Assembly: GCA_944383975.1 (NCBI GenBank)
Contig: CALWRN010000063.1
Location: 1-47,999 of the forward strand
Length of the DNA: 47,999 nucleotides
Reading direction: 5' to 3'
Source: an uncultured Clostridia bacterium
GTDB taxonomy: Bacteria > Bacillota > Clostridia > Christensenellales > UBA1242
Numbering within the stretch: position 1 is the first letter of the stretch; each line of letters opens with the position of its first letter. Of the stretch, positions 1 through 47,999 are shown in pieces. Both the position numbers and the translations under genes were made by a program. The notes below the pieces were generated by a model. It worked only from the letters and a program-made list of their open reading frames with translations, was not told the DNA's origin and did no database searches.

Positions 1-3000
1 CATTAATATCAATACGATTTACAGAGGCTGAAGCATATCCAACTATAGATCCTATGTTTATAGATGGTTTTTCTTGTTCTTCTTTTCCTTCAATACGGAT
101 TGAATTTCTTGTGCTTATAGTAGAGTCATTTATGTAAGTAGTAGAAGCTGTGCCTGTGAATGAGAACTGTGCCTTTGTCTCTCCAATAACAACACCAACA
201 TTAGCATTATTAACTTTTACAGCTCCATTATAGTTTGATGTTTTAAGATCATTTTTATTTAATTTAACATAATCTAGACCATCATCAACTATTTCAAAAT
301 TAATTGAATTTAATTCTGATAATTTTACTGCTCCTCCATTATTAGACCCAATAATACCACCAGCAACCAAGTTTCCTATGCTTAAGTTTGTATTATTTTG
401 TTGATCTACATACAAACCACCTTCAACAGTTGAATTTTGTCCATCAAAATTTAGTGATGGTGAATCTTTTTGTCCAATAAGCAATCCTGAATATAGATTT
501 TGAATGTTAGAATCTCCATTAATAAGGAAATTCAATTTAATATTTATAGTCTTCTCTTCAAATGTTCCTAAGACTCCAAGACCTTCAACTTTTCCGATAT
601 ATCCACCAAGATATAATCCACCATCTGTTGCTGTTTGAGTTACATTACCTAACAATATGTTTGTATCAAGTATTTCACCAGCATTTGACTTAGAAATTAA
701 ATCTGTGATTGTCAATCTTAAATCTTGAGCATTTTCACCAATTTGAGTCTTCCCAAAATAACCACCAACATAATAATTTTTAGCACTTGAATTATTTAAA
801 GAAATTAAATCACTTAATAACTCAAGTTTAATTCCTTCAACCTGCATTATTGAGATTGAACTATTTTGAATTAACTCTCCAGCAATTAACCCTGCATAAA
901 TTTCTTCTTTGTCATTTAATCCATTCAATTGCAATAATGTAAAACTATTTTGAGAGGTTTTTAAAGTCAAATTAGTTATAGAAGAACTTGTTATGCTTGG
1001 TGCTACAACTCCTATTTTTATATTTTCTCCTGTGGTCTTTGTTCCATCTACCATTATTGGAGCTTGAATATCTAAAGTTACATTAGATACATTTATTTCA
1101 GTTGCTGCACTCTTAATCAATAAACCAGCATTTCCCTGTCCATCATCTGTAAGATTAATTACACCATTTTCACCTGTATAGGTTATTGTTAAATCTTCTA
1201 TAGAGAACCCTGTTCCTACACTTGTTATGAAATTGTTTTCTGCAATAATCTTTACATCTTCTTTAGTATTTTCATCTTTATAACCTTGTCCTATAATACG
1301 TCCAGAAAAACCACTTATAGAAGGTATTTCTACACCATACTCTTCTTCTATTGCTTTTAAATTTATGTCTTTATATATATTTTCAGCATTTTCACTTTCA
1401 AGTCCTCTTACAACTACTGTATAATTTGCACCACCAGAAAGCATTGCAAACACTTCCGCAGCATTGTAATAATCAAGATAAATAAAATCAGTAGTTCTTT
1501 GATATTTTATACTTGGGAATAGTTCGTCAGATGGATGCGTCCAGTTTGCTGTCGCCCAAGCACCAGAATTTAAGAAACCTTCTTGAGTATAAGAGTGACC
1601 AGATTCAGCACTATTATATAGACTTGGTGAAGCAATCGCATAAAGATATTCTTGTGTTACACTTTCGTTTTCACTATTTACCATTTGTGCACTATAACCA
1701 TCAAAGACATTTAAAGTGATTTCAAAACCATTTGCTAAATAGTTTTGATAATAACCTATAGAAGGAATATTAACTTGTACAAGGTCTCCACCATCTCCTG
1801 TGCTATCAGAACCTTCTGTATCACTTCCTGCCCCAGCAGTATTTCCGCTAGCTTCTTCTTTTGCTTGCATAAATGTTAAATACATTGAATAATTGTTTCC
1901 ACTAACAACTGAAGAATCTGAATTAATAAAATCTCCAACCATAGAATTTACTTTATAATTGATTGATGCATTTCCTGCAGCTAAAACATTTCCATATTCT
2001 TTAGTTAAATAATTATAAGTTGTGAAATAATTGAATGCATTAACAGCAAGAAGAGAAACTCTGCTTCCTTCCCCTTTAATTGCACCAATTAAACCACCTG
2101 CACGACCAATTTCATTATTTAAGTTTACTCTGACATCGCCTGTTGCATAGGCTTCATTTATAAAATACCTTGTGTAAGATGGTTGAGCAGCTAAATCAGT
2201 ATCAGCTTGATATGATTTTGCATCTACCAAATCCATAATACCAACAAGTCCACCGGCATATCTTGCAGTTGGAGATGTTGCATTTAATTTTGAATAAGAA
2301 ATTTCAAGTTTTCCACTTCCTACATAACCGGCAATTCCACCAATAGCTTCTTGACTGTATTCACCATCTGTGGTGCTGAACAAGTCAAGAATACCTCTTT
2401 CCATTTGAGTGTTGCCCATATAGAAATTAGACATATTGTTTTCAATTTCATTTTGTGTGTTTTCACTATGAACAGAGAATACTCTGCTTAAAGTTCCAAA
2501 GGCTTGACCTACAACACCACCTGCAAAATATTTAGTTGCAATAATGTGAGAAGAATTGCTTGAACTACTTCCATCTATAGTAATACCAGCATCTCTTACA
2601 TGTGTTTGATAGCCTGTTAAACCAAATATACCACCTGCAACTTGTGCTTGTATATTTACTATACCAGAAACTCTTATGTTATTTATTGAATAAGTGTCTG
2701 ATTGATTTATGTTAAATTCTGTGCTTTCAACAACATAATTATCAACAAAACCAATAGCTGCACCAGCATAAGAGTAATTTTGCATATTCTTTATTGTAAG
2801 TGAATTTATTGAAGTGCTATAGTTTAAATCATTTTTAAGCCCTGTTCTAAATGGTGCAAGACCTACAGATGTAAGATAATCACTATCTGTTGAATATGAA
2901 TATCTATCTGCTGTTACTGTTGGTGAGCTTATAGTGATATTTTTAATAATATTATTTCCAAATGTTAAACCAGCAAGTCCACCGGCAAAATTCAAACCAG

Positions 3001-6000
3001 TTACAGAAGAGTTTTCATTAAATATTAAATCTATATTAACTATTGTTGAATCTTTAATATAACCAGCAAGTCCACCTACCATAACAACATCACCAGCTAT
3101 AACTTGATTTAAAGTTATATCTAAGTTAGTTATTATTGGAGTTGAGCCTTTTCTGCTTTCAATTGAAGAGAATAAACCAAATGAAACTCTTGAAGTATCT
3201 GAAGTTATAGAAATTCCAGAAATTTCAAAACCATTTCCATATATAATTCCTGCAAAAGACTTCATAGTAGAAGGTAATACTACAGAATTATCACTAGAAA
3301 TAAGTTTAGATAAGTCAATATCGTCTACCAAACGATAAGTTCCCCAAATCATTTCATCATCAAAATATGCATTAACATATGATGAAGTAGATGTTCCTGT
3401 AACCTCAATGAAATCTTGATAATCAGCAACTAATATAGGGTTTGATTTTGTTCCTAAAGAAGTGTTGATCTCAAGTCCTGTTTCCAAGAATTGTAAAGTT
3501 GAGTAAGGAAGAATATATTTTCCTTGTTCATTTTCTCCAACAATTCCGTCATAATCAGAATTATCATCTAAATAATGAGTATATCTATGAGAGTGTGAAA
3601 TATTATTTGTTTCAATTAATGTTATGCTTGTCTTTGTTTTGCCTTCACTATCAGCGCCAACATTTTCTTTTCTCCATATACCATCATTTTCACCATCAGC
3701 AATTGCAAATCCATAGAAGTTTGATATATCTGATGGGTTTGTAACCATCAATGCACCTGTTCCGAATTGTGATTCAGTTGTTGTATCATTTGTATCTTCA
3801 AAAGATTCATATGCTTTATTAAAGAAATAACAATTTGTATATGTGCCTTCTGCAAGCAAGTTTCCTTCATTATCAACACCAGAGAAGTTCATTTGAGTGA
3901 ATTTAGAATTTGTAATTTGTGATGCTGAATAACAATTTTCAAGCACACCTCTATTTATATATACAAAACCAGAAGCGAGATAAACTCTGCTTGTATCTGT
4001 TGAATTAGATATAAGTATATTTGAATAAGAATCTTTAACATTACCATTGTTAGTGTATATAAATCCAACAACATATCCTAATGTTGATTTAATTGAAGAA
4101 CCTTCTTTTGCATAAACAGAGCGTTCTGCAACTGTGTTAGGAGTATCAACACCTTCAACATAACTTGTAATAATTGAACTGCTGTTGCTTCCAGCAAATC
4201 CTGAAGTATAGAAGTCTGTTGATTGTGACTTGTTATCCATGTCAAGTTGTTTTACAAAAGATGAAGCAATTGCCCCTGCATTTGATAAAACAAATCCTGC
4301 CATATTTCCTTGTCCAACAATATTAAATGTTCCTAATTTTAATGTTGAGGCATAAGTATATCCAATTGGAGAGCCATTCTCTAATTTTTCACTATCTATG
4401 ATTGTGATTGAATCGCCACCAACTCTTGAATTTGTTATGCTTCCTTGATTTGTTAAAACAAAACCAGCAATATTAGATGTCCATTTAGAATTTTGAGTTA
4501 AATATACTTCCTCTGTAGTGTTTCTTCCATTTATATATTTAACATTAATTCCTGTAGGATTATTGTGTAATAAGCAAGAATCAACCATAAGTACATCGCC
4601 CATTTCTCTTTCTTCTGAATAGAATGCAACGACTTCACTATTTGTGATTGTTCCTCTGTTTGTAATTGCAATACCTGCAATATTAATTGAGGTATATCTA
4701 GAAATATCAATTGTAAGTTGTCCACCATTATATAAGTTTACTCTTACATTCTTTAATACTGTGCTGTCTGCAACTGTATTGAATAAAGCAAGATTTAATG
4801 TATTGCTTTCTGGTTCTACATTAAAGCTCTTAATAAATATTGTATAACCATTTCCATCTAAACTTCTAATCATAGAAGAATCAAATGGAGTAAAGTTTTC
4901 AAGAACGATATCGTTTGTTAAGATATAATCATTTTGACTGATTTCATCATAATTTGCAGGGTTTAAGTTCTTAAATTGTGAAGCATTTGAAATTGTTAAA
5001 GGTAAATCAGGGTCAGAGTAAGCCTCTACTGTAACTGTGAAGTGTGTTCTATATTCTGAAGTTAATCCACCTGCAGAAATATATGTTTTAAGAACAAGTT
5101 CTACTGTCGCACCCATTGTTTTACCAACAACTACAACATCGTCCCCGCTTTGTATAAACTCAATAGGACTGTTTTCTACAACTGAAGCATCATTAACATG
5201 AACAAGTTCATTACCATTTATAACATAATAGAGTCTATCCACTAAGGTTTGAGCTACTGGCTCTTTAGTGTTTTCATCATAAACATAGTTTATTAAATAA
5301 TTTGAATTTTTTGCATCTTGTTCATTTGCTGGATAATATAATTTTGTTGCAAAACTATTTCTTGCAGCCATCAATTCACTAACAACATTACTGCTTTCTT
5401 CGTCACTTGCATCATAATTATATTCTTCAGGTATTAAATTATAATTTACATCAAAAGTTTTTGGAACGCCAAGCCATACCTCTATATGATTGTCATCTGA
5501 ATTTGCTATTTCAACATTATTTGTATCAACTTTAAAATCAACTAATACTACAGTGGCAGTTGTAACTTTAGATTCAACAATTCCGTTTAAATCTCTATTA
5601 ACAGTTGCTTGAACATAGAATGTATCGTTTGCTGATTCTGCTACACCTGCAAGAACACTTGCTGATAATGTTGCAGTATAGGTCTTAGTTCCTTTAATCT
5701 CATCAATTATGCCTTCGCTTAAAGAAGAAATATTAATTCCCCTTACATCATCACCGACAACAATAGGAGATTCTACAGTTTGGTCAGCAAGAACAGTTAT
5801 TTCCACTTCAGCAGAAGAGCCTTTTGCTAAATATGCTGTATCTTTTCCATCAACTGTAATAATTGGTTCTTTAAGATAACTGATTGAAAGATAGTAATTT
5901 ACAAAAGTTATTTCATTTCCTTCACTTTCGTTAAATCTAATTGTAAATTTGATTGTGCTATCACTATTAACTGTTGAATTAATCCATAATTTGAAATAGA

Positions 6001-9000
6001 TTACACCTGATTCCTTCTCGTCTGCAGTTGGTGTAAATCTTAATGCAGAACCAACTGTTTGAACATTAGAATCTGTAGCTCTTGCAAATCTATCAGTTCT
6101 TCCATTATAAGGTTTAACAAGTTCAATATTTACTGCGTTTGAAACTGTTGCGCCACTATATGAAATATCCATGTAGTCATAATATGCAAAAGATGGGTTT
6201 ATATTAATTTGTAAAATTGAGCTGTTTCCAGGTGCTAAAACACCAGTTTTTGATCCTGTTTCATGAACAGTTACATATTCATTTCCCTCTTTTGAATAGT
6301 AAGAGTTTGTTATTCTTATGTTGCTTACATCAACATTTGTAAAGTTTTGTTTTGTTATAGTAAGGTCAAAACTTCCATTAGTTGTTCCGTCCCTGCTATC
6401 GTTTCCACTCTTGCTTATGAATGAAACATTAAATACAAAGTCGTCTGATATTCTGTTTTTATAGCTGTTATTTACTGCAAAGTTGACATCGTAAATAAAT
6501 GTATAAACACCATTTTCTGGATTTAAAGGATTTGATACTAATGAAACTCTTGCATCTAAGATATAGTTAGCAGTTCCTTCATCTTTTGGAAGAAGATAAC
6601 TATATAAACTATCTTGTCTTAAGATTGATAATTCTTCATCATTATATCTAACTTGTGGAATTATATAATCGTCTTTATCTGTAGTTTCTATTTGAACTCT
6701 AACTGTTCCATTTGTTGAAGGAGTTATTGGAAGATTATTTCCAGATATTTCAAATGTAATTACACCATCAACAGGGATAATGTTAAAGTTTCTTGCAAAT
6801 GTTTTATTAATTGCATTTTGATATTCTTCTGATTTGAAAATCTTTTCACTTTCACTATCATCATCGCCTACAGTTTGATTTTCAAAAACAACTGCAGATA
6901 AATTAACTTTTGTTTCAACAGATGTGTCATTGGCTGTAAATTTAAATACTTCGTTACTAATTTTCTGATAACTAATCAATGTTTGATTGCTTTCTGTATT
7001 TCCTGAAAGCGTAATTGTCATATTAATATTATCATTTTCAACCAAGTCAAATCTTTGAGCAGTATTTCCAAGAATTACTGAAGTTTTTTCAAAGTTTACA
7101 ATATAATCTCTTGTCTTTGTTTTTTGTAAATATGATAAAGAATCATTCTCTACAACATTTGTATAACCAGATACATCAGTCCAAGAAACAACAATGTCAG
7201 ACATTGCATAAATTACTTTTACATATATTTCTTTATTTATGCTTACGTCTTGCTTAGAAGATAAAGTCAATATAACATCACCAGTTCTATTTACAACTAT
7301 ATCACTTCCAACAATTTTTAAAATGCTTGAAGAAGATGAAGATATAATAATATTTCTGCTGATATTATCTTGTCCAACAAGTTCTGCTAAACTTATTGTA
7401 TTTAACTCATTTATATCATTTTGTTCAGAAGTTGTTAAATCATTAGGATTATCTTTTAATTTATAATTAAATAATATTCCTTGATTACCACTAACACCAA
7501 TAGCCTTATAATATCCATTTGTGAATGTGGTATCAGTTGTTTGTATGCTATAACCTGAAACATCGCTTACTTTTTCATCTTGATATAAATCTTTTAAGTG
7601 AGCTTTTCCATTATTTACATAACTTAAGAAACCAGTTTCGCCCTCTTCAACATAATTATCATTGATCATTACATCATCTGGTAAATATAATGTTGTATAG
7701 ACATTCACTGCATAATAACCAATGTATGAATTTGTAATTTTTACCTTTTCATTTTCATTTACATAACCGAAATATGGATTACCTTCGTTTAAAACTGAGA
7801 ATGAATAGTCAATTTTTGTAACATCTGGGGTTGTATCATCAACAGCACCAGCAAAGTTTCCTGTTTGAGCGCTTGATGCATAACCAATTAAAACGCTTCC
7901 ACTATCGCTTGAGATATTATAATCATAAACATATGATCTTTCTATAGTTGAACCATTAAGAATTTTACCTACAAGTCCACCTACAGTATAACCTGTAAAT
8001 GTATTTGCAATATACTTATCATCTTCTGTTGTAGAATTTCTGTTTGCAAGTTTGTAAAATTCAACTACAGCCCCTCTAATAATTCCGGCATTTTGTCCTG
8101 CAATTCCACCTACGAATGTATCGTTATATGGAACATCTATTGTAAGTCCAAGAACACGAGAATTTTCAATTAAAGAGTTGTTGATTCCAGCAATTCCACC
8201 TACATTTGGAACATTTCCATTAGTTATAGTAAGTGTGCTTGAATAAATATCATCAACATCAACTGTAACATTAGAGATTGTTCCTTCGTTGTTACCAACT
8301 ACGAAGCCTGCGTTATTTGTAACATTTCCAGAGAATGTAATATTTCTTATAGTCGCACCTTGTGCAAGAAGGTCTGTGAAGTTGTAACCATTTAATTTAA
8401 CTGTAACATCACTGCTATAGCCTTGAAGACCACCACTAAATGTCATTCTATAGTTTTCATTGCCTAAAGAAGCCCCTGTCAAATCAATACTATTCATTAC
8501 TGTATAATATAGATCTGATTTCATTCCTACAAATCCGCTTGCATCATAAATTCTATAAGCATGTTCAAAACTTCTTCCGTCAGCTACTGTTACCTTGATT
8601 TTTAAGAGAACATCAGCAAAACTTATATTTTTTTCACTATCAGCACTTGTTATTGATTTAAAATAACCCTCTTCAACAAGATATTCATACCATGTTTGTT
8701 GAGTTGAAACATCTTTGATTGTGCCTAAAGCTGTAACTGAAATTGAACTGCTTTTTTCTTTGTCGTTATCTAAATAATAGTATTTTATAGCATTATTGTA
8801 AATTGCATCTTCAGGTAAAACATAAATGTAGCCAATCATTCCTTCATTTATCATTGAAGGCAAGTTAACTGCCAATGTATTTGCAGAATAATTGCTTGAT
8901 ACACTTACAAAATCAGTTGTATATCCACCATTTTCATCAGTAACAATATATGCCATATTGTTATTCTTTGCATTTGTTGGTGAAGTTTGAAGCAACATAT

Positions 9001-11800
9001 AATAAGGATCTTTTGTTCCAACCTCAAAATATATTCCATCATCATCGCTATTTTCCCAAATAACACTTTCTATTCTTTGTGCATTTTTAATAGTGATAGA
9101 AATTGGAGTATAAATATCAGTTACAACCTTTCCTGCTTCATTTTTTAATATATAGTGAACTAGCAAATCATCGTAAAAGGCATGGTCACTCATAGTTGTA
9201 AGAGCCACCACATCAAAGCTTAATGAATTTGAAGTTCTTGAAATATTTGTTATTGAATAGCGTCCATTTTCCCATGTTATGCTATTTCCACTTATAGTTT
9301 GTTCTCCCATAACAGGATTTCCATTAGAATCACTTCTAAGTGAAACAAACTCAAAGTTAGACATATCATAATATGTAACTTGGCTATTGCTAAAGTTAAT
9401 AGTAATTCTTTTTGTTGTTTCATCTTGATCTCTTGTTGCAACTGTATCGTTTGCATAAAGAGAAACTTGTTTATTTGCATTTGGAGTTATATTTAATCCA
9501 TCTGGACCAACATAACTTTCAATTAAGATAATTCTTATTAATGTTACATTTCCATTATCATCAACATTATCTACACCTTTTCCAGTGAAAGATAAAACTG
9601 CATATGTAAATCCAACACTCTTTGTTATAATATTTGAGTTATTGTTTGAGAAATTTGCAACTCCACTTATTTGTTCAACATTTTCTCTAGATTTATTGAT
9701 AATTTCTGCTACACCAGCAGGACTATTAATTAAGTTTTTATATTCTTGCAACTCAAGTCCAGATTGAGAATAATCATAATAAGAAACAGATAATTTTGCT
9801 ACAGCATTTTGGCTTCCAACTAAATTATAAGAATAAATAACAGGTGTTGTTGATCCATTCTTTAGCATCAATCTTGAAACACTGTTAGAAGCATTGTCGT
9901 ATAATACTTCTCCTGTTGTAGAATAAATGATATTTGAATAATCTCTATCGGTAACTGAGTTTGAAACATTTTTTGTATCTTCTAATACACCAACATTTTT
10001 AAGTGGTAAGAAGATATCAATATTAAATTTATCGCTTATCAATCCATTTTCATGTGCTATTTGATAAGAATCTAAAGAAGTTACACCATAGCTTGTATTT
10101 TTTAAAGTTAAAACAATGTCAAATGTAACAGAATCTTCGTCGTTTGAAACTTTCTGAGGAGCAGAAATGTCAACATGTTGACTATTGTTAATGATATATA
10201 ATCCCTCTACACTTGTTTGTCCTTTAAGTGTAAATGTTTTTCTTATTGTAACTCCAGTTTGAACACTGCTGTCAACTCTAAAATCAGCATCTTCAAATAC
10301 AAAATCATTAATTGAAACACTTCTTACAAGTTTTACATTAAATGATGTAGATACTTCATTATTATCTTCACTTGTAAAAGTTAAAGAAATTCCGCTATAA
10401 GATTGAACTTTTAAAGTGCTAGATGCTTTAATATAAATTTTATTTACATTTGGCAAATTATTTTCGGTTGTAACATAATCACCACTAGCAGGGTCTTCAA
10501 CTAATGGAATTTGTGTCCAGATATTGCCATTTAATGTATCTCTATACCAAATTTCAACAGGACAGCCTTCTGCAATAGCCTCACCTGCACTCTCTCTATG
10601 AACTGAAATTGAATATCTGTTTGTTGCACCAATAACAGTTGTTGGTGTTATTGAAACATTAAATTCTTTACCTTTTTCAGAAGTCCCTGCATAATCAGTA
10701 TATATTGTTTGCTCACTGCCTTCAATATTTCCTGCATTACCAGTAGATATTACAATTCCATTTACTTTTTCTCTTAAACTAATGTTAATTGGACAAGTAG
10801 CAAGAGAATTAATTGAATAATCGTAATTTGTATATCCAATTTCAAAATATATGATATAATCTCCGTTAATATTTACCTTATCTTTATTTGCGTAAACTTT
10901 AAATAAAGGTCTGTCATTATATTGAGCATATCTAACAACGGTAACATCTGTTGTTTCAACACCCGCTTTTGTTGTTACAACAGGAGTAATGTCCAATTCT
11001 CCAGCATAATTAACACTGATAAATCCTTCATAGAAATCATCTGTAGGAACATTTGGAACAATAGTATAACTTTGATTTGAATCTATTTCTTGAAATTCAC
11101 TATTTTCGCTATAAGACCATTCAAAAGAAACATCTGATTCAATTTGACTAACTACAGGTAAAGTAATTAAAGTTGAAATTCCATTTTCTGTAGTTGCTTT
11201 AAGAATAATTGAATCTTGTAGATATTCATTAGTTATAGTCAATAAATTTCCATCAATACTTGCACCAGTCATTTCTTGAGTGTCATTTTCAAATGTCCAA
11301 GTAATTGTTCTTCTACTATTTTGAGATGGTTGGAATTCAATTAAATTATTTTCAATTAAAGTATTCGTCATTCCTCTAATTGCAAAGTTTTTCTTCTTTG
11401 TTACTTCTTCAGTCTTTTGAGTCATTGAAGTAACTTCACTATAAACATCAACTGTTATAGTTTTATATGCATTGCCTTGGTTTGTTCTAACAACAACTTC
11501 AGCATATCCTTCTTTAAGACCTGTAATTGTAATTAGTGTCTTTCCAGAAGTTGTTGGCTCGGTTGATAATTTTACAATATTTTCATAACCATTAGCACTA
11601 ACAGAAATAGAGGTGTCACTTGCATTAGAAACCTCAGCAGTTACTGTTTCATAACCACCGTCAACATCTCCAGAATATAATTCTATCTCCACACTTTGTT
11701 GTGATAGAGTAAGCACAGGTTTTTCACTTCCACAAGCTGATAAAATAGAAGCACCTACTAAAAGAAATATACTTAAAAGTCCGACGAAAAACTTTTTCAT
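1..11800 (-). CDS. Giant GLUG-repeat surface lipoprotein (C-terminus outside window)
   Basis: The reading frame stays open from an ATG at 11800 to the window edge, at least 3933 codons. The start has an AAGGAGGTAAA ribosome site (11801-11811). The N-terminus is a lipoprotein signal: MKK, a hydrophobic stretch, then lipobox L20-S-A-C23-G, so Cys23 should be lipidated and the protein held on the outer face of the membrane. Residues about 25-1150 are Ser/Thr/Asn-rich beta-type sequence resembling bacterial Ig-like domains. GLUG-type motifs (G-G-[LI]-[AV]-G-x-N-x-G-x-I-x-x-[SC]) form three clusters, near residues 1195-1290, 2370-2620 and 2900-3250, with looser copies near 3590-3830. Each of the last two clusters follows a segment like the usual preamble (LTNDIVLENF near 2295, LVDDIDLSKL near 2825). 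Such repeats occur in large adhesin-like surface proteins, often of beta-helix type. The ligand is unknown. It is transcribed away from ttcA and looks like a single-gene unit. Confidence 0.93.
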   Translation of the reverse strand, partial: MKKFFVGLLSIFLLVGASILSACGSEKPVLTLSQQSVEIELYSGDVDGGYETVTAEVSNASDTSISVSANGYENIVKLSTEPTTSGKTLITITGLKEGYAEVVVRTNQGNAYKTITVDVYSEVTSMTQKTEEVTKKKNFAIRGMTNTLIENNLIEFQPSQNSRRTITWTFENDTQEMTGASIDGNLLTITNEYLQDSIILKATTENGISTLITLPVVSQIESDVSFEWSYSENSEFQEIDSNQSYTIVPNVPTDDFYEGFISVNYAGELDITPVVTTKAGVETTDVTVVRYAQYNDRPLFKVYANKDKVNINGDYIIYFEIGYTNYDYSINSLATCPINISLREKVNGIVISTGNAGNIEGSEQTIYTDYAGTSEKGKEFNVSITPTTVIGATNRYSISVHRESAGEAIAEGCPVEIWYRDTLNGNIWTQIPLVEDPASGDYVTTENNLPNVNKIYIKASSTLKVQSYSGISLTFTSEDNNEVSTSFNVKLVRSVSINDFVFEDADFRVDSSVQTGVTIRKTFTLKGQTSVEGLYIINNSQHVDISAPQKVSNDEDSVTFDIVLTLKNTSYGVTSLDSYQIAHENGLISDKFNIDIFLPLKNVGVLEDTKNVSNSVTDRDYSNIIYSTTGEVLYDNASNSVSRLMLKNGSTTPVIYSYNLVGSQNAVAKLSVSYYDYSQSGLELQEYKNLINSPAGVAEIINKSRENVEQISGVANFSNNNSNIITKSVGFTYAVLSFTGKGVDNVDDNGNVTLIRIILIESYVGPDGLNITPNANKQVSLYANDTVATRDQDETTKRITINFSNSQVTYYDMSNFEFVSLRSDSNGNPVMGEQTISGNSITWENGRYSITNISRTSNSLSFDVVALTTMSDHAFYDDLLVHYILKNEAGKVVTDIYTPISITIKNAQRIESVIWENSDDDGIYFEVGTKDPYYMLLQTSPTNAKNNNMAYIVTDENGGYTTDFVSVSSNYSANTLAVNLPSMINEGMIGYIYVLPEDAIYNNAIKYYYLDNDKEKSSSISVTALGTIKDVSTQQTWYEYLVEEGYFKSITSADSEKNISFADVLLKIKVTVADGRSFEHAYRIYDASGFVGMKSDLYYTVMNSIDLTGASLGNENYRMTFSGGLQGYSSDVTVKLNGYNFTDLLAQGATIRNITFSGNVTNNAGFVVGNNEGTISNVTVDVDDIYSSTLTITNGNVPNVGGIAGINNSLIENSRVLGLTIDVPYNDTFVGGIAGQNAGIIRGAVVEFYKLANRNSTTEDDKYIANTFTGYTVGGLVGKILNGSTIERSYVYDYNISSDSGSVLIGYASSAQTGNFAGAVDDTTPDVTKIDYSFSVLNEGNPYFGYVNENEKVKITNSYIGYYAVNVYTTLYLPDDVMINDNYVEEGETGFLSYVNNGKAHLKDLYQDEKVSDVSGYSIQTTDTTFTNGYYKAIGVSGNQGILFNYKLKDNPNDLTTSEQNDINELNTISLAELVGQDNISRNIIISSSSSSILKIVGSDIVVNRTGDVILTLSSKQDVSINKEIYVKVIYAMSDIVVSWTDVSGYTNVVENDSLSYLQKTKTRDYIVNFEKTSVILGNTAQRFDLVENDNINMTITLSGNTESNQTLISYQKISNEVFKFTANDTSVETKVNLSAVVFENQTVGDDDSESEKIFKSEEYQNAINKTFARNFNIIPVDGVITFEISGNNLPITPSTNGTVRVQIETTDKDDYIIPQVRYNDEELSILRQDSLYSYLLPKDEGTANYILDARVSLVSNPLNPENGVYTFIYDVNFAVNNSYKNRISDDFVFNVSFISKSGNDSRDGTTNGSFDLTITKQNFTNVDVSNIRITNSYYSKEGNEYVTVHETGSKTGVLAPGNSSILQININPSFAYYDYMDISYSGATVSNAVNIELVKPYNGRTDRFARATDSNVQTVGSALRFTPTADEKESGVIYFKLWINSTVNSDSTIKFTIRFNESEGNEITFVNYYLSISYLKEPIITVDGKDTAYLAKGSSAEVEITVLADQTVESPIVVGDDVRGINISSLSEGIIDEIKGTKTYTATLSASVLAGVAESANDTFYVQATVNRDLNGIVESKVTTATVVLVDFKVDTNNVEIANSDDNHIEVWLGVPKTFDVNYNLIPEEYNYDASDEESSNVVSELMAARNSFATKLYYPANEQDAKNSNYLINYVYDENTKEPVAQTLVDRLYYVINGNELVHVNDASVVENSPIEFIQSGDDVVVVGKTMGATVELVLKTYISAGGLTSEYRTHFTVTVEAYSDPDLPLTISNASQFKNLNPANYDEISQNDYILTNDIVLENFTPFDSSMIRSLDGNGYTIFIKSFNVEPESNTLNLALFNTVADSTVLKNVRVNLYNGGQLTIDISRYTSINIAGIAITNRGTITNSEVVAFYSEEREMGDVLMVDSCLLHNNPTGINVKYINGRNTTEEVYLTQNSKWTSNIAGFVLTNQGSITNSRVGGDSITIIDSEKLENGSPIGYTYASTLKLGTFNIVGQGNMAGFVLSNAGAIASSFVKQLDMDNKSQSTDFYTSGFAGSNSSSIITSYVEGVDTPNTVAERSVYAKEGSSIKSTLGYVVGFIYTNNGNVKDSYSNILISNSTDTSRVYLASGFVYINRGVLENCYSASQITNSKFTQMNFSGVDNEGNLLAEGTYTNCYFFNKAYESFEDTNDTTTESQFGTGALMVTNPSDISNFYGFAIADGENDGIWRKENVGADSEGKTKTSITLIETNNISHSHRYTHYLDDNSDYDGIVGENEQGKYILPYSTLQFLETGLEINTSLGTKSNPILVADYQDFIEVTGTSTSSYVNAYFDDEMIWGTYRLVDDIDLSKLISSDNSVVLPSTMKSFAGIIYGNGFEISGISITSDTSRVSFGLFSSIESRKGSTPIITNLDITLNQVIAGDVVMVGGLAGYIKDSTIVNIDLIFNENSSVTGLNFAGGLAGLTFGNNIIKNITISSPTVTADRYSYSTDSDYLTSVGLAPFRTGLKNDLNYSTSINSLTIKNMQNYSYAGAAIGFVDNYVVESTEFNINQSDTYSINNIRVSGIVNIQAQVAGGIFGLTGYQTHVRDAGITIDGSSSSNSSHIIATKYFAGGVVGQAFGTLSRVFSVHSENTQNEIENNMSNFYMGNTQMERGILDLFSTTDGEYSQEAIGGIAGYVGSGKLEISYSKLNATSPTARYAGGLVGIMDLVDAKSYQADTDLAAQPSYTRYFINEAYATGDVRVNLNNEIGRAGGLIGAIKGEGSRVSLLAVNAFNYFTTYNYLTKEYGNVLAAGNASINYKVNSMVGDFINSDSSVVSGNNYSMYLTFMQAKEEASGNTAGAGSDTEGSDSTGDGGDLVQVNIPSIGYYQNYLANGFEITLNVFDGYSAQMVNSENESVTQEYLYAIASPSLYNSAESGHSYTQEGFLNSGAWATANWTHPSDELFPSIKYQRTTDFIYLDYYNAAEVFAMLSGGANYTVVVRGLESENAENIYKDINLKAIEEEYGVEIPSISGFSGRIIGQGYKDENTKEDVKIIAENNFITSVGTGFSIEDLTITYTGENGVINLTDDGQGNAGLLIKSAATEINVSNVTLDIQAPIMVDGTKTTGENIKIGVVAPSITSSSITNLTLKTSQNSFTLLQLNGLNDKEEIYAGLIAGELIQNSSISIMQVEGIKLELLSDLISLNNSSAKNYYVGGYFGKTQIGENAQDLRLTITDLISKSNAGEILDTNILLGNVTQTATDGGLYLGGYIGKVEGLGVLGTFEEKTINIKLNFLINGDSNIQNLYSGLLIGQKDSPSLNFDGQNSTVEGGLYVDQQNNTNLSIGNLVAGGIIGSNNGGAVKLSELNSINFEIVDDGLDYVKLNKNDLKTSNYNGAVKVNNANVGVVIGETKAQFSFTGTASTTYINDSTISTRNSIRIEGKEEQEKPSINIGSIVGYASASVNRIDIN

Positions 11801-12216
11801 TTTACCTCCTTGTTTAATATCTGTAATTTCAAGATATTTAAACATAAACCATCAAATTTCAACTATCGTTTTTTTGTTTTACAACAAGAATTGAAAATAT
11901 TTTTTGCCTTAAGAAATTAAAAAACCTCCAAAAACTTTAAGTAATGCTTTGCAGGTAATGTTTCATTTGTTTTATTTGTTTAAAGAAGAATTTTTAGTTT
12001 TACTTAAGCCAATAACATTAGAAATCAGATTAATAAAGCAACACAATTCTTGTATAGAAAGATTATACATTTTTAATATTAAAAATGTCAAATAAAATAG
12101 ATATATTAAATATTATAAATAATAAATACTTTTCTTGTATTTTTTAATATTGAAATAAATTAAAACATTTTAAAATTTATTTTTTTAAACATATTTATTT
12201 ATTTTTTAATTAATTT
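11801..12216. other. Divergent intergenic region, lipoprotein gene / ttcA
   Basis: This 416-bp gap separates two divergent starts. It holds the ribosome site of the lipoprotein gene (11801-11811) and, at its right end, leads into the ttcA promoter. No strong promoter for the lipoprotein gene can be assigned: several TTGAAA- and TATGTT-like hexamers exist on the minus strand near 11840-11860 but spacing is poor. The rest is AT-rich sequence without a gene-sized ORF, tRNA or clear hairpin. Confidence 0.6.
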
Positions 12217-12245
12217 TTGATTAATTTATGTTTTTTTGATATAAT
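12217..12245 (+). promoter_or_regulatory. Promoter of ttcA
   Basis: A -35 box TTGATT (12217-12222) and a perfect -10 box TATAAT (12240-12245) are separated by 17 bp, the ideal sigma-A arrangement. The ATG of ttcA follows 28 bp downstream, with an AAAAGGA ribosome site at 12258-12264. Confidence 0.85.
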
Positions 12246-12272
12246 CATAAAGAAATTAAAAGGAAAAACAAA

Positions 12273-12983
12273 ATGCAAAGAATTTTGAGTGCCTTAAGAA
12301 AAGCATGCGAAGAATACAACCTTATTGAAGATGGAGATAAAATTGCTGTTGGCTTATCAGGTGGAAAGGATAGCTTAACACTTCTTTATGCCCTTAGCCT
12401 ATATCAAAAATATTTTGACAAAAAGTTTTCTTTAGAAGCAATAGCTGTTGACTTAAGTGGTGGGAAAAACGACTATTCTGAGATAAAAAAGTTTTGTGAT
12501 AAGATAAATGTAAACCTTACAATTGTTCCATCAAATATTTTTGAAGTTGTTTTTGATATTAGAAAAGAAAAAAATCCATGTTCATTATGTGCAAATATGC
12601 GCCGTGGAGCCTTAAACAGCACGGCAAAATCTTTAGGTTGCAATAAAGTGGCTCTCGGTCATCACAAAGATGATATGATTGAAACATTTTTAATATCTTT
12701 ATTCTTTGAAGGAAGATTGTCAACTTTCAAACCAAAATCCTATCTTACAAATACAGGGCTTTATGTAATCAGACCTTTGATTTATTGCGATGAAAAAGAA
12801 ATAGTAAGAGTAAGCAAAGATTTTCCTATTCTTTTTAATATCTGCCCTGCAGATAAACATACAGAAAGAGAAAATGCAAAGGGTATTTTAAATGAATTGA
12901 ATACATTATACCCTGACAGCAAAGAAAAAATTTTTAATGCAATAATTCATAAAGAAAGATATAATTTATACGATAAAATATAA
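12273..12983 (+). CDS. ttcA: TtcA-like tRNA 2-thiolation protein (PP-loop ATPase)
   Basis: A 236-residue member of the PP-loop ATPase family closest to TtcA, which thiolates cytidine 32 of tRNAs using an Fe-S cluster. Visible are the PP-loop SGGKDS (residues 29-34), the CSLC motif (Cys103, Cys106) followed by the family's RRGAL sequence, the GHHKDD motif (129-134), and a third cysteine (Cys191) in the NICP motif. The three cysteines are those expected to hold the cluster in TtcA. It is shorter than the E. coli enzyme (about 310 residues), as many Firmicutes homologues are, so the exact tRNA position modified is uncertain. It stands alone between a divergent lipoprotein gene and gpmI, which has its own promoter. 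Family confident; precise substrate inferred. Confidence 0.88.
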   Translation: MQRILSALRKACEEYNLIEDGDKIAVGLSGGKDSLTLLYALSLYQKYFDKKFSLEAIAVDLSGGKNDYSEIKKFCDKINVNLTIVPSNIFEVVFDIRKEKNPCSLCANMRRGALNSTAKSLGCNKVALGHHKDDMIETFLISLFFEGRLSTFKPKSYLTNTGLYVIRPLIYCDEKEIVRVSKDFPILFNICPADKHTERENAKGILNELNTLYPDSKEKIFNAIIHKERYNLYDKI

Positions 12984-13115
12984 TAAAATAATAAAATAAA
13001 AATTATTAAAAAAAATAATAATTAACTAAAAAATTATAAAAAATAGCAAAAAAAATCAATTTTTATTATATTTTTCTTTATTTTTTATTAAATTAATTAA
13101 ATATTTTATTATAAT

Positions 13116-13144
13116 TTGACAAAATTTAATTACAATTTTACAAT
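13116..13144 (+). promoter_or_regulatory. Promoter of gpmI
   Basis: A perfect -35 TTGACA (13116-13121), a 17-bp spacer and -10 TACAAT (13139-13144) stand 22 bp before the ATG of gpmI. The preceding 12984-13115 is more than 90% A+T and shows no clear terminator for ttcA. Confidence 0.85.
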
Positions 13145-13166
13145 CTATTTTAAAGGAGATTTTTAT

Positions 13167-14669
13167 ATGGTAACGTTGGTTATTTTAGATGGATTTGGTC
13201 TTAGAAAAGAAAAGTTTGGAAATGCGATAGCAGCTGCTGGAACACCCAACCTTGATAAGCTTAAAGACAGATATGCATATGGTCAACTTGAGGCAAGTGG
13301 AACCTATGTTGGACTTCCAAAAGGACAAATGGGAAATAGTGAAGTTGGACACCTTACATTAGGTGCAGGAAGAGTAATTCTTCAAGACTTAATGAAAATA
13401 GATGATGAAATAAAAAGTGGTCGTTTTTTTGAAAACAAGAATTTGATTAAAGCAATTAATCATGCAAAAGAAAACAATTCATCTTTACATATAATGGGCT
13501 TATTATCAGATGGAGGTGTTCATTCTCATATCAGACACCTTTTTGCTATACTTGACATGGCAAAAAAATATAATCTTTCTAAAGTCTATATCCATGCCTT
13601 TCTTGATGGAAGAGACACTCTTTACAACAGCGGAATCTCATATCTAAAAAAACTTGAAGATTATATTAAAGATACACCTTTCAAGATTGCTTCAATTTCT
13701 GGAAGAATTTATGCAATGGATAGAGAACAAAGATATGAAAGACTTGAAAAAGCATATAAAGTAATTGTTGATGGAGATAACTATCAAAATTTATCTGCAA
13801 TTGATGCAATACAAAAAAGCTATAATGAAGGTATATATGATGAATTTGTGATTCCTACCCTTCTTATAAAAGATGGAACCATTAAAGACAATGATTCAGT
13901 TATTTTCTATAATTATCGCTCTGATCGTGCAAGAGAAATCACTTTTGCTTTAACAGATGACAAGTTTGATAAATTTAAAACCACAAAATTCAAAAATCTT
14001 TTATTTTCTCCTATGGAAGAATATTCTTCAGAATTTAAAAACTTAAACGTCCTATACCCTCCTGAACAAATCACTGACAATCTCTCTGCAATTATTTCAG
14101 AACATGGACTTAAACAATTTCACATAGCAGAAACTACTAAATATGCCCATGTTACATTCTTCTTTAACGGAGGAATAGAAAAACCATACAAAGGTGAAGA
14201 AAGAAAACTTATTGAAAGTATTGATACACAAGATTTTTCTTACTACCCTAAAATGAGAGCAATTGAAATCACAGAAGCAACTCTTGACGCAATTGCATCA
14301 GCTAAATATGATTTTATATTAGTCAATTATTCAAATCCGGATATGATAGGACATACAGGAAATTTTGAATCCACTAAAGATGCAATTAAATGCGTAGAAA
14401 AACAAGCTTATGCTCTTGCCCTTGCAACAATAATGGCTGGTGGAGATTGCATCATTACTGCTGATCATGGAAACGCAGAATATATGATTGATGATAAAGG
14501 AAATAAGGTTACATCTCATACTTCAAATCCGGTCCCTGTTTATATCATAAGTGAAAAAAATAAAAAAATTAAGATTAAAAAAGGCAAGTCTATTGCAAAC
14601 GTTGCCCCAACTGTTTTAAAACTTTTAAATATAGATATTCCTAAAACAATGGAAGAACCTTTATTTTAA
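13167..14669 (+). CDS. gpmI: Phosphoglycerate mutase, cofactor-independent
   Basis: A 500-residue alkaline-phosphatase-superfamily enzyme interconverting 3- and 2-phosphoglycerate in glycolysis, using two Mn ions and a phosphoserine. The sequence shows LVILDGFG at the N-terminus (metal ligand Asp8), the nucleophile Ser58 in MGNSEVGH, the HAFLDGRDT and DREQRYER motifs of the transferase domain, SDRAREI, and the closing metal-binding motifs (NYSNPDMIGHTG, ADHGNAE). An in-frame ATG exists 17 codons upstream at 13116, but it lies inside the promoter. ATG 13167 has an AAAGGAG site (13152-13158) and begins with the family's usual sequence, so that start is chosen. Length matches the family (about 510). 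It is probably a single-gene unit closed by the hairpin at 14750. Confidence 0.97.
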   Translation: MVTLVILDGFGLRKEKFGNAIAAAGTPNLDKLKDRYAYGQLEASGTYVGLPKGQMGNSEVGHLTLGAGRVILQDLMKIDDEIKSGRFFENKNLIKAINHAKENNSSLHIMGLLSDGGVHSHIRHLFAILDMAKKYNLSKVYIHAFLDGRDTLYNSGISYLKKLEDYIKDTPFKIASISGRIYAMDREQRYERLEKAYKVIVDGDNYQNLSAIDAIQKSYNEGIYDEFVIPTLLIKDGTIKDNDSVIFYNYRSDRAREITFALTDDKFDKFKTTKFKNLLFSPMEEYSSEFKNLNVLYPPEQITDNLSAIISEHGLKQFHIAETTKYAHVTFFFNGGIEKPYKGEERKLIESIDTQDFSYYPKMRAIEITEATLDAIASAKYDFILVNYSNPDMIGHTGNFESTKDAIKCVEKQAYALALATIMAGGDCIITADHGNAEYMIDDKGNKVTSHTSNPVPVYIISEKNKKIKIKKGKSIANVAPTVLKLLNIDIPKTMEEPLF

Positions 14670-14749
14670 AAATATATTTAAATACAATTAAAATTAAAAA
14701 ATACTTAAGTATATTTTTAAAATTTACAAAAATTTAAAGAAAAATTAAA

Positions 14750-14775
14750 AAAAACAAGCATTTTTGCTTGTTTTT
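14750..14775. terminator. Bidirectional terminator between gpmI and the CrtO-like gene
   Basis: An 11-bp stem (AAAAACAAGCA / TGCTTGTTTTT) with a TTTT loop is flanked by A and T runs. It sits between the convergent ends of gpmI (plus) and the 14802-15413 gene (minus) and can stop transcription from both sides. Confidence 0.85.
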
Positions 14776-14801
14776 TATTGTTTTTACTAAAATTATTCTT
14801 T

Positions 14802-15413
14802 TTATATATAATTTATTAATTCACTATCCTCATCAATTTGATCTTCTTTTTGCAACTTTTCCAGTCTGTTATATATTTTAAGAAGTTTAGGTCTTATATA
14901 TCTCTGAACAAGCATTGGCATAATATGCAATAAGGCATTCAACAAAAATATTGGCAATGACATTGTAAAGAAAAATTGTTTAGGCAAGATTATCAAAACC
15001 AAGATTCCAGATATTGCAGATAATAAATGTAAAGTTTCTGCTATACAAGTTTCAGTCAAAAATTTAAAAATATATTGTGGGTTATTAGGTTCTTTGCATT
15101 TATTTTTTGCAAAACCTCCAAGTTTTCCCAATTCTGGAATTACATCTTTCCATTTTTTTATTTTTAATTTTAAATATATATTTTTCTCTCTTGGAGAAAT
15201 TTTATATATTCTCCTAAAAGGATTAAACCACTTTTCTGGAACAATTCTTGTAGTAATAGTTATTAAAGTTGATGATACACCACATATTAAAATTGCAATA
15301 AAAAGCCATAGCAACATAGTTTCTATTGAAACATCAATAGATTGCACATAAAATATGTTTCCGGTAATCAAGACTATCAAAAAAATTAATATAATTGATA
15401 AATATAATTTCAT
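14802..15413 (-). CDS. Membrane protein resembling CrtO-type (glycosyl-diaponeurosporenoate) acyltransferase
   Basis: A 203-residue protein with about four hydrophobic segments: residues 4-22, 33-54, about 128-147 and 148-168. Between the second and third lies a conserved-looking loop with IKKWKD and a GGFAKN stretch, and near the C-terminus is MLVQRYIRPKLLKIYNRL. These resemble the small acyltransferase family typified by staphylococcal CrtO, in which the KWK-x2-P and QRYNRxR motifs are recurrent. In this context carotenoid synthesis is not implied: no crt genes are nearby, and homologues in Firmicutes are widespread with unknown lipid substrates. It has its own promoter and is a single gene. 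The family link is from recognition of motifs; the reaction is not established. Confidence 0.6.
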   Translation of the reverse strand: MKLYLSIILIFLIVLITGNIFYVQSIDVSIETMLLWLFIAILICGVSSTLITITTRIVPEKWFNPFRRIYKISPREKNIYLKLKIKKWKDVIPELGKLGGFAKNKCKEPNNPQYIFKFLTETCIAETLHLLSAISGILVLIILPKQFFFTMSLPIFLLNALLHIMPMLVQRYIRPKLLKIYNRLEKLQKEDQIDEDSELINYI

Positions 15414-15428
15414 TCTTAACCTAAAATT

Positions 15429-15457
15429 ATTTTAACATCATAATTAAAAAAAATCAA
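15429..15457 (-). promoter_or_regulatory. Promoter of the CrtO-like gene
   Basis: On the minus strand, -35 TTGATT (15452-15457), 17 bp, and -10 TAAAAT (15429-15434) with an extended TG upstream of the -10. The start codon follows 15 bp downstream. The remaining 15458-15600 is AT-rich and shows nothing else. Confidence 0.65.
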
Positions 15458-15600
15458 ACAATAATTTTTGTTTTTTGATATTTATAATTTTAATGTTTAA
15501 GAATATAAGTATAGATTAATATAGATAAATATTAATTTTTCTATATCATGAATTAAATACAACTCAATTTTACCACTTACAAAAGTAACTGATAGCAATA

Positions 15601-15630
15601 AAAAACGATAGACCTTTGTCTATCGTTTTT
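15601..15630 (-). terminator. Terminator of the tRNA operon
   Basis: A perfect 13-bp inverted repeat (AAAAACGATAGAC / GTCTATCGTTTTT) with a 4-nt loop immediately follows the CCA end of tRNA-Lys. On the minus strand the stem ends in a T run, as a Rho-independent terminator should. Confidence 0.92.
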
Positions 15631-15706
15631 TGGTGGCCTACCCGGGATTCGAACCCGGGACCCCTTGATTAAAAGTCAAGTGCTCTACCGACTGAGCTAG
15701 TAGACC
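15631..15706 (-). tRNA. tRNA-Lys (anticodon TTT)
   Basis: A 76-nt cloverleaf with 7-bp acceptor stem (GGTCTAC / GTAGGCC, one T-G pair), discriminator A and encoded CCA. The anticodon loop CTTTTAA carries TTT, and the T arm is GTTCGAATCC. It is the last gene of the tRNA operon, directly before the terminator. Confidence 0.97.
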
Positions 15707-15715
15707 AAAAATATT

Positions 15716-15792
15716 AAACAAAAACTTATATTAAAATAAAATATTGAGGGAGAGAAATTTGTTTTCCAATGAAAACATATAAGTTTTTGTTT
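15716..15792. repeat. 16-bp perfect inverted repeat in the tRNA spacer
   Basis: The left arm at 15716-15731 (AAACAAAAACTTATAT) is matched exactly by its reverse complement at 15777-15792. The 45-nt interior holds a second perfect hairpin (GTTTTC / GAAAAC at 15761-15776). The element fills the spacer between tRNA-Gln(TTG) and tRNA-Lys; its right arm overlaps the last base of the tRNA-Gln CCA by one position. It may be a processing structure, a partial terminator or the trace of a small insertion. Confidence 0.85.
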
Positions 15793-15866
15793 GGCTGGGG
15801 TGGCAGGATTTGAACCTACGAATGCAAGAATCAAAATCTTGTGCCTTACCACTTGGCGACACCCCA
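15792..15866 (-). tRNA. tRNA-Gln (anticodon TTG)
   Basis: A 75-nt cloverleaf with acceptor stem TGGGGTG / CACCCCA, discriminator G and encoded CCA. Anticodon stem CAAGA / TCTTG encloses loop TTTTGAT with anticodon TTG. It shares the acceptor and D arms of the neighbouring tRNA-Gln(CTG), which suggests an old tandem duplication. Confidence 0.97.
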
Positions 15867-15891
15867 ATATTGTCGCTTATTTCCCCTACTA

Positions 15892-15967
15892 TGGCTGGGG
15901 TGGTAGGATTCGAACCTACGCAATGTTGGAATCAGAATCCAATGCCTTACCACTTGGCGACACCCCA
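15892..15967 (-). tRNA. tRNA-Gln (anticodon CTG)
   Basis: A 76-nt cloverleaf with the same acceptor stem (TGGGGTG / CACCCCA), D arm and CCA as the next tRNA-Gln. Anticodon stem TTGGA / TCCAA and loop TTCTGAT carry anticodon CTG. A dedicated CAG decoder is a mild surprise in so AT-rich a genome. Confidence 0.97.
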
Positions 15968-15987
15968 TCAATTTTAGGAATGTTTTA

Positions 15988-16064
15988 TGGGGTGATCTAA
16001 GGGGGTCGAACCCTTGACCTCCAGAGCCACAATCTGGCGTTCTGCCAACTGAACTAAGACCACC
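15988..16064 (-). tRNA. tRNA-His (anticodon GTG)
   Basis: A 77-nt cloverleaf. The anticodon stem CCAGA / TCTGG encloses loop TTGTGGC with anticodon GTG. The extra 5' G (G-1) opposite discriminator C73, the identity mark of tRNA-His, is encoded at 16064. CCA is encoded. Confidence 0.97.
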
Positions 16065-16074
16065 ATAGTTTTTT

Positions 16075-16151
<77 letters not shown>

Positions 16152-16156
16152 CCATA

Positions 16157-16230
16157 TGGAGCAGGTGAAGGGAATCGGACCCTCGCAACCAGCTTGGAAG
16201 GCTAGTGTTCTACCACTGAACTACACCTGC
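16157..16230 (-). tRNA. tRNA-Gly (anticodon TCC)
   Basis: A 74-nt cloverleaf with acceptor stem GCAGGTG / CACCTGC, discriminator T and encoded CCA. Anticodon loop CTTCCAA carries TCC. It is the first gene of the operon, starting 16 bp after the -10 box. Confidence 0.97.
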
Positions 16231-16246
16231 ACATATTGACTATAGC

Positions 16247-16275
16247 AGTATAACATACCAAGGGTATAAAGTCAA
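16247..16275 (-). promoter_or_regulatory. Promoter of the six-tRNA operon
   Basis: On the minus strand, -35 TTGACT (16270-16275), 17 bp, -10 TATACT (16247-16252). The -35 lies within a 20-bp block (16269-16288) identical to the one at the S10 operon promoter (41385-41404). The sequence further upstream to 16452 is AT-rich, with no gene. Confidence 0.93.
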
Positions 16276-16452
16276 GAATTTTAACAAAATTCATAAAAGA
16301 ATTTTATTTTTTATACTTCCTTGTCATAAATGTAATTTCAGTGATATTTTTATAGTTATAGATATTGCTCACTCTTTTATTGATTTTTTATTGAATAATC
16401 AATTTCACAACTATATTATAGCAAAAATTTTTTTCTAAATTCAAAATTTTTG

Positions 16453-17400
16453 TTATTTTTTACTCGTTTTTTTTATTTTTTTAGTTATATATTCTAAAAC
16501 ATTTTTCTTTGAATTTTCTTGAATTGGTAATATTTCTATATTTTCAAAGTTTTCACCTTTAAAAACTATAGCTGTGCATTTATAATTATTTGTAACTGCG
16601 CTTATTGCCCTACTTGCAAATTGCTTTGCAAACTCAATTTCTTTATTTGTTGGTTTACTTCCCCTTTGCAAATATCCAATAATACATCCTTTTATTTCTA
16701 TTTTGGGGCATTTTTCTGCCAAATTTTTAATAAAAGTGCTTAATTTTATAATATTTTCTTTAATTATGATTGAAGAAGCCCTTCCTCTTCCATTTTGTCT
16801 TTTTACAATTTCGGCAATTTTATTGTAATCTATATCTGACTCAGCTTGAATTAAATAATCACATTTGATAATTTGATTAACGCTTTTTGCAATTTCCCCG
16901 CAATATCTTCCCATTACTTGAAATACACAGCATCTATCAAAAGCCTCCATTGTTGGCATAACTGAATTTATATAATCAACACATGCTGTTACAGCTGTAT
17001 TAAAACCTTGACTATAATCACTAATTTCAACATCGTTGTCAATAGTTGAAGGAATAAAGACTGTTTTTATTCCATTTTCAGCAAGTTCGCATGCACCTTT
17101 ATATGAGCCATTTCCTCCTAAAATAATAATGCAATCAAATCTTTTTGCATTTTCAAGGGCTTTTGCAAAGCCCTCTCTAGTTTTAAATTTAGGACATCTT
17201 GAACATTTTATAACGCTTCCTGCCTCATACATGTATTTGTGTGGTTTAAACTCTTTTAAAGGCAAAATATCATTATTTATCAACCCTTTGAAGCCTGCCC
17301 TGCTTGCATACATTTTTCTGCCAAACTTTTTATATAAACAGGCTAAAACCATATTCATTCCTGGCGCATCTCCACCACTTGTTAATACTAAAACCTTCAT
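16453..17400 (-). CDS. pfkA: Divergent 6-phosphofructokinase
   Basis: A 315-residue ATP-type phosphofructokinase, which makes fructose 1,6-bisphosphate in glycolysis. Family motifs are GGDAPGMN (residues 9-16), GGNGSYKGA (95-103), PSTIDND (117-123, with catalytic Asp121 and Asp123), MGRYCGEIA and GYLQRGSKPTNKE. Several are altered. The canonical GGDGSY has Asn97 instead of the Asp that binds Mg-ATP, PGTIDND has Ser, and the IQRGGSP loop reads LQRGSKP. Length is normal (about 320). It starts 12 bp after the dnaE stop, with GAGGAAT as ribosome site, so the two are co-transcribed, a pairing common in Clostridia. The divergence suggests altered kinetics or a second PFK paralogue; activity cannot be judged from sequence alone. 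Confidence 0.9.
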   Translation of the reverse strand: MKVLVLTSGGDAPGMNMVLACLYKKFGRKMYASRAGFKGLINNDILPLKEFKPHKYMYEAGSVIKCSRCPKFKTREGFAKALENAKRFDCIIILGGNGSYKGACELAENGIKTVFIPSTIDNDVEISDYSQGFNTAVTACVDYINSVMPTMEAFDRCCVFQVMGRYCGEIAKSVNQIIKCDYLIQAESDIDYNKIAEIVKRQNGRGRASSIIIKENIIKLSTFIKNLAEKCPKIEIKGCIIGYLQRGSKPTNKEIEFAKQFASRAISAVTNNYKCTAIVFKGENFENIEILPIQENSKKNVLEYITKKIKKTSKK

Positions 17401-17412
17401 ATATTCCTCAAC

Positions 17413-20400
17413 TTATTTAACAACAACGTTTTCTTCTCCTAGTAAACCAATTAATTCATTTAATAAATAATTGTTTATGTCTACTTTTGCATTAAATGAA
17501 AAGGCTTGCTTTGTTGAAAGGCATTTTATTATGATTGATGATTGCCCTGGATAACTTGCAGCAATCTTTTTAACGCTATTGTAGATATCAATATTTTTAG
17601 TGTCAAATCTTAAATAAACCTTTTTATCTACAACTTGCTTTTCTTCAACCTTTTCCCATGGAATAACACTCTCTGCAACTACAATTGGAGATTTCCCATC
17701 TCTTATAGATATTCTTCCCCTTATAGTAACCATTTTATCTTCAACGGCAATATCCTTATATTTTGCATACACTTTGCTGAAAAGCATAACATCAAAAGTG
17801 CCATATATATCTTCAATGGTTAAAATAGCCATTGTCCCGGCTTTCATAATTTTTTTCACACTTGTTATTATTCCACCGCATGTCACTTGCATACCATCTT
17901 TTATCTGATCAACGCCATCGCCTATATCAACTCCTTCTTGTTGATATGAGCCTCCTTCTTCATCAGCAAACCCCTCATCTTCTTCAGATGAAGAAATCAT
18001 ATCAGATGTAAAATTAAATGAATCATATTTGTCTAAATAATCGTCCAATGGGTGTCCAGAAAGATAAATTCCAACATATTCTTTTTCAAATTTTAACAAA
18101 GATTCTTTATTATATTCCTTAATATTTGGATATTCTATAGTGCTTACTGCTTGAGTTTCTTGCTCAAATGTATCAAAGAAAGATATTTGCCCTGTTTCTC
18201 TTGATTTTCTATCAGAGCTTATCATATCCATATATGCAGGAAAAACATCCATTAATTGAGATCTATATTTACCAAAACAAGAAAAAGCTCCACTTAAAAT
18301 CAAACTTTCCAAAGATTTTTTATTCAATGAGTTTGATGTAACTCTTCTTAATAAATCATCAAGGCTTTTAAATTCCCCATTTTTATTTCTTTCTGCAACT
18401 ATAACGTCTATCAATCCTGTTCCAACATTTTTTAATGCTCCAAGTCCAAAACGAATTCCACCATTCTCAACTCTAAACTCAGTAACAGATTTATTTATGT
18501 CAGGAGGCAGAATTGCAAATCCTTCTTTTCTTGCGTAATTAGTGTATTTTTTTACAGCACTTGCATCGCTTATTCTATTATTTAAAACTGCTGTTAAATA
18601 TTCAACTTCATAGTGTGCCTTTAAATAGCCTGTTTGATAAGCTACATAGGCATAAGCAGCAGCATGAGATTTATTAAAAGCATAACCTGCAAACTTAGCC
18701 ATTTGTTCAAACACTTTTTCAGCGACTTTTTCATCATGACCTAATGCAAGAGCCCCCGCTATAGGTTTCAATTTACCCTCAGGATCTGTCCAGCCATATA
18801 TAAACTTTTTCTTTTCAGGAGGAAGCTTCTCAGGTTTTTTCTTACTCATTATACGACGAACATTATCTGCTCCGCCTAAGCTAAATCCTGCCATAACCTG
18901 AAAGATTTTCATAACTTGCTCTTGATAGACAATACATCCATAGGTATTGCTTAAAATAGGAATTAAACATGGATCATCATATTCAATTTGTTCTGGATTT
19001 CTCTTTCCTTTTATAAATTTAGGTATAAAATCCATTGGCCCTGGTCGGTATAATGAAATACCGGCGATAATATCTTCAAGTGATGTTGGTTGTAAGTCTT
19101 TCATGAACTTCTTCATACCACCACTTTCAAGTTGAAACACAGCTTCTGTATTTCCAGAACTTATAAGTTCAAAAACTGCTGGATCATTATAATCCATTTT
19201 GGTAAAGTCTATATCTATGCCATAATCTTCCTTAATGTATTGAATAGCTTTATGTATATCAGTTAATGTTCTAAGCCCTAAAAAGTCCATTTTGAGAAGC
19301 CCTAGGTGCTCTAACTCAGTCATATCAAATTGAGTTATCTCATCATCTCCACTTTTAGCCATAGGAACATGGTCAAAAACTGGATCGGGTGCAATCAAAA
19401 CACCCGCAGCATGCATAGAAACATTTCTTGGAACACCTTCAAGTTTTATTGCCATATCAACAATTCTTTGAATTTGCTCGTCATCTTCATACATTTTTAC
19501 AAGCTCAGGTATAATAAACTTCTTGTCTTCTTCTTTTCCTGTTTTCCCAAAATAATATTTTAATACAGGTGGTTTCTTTAATGGTTTCCCAGGAATTTCT
19601 TTTGTAACCTTATCAACTTCAGAATAAGGAAATCTCAATACACGTGCAACATCTTTAATAGCATTCTTTGCTTGCATGTTACCAAATGTAACAATATTTG
19701 AAACATGGTCTGAACCATATCTTCTTTTTGCATATTCAATAACTTCTCCACGTCTATCCATGCAAAAGTCAACGTCAAAGTCAGGCATAGAAACACGTTC
19801 AGGGTTAATAAATCTATCAAAGAATAACTCATATTTCATAGGATCAACTTGAGTGATTCCTGTTGTATAGGCAACCAAGCTTCCTGCACCAGAACCTCTT
19901 CCAGGACCAACGGGAATATCATTTTGTCTTGCAAAGTTGATATAATCCCAAACAATTAAGAAGTATTCAACATATCCCAATTTATTAATCGTTGTAAGCT
20001 CCATTTCAAGTCTATCTTCATATTCTTTAGGAACTTCTTTATACTTTGTTCTAAGACCTTCCCAAGCCATTCTAGACAAAAATTCATAAGGAGTTTCTCC
20101 TGTGTCAGGTATGTATTTAGGAATAAAGTTGTCAGTCGCACCCAACTTATCTTCATCTGGAATATTTGGATTTCCCGATTCAGCAGCCTCTCTTAGAGAT
20201 TTTGTTCTTATACTTATATTGCACTTATTTGCAATTTCTATTGTTCTATCCAATGCTTCTTGATATCCTGGAAGTGCCTCTTCCATTTCCTCATAGGTTT
20301 TTAGATAAAATTCTTTTGTTTGAAATTTCATTCTGTCTGGATCATCAATTGTTTTTCCCATCTGAACACACATCAAAACATCTTGTAACTCATGGTCCTC

Positions 20401-21024
20401 TTTATTTAAATAGTGAACGTCATTTGTGGCAACCATTGGGATATTTAATCTTTCACTCATTTCAGTGATGCCAAGAAGCACTTCTTTTTCTTCAGGAATA
20501 TTATGATTTTGTATCTCTAAATAGAAATCATCACCAAAAACTTTTTTAAACCATAAAGCAAGTTTGTCAGCTTCGTCAAACTGTCTTTTCAAAATATATT
20601 GTGGAATATGTCCAGCAAGACAAGCTGAAAGACAAATAATTCCCTCACTATACTTTTCAAGAAGTTTATAATCTATTCTTGGTTTATAATACATACCTTC
20701 CAAAAAAGCATAAGAAGATAGCTTTAATAAGTTTTGATAACCGGTGTTATTTTTTGCAAGCAAAATTAAATGCCCTGTATCTTCACGATTGGAACGTGAT
20801 TTCATATCATGACATATATAAAATTCCTCACCTATGATAGGTTTGATACCATTCATAACACAGGCCTCAAAAAACTTTATTGCACCATACATGTTTCCAT
20901 GATCTGTGATTGCAACAGCCTTCCAACCTCTTTCTTTAACTATATCTACGAGTTTATTGATACGTGCAAGTCCGTCAAGCAAACTGAATTCTGTATGTAA
21001 ATGTAAATGCACAAAATCTTTCAT
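17413..21024 (-). CDS. dnaE: DNA polymerase III alpha subunit
   Basis: A 1203-residue replicative C-family polymerase. The N-terminal PHP domain opens with FVHLHLHTEFSLLDG and keeps its metal-ligand-like histidines. The palm has GPGRGSGAGSL (373-383) and PDFDVDF (414-420), whose Asp417 and Asp419 match the catalytic pair, and the third catalytic Asp is in KMDFLGLRTLT. FIKGKRNP-type and YQEQVM motifs and a C-terminal OB fold (about 1000-1110) follow. Residues about 273-300 look like a short insertion before the palm. Length is typical of DnaE; the PolC exonuclease insert is absent. The start has AAAGGGG upstream. It sits 11 bp after whiA and 12 bp before pfkA, within one operon. Confidence 0.98.
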   Translation of the reverse strand: MKDFVHLHLHTEFSLLDGLARINKLVDIVKERGWKAVAITDHGNMYGAIKFFEACVMNGIKPIIGEEFYICHDMKSRSNREDTGHLILLAKNNTGYQNLLKLSSYAFLEGMYYKPRIDYKLLEKYSEGIICLSACLAGHIPQYILKRQFDEADKLALWFKKVFGDDFYLEIQNHNIPEEKEVLLGITEMSERLNIPMVATNDVHYLNKEDHELQDVLMCVQMGKTIDDPDRMKFQTKEFYLKTYEEMEEALPGYQEALDRTIEIANKCNISIRTKSLREAAESGNPNIPDEDKLGATDNFIPKYIPDTGETPYEFLSRMAWEGLRTKYKEVPKEYEDRLEMELTTINKLGYVEYFLIVWDYINFARQNDIPVGPGRGSGAGSLVAYTTGITQVDPMKYELFFDRFINPERVSMPDFDVDFCMDRRGEVIEYAKRRYGSDHVSNIVTFGNMQAKNAIKDVARVLRFPYSEVDKVTKEIPGKPLKKPPVLKYYFGKTGKEEDKKFIIPELVKMYEDDEQIQRIVDMAIKLEGVPRNVSMHAAGVLIAPDPVFDHVPMAKSGDDEITQFDMTELEHLGLLKMDFLGLRTLTDIHKAIQYIKEDYGIDIDFTKMDYNDPAVFELISSGNTEAVFQLESGGMKKFMKDLQPTSLEDIIAGISLYRPGPMDFIPKFIKGKRNPEQIEYDDPCLIPILSNTYGCIVYQEQVMKIFQVMAGFSLGGADNVRRIMSKKKPEKLPPEKKKFIYGWTDPEGKLKPIAGALALGHDEKVAEKVFEQMAKFAGYAFNKSHAAAYAYVAYQTGYLKAHYEVEYLTAVLNNRISDASAVKKYTNYARKEGFAILPPDINKSVTEFRVENGGIRFGLGALKNVGTGLIDVIVAERNKNGEFKSLDDLLRRVTSNSLNKKSLESLILSGAFSCFGKYRSQLMDVFPAYMDMISSDRKSRETGQISFFDTFEQETQAVSTIEYPNIKEYNKESLLKFEKEYVGIYLSGHPLDDYLDKYDSFNFTSDMISSSEEDEGFADEEGGSYQQEGVDIGDGVDQIKDGMQVTCGGIITSVKKIMKAGTMAILTIEDIYGTFDVMLFSKVYAKYKDIAVEDKMVTIRGRISIRDGKSPIVVAESVIPWEKVEEKQVVDKKVYLRFDTKNIDIYNSVKKIAASYPGQSSIIIKCLSTKQAFSFNAKVDINNYLLNELIGLLGEENVVVK

Positions 21025-21035
21025 CTCTTTCCCCT

Positions 21036-22001
21036 TTATTTATCTTTAAGTATATCTGCTATTTTTAATATTCTTCTAAATCTATGATTTAAACCACTTT
21101 TTGTAAGTTTTATTGTAGATAATTTTAACAACTCATCCATACTTTCTTGTGGATTTGCAAGACGTAAGACTGCAACTTCCTGCAAATCTTCAGGTAAACT
21201 TTCAAGACCAATTTTGCTGTTAATATAATTTATTGCATGAATTTGTTTTAAACTGGCTTCAACCGTTTTGCTTATATTTGCATTAATACAGTTTACTTGG
21301 CGATTTACAGTGTTTCTAAGCCCTCTTTTCGCCATTTCATCTGAAAGTTCAAGTACACTTTGATTTGCCCCTACAAGTGCAAGCAAATCCTTGATAGCCT
21401 CACTGTCTTTTAAATATAAAACATAAATCTTTTTACGAGTTACCATTCTGCAATTAATATTAAAATAACTTATAACTTTACTAAGTCCTTCCAAAAATTC
21501 TCTTGAATGTGAAGAAAATTCCAAATGATAACCAGTTGTTGGAAGTTGTGAGCCAAGTTCACTTAATTTTATACTAGAAGTAGCACAGCCAACATAAGCA
21601 CCCTTTAAAAAAGATTTTTTTGTCTCATCATCAGCAATAAGATTTTCATCTACACCATAAACTAAACTAAATTCGCCTGATTGCTCTATTAACCCACAAT
21701 CCCTTAACACCTGCATTGAAATTCCAATAGGGAATTTAATTCTATAATAAGTTGTTTTATTTATAATGTAGTCATCAGATATTTCTAAGGTTAAATTTTC
21801 TCCATAAAGTTTTACAATTATTTTATTTAAATAATCAAAAATTTCTTTAAAATCAGTTACAATATCAACTCTTATTCCTTCACTATTCTTATTTATACTT
21901 CCACAAGCATGTAATAATCCCGACAAAAAAGATTGAGCACAATCTGCGTCCTCAATATCATTTTCTATAATTTCTAATTTACTATTCTTAGCAAAACTCA
22001 C
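21036..22001 (-). CDS. whiA: WhiA family DNA-binding regulator
   Basis: A 321-residue WhiA (DUF199) protein. The N-terminal two-thirds resembles a degenerate LAGLIDADG homing endonuclease (LSGLLHACGSI near residue 25; LKGAYVGCATSS near 130). The C-terminus is a helix-turn-helix domain with the family pattern RLANPQESMDELLKLS and LTKSGLNHRFRRI. In Gram-positive bacteria WhiA affects cell division and, in actinomycetes, sporulation. The start is GTG at 22001 with a GAGGCTGA site, and the stop of the PHP gene lies 2 bp upstream, implying translational coupling. In many Firmicutes whiA follows rapZ and yvcK; neither is present here. Confidence 0.95.
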   Translation of the reverse strand: MSFAKNSKLEIIENDIEDADCAQSFLSGLLHACGSINKNSEGIRVDIVTDFKEIFDYLNKIIVKLYGENLTLEISDDYIINKTTYYRIKFPIGISMQVLRDCGLIEQSGEFSLVYGVDENLIADDETKKSFLKGAYVGCATSSIKLSELGSQLPTTGYHLEFSSHSREFLEGLSKVISYFNINCRMVTRKKIYVLYLKDSEAIKDLLALVGANQSVLELSDEMAKRGLRNTVNRQVNCINANISKTVEASLKQIHAINYINSKIGLESLPEDLQEVAVLRLANPQESMDELLKLSTIKLTKSGLNHRFRRILKIADILKDK

Positions 22002-22003
22002 TC

Positions 22004-22765
22004 TCAGCCTCTTTTAGATGAAAATTTAGGAAGTTTATCAATATTTACAATTTGAGATAAAGGAAGCCCTAACCTGAAAATAGTGTTCATTGCGTTATTA
22101 CATTCGCCTACTTTGTATGGTGAATGAGCATCAGAATTTACAATAAACTTTACACCCTCATTTGCCATAATTTCAAGCTCTTGATCAGTAAAATTTATTC
22201 TTTTCCCATTTAATTCTATTAAAGTTCCCTTCTCTTTTGCCATTTTAGCAACAGCAAGTGTATCTGTTGGGCAACCATAATTTAAGTGTGTAATGATGTC
22301 AATTGGATATTTATCAAGTGCTTTCAAAAAAGCTGTTGTATTTCTATTAAGTCTTTCTTGACTTGGTGCATAAGGAGAGCCGAAAAAGTTTGCCCACGCC
22401 AAATCTAGTGCATCTCTAGAAGATACCATTTTAACCATTGTATGATGTCCCATAAGCAAAATATCTAAAAATTCAAAATCTTGTTCATTGATATCAATTT
22501 GTCCATCGCAAGAAATTAAATTTGATTCTATTCCTAATAATATATCAACGCCTGTCACCTCTTTAGCATTTAATATATCTTCTTTAACATTAGGAATATC
22601 TTTTCTTCTAACTCCAAAATATTTATGATTAAAACCATGGTCAGTTATAGCAATTTGTTTTAATCCTTTATTTAAAGCAACTGAAGCATTTTCAAGAATG
22701 GTGCCTTTTCCATGCCCATTTCTTGAATATTTAGTATGTGTATGATAATCTCCCATTAAAACCAT
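22004..22765 (-). CDS. PHP-domain phosphoesterase
   Basis: A 253-residue PHP-domain protein of the histidinol-phosphatase/YcdX type. Metal-site motifs are visible: DYHTHTKYS near residue 5, AITDHGF, GIESNL, MGHHTM, ITHLNYGCP, ELNGKR and NSDAHSPY. Substrate unknown; such proteins hydrolyse phosphate mono- or diesters. A longer frame opens at 22837, but its extra 24 residues are a hydrophobic low-complexity stretch inside the promoter leader. The ATG at 22765 has a GGAGG site at 22774-22778 and begins right at the domain, so it is chosen. It is the first gene of the PHP-whiA-dnaE-pfkA operon. Confidence 0.88.
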   Translation of the reverse strand: MVLMGDYHTHTKYSRNGHGKGTILENASVALNKGLKQIAITDHGFNHKYFGVRRKDIPNVKEDILNAKEVTGVDILLGIESNLISCDGQIDINEQDFEFLDILLMGHHTMVKMVSSRDALDLAWANFFGSPYAPSQERLNRNTTAFLKALDKYPIDIITHLNYGCPTDTLAVAKMAKEKGTLIELNGKRINFTDQELEIMANEGVKFIVNSDAHSPYKVGECNNAMNTIFRLGLPLSQIVNIDKLPKFSSKRG

Positions 22766-22842
22766 TTTAATTGCCTCCACAGTTTTTATATAAAAATTTA
22801 ATATTAAAATAATAATATAGATAAAAAATCTTAACAATATTG

Positions 22843-22870
22843 ATTATATAACATTTTGCAAAAAAGTCAA
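22843..22870 (-). promoter_or_regulatory. Promoter of the PHP-whiA-dnaE-pfkA operon
   Basis: On the minus strand, -35 TTGACT (22865-22870), 16 bp, and a perfect -10 TATAAT (22843-22848). The transcript would have a leader of about 70 nt before the PHP start codon. Confidence 0.85.
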
Positions 22871-22927
22871 ATAAAGATAGTCAAAAACATACTTTATAAA
22901 ACAAAAAAGATTTTAATAATAATCATA

Positions 22928-22955
22928 AAAAAATGAAGAAAATTTCTTCATTTTT
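22928..22955 (-). terminator. Terminator after the coiled-coil gene
   Basis: An AT-rich inverted repeat, AAAAATGAAGAAA facing TTTCTTCATTTTT, with A runs at its end on the plus strand (T run on the minus). It lies 14 bp past the stop codon of the 22969-23721 gene. Confidence 0.75.
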
Positions 22956-22968
22956 ATTTTTTTATTTA

Positions 22969-23721
22969 TTAAAATTCTCTGTTATCTCTATCTATGTCAA
23001 ACTTATAGACTTCGTCAAGATTTATCTTTTTCTTTGTTTCTTCTTGATTTTCTTTTTGATTATTTTTATCTTTATTAATTGAAGAAGCTTCTTCTTTAGA
23101 TTTTTCTTCTTTCTTTATTTCCAAATATATTTGACGAATTTTTTCTGGAACATTGTTTCTTATTAATCTTTTCAAAATCTTTTGTGCTTTTTCTAATTCC
23201 GTCCAATCTGTTGAACGACAATTTTCAATTTCATCAAAAATTTCTTTGAATTTCTTCTCAATTTTTCTTTCAAAATCAAAGCTTTTATTGAAGTCTGAAT
23301 ATAAGAATTGTGATATTACATTCAAATTTTCAGATATTAAACTTAAAGCATTATTTTTATCTTCAAAATATTCTTCAAATTCTGGTATGTTATAGTTTAT
23401 AACTTCATCGATATTTATACCTTGTTCTTCCAGCTTTTTATTAAATTCCTTGAAAAGTTTTTTATAAGAACCATGATTAAAATAAAGGTTTAATGACTTA
23501 TACATATATCTTGTATAATCATATGGTGTCATTCTTATATATTCAACGCGTTGTTGATCTTCATAAAATTCAGCAATTGATTGCTTTATTTTTTTATATT
23601 GTTTTATAGTAGGGTTCTTATACTCTTTGATTAATTTTGCAGCCTTTTCAACTCCCCATCTTACTTCATCTAAAGCTGATTCAATTTCTTTTCTTGAATC
23701 TTTTTTTGACATACGTTTCAT
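22969..23721 (-). CDS. Hypothetical charged coiled-coil protein
   Basis: A 250-residue protein that I do not recognise. It has no signal peptide or membrane segment. Residues 1-190 are rich in Lys, Glu and aromatic residues in helical patterns (for example RKIEKKFKEIFDEIENCR near 150). Residues about 205-235 form a low-complexity, disordered Lys/Glu/Asn tail, and the C-terminus ends in an acidic YKFDIDRDNREF. The ATG at 23721 has AAGGAAGTGAG before it; a second Met is at codon 4. It follows dtd by 57 bp and ends in its own terminator. Transcription may come from the dtd promoter or a weak local one (TTGTAA 23767-23772, 17 bp, TAAAAT 23744-23749). Function not assigned. Confidence 0.8.
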   Translation of the reverse strand: MKRMSKKDSRKEIESALDEVRWGVEKAAKLIKEYKNPTIKQYKKIKQSIAEFYEDQQRVEYIRMTPYDYTRYMYKSLNLYFNHGSYKKLFKEFNKKLEEQGINIDEVINYNIPEFEEYFEDKNNALSLISENLNVISQFLYSDFNKSFDFERKIEKKFKEIFDEIENCRSTDWTELEKAQKILKRLIRNNVPEKIRQIYLEIKKEEKSKEEASSINKDKNNQKENQEETKKKINLDEVYKFDIDRDNREF

Positions 23722-23778
23722 TTACTCACTTCCTTACATCTATATTTTACTATATATCTTTAAAGATTACAAGACCTT

Positions 23779-24228
23779 TTATTTTAAATCTGAACTATCT
23801 AAAATAATAGTTACAGGACCGTCATTTAAAACATTAATTTTCATATCTGCTCCAAAAATTCCTGTTTGTGTTGTTATTTCTTCATTTTTAAACAATTCTT
23901 TTGCTTTTAAATATAAATTATTTGCTCTGTCAGGTTTTTCTGCGGTTATAAAACTTGGTCTATTTCCATGTCTACAATCCGCATATAATGTAAATTGACT
24001 TACAAGTAAAATCTCTCCATTAACTTCCTTAATACTTAAATTCATTTTTCCATTGTTATCTTCAAAAATTCTAAGTTTAGAAATTTTATTGACTAACTTT
24101 TCAACATCTTCTTCTTTGTCGCCGCTTCCAACTCCCCAAAAAACAACAAATCCTTTTCCTATTTTTGAAATTAACTTTCCATCAACAGATAAATCTGCAT
24201 TAATAACTCTTTGTACTACTGCTCTCAT
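23779..24228 (-). CDS. dtd: D-aminoacyl-tRNA deacylase
   Basis: A 149-residue DTD, which removes D-amino acids (and glycine from tRNA-Ala) wrongly attached to tRNA. The two signature motifs are intact: SQFTLYAD (residues 78-85) followed by RPSF, and the C-terminal NDGPVTI with its Gly-cis-Pro. The N-terminus MRAVVQRV is canonical. Length is typical (about 145-150). A strong promoter precedes it. It is well separated from the SHOCT gene upstream by that gene's terminator, so dtd heads a small unit with the coiled-coil gene. Confidence 0.97.
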   Translation of the reverse strand: MRAVVQRVINADLSVDGKLISKIGKGFVVFWGVGSGDKEEDVEKLVNKISKLRIFEDNNGKMNLSIKEVNGEILLVSQFTLYADCRHGNRPSFITAEKPDRANNLYLKAKELFKNEEITTQTGIFGADMKINVLNDGPVTIILDSSDLK

Positions 24229-24255
24229 TTATTTTTCCTTTTAAATTTTATATTA

Positions 24256-24284
24256 TTTATATAATAAAAACATAAATATGTCAA
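24256..24284 (-). promoter_or_regulatory. Promoter of dtd
   Basis: On the minus strand, a perfect -35 TTGACA (24279-24284), 17 bp, and -10 TATAAA (24256-24261), 27 bp before the dtd start codon. Confidence 0.85.
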
Positions 24285-24340
24285 ATTTAATATAAAATTT
24301 TATAATTAAATAAAATTAAAATAAAAACAAAATAAAATAA

Positions 24341-24366
24341 AAAACATTAGGTTTAACTAATGTTTT
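24341..24366 (-). terminator. Terminator of the SHOCT membrane gene
   Basis: A perfect 10-bp stem (AAAACATTAG / CTAATGTTTT) with a 6-nt loop and flanking A and T runs, 22 bp beyond the stop codon of the 24389-24982 gene. Confidence 0.85.
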
Positions 24367-24388
24367 TTATTGCTTGTTTTTTATTTGT

Positions 24389-24982
24389 TTAATTATTTTT
24401 TATTTCTTCATCAATATATTTCTTTTTTAATTCGTTATATTCTTCTTCAGAAATTTTATTTTCATTTTTTAATGCTTCAAGTTTTTTAAGTTTTTCTTCA
24501 AGTTTATCAGTGTCTGAAATTTCACTATCAGCGGTATCATTTGAATCAGCAACAACATTTTCTTGTTTATTTGTTGATGATGCTAAATCAATGAGAACTA
24601 ATACATTAGCTGCAACAACACACAAGAAAACGATAACAGAGAATACTATTGATTCAGCAGTTCCACCACCAAAGAATGTATAAAATAAGAAAATTATTGA
24701 AATAAAGTTAAATACAATAGTTGTATAAATTGTTGCTTTTTTCTTATTAAACTTTTCTTCATTATTCCATGTATTTATACATACAGCATTTAAAACAAAT
24801 GCGACTATAAATATCAAAACTTCAAATATTGTAAGAGCTAAAACACCACCAGCTCCAGAAGAAGCAAGTTCTCCACCCAATATTGCGAAAATTTGAATTA
24901 AACCAATAACAAGCATTAAACTAAAGATTCCAAGACCAACTGTCCCTAAAATAAATCCTGACAAAAGTAATTTTCTTTTCAT
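24389..24982 (-). CDS. Four-TM membrane protein with C-terminal SHOCT domain
   Basis: A 197-residue protein. About four membrane segments lie in residues 7-30, 41-66, 78-98 and 107-128. A polar linker with many Ser/Asp/Thr follows, and then a SHOCT-type helical pair at the C-terminus (LEEKLKKLEALKNENKISEEEYNELKKKY pattern, residues about 158-190). SHOCT domains are small oligomerising tails found on many bacterial membrane proteins. No enzymatic motif is seen. A longer frame opens at 25048, but its first 22 codons run through the promoter; ATG 24982 has AAAGGAG and is chosen. It forms a single-gene unit with its own promoter and terminator. Confidence 0.85.
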   Translation of the reverse strand: MKRKLLLSGFILGTVGLGIFSLMLVIGLIQIFAILGGELASSGAGGVLALTIFEVLIFIVAFVLNAVCINTWNNEEKFNKKKATIYTTIVFNFISIIFLFYTFFGGGTAESIVFSVIVFLCVVAANVLVLIDLASSTNKQENVVADSNDTADSEISDTDKLEEKLKKLEALKNENKISEEEYNELKKKYIDEEIKNN

Positions 24983-25006
24983 AACAACTCCTTTTTTAGT
25001 TACTTT

Positions 25007-25036
25007 TTTATAACATATATTATTATAAAATGTCAA
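25007..25036 (-). promoter_or_regulatory. Promoter of the SHOCT membrane gene
   Basis: On the minus strand, a perfect -35 TTGACA (25031-25036), 18 bp, and -10 TATAAA (25007-25012) preceded by TGT, an extended -10. Confidence 0.82.
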
Positions 25037-25070
25037 ATAATAATACAAATAAACTTAATATAAATACAAT

Positions 25071-25150
25071 AATTAATAAAAATTTTTATTAAAATATATA
25101 TTTTTTAACCAATTAATAAAAATTTTTATTAAAATATATATTTTTTAACC
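25071..25150. repeat. Perfect 40-bp tandem duplication
   Basis: Bases 25071-25110 are repeated exactly at 25111-25150. Each unit contains the palindrome AATAAAAATTTTTATT and ends TTTTTTAACC; a third copy begins but stops after about six bases. It lies between the promoter of the SHOCT gene and the end of rplQ, outside any gene. Confidence 0.97.
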
Positions 25151-25188
25151 AATTTATTTATTTTTTATTTATTTATGTTTATGAAAAC

Positions 25189-25222
25189 AAAAAAATCGCT
25201 ACTACACCGTAACGATTTTTTT
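25189..25222 (-). terminator. Terminator of the ribosomal superoperon
   Basis: A hairpin 5 bp past the rplQ stop. On the minus strand AAATCGTTAC pairs with GTAGCGATTT through one U-G pair and is followed by seven T residues. On the plus strand the same position would be a C-A mismatch, so the hairpin suits minus-strand transcripts. Confidence 0.88.
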
Positions 25223-25226
25223 ATAA

Positions 25227-25736
25227 TTAAATAAGTTCAACAACAGCCATTTCTGCAGCATCGCCTCTGCGTTGTCCCATTTTGATTACTCTTGTATATC
25301 CACCAGCTTGTCCAAGCTCTTTTATACGTGCAGCATATTTTGGAGCATAAACATTGAATATTTTTTCAAGTAATGGGTGATTGATACCATTTGTTCTTGC
25401 ATCAAAGGCTTCAACAGATTCTTTTGGCTTTCTTTGTTCTTGTCTATCCATAAGATAAGACATAATTGCTCTGCGTGCTTGTAATTTCTTTGGACCATCA
25501 TTAGAAACAGTCTTCTTTACTTTTACACCCTTTTCATCTTTAATTTCTTTAGAAACTTTTGCTATATCTTCATAAGAATTAATTGCAAGTGTTAAAAGTT
25601 TTTCTGCTTGACTTCTTACTGACTTTGCTCTAGCTACAGTTGTTTCAACTTTGCCATACCAAAGAAGATCTGAAACAAGTCCACGAAGCATTGAATTTTT
25701 CTCTTTACTTGGTCTTCCTAATTTTGCGTTAGCCAT
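25227..25736 (-). CDS. rplQ: Ribosomal protein L17, with large internal insertion
   Basis: A 169-residue L17 of the large subunit, last gene of the alpha operon. The N-terminus (AKLGRPSKEKNSMLRGLVSD) and C-terminus (QAGGYTRVIKMGQRRGDAAEMAVVELI) are canonical. Between them, residues about 53-120 are much longer than in the usual 115-130-residue protein: a charged helical stretch (EDIAKVSKEIKDEKGVKVKK) and a segment around RQEQRKPKESVEAFDARTNG. The core helix RRAIMSYL lies within this region. It follows rpoA by 21 bp and is closed by the terminator at 25189. Assignment certain; the role of the extra segment unknown. Confidence 0.97.
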   Translation of the reverse strand: MANAKLGRPSKEKNSMLRGLVSDLLWYGKVETTVARAKSVRSQAEKLLTLAINSYEDIAKVSKEIKDEKGVKVKKTVSNDGPKKLQARRAIMSYLMDRQEQRKPKESVEAFDARTNGINHPLLEKIFNVYAPKYAARIKELGQAGGYTRVIKMGQRRGDAAEMAVVELI

Positions 25737-25757
25737 TATATTTCTCCTTTATAAAGT

Positions 25758-26708
25758 TTAATCTTCGTCCTTACGAAGAGAAAGTCCATAACTTTCAAGT
25801 TTTGCGATAACCTCATCAATAGATTTAATTCCAAGGTTCTTAACTTTAAGCATATCCCCTCTAGTTTTCTTAGTGAGGTCTTCAACAGTATTGATTCCTG
25901 CTCTCTTTAAGCAGTTGTATGAACGAACAGAAAGATCCATCTCTTCAATAGGAAGTTCCATTAACTTAACTTGTTTGTCTTCTTCTCTAGAAACTAAGAT
26001 ATCAGTATTTGCCATTTGTGCACAAAGTTCAACGAAGAGATTAACATGTTCCATAATAATCTTTCCAGCTAAAGAAACAATTTCTCTTGCTGATGTTGTT
26101 CCGTTTGTTTCTACTTCTAATGTTAATTTATCAAAATTAACGCTTTGTCCTACACGAGTGCTTTCAACATTGAAGTTAACTCTTTTAACAGGTGAGAAAA
26201 GTGAATCCATTGCAATGTAGTCAATATCATCAAATTTTTCTTTATTGATGTTGTTTGGAACATATCCTCTGCCATTTCCAATCATTAAATCTAAATCTAA
26301 TACAGCACCTTCGTCCATTGTACAAATGTGAAGGTCAGGATTTAAAATTTCAACATCAGAATTAGCTTCAAAATCTTTTGCTGTTACTTCGCCCTCACCA
26401 CTTTTTCTTAAATGTAAGTAAGTAACGAAATCACTGCTTGTATTGTGACATTTAACAGCAAGTGTCTTTAAGTTTAATATAATATCAACAACGTCTTCAG
26501 TAACACCTCTGATTGTAGAAAACTCATGAGGAACTCCTGCAATACGAACTGCAATTGGTGCAGAGCCAGGTAAAGATGAAAGAAGAGTTCTTCTCATAGC
26601 ATTACCAAGTGTGATACCATACCCTTTTTCAAGTGGTTCAACCACAAATCTAGCAAATGCACCATTATCTGTTTCTTCACAAGTAATTTTAGGTCTTTCC
26701 ATTTCCAT
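25758..26708 (-). CDS. rpoA: RNA polymerase alpha subunit
   Basis: A 316-residue alpha subunit. The N-terminal domain (1-230) dimerises and nucleates core assembly: GYGITLGNAMRRTLLSSLPGSAP is the alpha-helix H1 signature, and VGQSVNFDKLTLEVETNG follows. The C-terminal domain (about 250-310) has the helix-hairpin-helix pattern that contacts UP elements and activators (SVRSYNCLKRAGINTVEDL, LGIKSIDEVIAKL). Length is normal. Start at ATG 26708 with GGAGG upstream; a second Met at codon 3 is less well placed. It sits between rpsD and rplQ in the alpha operon. Confidence 0.99.
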   Translation of the reverse strand: MEMERPKITCEETDNGAFARFVVEPLEKGYGITLGNAMRRTLLSSLPGSAPIAVRIAGVPHEFSTIRGVTEDVVDIILNLKTLAVKCHNTSSDFVTYLHLRKSGEGEVTAKDFEANSDVEILNPDLHICTMDEGAVLDLDLMIGNGRGYVPNNINKEKFDDIDYIAMDSLFSPVKRVNFNVESTRVGQSVNFDKLTLEVETNGTTSAREIVSLAGKIIMEHVNLFVELCAQMANTDILVSREEDKQVKLMELPIEEMDLSVRSYNCLKRAGINTVEDLTKKTRGDMLKVKNLGIKSIDEVIAKLESYGLSLRKDED

Positions 26709-26728
26709 AATAATATTCCTCCGTTATT

Positions 26729-27355
26729 CTATCTTGAATAGAATTCAACTATAAGTTGTTCTTTGATATCGGAATCAATATCTTCTCTCATAGGAAGTGC
26801 TAAAATTTTCCCAGAAAGAGTGTTTGTGTCAAATTCAAGCCATTTAGGCATAACAATTTTGCTTCCTTTTAAATCTTTGAAGAATTCATTGTTTTGCTTG
26901 TTCTCTTTGACTGCAATAACATCACCAACTTTAACACTATAAGAAGGAATATTTACTCTTTTTCCATTTACAGTGATAAGTCCATGGTTTACAATTTGAC
27001 GTGCTTGTTTACGGCTTCTACCGATTCCCATTCTATAAACTACATTGTCAAGTCTTCTTTCAATGCTTATAAGCATTTGTTCACCAGTAGCACCTTCAAC
27101 TTTGCTAGCTTTTTCATAATATTCTCTAAATTGTTTTTCAAGAATACCATACATTCTTTTAACTTTTTGTTTTTCACGTAATTGAGTGCCGTATTCTGAG
27201 AAGGCTACTCTTCTCTTTGAATTGCCATGTTGTCCAGGAATCTCTGGTCTTCTTTCCATAGCACATTTTTTAGTAGTGCATCTTTCACCTTTAAGGAAAA
27301 GTTTGCAACCTTCACGTCTGCATTGACGGCAGTCAGGTTCTATAGTTCTTGCCAT
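26729..27355 (-). CDS. rpsD: Ribosomal protein S4, zinc-binding form
   Basis: A 208-residue S4, the primary 16S rRNA binder that starts 30S assembly and, in many bacteria, regulates the alpha operon. The N-terminus keeps four or five cysteines (C9, C12, C17, C26, C31 region, pattern CRQCRREGC...CTTKKC), so this is the zinc (C+) type. The S4 RNA-binding domain follows (RRLDNVVYRMGIGRSRKQARQIVNHGLITVNG). The C-terminus ends EQLIVEFYSR, as usual. It lies between rpsK and rpoA, spaced by 15-20 bp each side. Confidence 0.99.
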   Translation of the reverse strand: MARTIEPDCRQCRREGCKLFLKGERCTTKKCAMERRPEIPGQHGNSKRRVAFSEYGTQLREKQKVKRMYGILEKQFREYYEKASKVEGATGEQMLISIERRLDNVVYRMGIGRSRKQARQIVNHGLITVNGKRVNIPSYSVKVGDVIAVKENKQNNEFFKDLKGSKIVMPKWLEFDTNTLSGKILALPMREDIDSDIKEQLIVEFYSR

Positions 27356-27370
27356 TTAGCCTTTCTCCTT

Positions 27371-27772
27371 TTATACTCTTCTTACTTTAGGAGGTCTGCA
27401 ACCGTTATGAGCGATTGGAGAAACATCCTTAATCATTGTAACATTGATATCACAGTTTTGTATTGAACGAATTGCAAGTTCTCTTCCAGAACCAGGTCCT
27501 TTTACAAATACTTCAACTGTTTTAATTCCATGTTCTTTTGCGACTTTTGCAGCGTCTTCAACACATGATTGAGCAGCGAATGGTGTGCTTTTCTTTGAAC
27601 CTTTAAGTCCAAGTTTTCCTGATGAGCACCAAGAAATAACATTACCATCACAATCAGTAAAACTTACAATAGTGTTGTTGAAAGAAGTCTTAATATGAAC
27701 TTGACCAGCACTTATGTTTTTGCTGACTCTTTTCTTTGTTGTTTTTTTATTTGTTGTTGTTTTTGTTGCCAT
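27371..27772 (-). CDS. rpsK: Ribosomal protein S11
   Basis: A 133-residue S11 of the 30S platform, near the mRNA exit and the decoding site. Family sequences include [44 protein letters not shown] and the C-terminal [15 protein letters not shown]. The first about 20 residues are a Lys/Thr-rich tail ([14 protein letters not shown]), more basic and repetitive than usual and similar in composition to the long tail of L24 in the same operon. It lies 10 bp after rpsM. Confidence 0.98.
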
Positions 27773-27782
27773 TTATCTCTCC

Positions 27783-28160
27783 TTATTTACCTTTCTTAGA
27801 ACTACCAGCGACAACTTTTCTTGGACCTTTTCTAGTTCTTGCATTATTTCTAGTATTTTGTCCTCTTACAGGAAGTCCTTTACGATGACGAACACCACGG
27901 TAGCAACCTATTTCAGTAAGTTTCTTTATATCCATGTCGACTTTTTTACGAAGTTCACCCTCAACAATAAGGTTATGTTCAATATAATTACGAAGTTTAG
28001 CAACTTGGTCATCAGTTAAGTCTTTAACTCTAATATCAGCACTGATTCCTGTTGCTTCACAAATTTTATTAGATGTAACTCTTCCTATACCATAGATATA
28101 AGTAAGTCCGAGTTCCAATCTTTTTTCTCTGGGTAAATCTACACCAGCAATTCTTGCCAT
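27783..28160 (-). CDS. rpsM: Ribosomal protein S13
   Basis: A 125-residue S13 of the 30S head, which contacts tRNA and forms bridges to the 50S subunit. The start [14 protein letters not shown], the helix-hairpin [18 protein letters not shown] and the basic C-terminal tail ([25 protein letters not shown]) are canonical. Length is normal. It follows rpmJ by 24 bp in the alpha operon. Confidence 0.99.
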
Positions 28161-28184
28161 TTAACTATCCTCCAATTTTTAATT

Positions 28185-28301
28185 TTAGCCTTGAACTTGT
28201 TTGTGTTTAGCACTCTTAGAGCAGATGACCATAACTTTACCATCTCTCTTAATAACTTTACACTTATCACAAATTGGCTTAACAGATGCTCTAACTTTCA
28301 T
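28185..28301 (-). CDS. rpmJ: Ribosomal protein L36
   Basis: A 38-residue protein: [15 protein letters not shown], then [12 protein letters not shown] and a C-terminal KHKQVQG. The zinc ligands Cys11, Cys14, Cys27 and the following His are kept, so this is the zinc-binding form of L36 in the 50S subunit. The ATG at 28301 has GGAG upstream, 12 bp after the infA stop. It is in its usual place between infA and rpsM. Confidence 0.97.
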
Positions 28302-28313
28302 TTTGTCTCCTTT

Positions 28314-28538
28314 TTAGACGCCCTTTTCTCTCCAAGTGATTCGTCCTTTGGTAAGGTCATAAGGGCTCATTTCAACTTTGACTTTATCTCCTTCTAGAAC
28401 CTTAATATAATTTTTTCTAAGTTTTCCAGAAAGGTAGGTAATGATTTCATGACCATTAGATAGACGAACTCTAAAAGTAGTGTTTGGAAGAACTTCTACA
28501 ACCACTCCTTCAAATTCAATTACATCTTCTTTAGACAT
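28314..28538 (-). CDS. infA: Translation initiation factor IF-1
   Basis: A 74-residue OB-fold protein that occupies the ribosomal A site during initiation. The sequence [20 protein letters not shown], then [25 protein letters not shown] and [18 protein letters not shown], is canonical. A GTG two codons upstream (28544) touches the AAGGAG site, leaving no spacing. The ATG at 28538, five bases after it, is the likely start. The 5' end overlaps the end of the KOW gene by 8 bp, suggesting coupled translation. Confidence 0.97.
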
Positions 28539-28791
28539 GTTCACTCCTTTTTTTTGATAAAAATTTTCGTATTAAAGCGTTGACTCTTTCGTTTTTATCT
28601 AAAACTTGGTCTTCGCTTAAAGCTTCACTACCATATAATTTGATATGTTTAAAGCTCTTTTTCTTAGGCTTAACGGTTTTAAGCCTTTTACCATCTGATA
28701 AATAAGCGTATTTATCATCAAGTTTGACAATAACGAATAATTGTCCTTTTTCTTTTCCAGCAATAGCCAGCACCACATTACCTATTTTCAT
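28531..28791 (-). CDS. KOW-domain RNA-binding protein, L14e-like
   Basis: An 86-residue protein with a KOW motif at the N-terminus ([35 protein letters not shown] pattern), then a basic VKPKKK stretch and a charged helical C-terminus ending KKRSEHV. This resembles the ribosomal L14e-like proteins encoded between map and infA in many Firmicutes, thought to bind RNA or the ribosome. The ATG at 28791 has GAGG upstream. Its stop overlaps infA by 8 bp. Confidence 0.9.
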
Positions 28792-28802
28792 AGTTTCCTC
28801 TT

Positions 28803-29546
28803 TTATAAGGTTAAAATTTCTATTCCGTTTTTTGTAACATGAACAGTATTTTCATAATGTGCTGAAGGCTTGCCATCTCTAGTAACAACTCCCCAGCCAT
28901 CTTCTATAAGCCAAACCTCTTTTCTTCCCATGTTAATCATAGGTTCAATAGCAAGGCAGGCATTATCTGTTACGATTGGTCCGTCAGTAACTTTTCCATA
29001 ATTTGGAACATTAGGTGGTTCATGCATCTTCTTTCCTATGCCATGACCAACAAGTTCTCGGACAACCGAATAACCATTTTTTTCGGCATATTTTTGAATA
29101 GCGTTAGAAAGTTCACCTAATCTATGACCGACTTGTAAGTGCTTGATACCTTCAAAAAAGCATTGTTTAGTAACTTCAATAAGTCTTGCTTTTTCTTCAG
29201 AAATCTTGCCAACAGGGAATGTTCTTGCAGCATCACCATTATAGCCTTTATAATTTACTACAAGGTCAACACTGATTATATCCCCTTCTTTTAAAATACA
29301 ATCGTAACTTGGTATTCCATGAACAACCATGTCATTCACAGATGCACATATTGTTGCAGGAAATCCCTCATAGCCTTTGCAGGCAGGGATAGCACCACTA
29401 TCAATTATAAACTTTTCAACCAAAATGTCAAGTTCTTTCGTTGAAATCCCCGGTTTAATAAGGGTTTCACAATAGTTTAAAGCATCACGAGTAATTTCGC
29501 ATGCTTTTTTAACTAAAACAATTTCAGCAGGAGTTAAATTATTCAA
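28803..29546 (-). CDS. map: Methionine aminopeptidase, type I
   Basis: A 247-residue enzyme that removes the initiator Met from new proteins. The five metal ligands appear in their motifs: ISVDLVVNYKGYNGDAART (two Asp), GHGIGKKMHEPP (His), CLAIEPM (Glu) and a final Glu in HYENTVHVT. The substrate-binding His is in MVVHGIPS. The start is TTG at 29546, which overlaps the adk stop (TTGA), and its GGAGG site lies inside the adk 3' end: a clear case of translational coupling. Length is typical. Confidence 0.98.
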   Translation of the reverse strand: MNNLTPAEIVLVKKACEITRDALNYCETLIKPGISTKELDILVEKFIIDSGAIPACKGYEGFPATICASVNDMVVHGIPSYDCILKEGDIISVDLVVNYKGYNGDAARTFPVGKISEEKARLIEVTKQCFFEGIKHLQVGHRLGELSNAIQKYAEKNGYSVVRELVGHGIGKKMHEPPNVPNYGKVTDGPIVTDNACLAIEPMINMGRKEVWLIEDGWGVVTRDGKPSAHYENTVHVTKNGIEILTL

Positions 29547-30172
29547 TTTTTCGCCTCCAAATTTTTTAGAAAAGTTTTTACTATTTCAAAAGTTTCTTCT
29601 GGTTTTCCATCATTTGAAACTTTAAATAGTTTATCACTGTAGAAGTTTATGAGTGGTGCAGTATTCTCATCATAAACTTCCAGACGATGTCTTATAGTAT
29701 CAGGTTTATCGTCATCGCGCTGAATGAGTTTTGTGGAACATTTACTGCAAATTTCATCTTTATTATCAAATATGCTATAAATTTCTCCACAGTTTGGACA
29801 AGTTCTTCTTGCTGATAGTCTGTTTATAATTGTCTCTTTAGAAAGTTCAACAAGAATAACAGTGTCTATTGAAGATATATTTTGAAGTGCTTTTGCTTGA
29901 GCAATTGTTCTAGGAAATCCATCAAGAATAAATCCTTTTTGGCAATCAGGTTTGTTTATTCTCTCTTTAACAATTTCTACGGTTACTTCATCTGGCACTA
30001 AAGCACCACTTTCCATAATTTGTTTTACCTTTCTTGCAAGAGGAGTATTTTCTTTAACTATGGCTCTAAATAAATCTCCAGTTGAAATTTGAGGTAAGTC
30101 AAACTCTGATGTGATTTTTTTTGCTAAAGTTCCTTTTCCACTACCTGGTGCACCTAAAAGAATTATTTTCAT
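29543..30172 (-). CDS. adk: Adenylate kinase, zinc type
   Basis: A 209-residue enzyme interconverting AMP, ADP and ATP. The P-loop GAPGSGKGT (residues 7-15), the AMP-binding STGDLFR and GFPRTIAQA motifs and the LID domain with a CPNC...CSKC zinc site (near residues 128-150) are all present. This is the long, zinc-bearing form typical of Gram-positive bacteria. AAAGGAG precedes the ATG. It is in its usual place between secY and map, but 186 bp after secY, an unusually wide gap for this operon. Confidence 0.98.
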   Translation of the reverse strand: MKIILLGAPGSGKGTLAKKITSEFDLPQISTGDLFRAIVKENTPLARKVKQIMESGALVPDEVTVEIVKERINKPDCQKGFILDGFPRTIAQAKALQNISSIDTVILVELSKETIINRLSARRTCPNCGEIYSIFDNKDEICSKCSTKLIQRDDDKPDTIRHRLEVYDENTAPLINFYSDKLFKVSNDGKPEETFEIVKTFLKNLEAKN

Positions 30173-30358
30173 AAAATCTCCTTTAAATATACCTTCAATT
30201 TTGTGCTTAATGAATTTTATTTTTATAAATTCTGCAGTAATTTATTAAAAATATTTCATCAAACACTACTCTTTCAATAGGGAATTTCTTCCCTATTGCT
30301 AAAGCCTGTGTTATTTTAAATCTAAATTAATAGATGTTTTCTGAATTATTTTTCCTTA
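30173..30358 (-). promoter_or_regulatory. secY-adk gap with a perfect hairpin
   Basis: This 186-bp gap is the widest inside the ribosomal operon. It contains a perfect 9-bp stem (AATAGGGAA / TTCCCTATT, 30276-30297) with a 4-base loop, not followed by a T run on the minus strand. It is therefore not an ordinary terminator; it may be an RNA processing site, an attenuator or a protein-binding site ahead of adk. No convincing internal promoter was found. Confidence 0.55.
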
Positions 30359-31645
30359 TCAACTCAAAAATCCCTTGTGATTTCTCACAAACATTTGAGC
30401 AGAAAGTTGTTTTTCAAGTTCTAGAGCAACTGAAACAACAATCATAAGTCCTGTAGCACTAAATGCGTTGATTAATATTGATGCCCCTGAAACATCTCCA
30501 ATTGCTTTGAATGCAAGTGAAGGAATAAGTGCAATAACTGCTAAGAAGATTGCACCAAATAATGTAACTCTATTTGAAATTTTTCCTAAATATTCAGCAG
30601 TTGGTTTTCCTGCACGAATTCCAGGAATAAATCCTCCTTGTTGTTGAATTCTTTTACTTACATCATCAGGATTGAATGATATCTTTGAATAGAAGAATGC
30701 AAATACAAGAATTAAAAGTGCTGTAAGCACAATATAGAGCCATGAGTTTGTTCCAAGCCAATCACTATACCAAGTAACATCTGGCCAGAAGACAGAGATT
30801 ATAAGTTGTGGGAATGTAATAAGTGCACTGGCGAATATGATAGGCATAACTCCAGTTGCATTTATTCTTATAGGAATATAATTGCTCTGACCTCCATATA
30901 CTTTTCTTCCTTTTATTTGTTTTGCATATTGAACTTGAACTCTTCTTTCACCACCATCCATAAAGACAATGAGAGCGAAGATTGCAACAACAGCAACAAT
31001 AAATAATACTAAATACCAAATATATGTTATGTCAACTGTGCAGTATTCTATAATTGCAGAAATGCTTGTTCCTGCAGAAGAAAGAATACCAACGAAGATA
31101 AGTAAACTTGTTCCATTTCCTATTCCAAGGTCTGTAATTCTCTCTCCAATCCAAACAGTAAACATTGCACCAGCAACCATTGTTATAACAACACCACAAC
31201 CTACAAGCCAAACAGGAATTCCTGAAAGGTTTGCATCAATGCTTGATGAATAAGCTACAACAATACCAACTGCTTGAGCAATTGCTAAAACGAGTGCCGC
31301 AATACGAGTGTATAATTGAATTTTTCTTCTTCCATCTTCACCACTTTTTGACAATCTTTCAAGAGAAGGAATTGCAACAGTGAGAAGCTGTATAACGATG
31401 GAAGCAGTGATGTAAGGTGAAACACCCAGTGCAAGAACTGAACAGTTTTGCAATGCACCACCACTGACCATATTCATTAGTTCAAAGAAACCAAACCCTG
31501 TGCTGTTTGCGAATATAGCATCAGTTGAGAAACCTACGCAAGGAATCCAGCAACCAACTCTATAAACGAATAGCAAAAGAAGGGTTATTAAAATTTTGTT
31601 TCTTATTTCTTTCACTTTAAATGCGTCAATAATCGTTCTAAACAT
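30359..31645 (-). CDS. secY: Protein translocase subunit SecY
   Basis: A 428-residue channel protein of the Sec translocase with ten hydrophobic segments. Characteristic sequences are the N-terminal RNKILITLLLLFVYRVG, the plug-region GGALQNCSVLALGVSPYITASIVIQLL, SKSGEDGRRKIQ, GERITDLGIGNGTSLLIF, RRVQVQYAKQIKGRK and GFIPGIRAGKPTAEYL. Length is normal. Its ATG overlaps the rplO stop (TAATG). Confidence 0.99.
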   Translation of the reverse strand: MFRTIIDAFKVKEIRNKILITLLLLFVYRVGCWIPCVGFSTDAIFANSTGFGFFELMNMVSGGALQNCSVLALGVSPYITASIVIQLLTVAIPSLERLSKSGEDGRRKIQLYTRIAALVLAIAQAVGIVVAYSSSIDANLSGIPVWLVGCGVVITMVAGAMFTVWIGERITDLGIGNGTSLLIFVGILSSAGTSISAIIEYCTVDITYIWYLVLFIVAVVAIFALIVFMDGGERRVQVQYAKQIKGRKVYGGQSNYIPIRINATGVMPIIFASALITFPQLIISVFWPDVTWYSDWLGTNSWLYIVLTALLILVFAFFYSKISFNPDDVSKRIQQQGGFIPGIRAGKPTAEYLGKISNRVTLFGAIFLAVIALIPSLAFKAIGDVSGASILINAFSATGLMIVVSVALELEKQLSAQMFVRNHKGFLS

Positions 31646-32091
31646 TATAACTCCTCTACTTTACCGCCAACTTTTTCAATTTTTTCTCTAGCTTGTTTTG
31701 TGATTTTATTACACTTAACAGTTATAGGTTTTGTGATTTCTCCATTTCCTAAAACCTTAAGTCCATATTCAGAACGTTTGCCAATAAATCTTGTTTCATA
31801 AAGAAGTTCTTGATCAACAACTGCGTTTGCTTCAAAAGCTTCTAAATCTCCAACATTTACACATGCATATCTTTTTGCAAAGTTTTTATTGTTAAATCCA
31901 CGAATTGGGACTTTTCTGATCATTGGGATATTTCCACCCTCAAATCCAGGTCTTACTCCACCACCACTACGAGCATTTTGACCTTTGTGGCCTTTTCCAC
32001 TAGTTTTACCTATTCCACTGCCAATACCTCTACCAACTCTAACTTTTTTAGTTGTAGCACCTTGAGCAGGTTTCATGTTTTCAAGTTTCAT
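31645..32091 (-). CDS. rplO: Ribosomal protein L15
   Basis: A 148-residue L15, a late-assembling 50S protein. The Gly/Arg-rich N-terminal extension (KVRVGRGIGSGIGKTSGKGHKGQNARSGGG pattern) and the C-terminal L18e-like domain (KVLGNGEITKPITVKCNKITKQAREKIEKVGG) are standard. It lies 10 bp after rpmD and overlaps the start of secY. Confidence 0.99.
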   Translation of the reverse strand: MKLENMKPAQGATTKKVRVGRGIGSGIGKTSGKGHKGQNARSGGGVRPGFEGGNIPMIRKVPIRGFNNKNFAKRYACVNVGDLEAFEANAVVDQELLYETRFIGKRSEYGLKVLGNGEITKPITVKCNKITKQAREKIEKVGGKVEEL

Positions 32092-32101
32092 GTCGGCCTC
32101 C

Positions 32102-32296
32102 TTATTTTACTTCTTCTACTTTTACAAGATGAGCCACGTGGTGAAGGCTTCCTCTTATAGATTCATTATCTGGGAGAATCTTTGATTGGTTAAGTTTTTT
32201 AAGTCCAAGAGCTTCAATAATCTTTGCTTGTTTTGCGTTATAACCAATGCAACTTCTAACCCATGTAACTTTAAGCATTTTTTCTTTATTTGCCAT
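32102..32296 (-). CDS. rpmD: Ribosomal protein L30
   Basis: A 64-residue L30. The core LKVTWVRSCIGYNAKQAKIIEALGLKKLNQS followed by an RGSLHHVAHLVKVEEV end is canonical for bacterial L30. The gene lies between rpsE and rplO with 10-11 bp gaps. Confidence 0.97.
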   Translation of the reverse strand: MANKEKMLKVTWVRSCIGYNAKQAKIIEALGLKKLNQSKILPDNESIRGSLHHVAHLVKVEEVK

Positions 32297-32307
32297 GTCG
32301 TCCTCCC

Positions 32308-32904
32308 TTAGATTTCCTCTACGCTTTTGCCACGACGTCTAGCAATTTCTTCTTTTGTCTTAAGACTAAGAAGACCAGCCATTGTAGCTTTTACGCAGTT
32401 AATTTTATTTGAAGAACCATGAGTTTTTGTAACAATATTTTTAATTCCTGCAAGTTCAATAACTGCACGTGCAGAACCACCAGCGATAACACCAGTACCT
32501 TCTTTAGCAGGCAATAATAAAATTTTTGTTGCTGAGAATTTACCAATATTTTCATGTGGGATTGTTCCGTTAACGATAGGAACAACTTTAACATTTCTTT
32601 TAGCGATAGTTGTTGCTTTTTCAATTGCAGAGCTTACGTCTTTGCTCTTACCGATTCCAAGACCAACTCTACCCTTTCCATCACCAACTACAACAAGAGC
32701 TGAGAAACGAAGAGTTCTTCCACCTTTAACAACCTTTGTTACACGTCTTACAGAAACTACACGCTTATCAAATTCGCTTGCTTCTTTCTTTGGAGCTCTT
32801 TCTTTTCTTTCACCTTTAACTTTAGAAGAGAAGTTTTTCTTTCCTTTAGGTGCTGTATTTTCAGAAGCAGTATTTTCTACAGTGATTTGTTCGTTTTCTG
32901 CCAT
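32308..32904 (-). CDS. rpsE: Ribosomal protein S5
   Basis: A 198-residue S5, which helps form the mRNA entry channel. The double-stranded-RNA-binding domain ([36 protein letters not shown], then [10 protein letters not shown]) and the C-terminal domain ([36 protein letters not shown]) are canonical. About 40 residues at the N-terminus are extra, with an acidic start ([15 protein letters not shown]) then a basic Lys/Arg stretch, giving 198 rather than the usual 165 or so residues. Confidence 0.98.
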
Positions 32905-32913
32905 GATTTCCTC

Positions 32914-33282
32914 CTAAAATTTAAGTCCAGCTTCTCTGGCTCCATCAGCCAAAGCCTGAACACGACCGATATAGATATATCCACCTCTGTCAAATACAAC
33001 TTCAGTTATATTCTTTTCAAGAGCACGTTTAGCGATTGTTTCACCAACAAGTTTAGCTTGTTCAGATTTGCTCTTTCCATTGAGTTGTCCTTTAACATCA
33101 CTGTCTAATGTAGAACAAGATACAAGAGTTACCCCTTTTACGTCATCAATGATTTGAGCATAAATTTGACTTAAACTTCTGTAAACTGAAAGACGAGGTC
33201 TTTCACTTGTTCCAGAAACCTTTGTTCTAACTCTTTTATGACGAACAAGTCTTTCTTTATTTTTATCACTTTTGTTAATCAT
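32914..33282 (-). CDS. rplR: Ribosomal protein L18
   Basis: A 122-residue L18, which binds 5S rRNA with L5. Family sequences are [30 protein letters not shown], and the C-terminal [28 protein letters not shown]. Length is normal. It lies between rplF and rpsE. Confidence 0.99.
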
Positions 33283-33293
33283 CTGAGTATCTC

Positions 33294-33842
33294 CTATTTC
33301 TTGCCTTTACCGGCTGCTTTTCCGACTTTTCTAATAACTACTTGGTCAGCATATCTTACACCATAACCATGATATGGTTCAACTGGTCTGATATCTTTAA
33401 TATTTGAAGCAAACTGACCAACTTTTTGTCTATCAATTCCAGATACAACAATATCTGTAGCTGTTGGACAAGTAACTTGAATATCACTTGGAATTTCAAC
33501 TTCAACTTGGTGAGAGAATCCTAAGTTCATAACAAGTTTATTTCCACTAACACTGGCTTTGTAACCTACACCAGAAATTTGTAATGCTTTTTTAAAGCCA
33601 TCATGAACACCAACAACCATATTGTGTGCAAGTGCTCTATAAAGTCCATGTTTAGCATTTGATGATGGAGTTTCTTTTGCGATTTCAAAAGAAATGTTTT
33701 GCCCATCAACATTAACTTTGATAACAGCATCAACATTTTGAGTTAAAGTTCCTTTAGGTCCACTAACTGTAAGAACGCCATTTTCAAATTTAGCAGTTAC
33801 GCCAGCAGGCATAACAATTAATTCTTTACCTATTCTAGACAT
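33294..33842 (-). CDS. rplF: Ribosomal protein L6
   Basis: A 182-residue L6 of the 50S GTPase-centre base. The start [14 protein letters not shown], the repeat-domain sequence [21 protein letters not shown] and the C-terminal signature [30 protein letters not shown] are canonical. It lies 9 bp after rpsH. Confidence 0.99.
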
Positions 33843-33851
33843 GTTTCCTCC

Positions 33852-34250
33852 TTACCATACATAAGCGAGAACTTCGCCCCCTACACCAAGTTTTCTTGCT
33901 TCTTTATCAGTAACAATACCCTTGTTTGTAGAGATAATAGCGATTCCAAGTCCGCTTATAACTTTTGGAAGTTTATCTTTTTGTGCGTAAATACGAAGAC
34001 CAGGTTTAGAAATTCTTTTAAGTCCTTGTATAACGCTGTCGCCAGTTTCGTCATACTTTAAAGTAATAACGATATTCTTGTGATTGCCATCACTTGTTTC
34101 TTCATAAGATGCGATATAACCTTCGTCAAGAAGGATTTTAGCGATAGCTCTTTTTTCGTTTGATGCAGGAACACTTACATTGTCATGCTTAACTTGAAGT
34201 GCATTACGAATTCTTGTAAGCATATCTGCGATTGGATCTGTAACTAACAT
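33852..34250 (-). CDS. rpsH: Ribosomal protein S8
   Basis: A 132-residue S8. [30 protein letters not shown] at the N-terminus and the C-terminal [26 protein letters not shown] signature are canonical. In E. coli, S8 also represses the spc operon; whether it does here is not visible. It lies 16 bp after rpsN. Confidence 0.99.
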
Positions 34251-34266
34251 TATTCTTCCTCCTTAA

Positions 34267-34452
34267 TTACCAGCTTGACTTTCTAACACCAGGAATTTCA
34301 CCTTTGTTAGCAAGTTCACGGAAGCAAACTCTGCAAATTCCATATTTTTTAAGAACTGCGTGAGGTCTTCCACATAATGAGCATCTTGTATACTCGCGAG
34401 TTTTATACTTTTGTGTTCTTTTTTGTTTTTCAACTAATGCTTTTCTTGCCAT
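34267..34452 (-). CDS. rpsN: Ribosomal protein S14, zinc type
   Basis: A 61-residue short S14 with zinc ligands Cys24, Cys27, Cys40 and Cys43 (CSLC...CRVC), and the canonical C-terminal [18 protein letters not shown]. The short zinc form is typical of Firmicutes and is the copy replaced by a longer zinc-free paralogue under zinc starvation in some species. It lies between rplE and rpsH. Confidence 0.98.
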
Positions 34453-34463
34453 AACTTTAACTC

Positions 34464-35015
34464 CTATTTAGCAAAAGGCAATCCGAGTGCCTTAAGTAAA
34501 GCTTTTGCTTCTTCGTTGGTCTTAGCGGTAGTTACAAAAGTAATATCAAAACCTCTAATTTTTTCGACTTTTTCATATACGATTTCTGGGAAAATAAGTT
34601 GTTCTTTTATTCCCATAGAATAATTTCCTTTGCCATCAAATGACTTATCAGAAATTCCTCTAAAGTCTCTCACTTTTGGAAGAGCGATTGCTGTAAGTCT
34701 ATCAAAGAATTCATACATTCTTTCTCCTCTAAGTGTAACTTTAGCACCAATTTTTTGTCCTTCTCTTAAACCGAAGTTTGAAATTGATTTCTTTGCTGTT
34801 GTAACAACAGGCTTTTGTCCTGAAATAACAGCAAGTTCTTCAACAGCGATATTAAAACTTTTTGAATTTCCTTTAACTTCGCCAAGTCCCATGTTAAGAA
34901 CAATTTTAACAAGTTTTGGAACTTCATTTACATTTTTATATCCAAATTCTTTAATAAGAGCAGGAACAACTTCTTTTTTATATTTTTCTAAAATTCTATT
35001 TTGTTCTTTAGCCAT
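34464..35015 (-). CDS. rplE: Ribosomal protein L5
   Basis: A 183-residue L5, which binds 5S rRNA and forms a bridge to the 30S head. Canonical sequences are [70 protein letters not shown] and [17 protein letters not shown]. Length is normal. It lies 9 bp after the unusually long rplX. Confidence 0.99.
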
Positions 35016-35024
35016 TATTTACTC

Positions 35025-35696
35025 CTATTTAGTTTCCTTTTTTGCTGTCGACTTTTTTGCTGTTGTTTTCTTTTCTGCTGAAGCAGCTGTTTTTGCTTCT
35101 GCAGTCTTTTTAGTAGTTGTTTTCTTTGGTTCAGCCTTAGCTTCGCCTTCTACTTTTTTAGTAGTTGTTGTTTTTTTAGTTGTTGTTTTTGTTTCTGCAG
35201 ATTTCTTTGCAGTTGTTGAAGAAGTTTTCTTTGCAGTTGTTTTTGCTGAAGCTTTAGCTTCTTTTACTTCTTCTTTCTTTTCTTCAACTTTTTCAGTGCC
35301 AGCAACTTTTAATTTTGCATTCTTAAGTTCTGACGCTTTGATTGTCTTCTTTGCTTCTTTCTTTGTTTGTTTTACAAACTCTTTATCTAAAGATGCACCA
35401 CATTTTTTGCAAGTACGAACTTTCTTTCCGTCTATTTCACTGTGTGCAACTCTTGTTGCTTTTCCACAAACTGGACAAACAACGAGAACATTTGAAGCAT
35501 CAATTGGAGCAGGTCTTTTGAAGATTCCGCCCTTATCTTGTTGAGACTTTGGTTTTTGGTGCTTAGAAACAATGTTAACATTTTCAACAAGCACTTTATT
35601 TGTATCTGCATAAACAGCAGTTACTTTTCCACTTTTACCTTTATCTTTACCAGCAATAACTAAAACGTTATCACCTGTTTTAACTGTCATCTTCAT
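35025..35696 (-). CDS. rplX: Ribosomal protein L24 with long Lys/Thr/Ala-rich tail
   Basis: A 223-residue L24, about twice the usual 100-110. Residues 1-104 are a normal L24: a KOW motif (TGDNVLVIAGKDKGKSGKV), NIVSKHQKPKSQQDKGGI, and two CxxC pairs (Cys74/77 and Cys96/99) that can hold zinc. Residues about 105-223 are a low-complexity tail built from KK, TTKK, AKK, ATA and EEK pieces, first Lys/Glu-rich and then almost only Lys, Thr, Ala and Ser, like histone H1 or bacterial histone-like tails. No stop or frameshift separates the parts, and rplE follows 9 bp after. The start ATG 35696 is 6 bp after AAGGAG. Core role: early 23S rRNA assembly; tail role unknown. Confidence 0.97.
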   Translation of the reverse strand: MKMTVKTGDNVLVIAGKDKGKSGKVTAVYADTNKVLVENVNIVSKHQKPKSQQDKGGIFKRPAPIDASNVLVVCPVCGKATRVAHSEIDGKKVRTCKKCGASLDKEFVKQTKKEAKKTIKASELKNAKLKVAGTEKVEEKKEEVKEAKASAKTTAKKTSSTTAKKSAETKTTTKKTTTTKKVEGEAKAEPKKTTTKKTAEAKTAASAEKKTTAKKSTAKKETK

Positions 35697-35708
35697 GGTA
35701 TGCTCCTT

Positions 35709-36077
35709 TTATATAACGTCTGGTGCAAGAGATATTATCTTCATATATCCCTTATCACGAAGCTCTCTAGCAATAGGTCCAAAAACACGAGTTCCTTTTG
35801 GTTGTTTTTGATTATCAATAATAACAGCTGCATTATCATCAAATCTGATATGAGAACCATCAGGTCTTCTTAAACCTTTTGAAGAACGAACAATAACAGC
35901 TTTAACAACATCACCTTTCTTAACAGTTCCACCAGGAATGGCTTTTTTAACAGAGGCAACAATAACGTCACCAATGTTTCCACTTCTTCTAAATGAACCA
36001 CCAAGAACTCTGATACACATAATCTCTTTTGCGCCTGTGTTATCTGCAACTTTTAATCTTGTTTGTGGTTGAATCAT
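35709..36077 (-). CDS. rplN: Ribosomal protein L14
   Basis: A 122-residue L14 of the intersubunit face. The start [51 protein letters not shown] and the C-terminal [28 protein letters not shown] are canonical. It lies between rpsQ and rplX. Confidence 0.99.
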
Positions 36078-36091
36078 ATTCGTTCCTCCTA

Positions 36092-36355
36092 TTACTTAGC
36101 TTTTTCAATGATTTCTACAACTCTGAAATACTTGTCTTTACTAAGTGGACGAGTTTCCATTATGCGAACTGTATCTCCAATTCCGCATTCATTGTTTTCA
36201 TCATGAACTTTGAAAGTTTTCGACTTTTGAACAACTTTTTTATAGATTGGGCTTTTAACTCTGGAAACGATTTTAACTACAACAGTTTTATCCATTTTAC
36301 CAGCGCTAACAACTTCGCCAATACGAGTAATTCTTGCATTTCTACTTGTTTCCAT
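36092..36355 (-). CDS. rpsQ: Ribosomal protein S17
   Basis: An 87-residue S17, an OB-fold 16S binder. [28 protein letters not shown] and the end [27 protein letters not shown] are canonical. Its ATG lies inside the end of rpmC (14-bp overlap), so the two are translationally coupled. Confidence 0.99.
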
Positions 36356-36560
36356 CGTTGCCTCCCTTTTCTTCTAATTCTTTTTCTCTTAAGACTGTTT
36401 TAACTCTTGCTATATCCTTTTTAACATTATGAATTGCCATAGGGTTTGCAAGAGAACGAGTAGCGTGAGAGAAACGGAGATTAAATAATTCACTATTAAG
36501 TTCTTTAAGTTTTGCATTTAATTCAGCAACAGATAGATATTTAATTTCATTAGTTTTCAT
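36342..36560 (-). CDS. rpmC: Ribosomal protein L29
   Basis: A 72-residue L29 near the polypeptide exit tunnel. The pattern [35 protein letters not shown] with [12 protein letters not shown] is canonical. A GGNDGNK end lies in the overlap with rpsQ. Its own start overlaps the end of rplP by 11 bp. Confidence 0.98.
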
Positions 36561-36987
36561 CTTTCACACCACCTTTTGCTTCTTCTTTCTTTATAAATTT
36601 AACTTTGCATGGAAGTTTATGTCCAGCAAGTCTAAGTGCTTCTTTAGCTGTAGCTTCGCTTACACCTTCAATTTCAAAAAGCACTCTTCCAGGTTTAACA
36701 ACTGCAACCCAGAATTCAGGAGAACCTTTACCAGAACCCATACGAGTTTCAGCAGGTTTCTTAGTTACAGGCTTGTCAGGGAAAATTTTAATCCAAACCT
36801 TACCATCACGCTTTGTATATCTTGTTAAAGCTATACGAGCAGCTTCAATTTGGTTTGACTTAATCCAGCATGGTTCAGTAGCAATAATACCATAAGAACC
36901 ATAAGCAAGAGTATTACCTCTTGTGGCTTTTCCTGTCATTCTGCCTCTCATAACTTTTCTTCTTTTAACTCTTTTAGGCATTAACAT
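36550..36987 (-). CDS. rplP: Ribosomal protein L16
   Basis: A 145-residue L16, which positions A-site tRNA on the 50S. The start [25 protein letters not shown], the motif [24 protein letters not shown] and the C-terminal [10 protein letters not shown] are canonical. The ATG at 36987 overlaps the rpsC stop (TAATG) and stands 8 bp after AAAGGAGG. Confidence 0.99.
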
Positions 36988-37658
36988 TATTCTTGTCCTC
37001 CTTTTTTATCAGACGACTTGTTGCCAAGAATTTCACCTTTGTAAATCCAGCACTTAACACCGATTTTACCAATCATTGTATAAGCAGCTGATTCACCATA
37101 GTCAATATCTGCTCTAAGAGTATGAAGTGGAACAGAACCTCTAAATTGTTTTTCAGTTTGTGATTTTTCATTTGCTTTTAAAAGAACACCACTAACTTGA
37201 ACCTTACAACCTTTAGCACCTGCTTTCATAACTCTTTCAATAGCCTGTTTTAAAGCTCTTTTAGCAGCAACACGTTTTTCAAGTTGCAATGCAATGCTTT
37301 CAGCAACGAGTTGAGCGTCAAGATCTGGTTTTTTAATTTCTTTTACATTTACAAGTAAAAGTTTAACAGGTCTAGAGATTTTTGCGATTTCTTTCTTTAT
37401 TGCTTCAATTCCAGCACCCTTAGTTCCGATAATCATACCAGGTTTTGCTGTGAAGATATTTACAACAAGTTTGCCCTCTGTTCTTTCTATTGTAATTTTA
37501 GAAATTGAGCATGTTTTATATTTTTTGTTTAAAAAGTTTTTAATATCTTGATCTTCTTTAAGGTTTGCTGCAAATGTTTTCTTATCAGCATACCAAGTAG
37601 AATTCCAATCCTTGTTGATACCAATTCTAAGTCCTATTGGACTAACCTTTTGTCCCAT
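36987..37658 (-). CDS. rpsC: Ribosomal protein S3
   Basis: A 223-residue S3 at the mRNA entry site. The start [13 protein letters not shown], the KH-domain GxxG loop ([18 protein letters not shown]) and the C-terminal [32 protein letters not shown] are canonical. Length is normal. Its start lies 1 bp after rplV, and its stop overlaps rplP. Confidence 0.99.
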
Positions 37659-37659
37659 C

Positions 37660-38049
37660 TTAGCCTCCTACCACTTCATCAAGCACAATTGTGATGTGTG
37701 AAGTTTTTTTGAGTATTACATTACCAGAACCTTTTGCTCTAGCACTCATTCTTTTGAATTGAGGACCACTTGTAGCATAAGCTTCTTTAACATATAATGT
37801 TTCAGCGTTTTTACCCATATTGTTTTCAGCATTTGCAATAGCACTCTTAAGAACTTTAAGGCTTTCAAATGCACCTTTATCAGGCATATTTTCTAAAATA
37901 GCAACGGCTTCTTCAGCCTTCTTTCCTCTTACAAGGTCAAGAATATATGTTATTTTAGATGGGCTCATTCTTACATATTTAGCAACTGCGTAAGGATATT
38001 TTTTAGCCTCTGCGCGTTTTGCAGCTTTTTGTCTAATTCTTGTAGCCAT
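37660..38049 (-). CDS. rplV: Ribosomal protein L22
   Basis: A 129-residue L22 lining the exit tunnel. AKYVRMSPSKITYILDLVRGKKAEEAVAIL and the tunnel hairpin region RMSARAKGSGNVILKKTSHITIVL are recognisable. An extra basic N-terminus of about 15 residues (ATRIRQKAAKRAEAKKYP) extends the usual 110-residue form. Confidence 0.99.
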   Translation of the reverse strand: MATRIRQKAAKRAEAKKYPYAVAKYVRMSPSKITYILDLVRGKKAEEAVAILENMPDKGAFESLKVLKSAIANAENNMGKNAETLYVKEAYATSGPQFKRMSARAKGSGNVILKKTSHITIVLDEVVGG

Positions 38050-38058
38050 TATTCACCT

Positions 38059-38349
38059 CTATTTTCCAGCCTTTGTTGCAACTGCTGCCGACTTTTTAGT
38101 ATGTCCCTTGTAAGTTCTTGTTGGAGAGAATTCTCCAAGTTTATGACCTACCATCTCTGCTGTGCAGTAAACAGGGACATGTTTTTTACCGTTATGAACT
38201 GCGAATGTAAATCCTACGAAATCAGGATAGATAGTAGATGATCTTGACCAAGTTTTTATAGGTCTTTTAACCCCAGATGCTTGCATCTCGGCTACTTTCT
38301 TTAAAAGACTTGGATGAACATAAGGCTTTTTCTTTAATGATTTGCTCAT
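38059..38349 (-). CDS. rpsS: Ribosomal protein S19
   Basis: A 96-residue S19 of the 30S head. [51 protein letters not shown] and [19 protein letters not shown] are canonical, with a short Lys/Ala tail. It lies between rplB and rplV. Confidence 0.99.
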
Positions 38350-38360
38350 AATCTTCTCTC

Positions 38361-39188
38361 CTAATTAATTCTCTTAACCATTAAGCGGTTAGATTTATTT
38401 TTTCTCTTTCTAGTCTTGTAACCAAGAGCAGGTTTGTTCCAAGGAGTAACTGGTCCAGGAAGACCAACAGGGCTCTTACCTTCACCACCACCATGTTTGT
38501 GGTCGTTAGGGTTCATAGCTACACCACGAACGGTAGGTCTAATTCCCATATGTCTTTTTCTACCAGCTTTACCAAGAGATACAAGCTCATGGTCTATATT
38601 TCCAACTGTTCCAATAGTTGCACGGCAAGTAAGTAATACTTTTCTCATTTCTCCACTTGGAAGACGAAGAGTTGCATATTTGCCTTCTTTTGCCATTAAT
38701 TGAACTTCTGAACCTGCACTACGAGCAAGTTGTCCACCTTTCTTAGGTTGAAGTTCAATGTTGTGAACTAATGAACCAACAGGAATTTCTGAAAGTGGAA
38801 GAGTGTTGCCGACTTTAATTTCAACATTTTCTCCACTCATAACTATATCGCCATCTTTAAGACCAACAGGTGCTATAATATATCTTTTTTCACCATCAGC
38901 ATAGTTTAAAAGTGCTATATAAGCAGTTCTGTTTGGGTCATATTCAATACCTACAACTTTTGCAGGGATATTGTCTTTGTTTCTTTTGAAATCAATTACA
39001 CGATATTTTTGTCTGTTGCCACCACCTTGGTGTCTAACAGTAACTTTTCCTTGAGAATTTCTGCCAGAATTTTTATCTTTCTTAACAAGAAGTGATTTCT
39101 CAGGAGTTTTCTTTGTGATTTCTTCATAGGAAGAGGTTGTATAAAATCTTCTTCCAGCAGAAGTTGGTCTATGAATCTTAATTGCCAT
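38361..39188 (-). CDS. rplB: Ribosomal protein L2
   Basis: A 275-residue L2 close to the peptidyl-transferase centre. [25 protein letters not shown], then [21 protein letters not shown], and the C-terminal [21 protein letters not shown] (with the functionally important His) are canonical. The N-terminus reads [20 protein letters not shown], slightly off the common KPTTPGRRG form. Length is normal. Confidence 0.99.
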
Positions 39189-39203
39189 TTTATAACCTCC
39201 CTA

Positions 39204-39506
39204 TTAAGATAAGCTGTCAAAGAACGCAATTGATTTAGAACTATCTTTCAAGATTACAATAGCTTTTTTGTAATCACTTGTCTTTCCAACTGTTCTTCCA
39301 GCCTTTGTATTTTGAGTTTTCTTTTGGCCTTTTACATTAACTACATTAACTTTTTCTACTTGAACTCCAAAAAGTTCTTCAACGGCCTTTTTAATTTCAA
39401 TTTTACCAGCATTCTTTGCTACAACAAAAGTGTAGATTTTATTTTGAATGCCTGAATAACTTTTCTCAGTGAGAAGTGGTTTTATAATGATTTTATTTGC
39501 TTCCAT
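39204..39506 (-). CDS. rplW: Ribosomal protein L23
   Basis: A 100-residue L23 at the tunnel exit, the docking site for SRP and trigger factor. [42 protein letters not shown] and VNVKGQKK are canonical. Its start overlaps the rplD stop (TAATG). Confidence 0.98.
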
Positions 39507-40132
39507 TATTCTGCATACGCCTCCTCAATAGATTTTATAGCAGATTGAGTAAGAACAATGTTTTTGTTTGCAACAACTTCATAAACATTGAGATTATCAA
39601 CCTCTTCAATGCTAAGGACTGGAAGGTTTGCAGTTGCTCTTTTGATGTTAGCATCATTAACATCATTAACAACTAAAACTGAACCGTTAAATTTGAAAGC
39701 GTCAACAAATGCCTTAGCTTCTTTTGTTTTTGGATTTTCAAATGCAAACTTATCAACAACAACAACTTCGTTTTGTGCGAGTTTTGTGCTGAGTGCACTT
39801 AATAGAGCATATCTCTTCTTTTGTTTATTAACTTTCTTAGAGAAATCTCTTGGCTTTGGAGCAAAAACAACTCCACCACCAGTCCATTGTGGACCTTTTG
39901 TAGAACCTTGTCTAGCTCTACCTGTTCCCTTTTGACGCCAAGGTTTCTTAGCGTGACCTCTAACTTCGCTTCTTGTAAGAGCTGATTTAGTTCCTTGTCT
40001 TTGATTTGCATTATAAGCAACAACGACTTCATGGATAAGAGGTTCATTATATTCCACTGCGAAAAGTTCGTCAGGGAGATTTACTTGGCCAACTTCTTTG
40101 GCCTGCATATTGTAAACTTTAACTTTTGCCAT
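39506..40132 (-). CDS. rplD: Ribosomal protein L4
   Basis: A 208-residue L4, whose loop reaches the exit tunnel and which, in E. coli, represses the S10 operon. [41 protein letters not shown] and [23 protein letters not shown] are canonical. Whether it acts on the long S10 leader here is an open question. It lies 11 bp after rplC. Confidence 0.99.
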
Positions 40133-40143
40133 GTTTTACTCCT

Positions 40144-40779
40144 TTAGTTGCCTTTAACTGCTTCACGAATTGTTATAACTGAGCCTTTAGGACCAGGGAT
40201 ACAACCTTTTACGAGAAGAATGTTTCTTGAAGGGTCAACCTTAACAATTTCAAGATTTTGAATTGTAACTCTTTCAACACCATAGTGTCCAGGCATATGT
40301 TTGTTTTTGAACACTCTAGAAGGTGTAGAGTTCGCACTCATAGAGCCGACTTCTCTATGAACAGGTCCAGTTCCGTGAGTCATCTTTAATCTGCGTTGAT
40401 TCCATCTTTGGATAACGCCAGTAAATCCACGACCACGAGTAGTGCCTGTTACATCTACTTTATCTCCCTCAGCGAAGATATCTGCTTTAACTTCTTGACC
40501 AAGAGAATAATCACTTGCATTTTCAAACTTAAGTTCCTTAACAATTCTATAAGATTCAACTCCGGCTTTTTTGAAAGCACCTGTCATAGGTTTGTTAACT
40601 CTTTGTGCTTTTTGTTTGTCAAATGCAACGACTACTGCATCATAACCATCTTTTTCGTTGTTTTTAATCTGAACAACTGGGCAAGGGCCAGCCTCAACAA
40701 CAGTAACTGGGATAACCACGCCTTCAGGAGTGAAGACTTGAGTCATGCCAAGTTTCTTGCCTATTATTGCTTTTTTCAT
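40144..40779 (-). CDS. rplC: Ribosomal protein L3
   Basis: A 211-residue L3, an early 23S binder. KKAIIGKKLGMTQVFTPEGVVIPVTVVEAGPCPVVQ, the RGRGFTGVIQRWNQRRLKMTHGTGPVHREVGSMS region and MPGHYGVERVTIQNL are canonical. Length is normal. It lies 19 bp after rpsJ. Confidence 0.99.
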   Translation of the reverse strand: MKKAIIGKKLGMTQVFTPEGVVIPVTVVEAGPCPVVQIKNNEKDGYDAVVVAFDKQKAQRVNKPMTGAFKKAGVESYRIVKELKFENASDYSLGQEVKADIFAEGDKVDVTGTTRGRGFTGVIQRWNQRRLKMTHGTGPVHREVGSMSANSTPSRVFKNKHMPGHYGVERVTIQNLEIVKVDPSRNILLVKGCIPGPKGSVITIREAVKGN

Positions 40780-40798
40780 TTTTATGTCTTCCTCCTAA

Positions 40799-41107
40799 TT
40801 ATAACTTGATCTTTATATCAACACCAGCAGGCAAATCAATCTTCATAAGAGCGTCAACTGCCTTTGCAGATGGTGAATAAATATCTATAAGTCTTTTGTG
40901 AGTTCTTGACTCAAATTGTTCACGACTATCTTTGTATTTGTGTGGTGAACGAATAACTGTTACCACTTCTCTATCTGTTGGAAGTGGAATTGGCCCTGCA
41001 ACCTTTGCACCGAACTTTTCAGCAGTATCAATGATTCTTTTGCAAGCTTCATCAATAAGACTGTGTTCAAAGGCCTTTAACTTAATTCTAATAACTTGTG
41101 TTGCCAT
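40799..41107 (-). CDS. rpsJ: Ribosomal protein S10
   Basis: A 102-residue S10, a 30S head protein that also acts as NusE in transcription antitermination. [40 protein letters not shown] and [29 protein letters not shown] are canonical. It is the first gene of the superoperon; AGGAGGT lies 8 bp before the ATG at 41107, at the end of a 250-nt leader. Confidence 0.99.
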
Positions 41108-41356
41108 TAATTAAAATACCTCCTGTAATAGCAATGCTAACCATCAACATTTACCCTTTTTATAACACACAAAAGCAAGATATCCGCAAAAGTTAATCAT
41201 ACGGAACACTTGCCCACGTGTATCACGCTGTAAGAGTTTAAAAAATGTGATTTAACGGTTAGTCGCCGTGGTCTAATGCCACGAACTTGTCCACATAAAT
41301 TCTCTTTGATTGCCGGTAATCAAAGTAACCTTATGTTTCAACCCATAATTCACAGC
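41108..41356 (-). ncRNA. Structured leader of the S10 operon
   Basis: About 250 nt lie between the S10 promoter and rpsJ, clearly richer in G+C than other spacers here. Visible stems on the minus strand: CATAA/TTATG (41294-41298 with 41331-41335) enclosing an 8-bp CTTTGATT/AATCAAAG (41304-41325); CGTGG/CCACG (41267-41283); ATCAC/GTGAT (41222-41251). A CTAACC segment (41258-41263) can pair with a GGTTAG near 41140, close to the start codon. No large ORF is present. This has the features of an autoregulatory ribosomal-protein leader; the binding protein is not identifiable here. Confidence 0.7.
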
Positions 41357-41362
41357 AATAAT

Positions 41363-41391
41363 ATAATACCAAAGAAAAGGGAATAAGTCAA
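41363..41391 (-). promoter_or_regulatory. Promoter of the S10-spc-alpha superoperon
   Basis: On the minus strand, -35 TTGACT (41386-41391), 17 bp, -10 TATTAT (41363-41368). The -35 is inside a 20-bp block (41385-41404) identical to that of the tRNA operon promoter. Confidence 0.93.
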
Positions 41392-41426
41392 GAATTTTAA
41401 CAAAGAATTTAAAATAATTTTTAAAC

Positions 41427-41465
41427 AAAAAAGGGCACCCAAAATTAACTTTTGAGCACCTCTTT
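41427..41465 (-). terminator. Terminator of the LRR surface protein gene
   Basis: On the minus strand GGTGCTCAAAA pairs with TTTTGGGTGCC (11 bp, including G-U pairs) around a short loop, followed by six T residues. It lies 120 bp past the stop of the 41585-44476 gene and just before the S10 promoter, insulating the two. The intervening 41466-41584 is AT-rich with no gene. Confidence 0.88.
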
Positions 41466-41584
41466 TAACTTTTAAAATTTAAAGCAATACAACACTATTA
41501 TAATGTTATTTATTTTACATATATATATATTTATATATAGTATAACAAATAATAGCTGTATTTAAAATAAACATTATATTAGTT

Positions 41585-44476
41585 TTATACACTTACCTTT
41601 GTATAAACATAATATTCACCATCTTCAGCTTTTGTAAAATTGCTTTCATTGTTTAAATATGTGTTTGTATTATCAGGGTTATCAACAATACTCTTTAATA
41701 CTTTTATTGTTCCTGCGTTTTCAACTAAATAACCACAAGCCATTTCATTTAATAATGATTTATAGACATTTGTATTTTCAATTATAACTTCAGATAAATT
41801 TATACATCCCAAAAAGGCCTCATTCTCTATTTGAAACTCGCCATCTTTTATAACAACTTTCTTTAAGTATTTATAATTTCTAAATGAAGTGGTGCTTACA
41901 TTTGATTTTATTTCTATTTCTGTAACCAATTCCCCGTTTATAAACAATTTGTTACCCAACCCGTCTCCATACATTTCAGAATAATCAAACAAACTTCCAC
42001 CAACAAAATTTATTGCCATAAATTTGTCAAGCGATCCTTGATAATAGAAATCTGTTGTTCCAGTAAAGTTAAATGATGGATTTAATCGTATTTCTTTAAT
42101 TGTTTCAGGAATTATCATTGTCTCTGCAAATCTACCCCCAATAAAGTCTCCATCATGAACAATCGTATCAATAGCAATATCATCACCTTTAACAGCATAA
42201 AATGTTGAGTACACAATATTTCTATAATATATTGTATCGCCATCTTTTATATTAAACTTAAGCATAAATTGTTCAATATCATTAAAAGCATCCGAATCAA
42301 AGTCAAAATCATTGAGTTTTATCGTTTCCCATGATCCATTTTCCCCAACTTTATAATCAAATGAATATACCATATTAACCGGCAACATTGCAAAAGGTGA
42401 AATAGACATTAAACTAGAAATCTCGCCCTCTCCATTAATTTTAAAAGTACTTTCATAATTAGTTGGAAGAATTATTTTTGTTATATCATTCACGTTTGAT
42501 ATCTCTGGGGACATATTCATATTTCCATTTTCATCCACTGTTATAAATGGTATTGGGTTTTCGTTATCTTTTACATATACATATGCATTCGCTAAACGTA
42601 AAATAATATAAATCAATCCCTCAAGTGATAATCCATAGTTTTCATCATATAATGAATTTAACGAATCTGAATTTTGCATATCAATTTCATAATCTATTGG
42701 ATAAACCAATAAAGAATATGATGAAGGGATTTCAGGACTAAATGTTGTTTCACCTTCATAAACATTATCATCAACTCTTTCAACAGCAGTAAATTCGTAA
42801 TGCAAAGTTATATCGCTTGATGGCATTTCAAATGAAAAATCTTGAATATTAATATTAACTTCAGTGTTTGAATCATCAAAATAATAAAGTCTAGACAATT
42901 TATAAATTGTATCGTCGGTTATGGTTGGTGACACAAGAATAGTAATTTTTTCACTTTTACGAATTCTTGTATATTTAGAAACTTTTATACTTCCTCCCTC
43001 AACCACGTCTTCACTTACATTGATTTTATAAAAGTTAAACTTATAAACATAATAATCTTCTTCCATCTCTTTTATTGCATTTTCGGGATTGTTCAAAAAG
43101 TCATTGTTTTCGCTATTTGCATCAATACTCTTTAATACTTTTACTATTCTTGAATTTAAAATTAAATCTCCACAAGAATAAATATCCTTCAAATTGAGAT
43201 ATACTTCACTACTATTCAAAACAACTTCTTCCAACCCTAAGCAACTGAAGAACGCTCCATCTTCAATAGTTGTTATTGTGTCAGGAATTATAACTTTTTC
43301 AAGATCTTGGCAATTATCAAATGCATTTGCTGAAATGTTTGTAACTGAAAAATCATCACCTTCTATAAACAATTTTGAATTCATGCTTACTTTTATAGGA
43401 AAATCACTCTCAGTAGGAGAGCTCAATTTCTCATCTAATTCAGTCATTTGACTCATTATATTTTGAAAATTTATCTTATAACTTTTTTCTCCAAGTTGAC
43501 AATCAAAAGAATCTATTACACCTGATACACACCAATATATAGGTCTATATAAAGAAGCAATCAAATCATTGTTATCCAAGTATTCTTGATATGTAATTTC
43601 ACAATTCACATATTCTACCTTTGCAGGAAAATGCTTATTTATCTCTTCATTAGTTTGTCCTAATGTTGCTAAAAATTCTTCTATATTTTTAACAAAAACA
43701 GGTTCAGAATCTTTTAATGTTATATTTAAAAAGCCAACCATCAACATTTCTGCATTAATATTCCCTTGATCTGCAAGCGCAATAACTTCTTCTATATTTT
43801 CAAAAGTAAAACTATTTACAAATTCAATTGTCATAGGGAAATATTGTTCTTCTTCTCCATTGCCAAAACTTCCAAAAAACTCTTCTGCATCTTTAACAAA
43901 GACTTTTTCTTGTCCGTTCAATTCAACATAATAATATCCACCTAATATGTATGCTTGTCTAATTTGTCCAAAAGTTTTTTCTGTAATATAATTTTCAAAT
44001 TCTTTGGCAGTTTTAAATGTTATACTATTAAATTTTATTCCATTGTCAATATATGAATATGATGAAGGAATGTCTATCGTTTTACTTGAACTATTTACAC
44101 TCATTAAGGTATTATTTGCAAAAGTAAACTCATTATAAATCTTTAAAAATTTTGCTTCGTAATTTCCTTCCTTATCTCCATCAATTTGAAATGTATATGG
44201 GTTTTCATTGCTTATTTTTTCACCATTAAAAAGCCAACAATCAAAGATATACCCATCTACATCATTTGCAACAATTGTGACAGTTTCTCCTTCTTCATAA
44301 TCGCCACCACCAACTAATGATGCATTATCAATTTTTGATGAAAGACTTATATTAACTTTTCCATCATCTCTAGGTATTAAGAAAAATAATAATAAAGCAG
44401 CCAAAAGGATTAAAACTATTGAACCCCCTATAAATATCCACTTTTTATTATCTCTTTCTGCTTTTTCTTTTACCAT
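41585..44476 (-). CDS. Membrane-anchored repeat and leucine-rich-repeat surface protein
   Basis: A 963-residue protein. A single membrane anchor (residues 13-34) follows a charged, cytosol-facing N-terminus; the rest is predicted outside. Residues 40-112 resemble an InlB-type or bacterial-repeat domain (EGETVTIVANDVDGYIFDCW). Residues 152-222, 223-293 and 294-367 are three related modules of about 70 residues, each ending in a conserved FP-x(5)-V pattern. Leucine-rich repeats of BspA type occur around 376-425 (FDNCQDLEKVIIPDTITTIEDGAFF) and 880-912. Two nearly alike cap segments with KVLKSI and YYVY motifs close the LRR units (431-478 and 914-960). Ligand unknown; an adhesion or host-interaction role is inferred. 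AAAGGAGGGG precedes the ATG. Single-gene unit. Confidence 0.88.
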   Translation of the reverse strand: MVKEKAERDNKKWIFIGGSIVLILLAALLLFFLIPRDDGKVNISLSSKIDNASLVGGGDYEEGETVTIVANDVDGYIFDCWLFNGEKISNENPYTFQIDGDKEGNYEAKFLKIYNEFTFANNTLMSVNSSSKTIDIPSSYSYIDNGIKFNSITFKTAKEFENYITEKTFGQIRQAYILGGYYYVELNGQEKVFVKDAEEFFGSFGNGEEEQYFPMTIEFVNSFTFENIEEVIALADQGNINAEMLMVGFLNITLKDSEPVFVKNIEEFLATLGQTNEEINKHFPAKVEYVNCEITYQEYLDNNDLIASLYRPIYWCVSGVIDSFDCQLGEKSYKINFQNIMSQMTELDEKLSSPTESDFPIKVSMNSKLFIEGDDFSVTNISANAFDNCQDLEKVIIPDTITTIEDGAFFSCLGLEEVVLNSSEVYLNLKDIYSCGDLILNSRIVKVLKSIDANSENNDFLNNPENAIKEMEEDYYVYKFNFYKINVSEDVVEGGSIKVSKYTRIRKSEKITILVSPTITDDTIYKLSRLYYFDDSNTEVNINIQDFSFEMPSSDITLHYEFTAVERVDDNVYEGETTFSPEIPSSYSLLVYPIDYEIDMQNSDSLNSLYDENYGLSLEGLIYIILRLANAYVYVKDNENPIPFITVDENGNMNMSPEISNVNDITKIILPTNYESTFKINGEGEISSLMSISPFAMLPVNMVYSFDYKVGENGSWETIKLNDFDFDSDAFNDIEQFMLKFNIKDGDTIYYRNIVYSTFYAVKGDDIAIDTIVHDGDFIGGRFAETMIIPETIKEIRLNPSFNFTGTTDFYYQGSLDKFMAINFVGGSLFDYSEMYGDGLGNKLFINGELVTEIEIKSNVSTTSFRNYKYLKKVVIKDGEFQIENEAFLGCINLSEVIIENTNVYKSLLNEMACGYLVENAGTIKVLKSIVDNPDNTNTYLNNESNFTKAEDGEYYVYTKVSV

Positions 44477-44527
44477 ATTCTCCCCTCCTTTTATTTTTTA
44501 TAATATTGTTTTATTTATTCACTTTCT

Positions 44528-44555
44528 ATTATAACTCCAACTGTTTAATTGTCAA
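44528..44555 (-). promoter_or_regulatory. Promoter of the LRR surface protein gene
   Basis: On the minus strand, a perfect -35 TTGACA (44550-44555), 16 bp, and a perfect -10 TATAAT (44528-44533). The rest of this 321-bp gap (44556-44750) is AT-rich without further features up to the recO terminator. Confidence 0.88.
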
Positions 44556-44748
44556 ACAAATATCGCCATTGCTTTTTTAATAAGCCTTTTCTTTTATAAA
44601 AATAAAATTTGAATAGAATAAATTCTAACAATATATCCTTTAATATCCTTCTTAAATATACTTTATTGCCAATAAAAAACTAAAAATTTAATAAAAAATA
44701 AATTTAAATTGCGTAATTTTTATTTCTTATCCTTATTTTAAAAATAAA

Positions 44749-44803
44749 AAAGAGATTATAAAGTTATCAAATTATGACACTTCAAAAATCTCTCTTTTTA
44801 TAC
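44749..44803 (-). terminator. Terminator of recO
   Basis: A compound hairpin on the minus strand: an outer stem of AAAGAGAGATT type facing AATCTCTTT, an inner stem AAGTGTCA / TGATAACTT, then a T run. It overlaps the last codons of recO, as compact Firmicutes terminators often do. Confidence 0.75.
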
Positions 44804-45508
44804 TATACTTAAAACTTTATAACCTGTTCGCCATTCGTAATTGGTTGTCAATAAATAATGGACTTGATTTCCTATCAGTAAACTAAAATTTATTGTAGGA
44901 AGTTTATCGTATTCAGTATTGCTTAAAATTTTCAAAGCATTAAAGCATGCATCTGAAATTGGCAGAGAATTTGTTTTCTTACAAGCAGGACAAACTATCT
45001 CCCCTATCTCTAAGTTCAAATATTTTGCACCTAGTTTTCCACCACAAGATGAACAATTTTCTGTTATAAAGTTATACCCCATAGCCTTAAATATACTTAT
45101 TAAAAATTTATCAATCACATTATATTTGCCAACTTCATCATAACATAAAGTTTTTAAAGCCTCTAGTATTTCAATAAATAATGCAGTGTTAGGCTCTGTG
45201 GCGACTTTACTAACAATATCTAAAATTGCACAAGCTTCATAATATCTTTCAATATTATTGGAAAGCATATAAAAATTATCTATAATGTCAACAGATGTTA
45301 CTATACTATAATTTTTTCCTTCTTCAATAACAAAATCACCAAAGCAAAATATTTCTTTTGCCGCTTTATATTTTGCCTTATCCCCCCTTACACCTTTCAA
45401 TGTAACCGACATAGGCCCTTTCTCCAAAGTATAAAGTTTTATGATTTTGTCTTTCTCCTTAACATTCGTTCCTCCAAGAACTATTCCTTTAACCTTAGTG
45501 CTTGCCAT
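44798..45508 (-). CDS. recO: DNA repair protein RecO
   Basis: A 236-residue RecO, which works with RecF and RecR to load RecA on SSB-coated single strands. The N-terminal OB fold (VKGIVLGGTNVKEKDKIIKLYTLEKGPMSVTLKGVRG) is typical. A four-cysteine zinc knuckle (CSSC ... CPAC, residues about 151-178) is the form found in many Gram-positive RecO proteins. The helical C-terminus is followed by the terminator. It starts 1 bp after the small upstream gene, so translation is probably coupled. Confidence 0.95.
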   Translation of the reverse strand: MASTKVKGIVLGGTNVKEKDKIIKLYTLEKGPMSVTLKGVRGDKAKYKAAKEIFCFGDFVIEEGKNYSIVTSVDIIDNFYMLSNNIERYYEACAILDIVSKVATEPNTALFIEILEALKTLCYDEVGKYNVIDKFLISIFKAMGYNFITENCSSCGGKLGAKYLNLEIGEIVCPACKKTNSLPISDACFNALKILSNTEYDKLPTINFSLLIGNQVHYLLTTNYEWRTGYKVLSIV

Positions 45509-45509
45509 A

Positions 45510-45698
45510 TTATAATTCCGTTTCGCCCTCTATTTGTTTTTCAAAATTTTCTTTTTCTTTAAGGAGAGAGTCATATTTTTCAGTACATTCAATTAAATAT
45601 CTTATATCTTCAAGATTTCCTGTCATTTTAACTATAAACCATATCTCAAGCAATGAAAATTCTGCTTCATCTATTTTTTGTTGTAGTGTTTTTTCCAT
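45510..45698 (-). CDS. Small acidic helical protein upstream of recO
   Basis: A 62-residue protein, nearly all helical and acidic (many Glu, with EKYDSLLKEKENFEKQIEG near the C-terminus). I do not recognise it. Its reality is supported by a strong AAAGGAGGAGGG ribosome site just before the ATG at 45698, a plausible promoter at 45721-45750, and its position 1 bp before recO. It has no signal peptide or membrane segment. Function unknown; possibly a leader gene that couples recO translation. Confidence 0.75.
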   Translation of the reverse strand: MEKTLQQKIDEAEFSLLEIWFIVKMTGNLEDIRYLIECTEKYDSLLKEKENFEKQIEGETEL

Positions 45699-45720
45699 TT
45701 CCCTCCTCCTTTATAAATAT

Positions 45721-45750
45721 AGTATATACCAAAAAAAATGAAAACTACAA
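45721..45750 (-). promoter_or_regulatory. Promoter of the small gene and recO
   Basis: On the minus strand, -35 TTGTAG (45745-45750), 18 bp, -10 TATACT (45721-45726), 22 bp before the small gene's start. The -35 is a weak match. Confidence 0.55.
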
Positions 45751-45849
45751 CAAATTTTAAAGATATTAAGATAACTTTGTCATTTTTATTTTTTAAGCAA
45801 AACCAATTTTATATCTTTATATATTTTTATATATAAATCCACCATTTAA

Positions 45850-46371
45850 TTAAATAATCTTCTCAATTATAATATTCCCTGATGAAATTGTTTGAGAATT
45901 TACATTTGTATTTTGTATTGTAATTAGTGAATTAGGGTTTGTAATATTTAAATAAATTTTATTATTAATAGAAACGGGAGAACCAACAGTTCCAGATGAA
46001 GTAGTAGAAGATGATGGGACTAGCACTCCATCTTGATAAACCGCAAAATTAAACTGTCCATCTGCAGCATATGCCCCATTTATGTTAAAAGATAATAAAT
46101 ATCTACCATTAACTAAACTAAATGTTCCTGCATTATCATAAGAAATTGCACTTCCCTGATTAAAAACTACAATCGGACTTACATTCCCTCCTGTTAATAC
46201 AGTTTGAGAATTGCTTGTTGTTGCAATTATCTGAGATGAGTCAATAACTGGGTTTATAATTTGATTTCCTGATTGATTTAACAATGAAATTAAATTGCGA
46301 TAACAAGTAAATATTGGTCTAGGATACATACATCCATAATTACATTGATTAAAATTTAAATTACAAGGCAT
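45850..46371 (-). CDS. Surface or spore-coat-like protein with BclA/C1q-type C-terminal domain
   Basis: A 173-residue protein. The N-terminus is short and cysteine-rich (Cys3, 10, 14, 23) with Asn, Pro and Tyr. Residues about 60-172 form a beta-rich domain with VVFNQGSAISYDNAGTFSLVNGRYLLSFNI and FAVYQDGVLVPSSST, which resembles the TNF/C1q-like C-terminal domain of BclA-type exosporium proteins, but without collagen repeats. No signal peptide is seen, as is usual for exosporium proteins. A longer frame opens at TTG 46383, but that codon is part of the GGAG ribosome site; ATG 46371, six bases after it, is chosen. Placement on the spore or cell surface is inference; no sporulation genes are nearby. 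Confidence 0.75.
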   Translation of the reverse strand: MPCNLNFNQCNYGCMYPRPIFTCYRNLISLLNQSGNQIINPVIDSSQIIATTSNSQTVLTGGNVSPIVVFNQGSAISYDNAGTFSLVNGRYLLSFNINGAYAADGQFNFAVYQDGVLVPSSSTTSSGTVGSPVSINNKIYLNITNPNSLITIQNTNVNSQTISSGNIIIEKII

Positions 46372-46448
46372 ATTTTTCTCCAATTCAGCCCTCTAAATCA
46401 TTATATTAAAATAATATACATTTTGCTTATTTATTGTTTATCTTTTAA

Positions 46449-47033
46449 TTATTTAGTATTTATGTTTCTGAAATAAAAAGCCTGTGCTTGTAACGCACTC
46501 GGAAGACAAAACTCGTTATTCTCAACAAAATCTAACAAATCTTCTAACTTAACAATTTTTAACTTGATATCCTCATTTTTCTCTAAATGTTGCAAGCCAC
46601 TCAATTCTACTTCTGCATTAAAACAAGTTAAACTTTCATCAGTTAATCCCGCATCTGAATATGCACAATCTATAACTTTCTCTATATTTAATACCTTTCC
46701 ACCAATTTCTTCGTATATTTCTCTAACTCCTGTATCAATAGGCTTTTCACCATCATCAACAAGACCTGCAGGCAATCCATAAATATATTTATTTAAAGGC
46801 GAACGAAATTCTTTGATAAATACAACAAATATATCTTTTCCTTTTTTATAATAAGGTAAAATTCTTACAGCATCGGGTTTATTGTTCGGATTATTAATTA
46901 CACAATTATTCTCATCTTTTCTACTAGCAAATTCATAAAACCTAGTTTTTCCATTTTGAGTTTCATAATATGCACGATATAAATTCAAGAATTTATTATT
47001 TGTTTCTTTTTTCAATTCTATTAACTTGTCCAT
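46449..47033 (-). CDS. NUDIX hydrolase, ADP-ribose pyrophosphatase-like
   Basis: A 194-residue NUDIX enzyme, which cleaves nucleoside diphosphates linked to another group. The NUDIX box G-x5-E-x7-REIYEEIGG is complete (near residues 90-112), preceded by FRSPLNKYIYGLPAGLVDDGE, the substrate-recognition run typical of ADP-ribose pyrophosphatases. The last box residue is Gly where a hydrophobic residue is usual. The ATG at 47033 has AGGGGAA upstream and a clear promoter. It lies 77 bp from the C1q-like gene and is the last chromosomal gene before the tRNA-Val fragment. Confidence 0.9.
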   Translation of the reverse strand: MDKLIELKKETNNKFLNLYRAYYETQNGKTRFYEFASRKDENNCVINNPNNKPDAVRILPYYKKGKDIFVVFIKEFRSPLNKYIYGLPAGLVDDGEKPIDTGVREIYEEIGGKVLNIEKVIDCAYSDAGLTDESLTCFNAEVELSGLQHLEKNEDIKLKIVKLEDLLDFVENNEFCLPSALQAQAFYFRNINTK

Positions 47034-47049
47034 ATATTCCCCTATTAAA

Positions 47050-47078
47050 AGTATATAAAAACAAAAAATAAATGTAAA
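47050..47078 (-). promoter_or_regulatory. Promoter of the NUDIX gene
   Basis: On the minus strand, -35 TTTACA (47073-47078), 17 bp, -10 TATACT (47050-47055), 16 bp before the start codon. The -35 differs from consensus at one base. Confidence 0.75.
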
Positions 47079-47153
47079 GATTTAATATTTAAAAAAATTA
47101 TATAAACAATTATAAGTTATAATTTTATATTAATTTACATTTATTTTTATAAA

Positions 47154-47187
47154 AAAAAGATACCATAAGAACATGGTATCTTTTTTC
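47154..47187 (-). terminator. Terminator of the (former) tRNA-Val gene
   Basis: AAAAAAGATACCAT faces ATGGTATCTTTTTT around a short loop, with A and T runs, directly after the CCA end of the tRNA-Val fragment. It is the original terminator of the interrupted tRNA gene. Confidence 0.9.
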
Positions 47188-47193
47188 TCATAT

Positions 47194-47238
47194 TGGTGGA
47201 AGTTATAGGGCTCGAACCTATGACCTCCTGCTTGTAAG
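47194..47238 (-). pseudogene. 3' part of tRNA-Val(TAC): attachment-site remnant
   Basis: From the anticodon loop (CTTACAA, anticodon TAC) to the encoded CCA the sequence is that of a normal tRNA-Val: 3' anticodon strand GCAGG, variable loop, T arm ATAGG-TTCGAGC-CCTAT, 3' acceptor strand AACTTCC, A, CCA. Upstream of the loop the sequence is TTTCTAT, which cannot pair with GCAGG, and no D arm or 5' acceptor strand follows. A half tRNA that begins at the anticodon loop is the standard trace left by site-specific integration into a tRNA gene. The complete copy should lie beyond the right end of the window. Confidence 0.9.
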
Positions 47239-47260
47239 ATAGAAACAAATAAAATTTACA

Positions 47261-47333
47261 AAAGGCTAAACGCCTTTAAAATACGGCGATTTTACATCTT
47301 TTATATTATCTATGACGACAATATTGACGACAA
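47261..47333. repeat. Hairpin and direct repeats beside the attachment site
   Basis: Next to the tRNA fragment are a small hairpin (AAAGGC / GCCTTT, 47261-47277) and a 9-bp direct repeat TGACGACAA at 47313-47321 and 47325-47333, 12 bp apart. Paired short direct repeats near a core site are typical of the arm-type binding sites of tyrosine integrases. The function is inferred. Confidence 0.5.
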
Positions 47334-47347
47334 AAAAAGACTATAAT

Positions 47348-47866
47348 TCAATAGTCTTTTTTATTATTCTCTAACTGTTTAATTTGCTCTTGCATTTTTT
47401 CATAAAATTTTGCAGATATTTTTTCTAAATAACAAAGTTTATTTAAGTCCATTTCATCTTGTGTAACTTCAATAATTGTGTCAGTTAAAATTCCATTTAC
47501 TTTTTCAAGTTCATCAATTGCGAGTTGTTTTAACTCATTTATTGCTTTCCCACTCTGCTCATATATGAAATCATATCCAGCATTAGTTTGTTCAAGTTCT
47601 TCCTTATATCTTGCAATTTCTTTGTTTTTTTCTTCTTGTTGCTGTTTTAGTTGATTGTTTTCATCTCTTAATTTATTTAAATATTTCATTGTTTCATTAT
47701 AACTATCATTTTCTTCTTTTAATTTTAATATATCATTTGGTGATAGTCCTGTATCTTCATAATCAATTAATTTTAATACACAAGCATATAATTTTTTATC
47801 TTGATTTTCTTCATTCATTCCAACAACACCAAAATTATAATTTTCTCTAAATGTCAATCTTATCAT
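47348..47866 (-). CDS. Phage-type coiled-coil protein with YEDTGLSP motif
   Basis: A 172-residue protein. Near the N-terminus it carries LIDYEDTGLSPNDILKLKEEN, the YEDTGLxP motif frequent in small hypothetical proteins of Firmicutes prophages and other integrated elements. The centre (about 55-120) is a strong coiled coil (KLRDENNQLKQQQEEKNKEIARYKEELEQ), followed by charged helices. A longer frame opens at 47905, but ATG 47866 has AAGGAG upstream (47872-47880) and a sensible start. It is the terminal gene of the element whose edge is marked by the tRNA-Val fragment. Molecular function unknown. Confidence 0.8.
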   Translation of the reverse strand: MIRLTFRENYNFGVVGMNEENQDKKLYACVLKLIDYEDTGLSPNDILKLKEENDSYNETMKYLNKLRDENNQLKQQQEEKNKEIARYKEELEQTNAGYDFIYEQSGKAINELKQLAIDELEKVNGILTDTIIEVTQDEMDLNKLCYLEKISAKFYEKMQEQIKQLENNKKDY

Positions 47867-47879
47867 TTTATACTCCTTA

Positions 47880-47999
47880 TTAAAATGGCAAATTTTTATC
47901 TTCAATTAATGTTAAAGCAATTTTAGTTTGTTCAATTTGTTTATTATTTCTATCAAAAACAATTTTTCTTCTTCCATATTTATCATATTCAATAACTTG
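47880..47999 (-). CDS. C-terminal end of an element gene (partial)
   Basis: The last 39 codons of a minus-strand gene that begins outside the window. The visible part reads QVIEYDKYGRRKIVFDRNN and ends ALTLIEDKNLPF before TAA at 47880. The stop is 13 bp before the start of the coiled-coil gene, so they probably share a transcript. Too short for a family call; the context says integrated element. Confidence 0.65.
   Translation of the reverse strand, partial: QVIEYDKYGRRKIVFDRNNKQIEQTKIALTLIEDKNLPF

Follow-up and report, generated by a model that had tools for sequence, protein, structure and literature searches.

A giant protein with a lipid-anchor signal, β-helix modules and Ig-like domains in an uncultured Clostridia bacterium

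One end of the window, a stretch of 47,999 nucleotides of DNA from an uncultured Clostridia bacterium, is filled by a single reading frame that runs off the edge of its contig. The frame raises several questions: where the gene ends, how its product is held at the cell, of what domains it is built and what purpose such a protein might serve.

The gene, its flanks and its lipid-anchor signal

The frame lies on the minus strand and extends from 11845 to 2. Its 3,948 codons contain no stop, and it is open at base 1 of the contig, which is also base 1 of the window. An earlier note on this DNA had described an unbroken frame of more than 3900 residues with its end at 11800. No stop was found between 11845 and 2, and 11800 is the best ATG of the frame (aggaggtaaaATG), preferred over the alternative ATG at 11845 and preceded by the sequence aggaggt. 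The other five frames of 1-11845 have 211-507 stops apiece and stop-free runs of at most 91 codons. The GC content at the three codon positions (0.41, 0.37 and 0.14) is the pattern expected for a coding frame in AT-rich DNA. The features of the locus are collected in Table 1.

Table 1. Features of the giant gene and its upstream flank (window coordinates).
Feature	Position	Strand	Remarks
Giant lipoprotein gene, N-terminal part	1..11800	-	Rest on contig C49, same genome
Block 4 start, residues 3470-3947 of 3470-4180	5..1438	-	Profile similarity, conserved GxxxG pairs
β-Helix block 3, residues 2795-3290	1976..3463	-	Preamble YRLVDDIDL
β-Helix block 2, residues 2290-2730	3656..4978	-	Preamble YILTNDIVL
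Ig-like array, residues 1450-2270	5036..7498	-	AlphaFold (to residue 2110) and Foldseek
β-Helix block 1, residues 1090-1420	7586..8578	-	Formal PF07581; inside AlphaFold model 1000-2110
Membrane-proximal region, residues 39-1000	8846..11731	-	Ig-like array by inference
Signal peptide and lipobox (MKKFFVGLLSIFLLVGASILSAC)	11732..11800	-	ILSAC lipobox with residue 38 as its last; Cys codon at 11732-11734
Shine-Dalgarno aggaggt	11804..11810	-	3 bases ahead of ATG 11800; read from sequence
Consensus sigma-A/sigma-70 promoter, TTGACA-18-TATAAT	12062..12091	-	12/12 matches
PP-loop gene (presumably TtcA-like), divergent; upstream syntenic marker	12273..12983	+	PF01171, E 1.5e-17

The C-terminus, which the earlier note had proposed to reach by extending the contig, is supplied by C49. 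The last 394 bases of C49 are identical to bases 1-394 of the window at 379 positions, including all of the first 111. Read across the two contigs, the protein has 6,593 residues from ATG 11845 or 6,578 from ATG 11800, i.e. about 6,590, and its stop codon is at C49:71236-71238. The 15 differences in the overlap suggest that two strains are present in one assembly, and the sequence near the join is therefore uncertain. The stop codon is followed on C49 by radC, a RadC-family gene (PF04002, E 9.7e-22). Of 95 target sequences, 31 contain a radC match; the targets comprise 18 pieces of sampled genomes and 77 loci (the best 77 of 149), with some genomes represented twice and many sequences ending before the region. 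In three relatives checked against their frames (G004, G008 and G031) radC lies within ~100 bases past the giant stop. Because radC follows the stop both here and in relatives whose sequence covers the region, the join between the window and C49 is supported. On the upstream side, the PP-loop gene was found by tblastn in divergent orientation within ~1.2 kb of the giant frame in 44 of the 77 loci (the best 77 of 149), several of the remaining loci having too little upstream sequence. This synteny reaches the distant loci L154, L160 and L162.

The host genome comprises 1,125,277 bases and is 94% complete. Residues 1-2990 of the protein have one match in it, i.e. the gene is single copy; its length of ~19.8 kb amounts to ~1.8% of the ~1.1 Mb genome.

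The N-terminus has the sequence hallmarks of a lipoprotein: a basic n-region (MKK...), a hydrophobic core and, as the earlier note had pointed out, a lipobox with its Cys. The protein is thus predicted to be lipidated at Cys38. A lipobox-like motif is present in 103 of 106 giant frames when a lenient pattern is used and in 74 of them when the strict pattern [LVI][ASTVI][GAS]C is applied. These frames derive from the sampled genomes (34) and from 72 of the 77 loci (the best 77 of 149), five loci that are open at the 5' end having been dropped, and some genomes are counted twice. Two of the three frames that lack the motif, L134 and L165, seemingly do not start at the N-terminus. The third, L154, is extended far upstream, and the motif was not located within the extension.

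The enzymes of lipoprotein maturation, Lgt (PF01790) and LspA (PF01252), were found in 58 and 59, respectively, of the 61 genomes of the genus sample, and sortase (PF04203) was found in two of the 61. The host genome encodes Lgt (E 1.9e-69) and LspA (E 4.1e-36); a PF04203 match was not found in this 94% complete assembly, nor was an LPxTG or NPQTN signal found in the giant protein. With Lgt and LspA near-universal and sortase nearly absent, anchoring by a lipid is what one would expect. The earlier note had considered a lipid anchor in place of a wall anchor unusual for a protein of such length. The counts speak against this: the lipid-anchor signal, as recognized from sequence, is the rule for the giant frames of the lineage and not an anomaly, and proteins of 6,000 residues routinely bear such signals in this sortase-poor lineage.

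The scan that located the promoter returned five promoter-like sites against a shuffle mean of 5.3, i.e. no excess in number, but the perfect score of 12 is exceptional. In the upstream regions of relatives the best site scores 12 in 25 of 66 and 11 in 35 of 66, scores reached by 0% and 2.6% of shuffles, respectively. The 66 regions were taken from the 77 loci (the best 77 of 149), the rest being too short, duplicate or without a recognized start. The promoter is 291 bases ahead of ATG 11800 here and ~80-130 bases ahead of the start in most relatives. Fifteen of 104 comparison ORFs, the giant gene included, score 11 or 12; these ORFs, of at least 150 codons and from five contig sets, are a rough yardstick, as many lie inside operons or are perhaps not genes. 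Judging by its promoter, the giant gene is probably strongly transcribed.

Domain architecture

The giant protein is a mix of an Ig-like array and five β-helix modules, which are linked by profile comparison. The earlier note had pictured one long β-helix-like fiber with three GLUG clusters. Three β-helix blocks are indeed present, and a fourth begins before the window ends, but within the window the formal PF07581 signature was found in block 1 only, and the β-helix blocks are intermixed with the Ig-like array. An LTND-like preamble, claimed for two of the blocks, precedes blocks 2 and 3, and a weaker version, YYTVMNSIDL, precedes block 1.

When residues 1000-2110 are scanned as a piece, Glug (PF07581) is matched in two stretches with an E-value of 3.3e-7 and 30.7 bits (cut-off 20.5). 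Glug was not found at E ≤ 1 by hmmscan of the whole 3,947-residue protein, and a genome-level scan gave no match at E ≤ 0.001; in the latter, positions 7928-7993 score 20.5 bits with their neighbors, which is at the cut-off, and positions 8246-8302 score 11.6 bits, which is below it. The HMM search that the earlier note had suggested thus recovers block 1 but not blocks 2 and 3 of the window, whose region (1916-4978) matches no Pfam family at E ≤ 10. Among 29 aligned copies of this region, six match Glug at E ≤ 10, the lowest E-value being 0.0018. The giant frame has no NCBIfam match at E ≤ 1. It contains 11 instances of the pattern [GA][GA][LIVFA][VIAL]G, compared to 0.5 on average and at most 3 in 1,000 residue shuffles. 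Nothing was found in PDB sequence profile searches with three pieces of the protein (A2, A3 and A4), or in PHROGs at E ≤ 0.01 with two pieces.

Structure prediction in pieces, another suggestion of the earlier note, gave both fold classes. The AlphaFold model of residues 2290-3310 (68 sequences; pLDDT 91.7, pTM 0.90) consists mainly of short β-strands. The Foldseek matches of this model in the Protein Data Bank include PL6 lyases, an IgA1 protease-like chain, IgA1 proteases, antigen 43, PfbA and phage tailspikes. One match has E ≤ 0.001, and the TM-scores range from 0.07 to 0.40 among the 50 matches listed; the matches therefore speak for the β-helix class but not for a closer relationship. 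The model of residues 1000-2110 (61 sequences; pLDDT 88.5, pTM 0.65) resembles Ig, cadherin and S-layer domains in Foldseek. Its first part can be read as block 1 and the remainder as the Ig-like array, so that the Ig-like domains for which the earlier note had advised a search are predicted to be present. Residues 39-1000 have no Pfam match and no PDB profile match. They are called Ig-like only tentatively because they show no profile link to the modeled Ig region (probability 6.2% and 1.4% in two comparisons).

The β-helix blocks are related to each other. In hhalign comparisons block 1 is linked to blocks 2, 3, 4 and 5 (E 2.6e-17, 6.9e-10, 7.8e-6 and 1.3e-13, respectively), block 2 to blocks 3 and 5 (E 5.1e-6 and 4.5e-8), block 3 to blocks 4 and 5 (E 1.4e-11 and 3e-16), and block 4 to block 5 (E 1.1e-7); these E-values are those of single comparisons, to which the shared β-helix composition may add. 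Blocks 2 and 4 have no direct link (probability 0.3%), and the Ig segments match none of the β-helix blocks (at most 0.2%). The profile-profile links among the blocks support modular duplication, in line with the repeated-unit duplication proposed in the earlier note. Block 4, in which conserved GxxxG pairs are spaced 37-55 residues apart, is a putative β-helix by profile similarity. A sixth module near the C-terminus is weakly suggested, with probabilities of 4.5-47% against blocks 1, 2, 3 and 5 and of 0.2% against block 4. The best conserved 100 residues, 2301-2400, are within block 2.

Distribution and evolution along the chain

A search with the single sequence matched 36 of 61 genomes. 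All 36 belong to the genus, which contributes 37 genomes to the sample; its one exception, G030, is 84% complete. The other 24 genomes, one from each of 24 further families of the order, gave no match to the single sequence. A profile built on residues 2290-3310 has matches at E ≤ 1e-10 in 55 of 200 genomes from across the order. The matches are near-full-length in ten genomes of the genus and in three of other genera of the family, and short and partial in 42 genomes from other families. The partial matches sit partly in long frames (e.g. 8,009 residues in G228 and 7,393 in G133), so giant frames with a similar β-helix are not confined to the host family.

Within the family, whose genomes range from 0.6 to 1.7 Mb, the same profile at E ≤ 1e-60 detects the block 2-3 module in 83 of 118 genomes and 33 of 42 genera, including 72 of the 92 high-quality genomes (≥90% complete, ≤5% contaminated). 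These are module counts and not strict orthologue counts, since a second, shorter giant copy is included. No match at this threshold was found in 35 of the 118 genomes (20 of the 92 high-quality ones), which means that the family can live without the giant protein. The frames carrying the module are about 2,000-8,750 residues long. Some of the shorter frames probably stop at contig ends and some represent the shorter second copy. Frames of 30,488 residues in G028 and 26,158 residues in G036 proved to be N runs read as open and were dropped. Two frames with the module lie on one contig and strand within ~20 kb of each other in 27 genomes (a hand count among the matches listed), suggesting tandem duplication.

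A scan of genome contigs with the single sequence found nothing, and an alignment-based scan produced the 77 loci, the best 77 of 149 confirmed stretches. The titles of these 77 loci (the best 77 of 149) are those of Clostridia, Clostridiales, Firmicutes/Bacillota, Eubacteriales or 'Christensenella sp.' assemblies, and the sources named in them include roe deer, water deer and 'Lapin'. Four weak loci were returned by a scan of viral sequences.

The two halves of the protein evolve differently. Of 14 orthologue pairs planned for comparison, one was skipped on account of unknown residues and one turned out to be the same genome under two names. In all 12 remaining pairs, some of which share members, the identity, taken in 500-residue steps, is lower near the C-terminus than near the N-terminus. 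The identity is higher up to about residue 3500, and examples of its fall are 96 to 45-60%, 85 to 22% and 90 to 60-65%; the fall is not monotone, since several pairs rise again near residues 4000-4500. In five close pairs the dN/dS ratio, where computable, is 0.06-0.11 up to residue 3300, 0.11-0.23 in the region 3300-4300, 0.18-0.34 in 4300-5100 and 0.24-0.43 farther on; saturation of dS left five cells, belonging to two pairs, without a value. The proximal half of the giant protein is under strong purifying selection. In the three closest pairs dS also climbs distally, so that the gradient may be due in part to recombination, relaxed constraint or misalignment, and as a dN/dS of 1 is reached in no region, diversifying selection is not demonstrated.

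The C-terminal end is often rich in glycine. In 17 of 23 complete orthologues, or in 20 of 23 if ties are decided in favor of the last segment, the segment of peak Gly content belongs to the final 600 residues; the 23 were chosen from 29 long orthologues, and G027 and G035, which also look complete, were omitted. The last 500 residues contain 12.3% Gly on average, compared to 8.5% elsewhere. In the present genome the Gly-rich tail is modest, at 14 Gly per 60 residues.

Possible function and comparison with known systems

The reading that we favor, and consider probable, is that the gene encodes a strongly expressed, lipid-anchored giant surface fiber of ~6,590 residues, present in single copy and used for adhesion. 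The pre-protein would be exported by Sec, and Lgt and LspA would join the N-terminal Cys38 to the membrane. The conserved N-proximal region would then span the cell wall, and the GLUG β-helix modules and Ig-like domains would bear the faster-evolving, often Gly-rich C-terminal half to the exterior, where it may touch a partner cell, mucus or a food particle. Surface exposure, wall crossing and adhesion are all inferred. The polarity of the chain, with a lipid signal at the N-terminus, proximal constraint and distal change, fits a tethered fiber with an exposed contact region. Furthermore, many relatives carry a similar giant, so such proteins probably give these partner-dependent microbes a means of holding on.

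A wider proposal is put forward tentatively, as one that may well prove wrong. It holds that throughout this family of reduced-genome, partner-dependent gut Clostridia a lipid-tethered giant fiber, often two per genome, would be the main contact organelle, with a conserved, strongly transcribed stalk and a rapidly diversifying distal half that sets partner or host specificity; genera without the fiber would have changed partner or lifestyle.

Several other explanations have to be weighed against adhesion. The protein might be mainly a structural coat, a lipid-anchored scaffold, S-layer-like or wall-spanning, that protects the cell; phage or immune pressure, and not ligand choice, would then have diversified its outer half. 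The consensus promoter and the wide occurrence of the giant protein in the family would suit a coat, and the Ig-like array matches the S-layer chains of Sap, SbsB and EA1 among others. However, cadherins, KIT and PrgB match the same array equally well or better, so the S-layer likeness is one of Ig class only. In addition, the S-layer homology domain was not found in Pfam scans of the pieces, and β-helix modules are commoner among binding proteins and enzymes. We regard a coat as unlikely.

Less likely still is a surface enzyme, in which one of the β-helices would be a polysaccharide lyase or a protease-like catalytic unit. The top Foldseek match by E-value is a PL6 alginate lyase (7dmk, E 1.7e-4, probability 0.41), the third is an IgA1 protease-like chain (3n6z, E 1.1e-3, probability 1.00), and Peptidase_M26_N is detected in two of 29 aligned copies (best 5.1e-5). 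Nevertheless, the HExxH motif is absent from all 6,593 residues, neither the window frame nor the C49 part has a catalytic Pfam family that reaches its cut-off, and the TM-scores mentioned above are low for all 50 matches listed.

A polymorphic toxin, or a contact-dependent inhibitor, whose C-terminal warhead can be exchanged is disfavored and would be a surprise. Such a protein would be most variable in its C-terminal part, as observed here, but the divergence is spread across ~3,000 residues with no single sharp border, no toxin family was found in the C49 part, and the next gene, here and in relatives covering the region, is radC and not a small immunity gene. Finally, an assembly or annotation artefact, i.e. 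a chimeric contig or a spurious long frame, might be suspected because the window boundary falls within the gene, the C49 overlap is mismatched at 15 of 394 bases and two even longer frames of relatives turned out to be N runs, but it can practically be dismissed in view of orthologous frames of 6,059-7,702 residues that are whole on single contigs of other genomes, the purifying selection on the frame and the synteny at both flanks.

The adhesive surface fiber remains the preferred reading, and it bears on the biology of the host. The family UBA1242 (order Christensenellales) has been described as having reduced genomes and needing metabolites from the environment or from other cells; hypothetical membrane-bound proteins are mentioned in that work, but no particular contact protein (PMC12306168). 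If the host belongs to UBA1242, as it probably does, the giant gene is a concrete candidate for a contact protein. Its distal half would then be the predicted site of specificity, and its patchy absence would provide a natural comparison. It is of significance that so small a genome spends such a share of its length on one putative surface protein, the inner half of which is held under strong purifying selection in relatives. Among the top-ranked matches in the open-licence literature, no description of this protein family was found.

The closest known systems resemble the giant protein in part. In comparison with the proteins with GLUG motifs (PF07581), block 1 passes the family cut-off, whereas window blocks 2 and 3 have diverged too far for the family's Pfam model to recognize them. 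The β-helix of IgA1 proteases (3n6z, 7uvl, 6xja and 7uvk) is similar, with Foldseek probabilities of 0.54-1.00 and E-values of 1.1e-3 to 0.16, but the giant protein lacks the HExxH zinc site of these enzymes and the TM-scores are low. The likeness to PL6 polysaccharide lyases is a resemblance of fold only, again with a low TM-score. Sortase-anchored adhesins of what we take to be the MSCRAMM type also have an Ig-like stalk, and the Ig domains of PrgB are among the Foldseek matches; unlike them, the giant protein has no LPxTG signal, and a sortase was not found in this genome. The lipoproteins processed by Lgt and LspA share the lipobox, the short basic n-region and the presence of both enzymes in the genome, and the giant protein differs from the usual ones in its size.

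Giant1-5 of Apilactobacillus kunkeei (PMC12863079) offer a further parallel. They are reported to be extracellular proteins of 3,000-8,000 residues encoded in the small, 1.5 Mb genome of a symbiont, they combine β-solenoid and Ig-like parts, and adhesion is discussed for them. They have a Sec/SPI signal peptide, an N-terminal β-solenoid (Giant1-4) and C-terminal DUF5776 or SH3b-like domains; no DUF5776 or SH3 Pfam match at E ≤ 1 was found in the window frame or the C49 part. The giant protein described here instead carries a lipobox at its N-terminus and several GLUG β-helix modules along its chain.

Further probable surface proteins of the host genome

The window's own genome encodes a second giant lipoprotein on another contig, the lipobox of which reads FTAC in the sequence. 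A GLUG-like block is positioned towards the C-terminus of this protein. When a 2,992-residue part of its sequence was used as a query, matches were found in 40 of the 61 genus genomes at E<=0.001, part of them weak. The anchoring style of the 801-codon frame is different from that of the lipobox giant proteins: its C-terminal end consists of a membrane span and a basic tail. The GLUG match in this frame is weak, with a score of 16.6 bits, which is under the Pfam cut-off. The 963-residue product encoded in the window is probably another surface protein, and its gene is also preceded by a consensus promoter, with 12 of 12 matches. Sortase matches are present in only two of the 61 sampled genus genomes, G004 and G036.

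Features in the host genome (G000) and in the window
Feature	Position	Strand	Remarks
Second giant lipoprotein gene	G000:C56:6347-16135	+	Loci L045-L046; 3,258 residues
801-codon frame	G000:C31:7049-9451	+	Locus L047; signal peptide, weak GLUG match
963-residue protein gene	Window 41585-44476	-	BspA-type leucine-rich repeats (PF13306), InlB B-repeat-like domain (PF18998)
Six-tRNA gene cluster	Window 15631-16230	-	Lys, Gln, Gln, His, Arg, Gly; ordinary

Paired giant frames in the family

By hand count, 27 genomes of the host's family contain two giant frames on the same contig and strand, separated by at most ~20 kb, which suggests an old tandem pair. Two longer frames, of 30,488 residues (G028:C2) and 26,158 residues (G036:C1), were rejected, being N runs read as open; any listing of frame lengths calls for caution because such runs can mimic open frames.

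Spread of GLUG and beta-helix modules

The GLUG motif is expanded in the genus. Glug matches occur in all 61 genus genomes at E<=0.5 and exceed the cut-off in 56, with many of the matches lying in frames of ~700-1,600 residues. Four viral contigs (loci L168-L171) code for sequences that are weakly related to these modules of the beta-helix type, at 25-32% identity. In five genomes from other families of the order (G228, G133, G052, G180 and G166), partial beta-helix matches lie within other long frames of ~4,000-8,000 residues. Giant frames with similar modules are therefore found outside the host's family as well.
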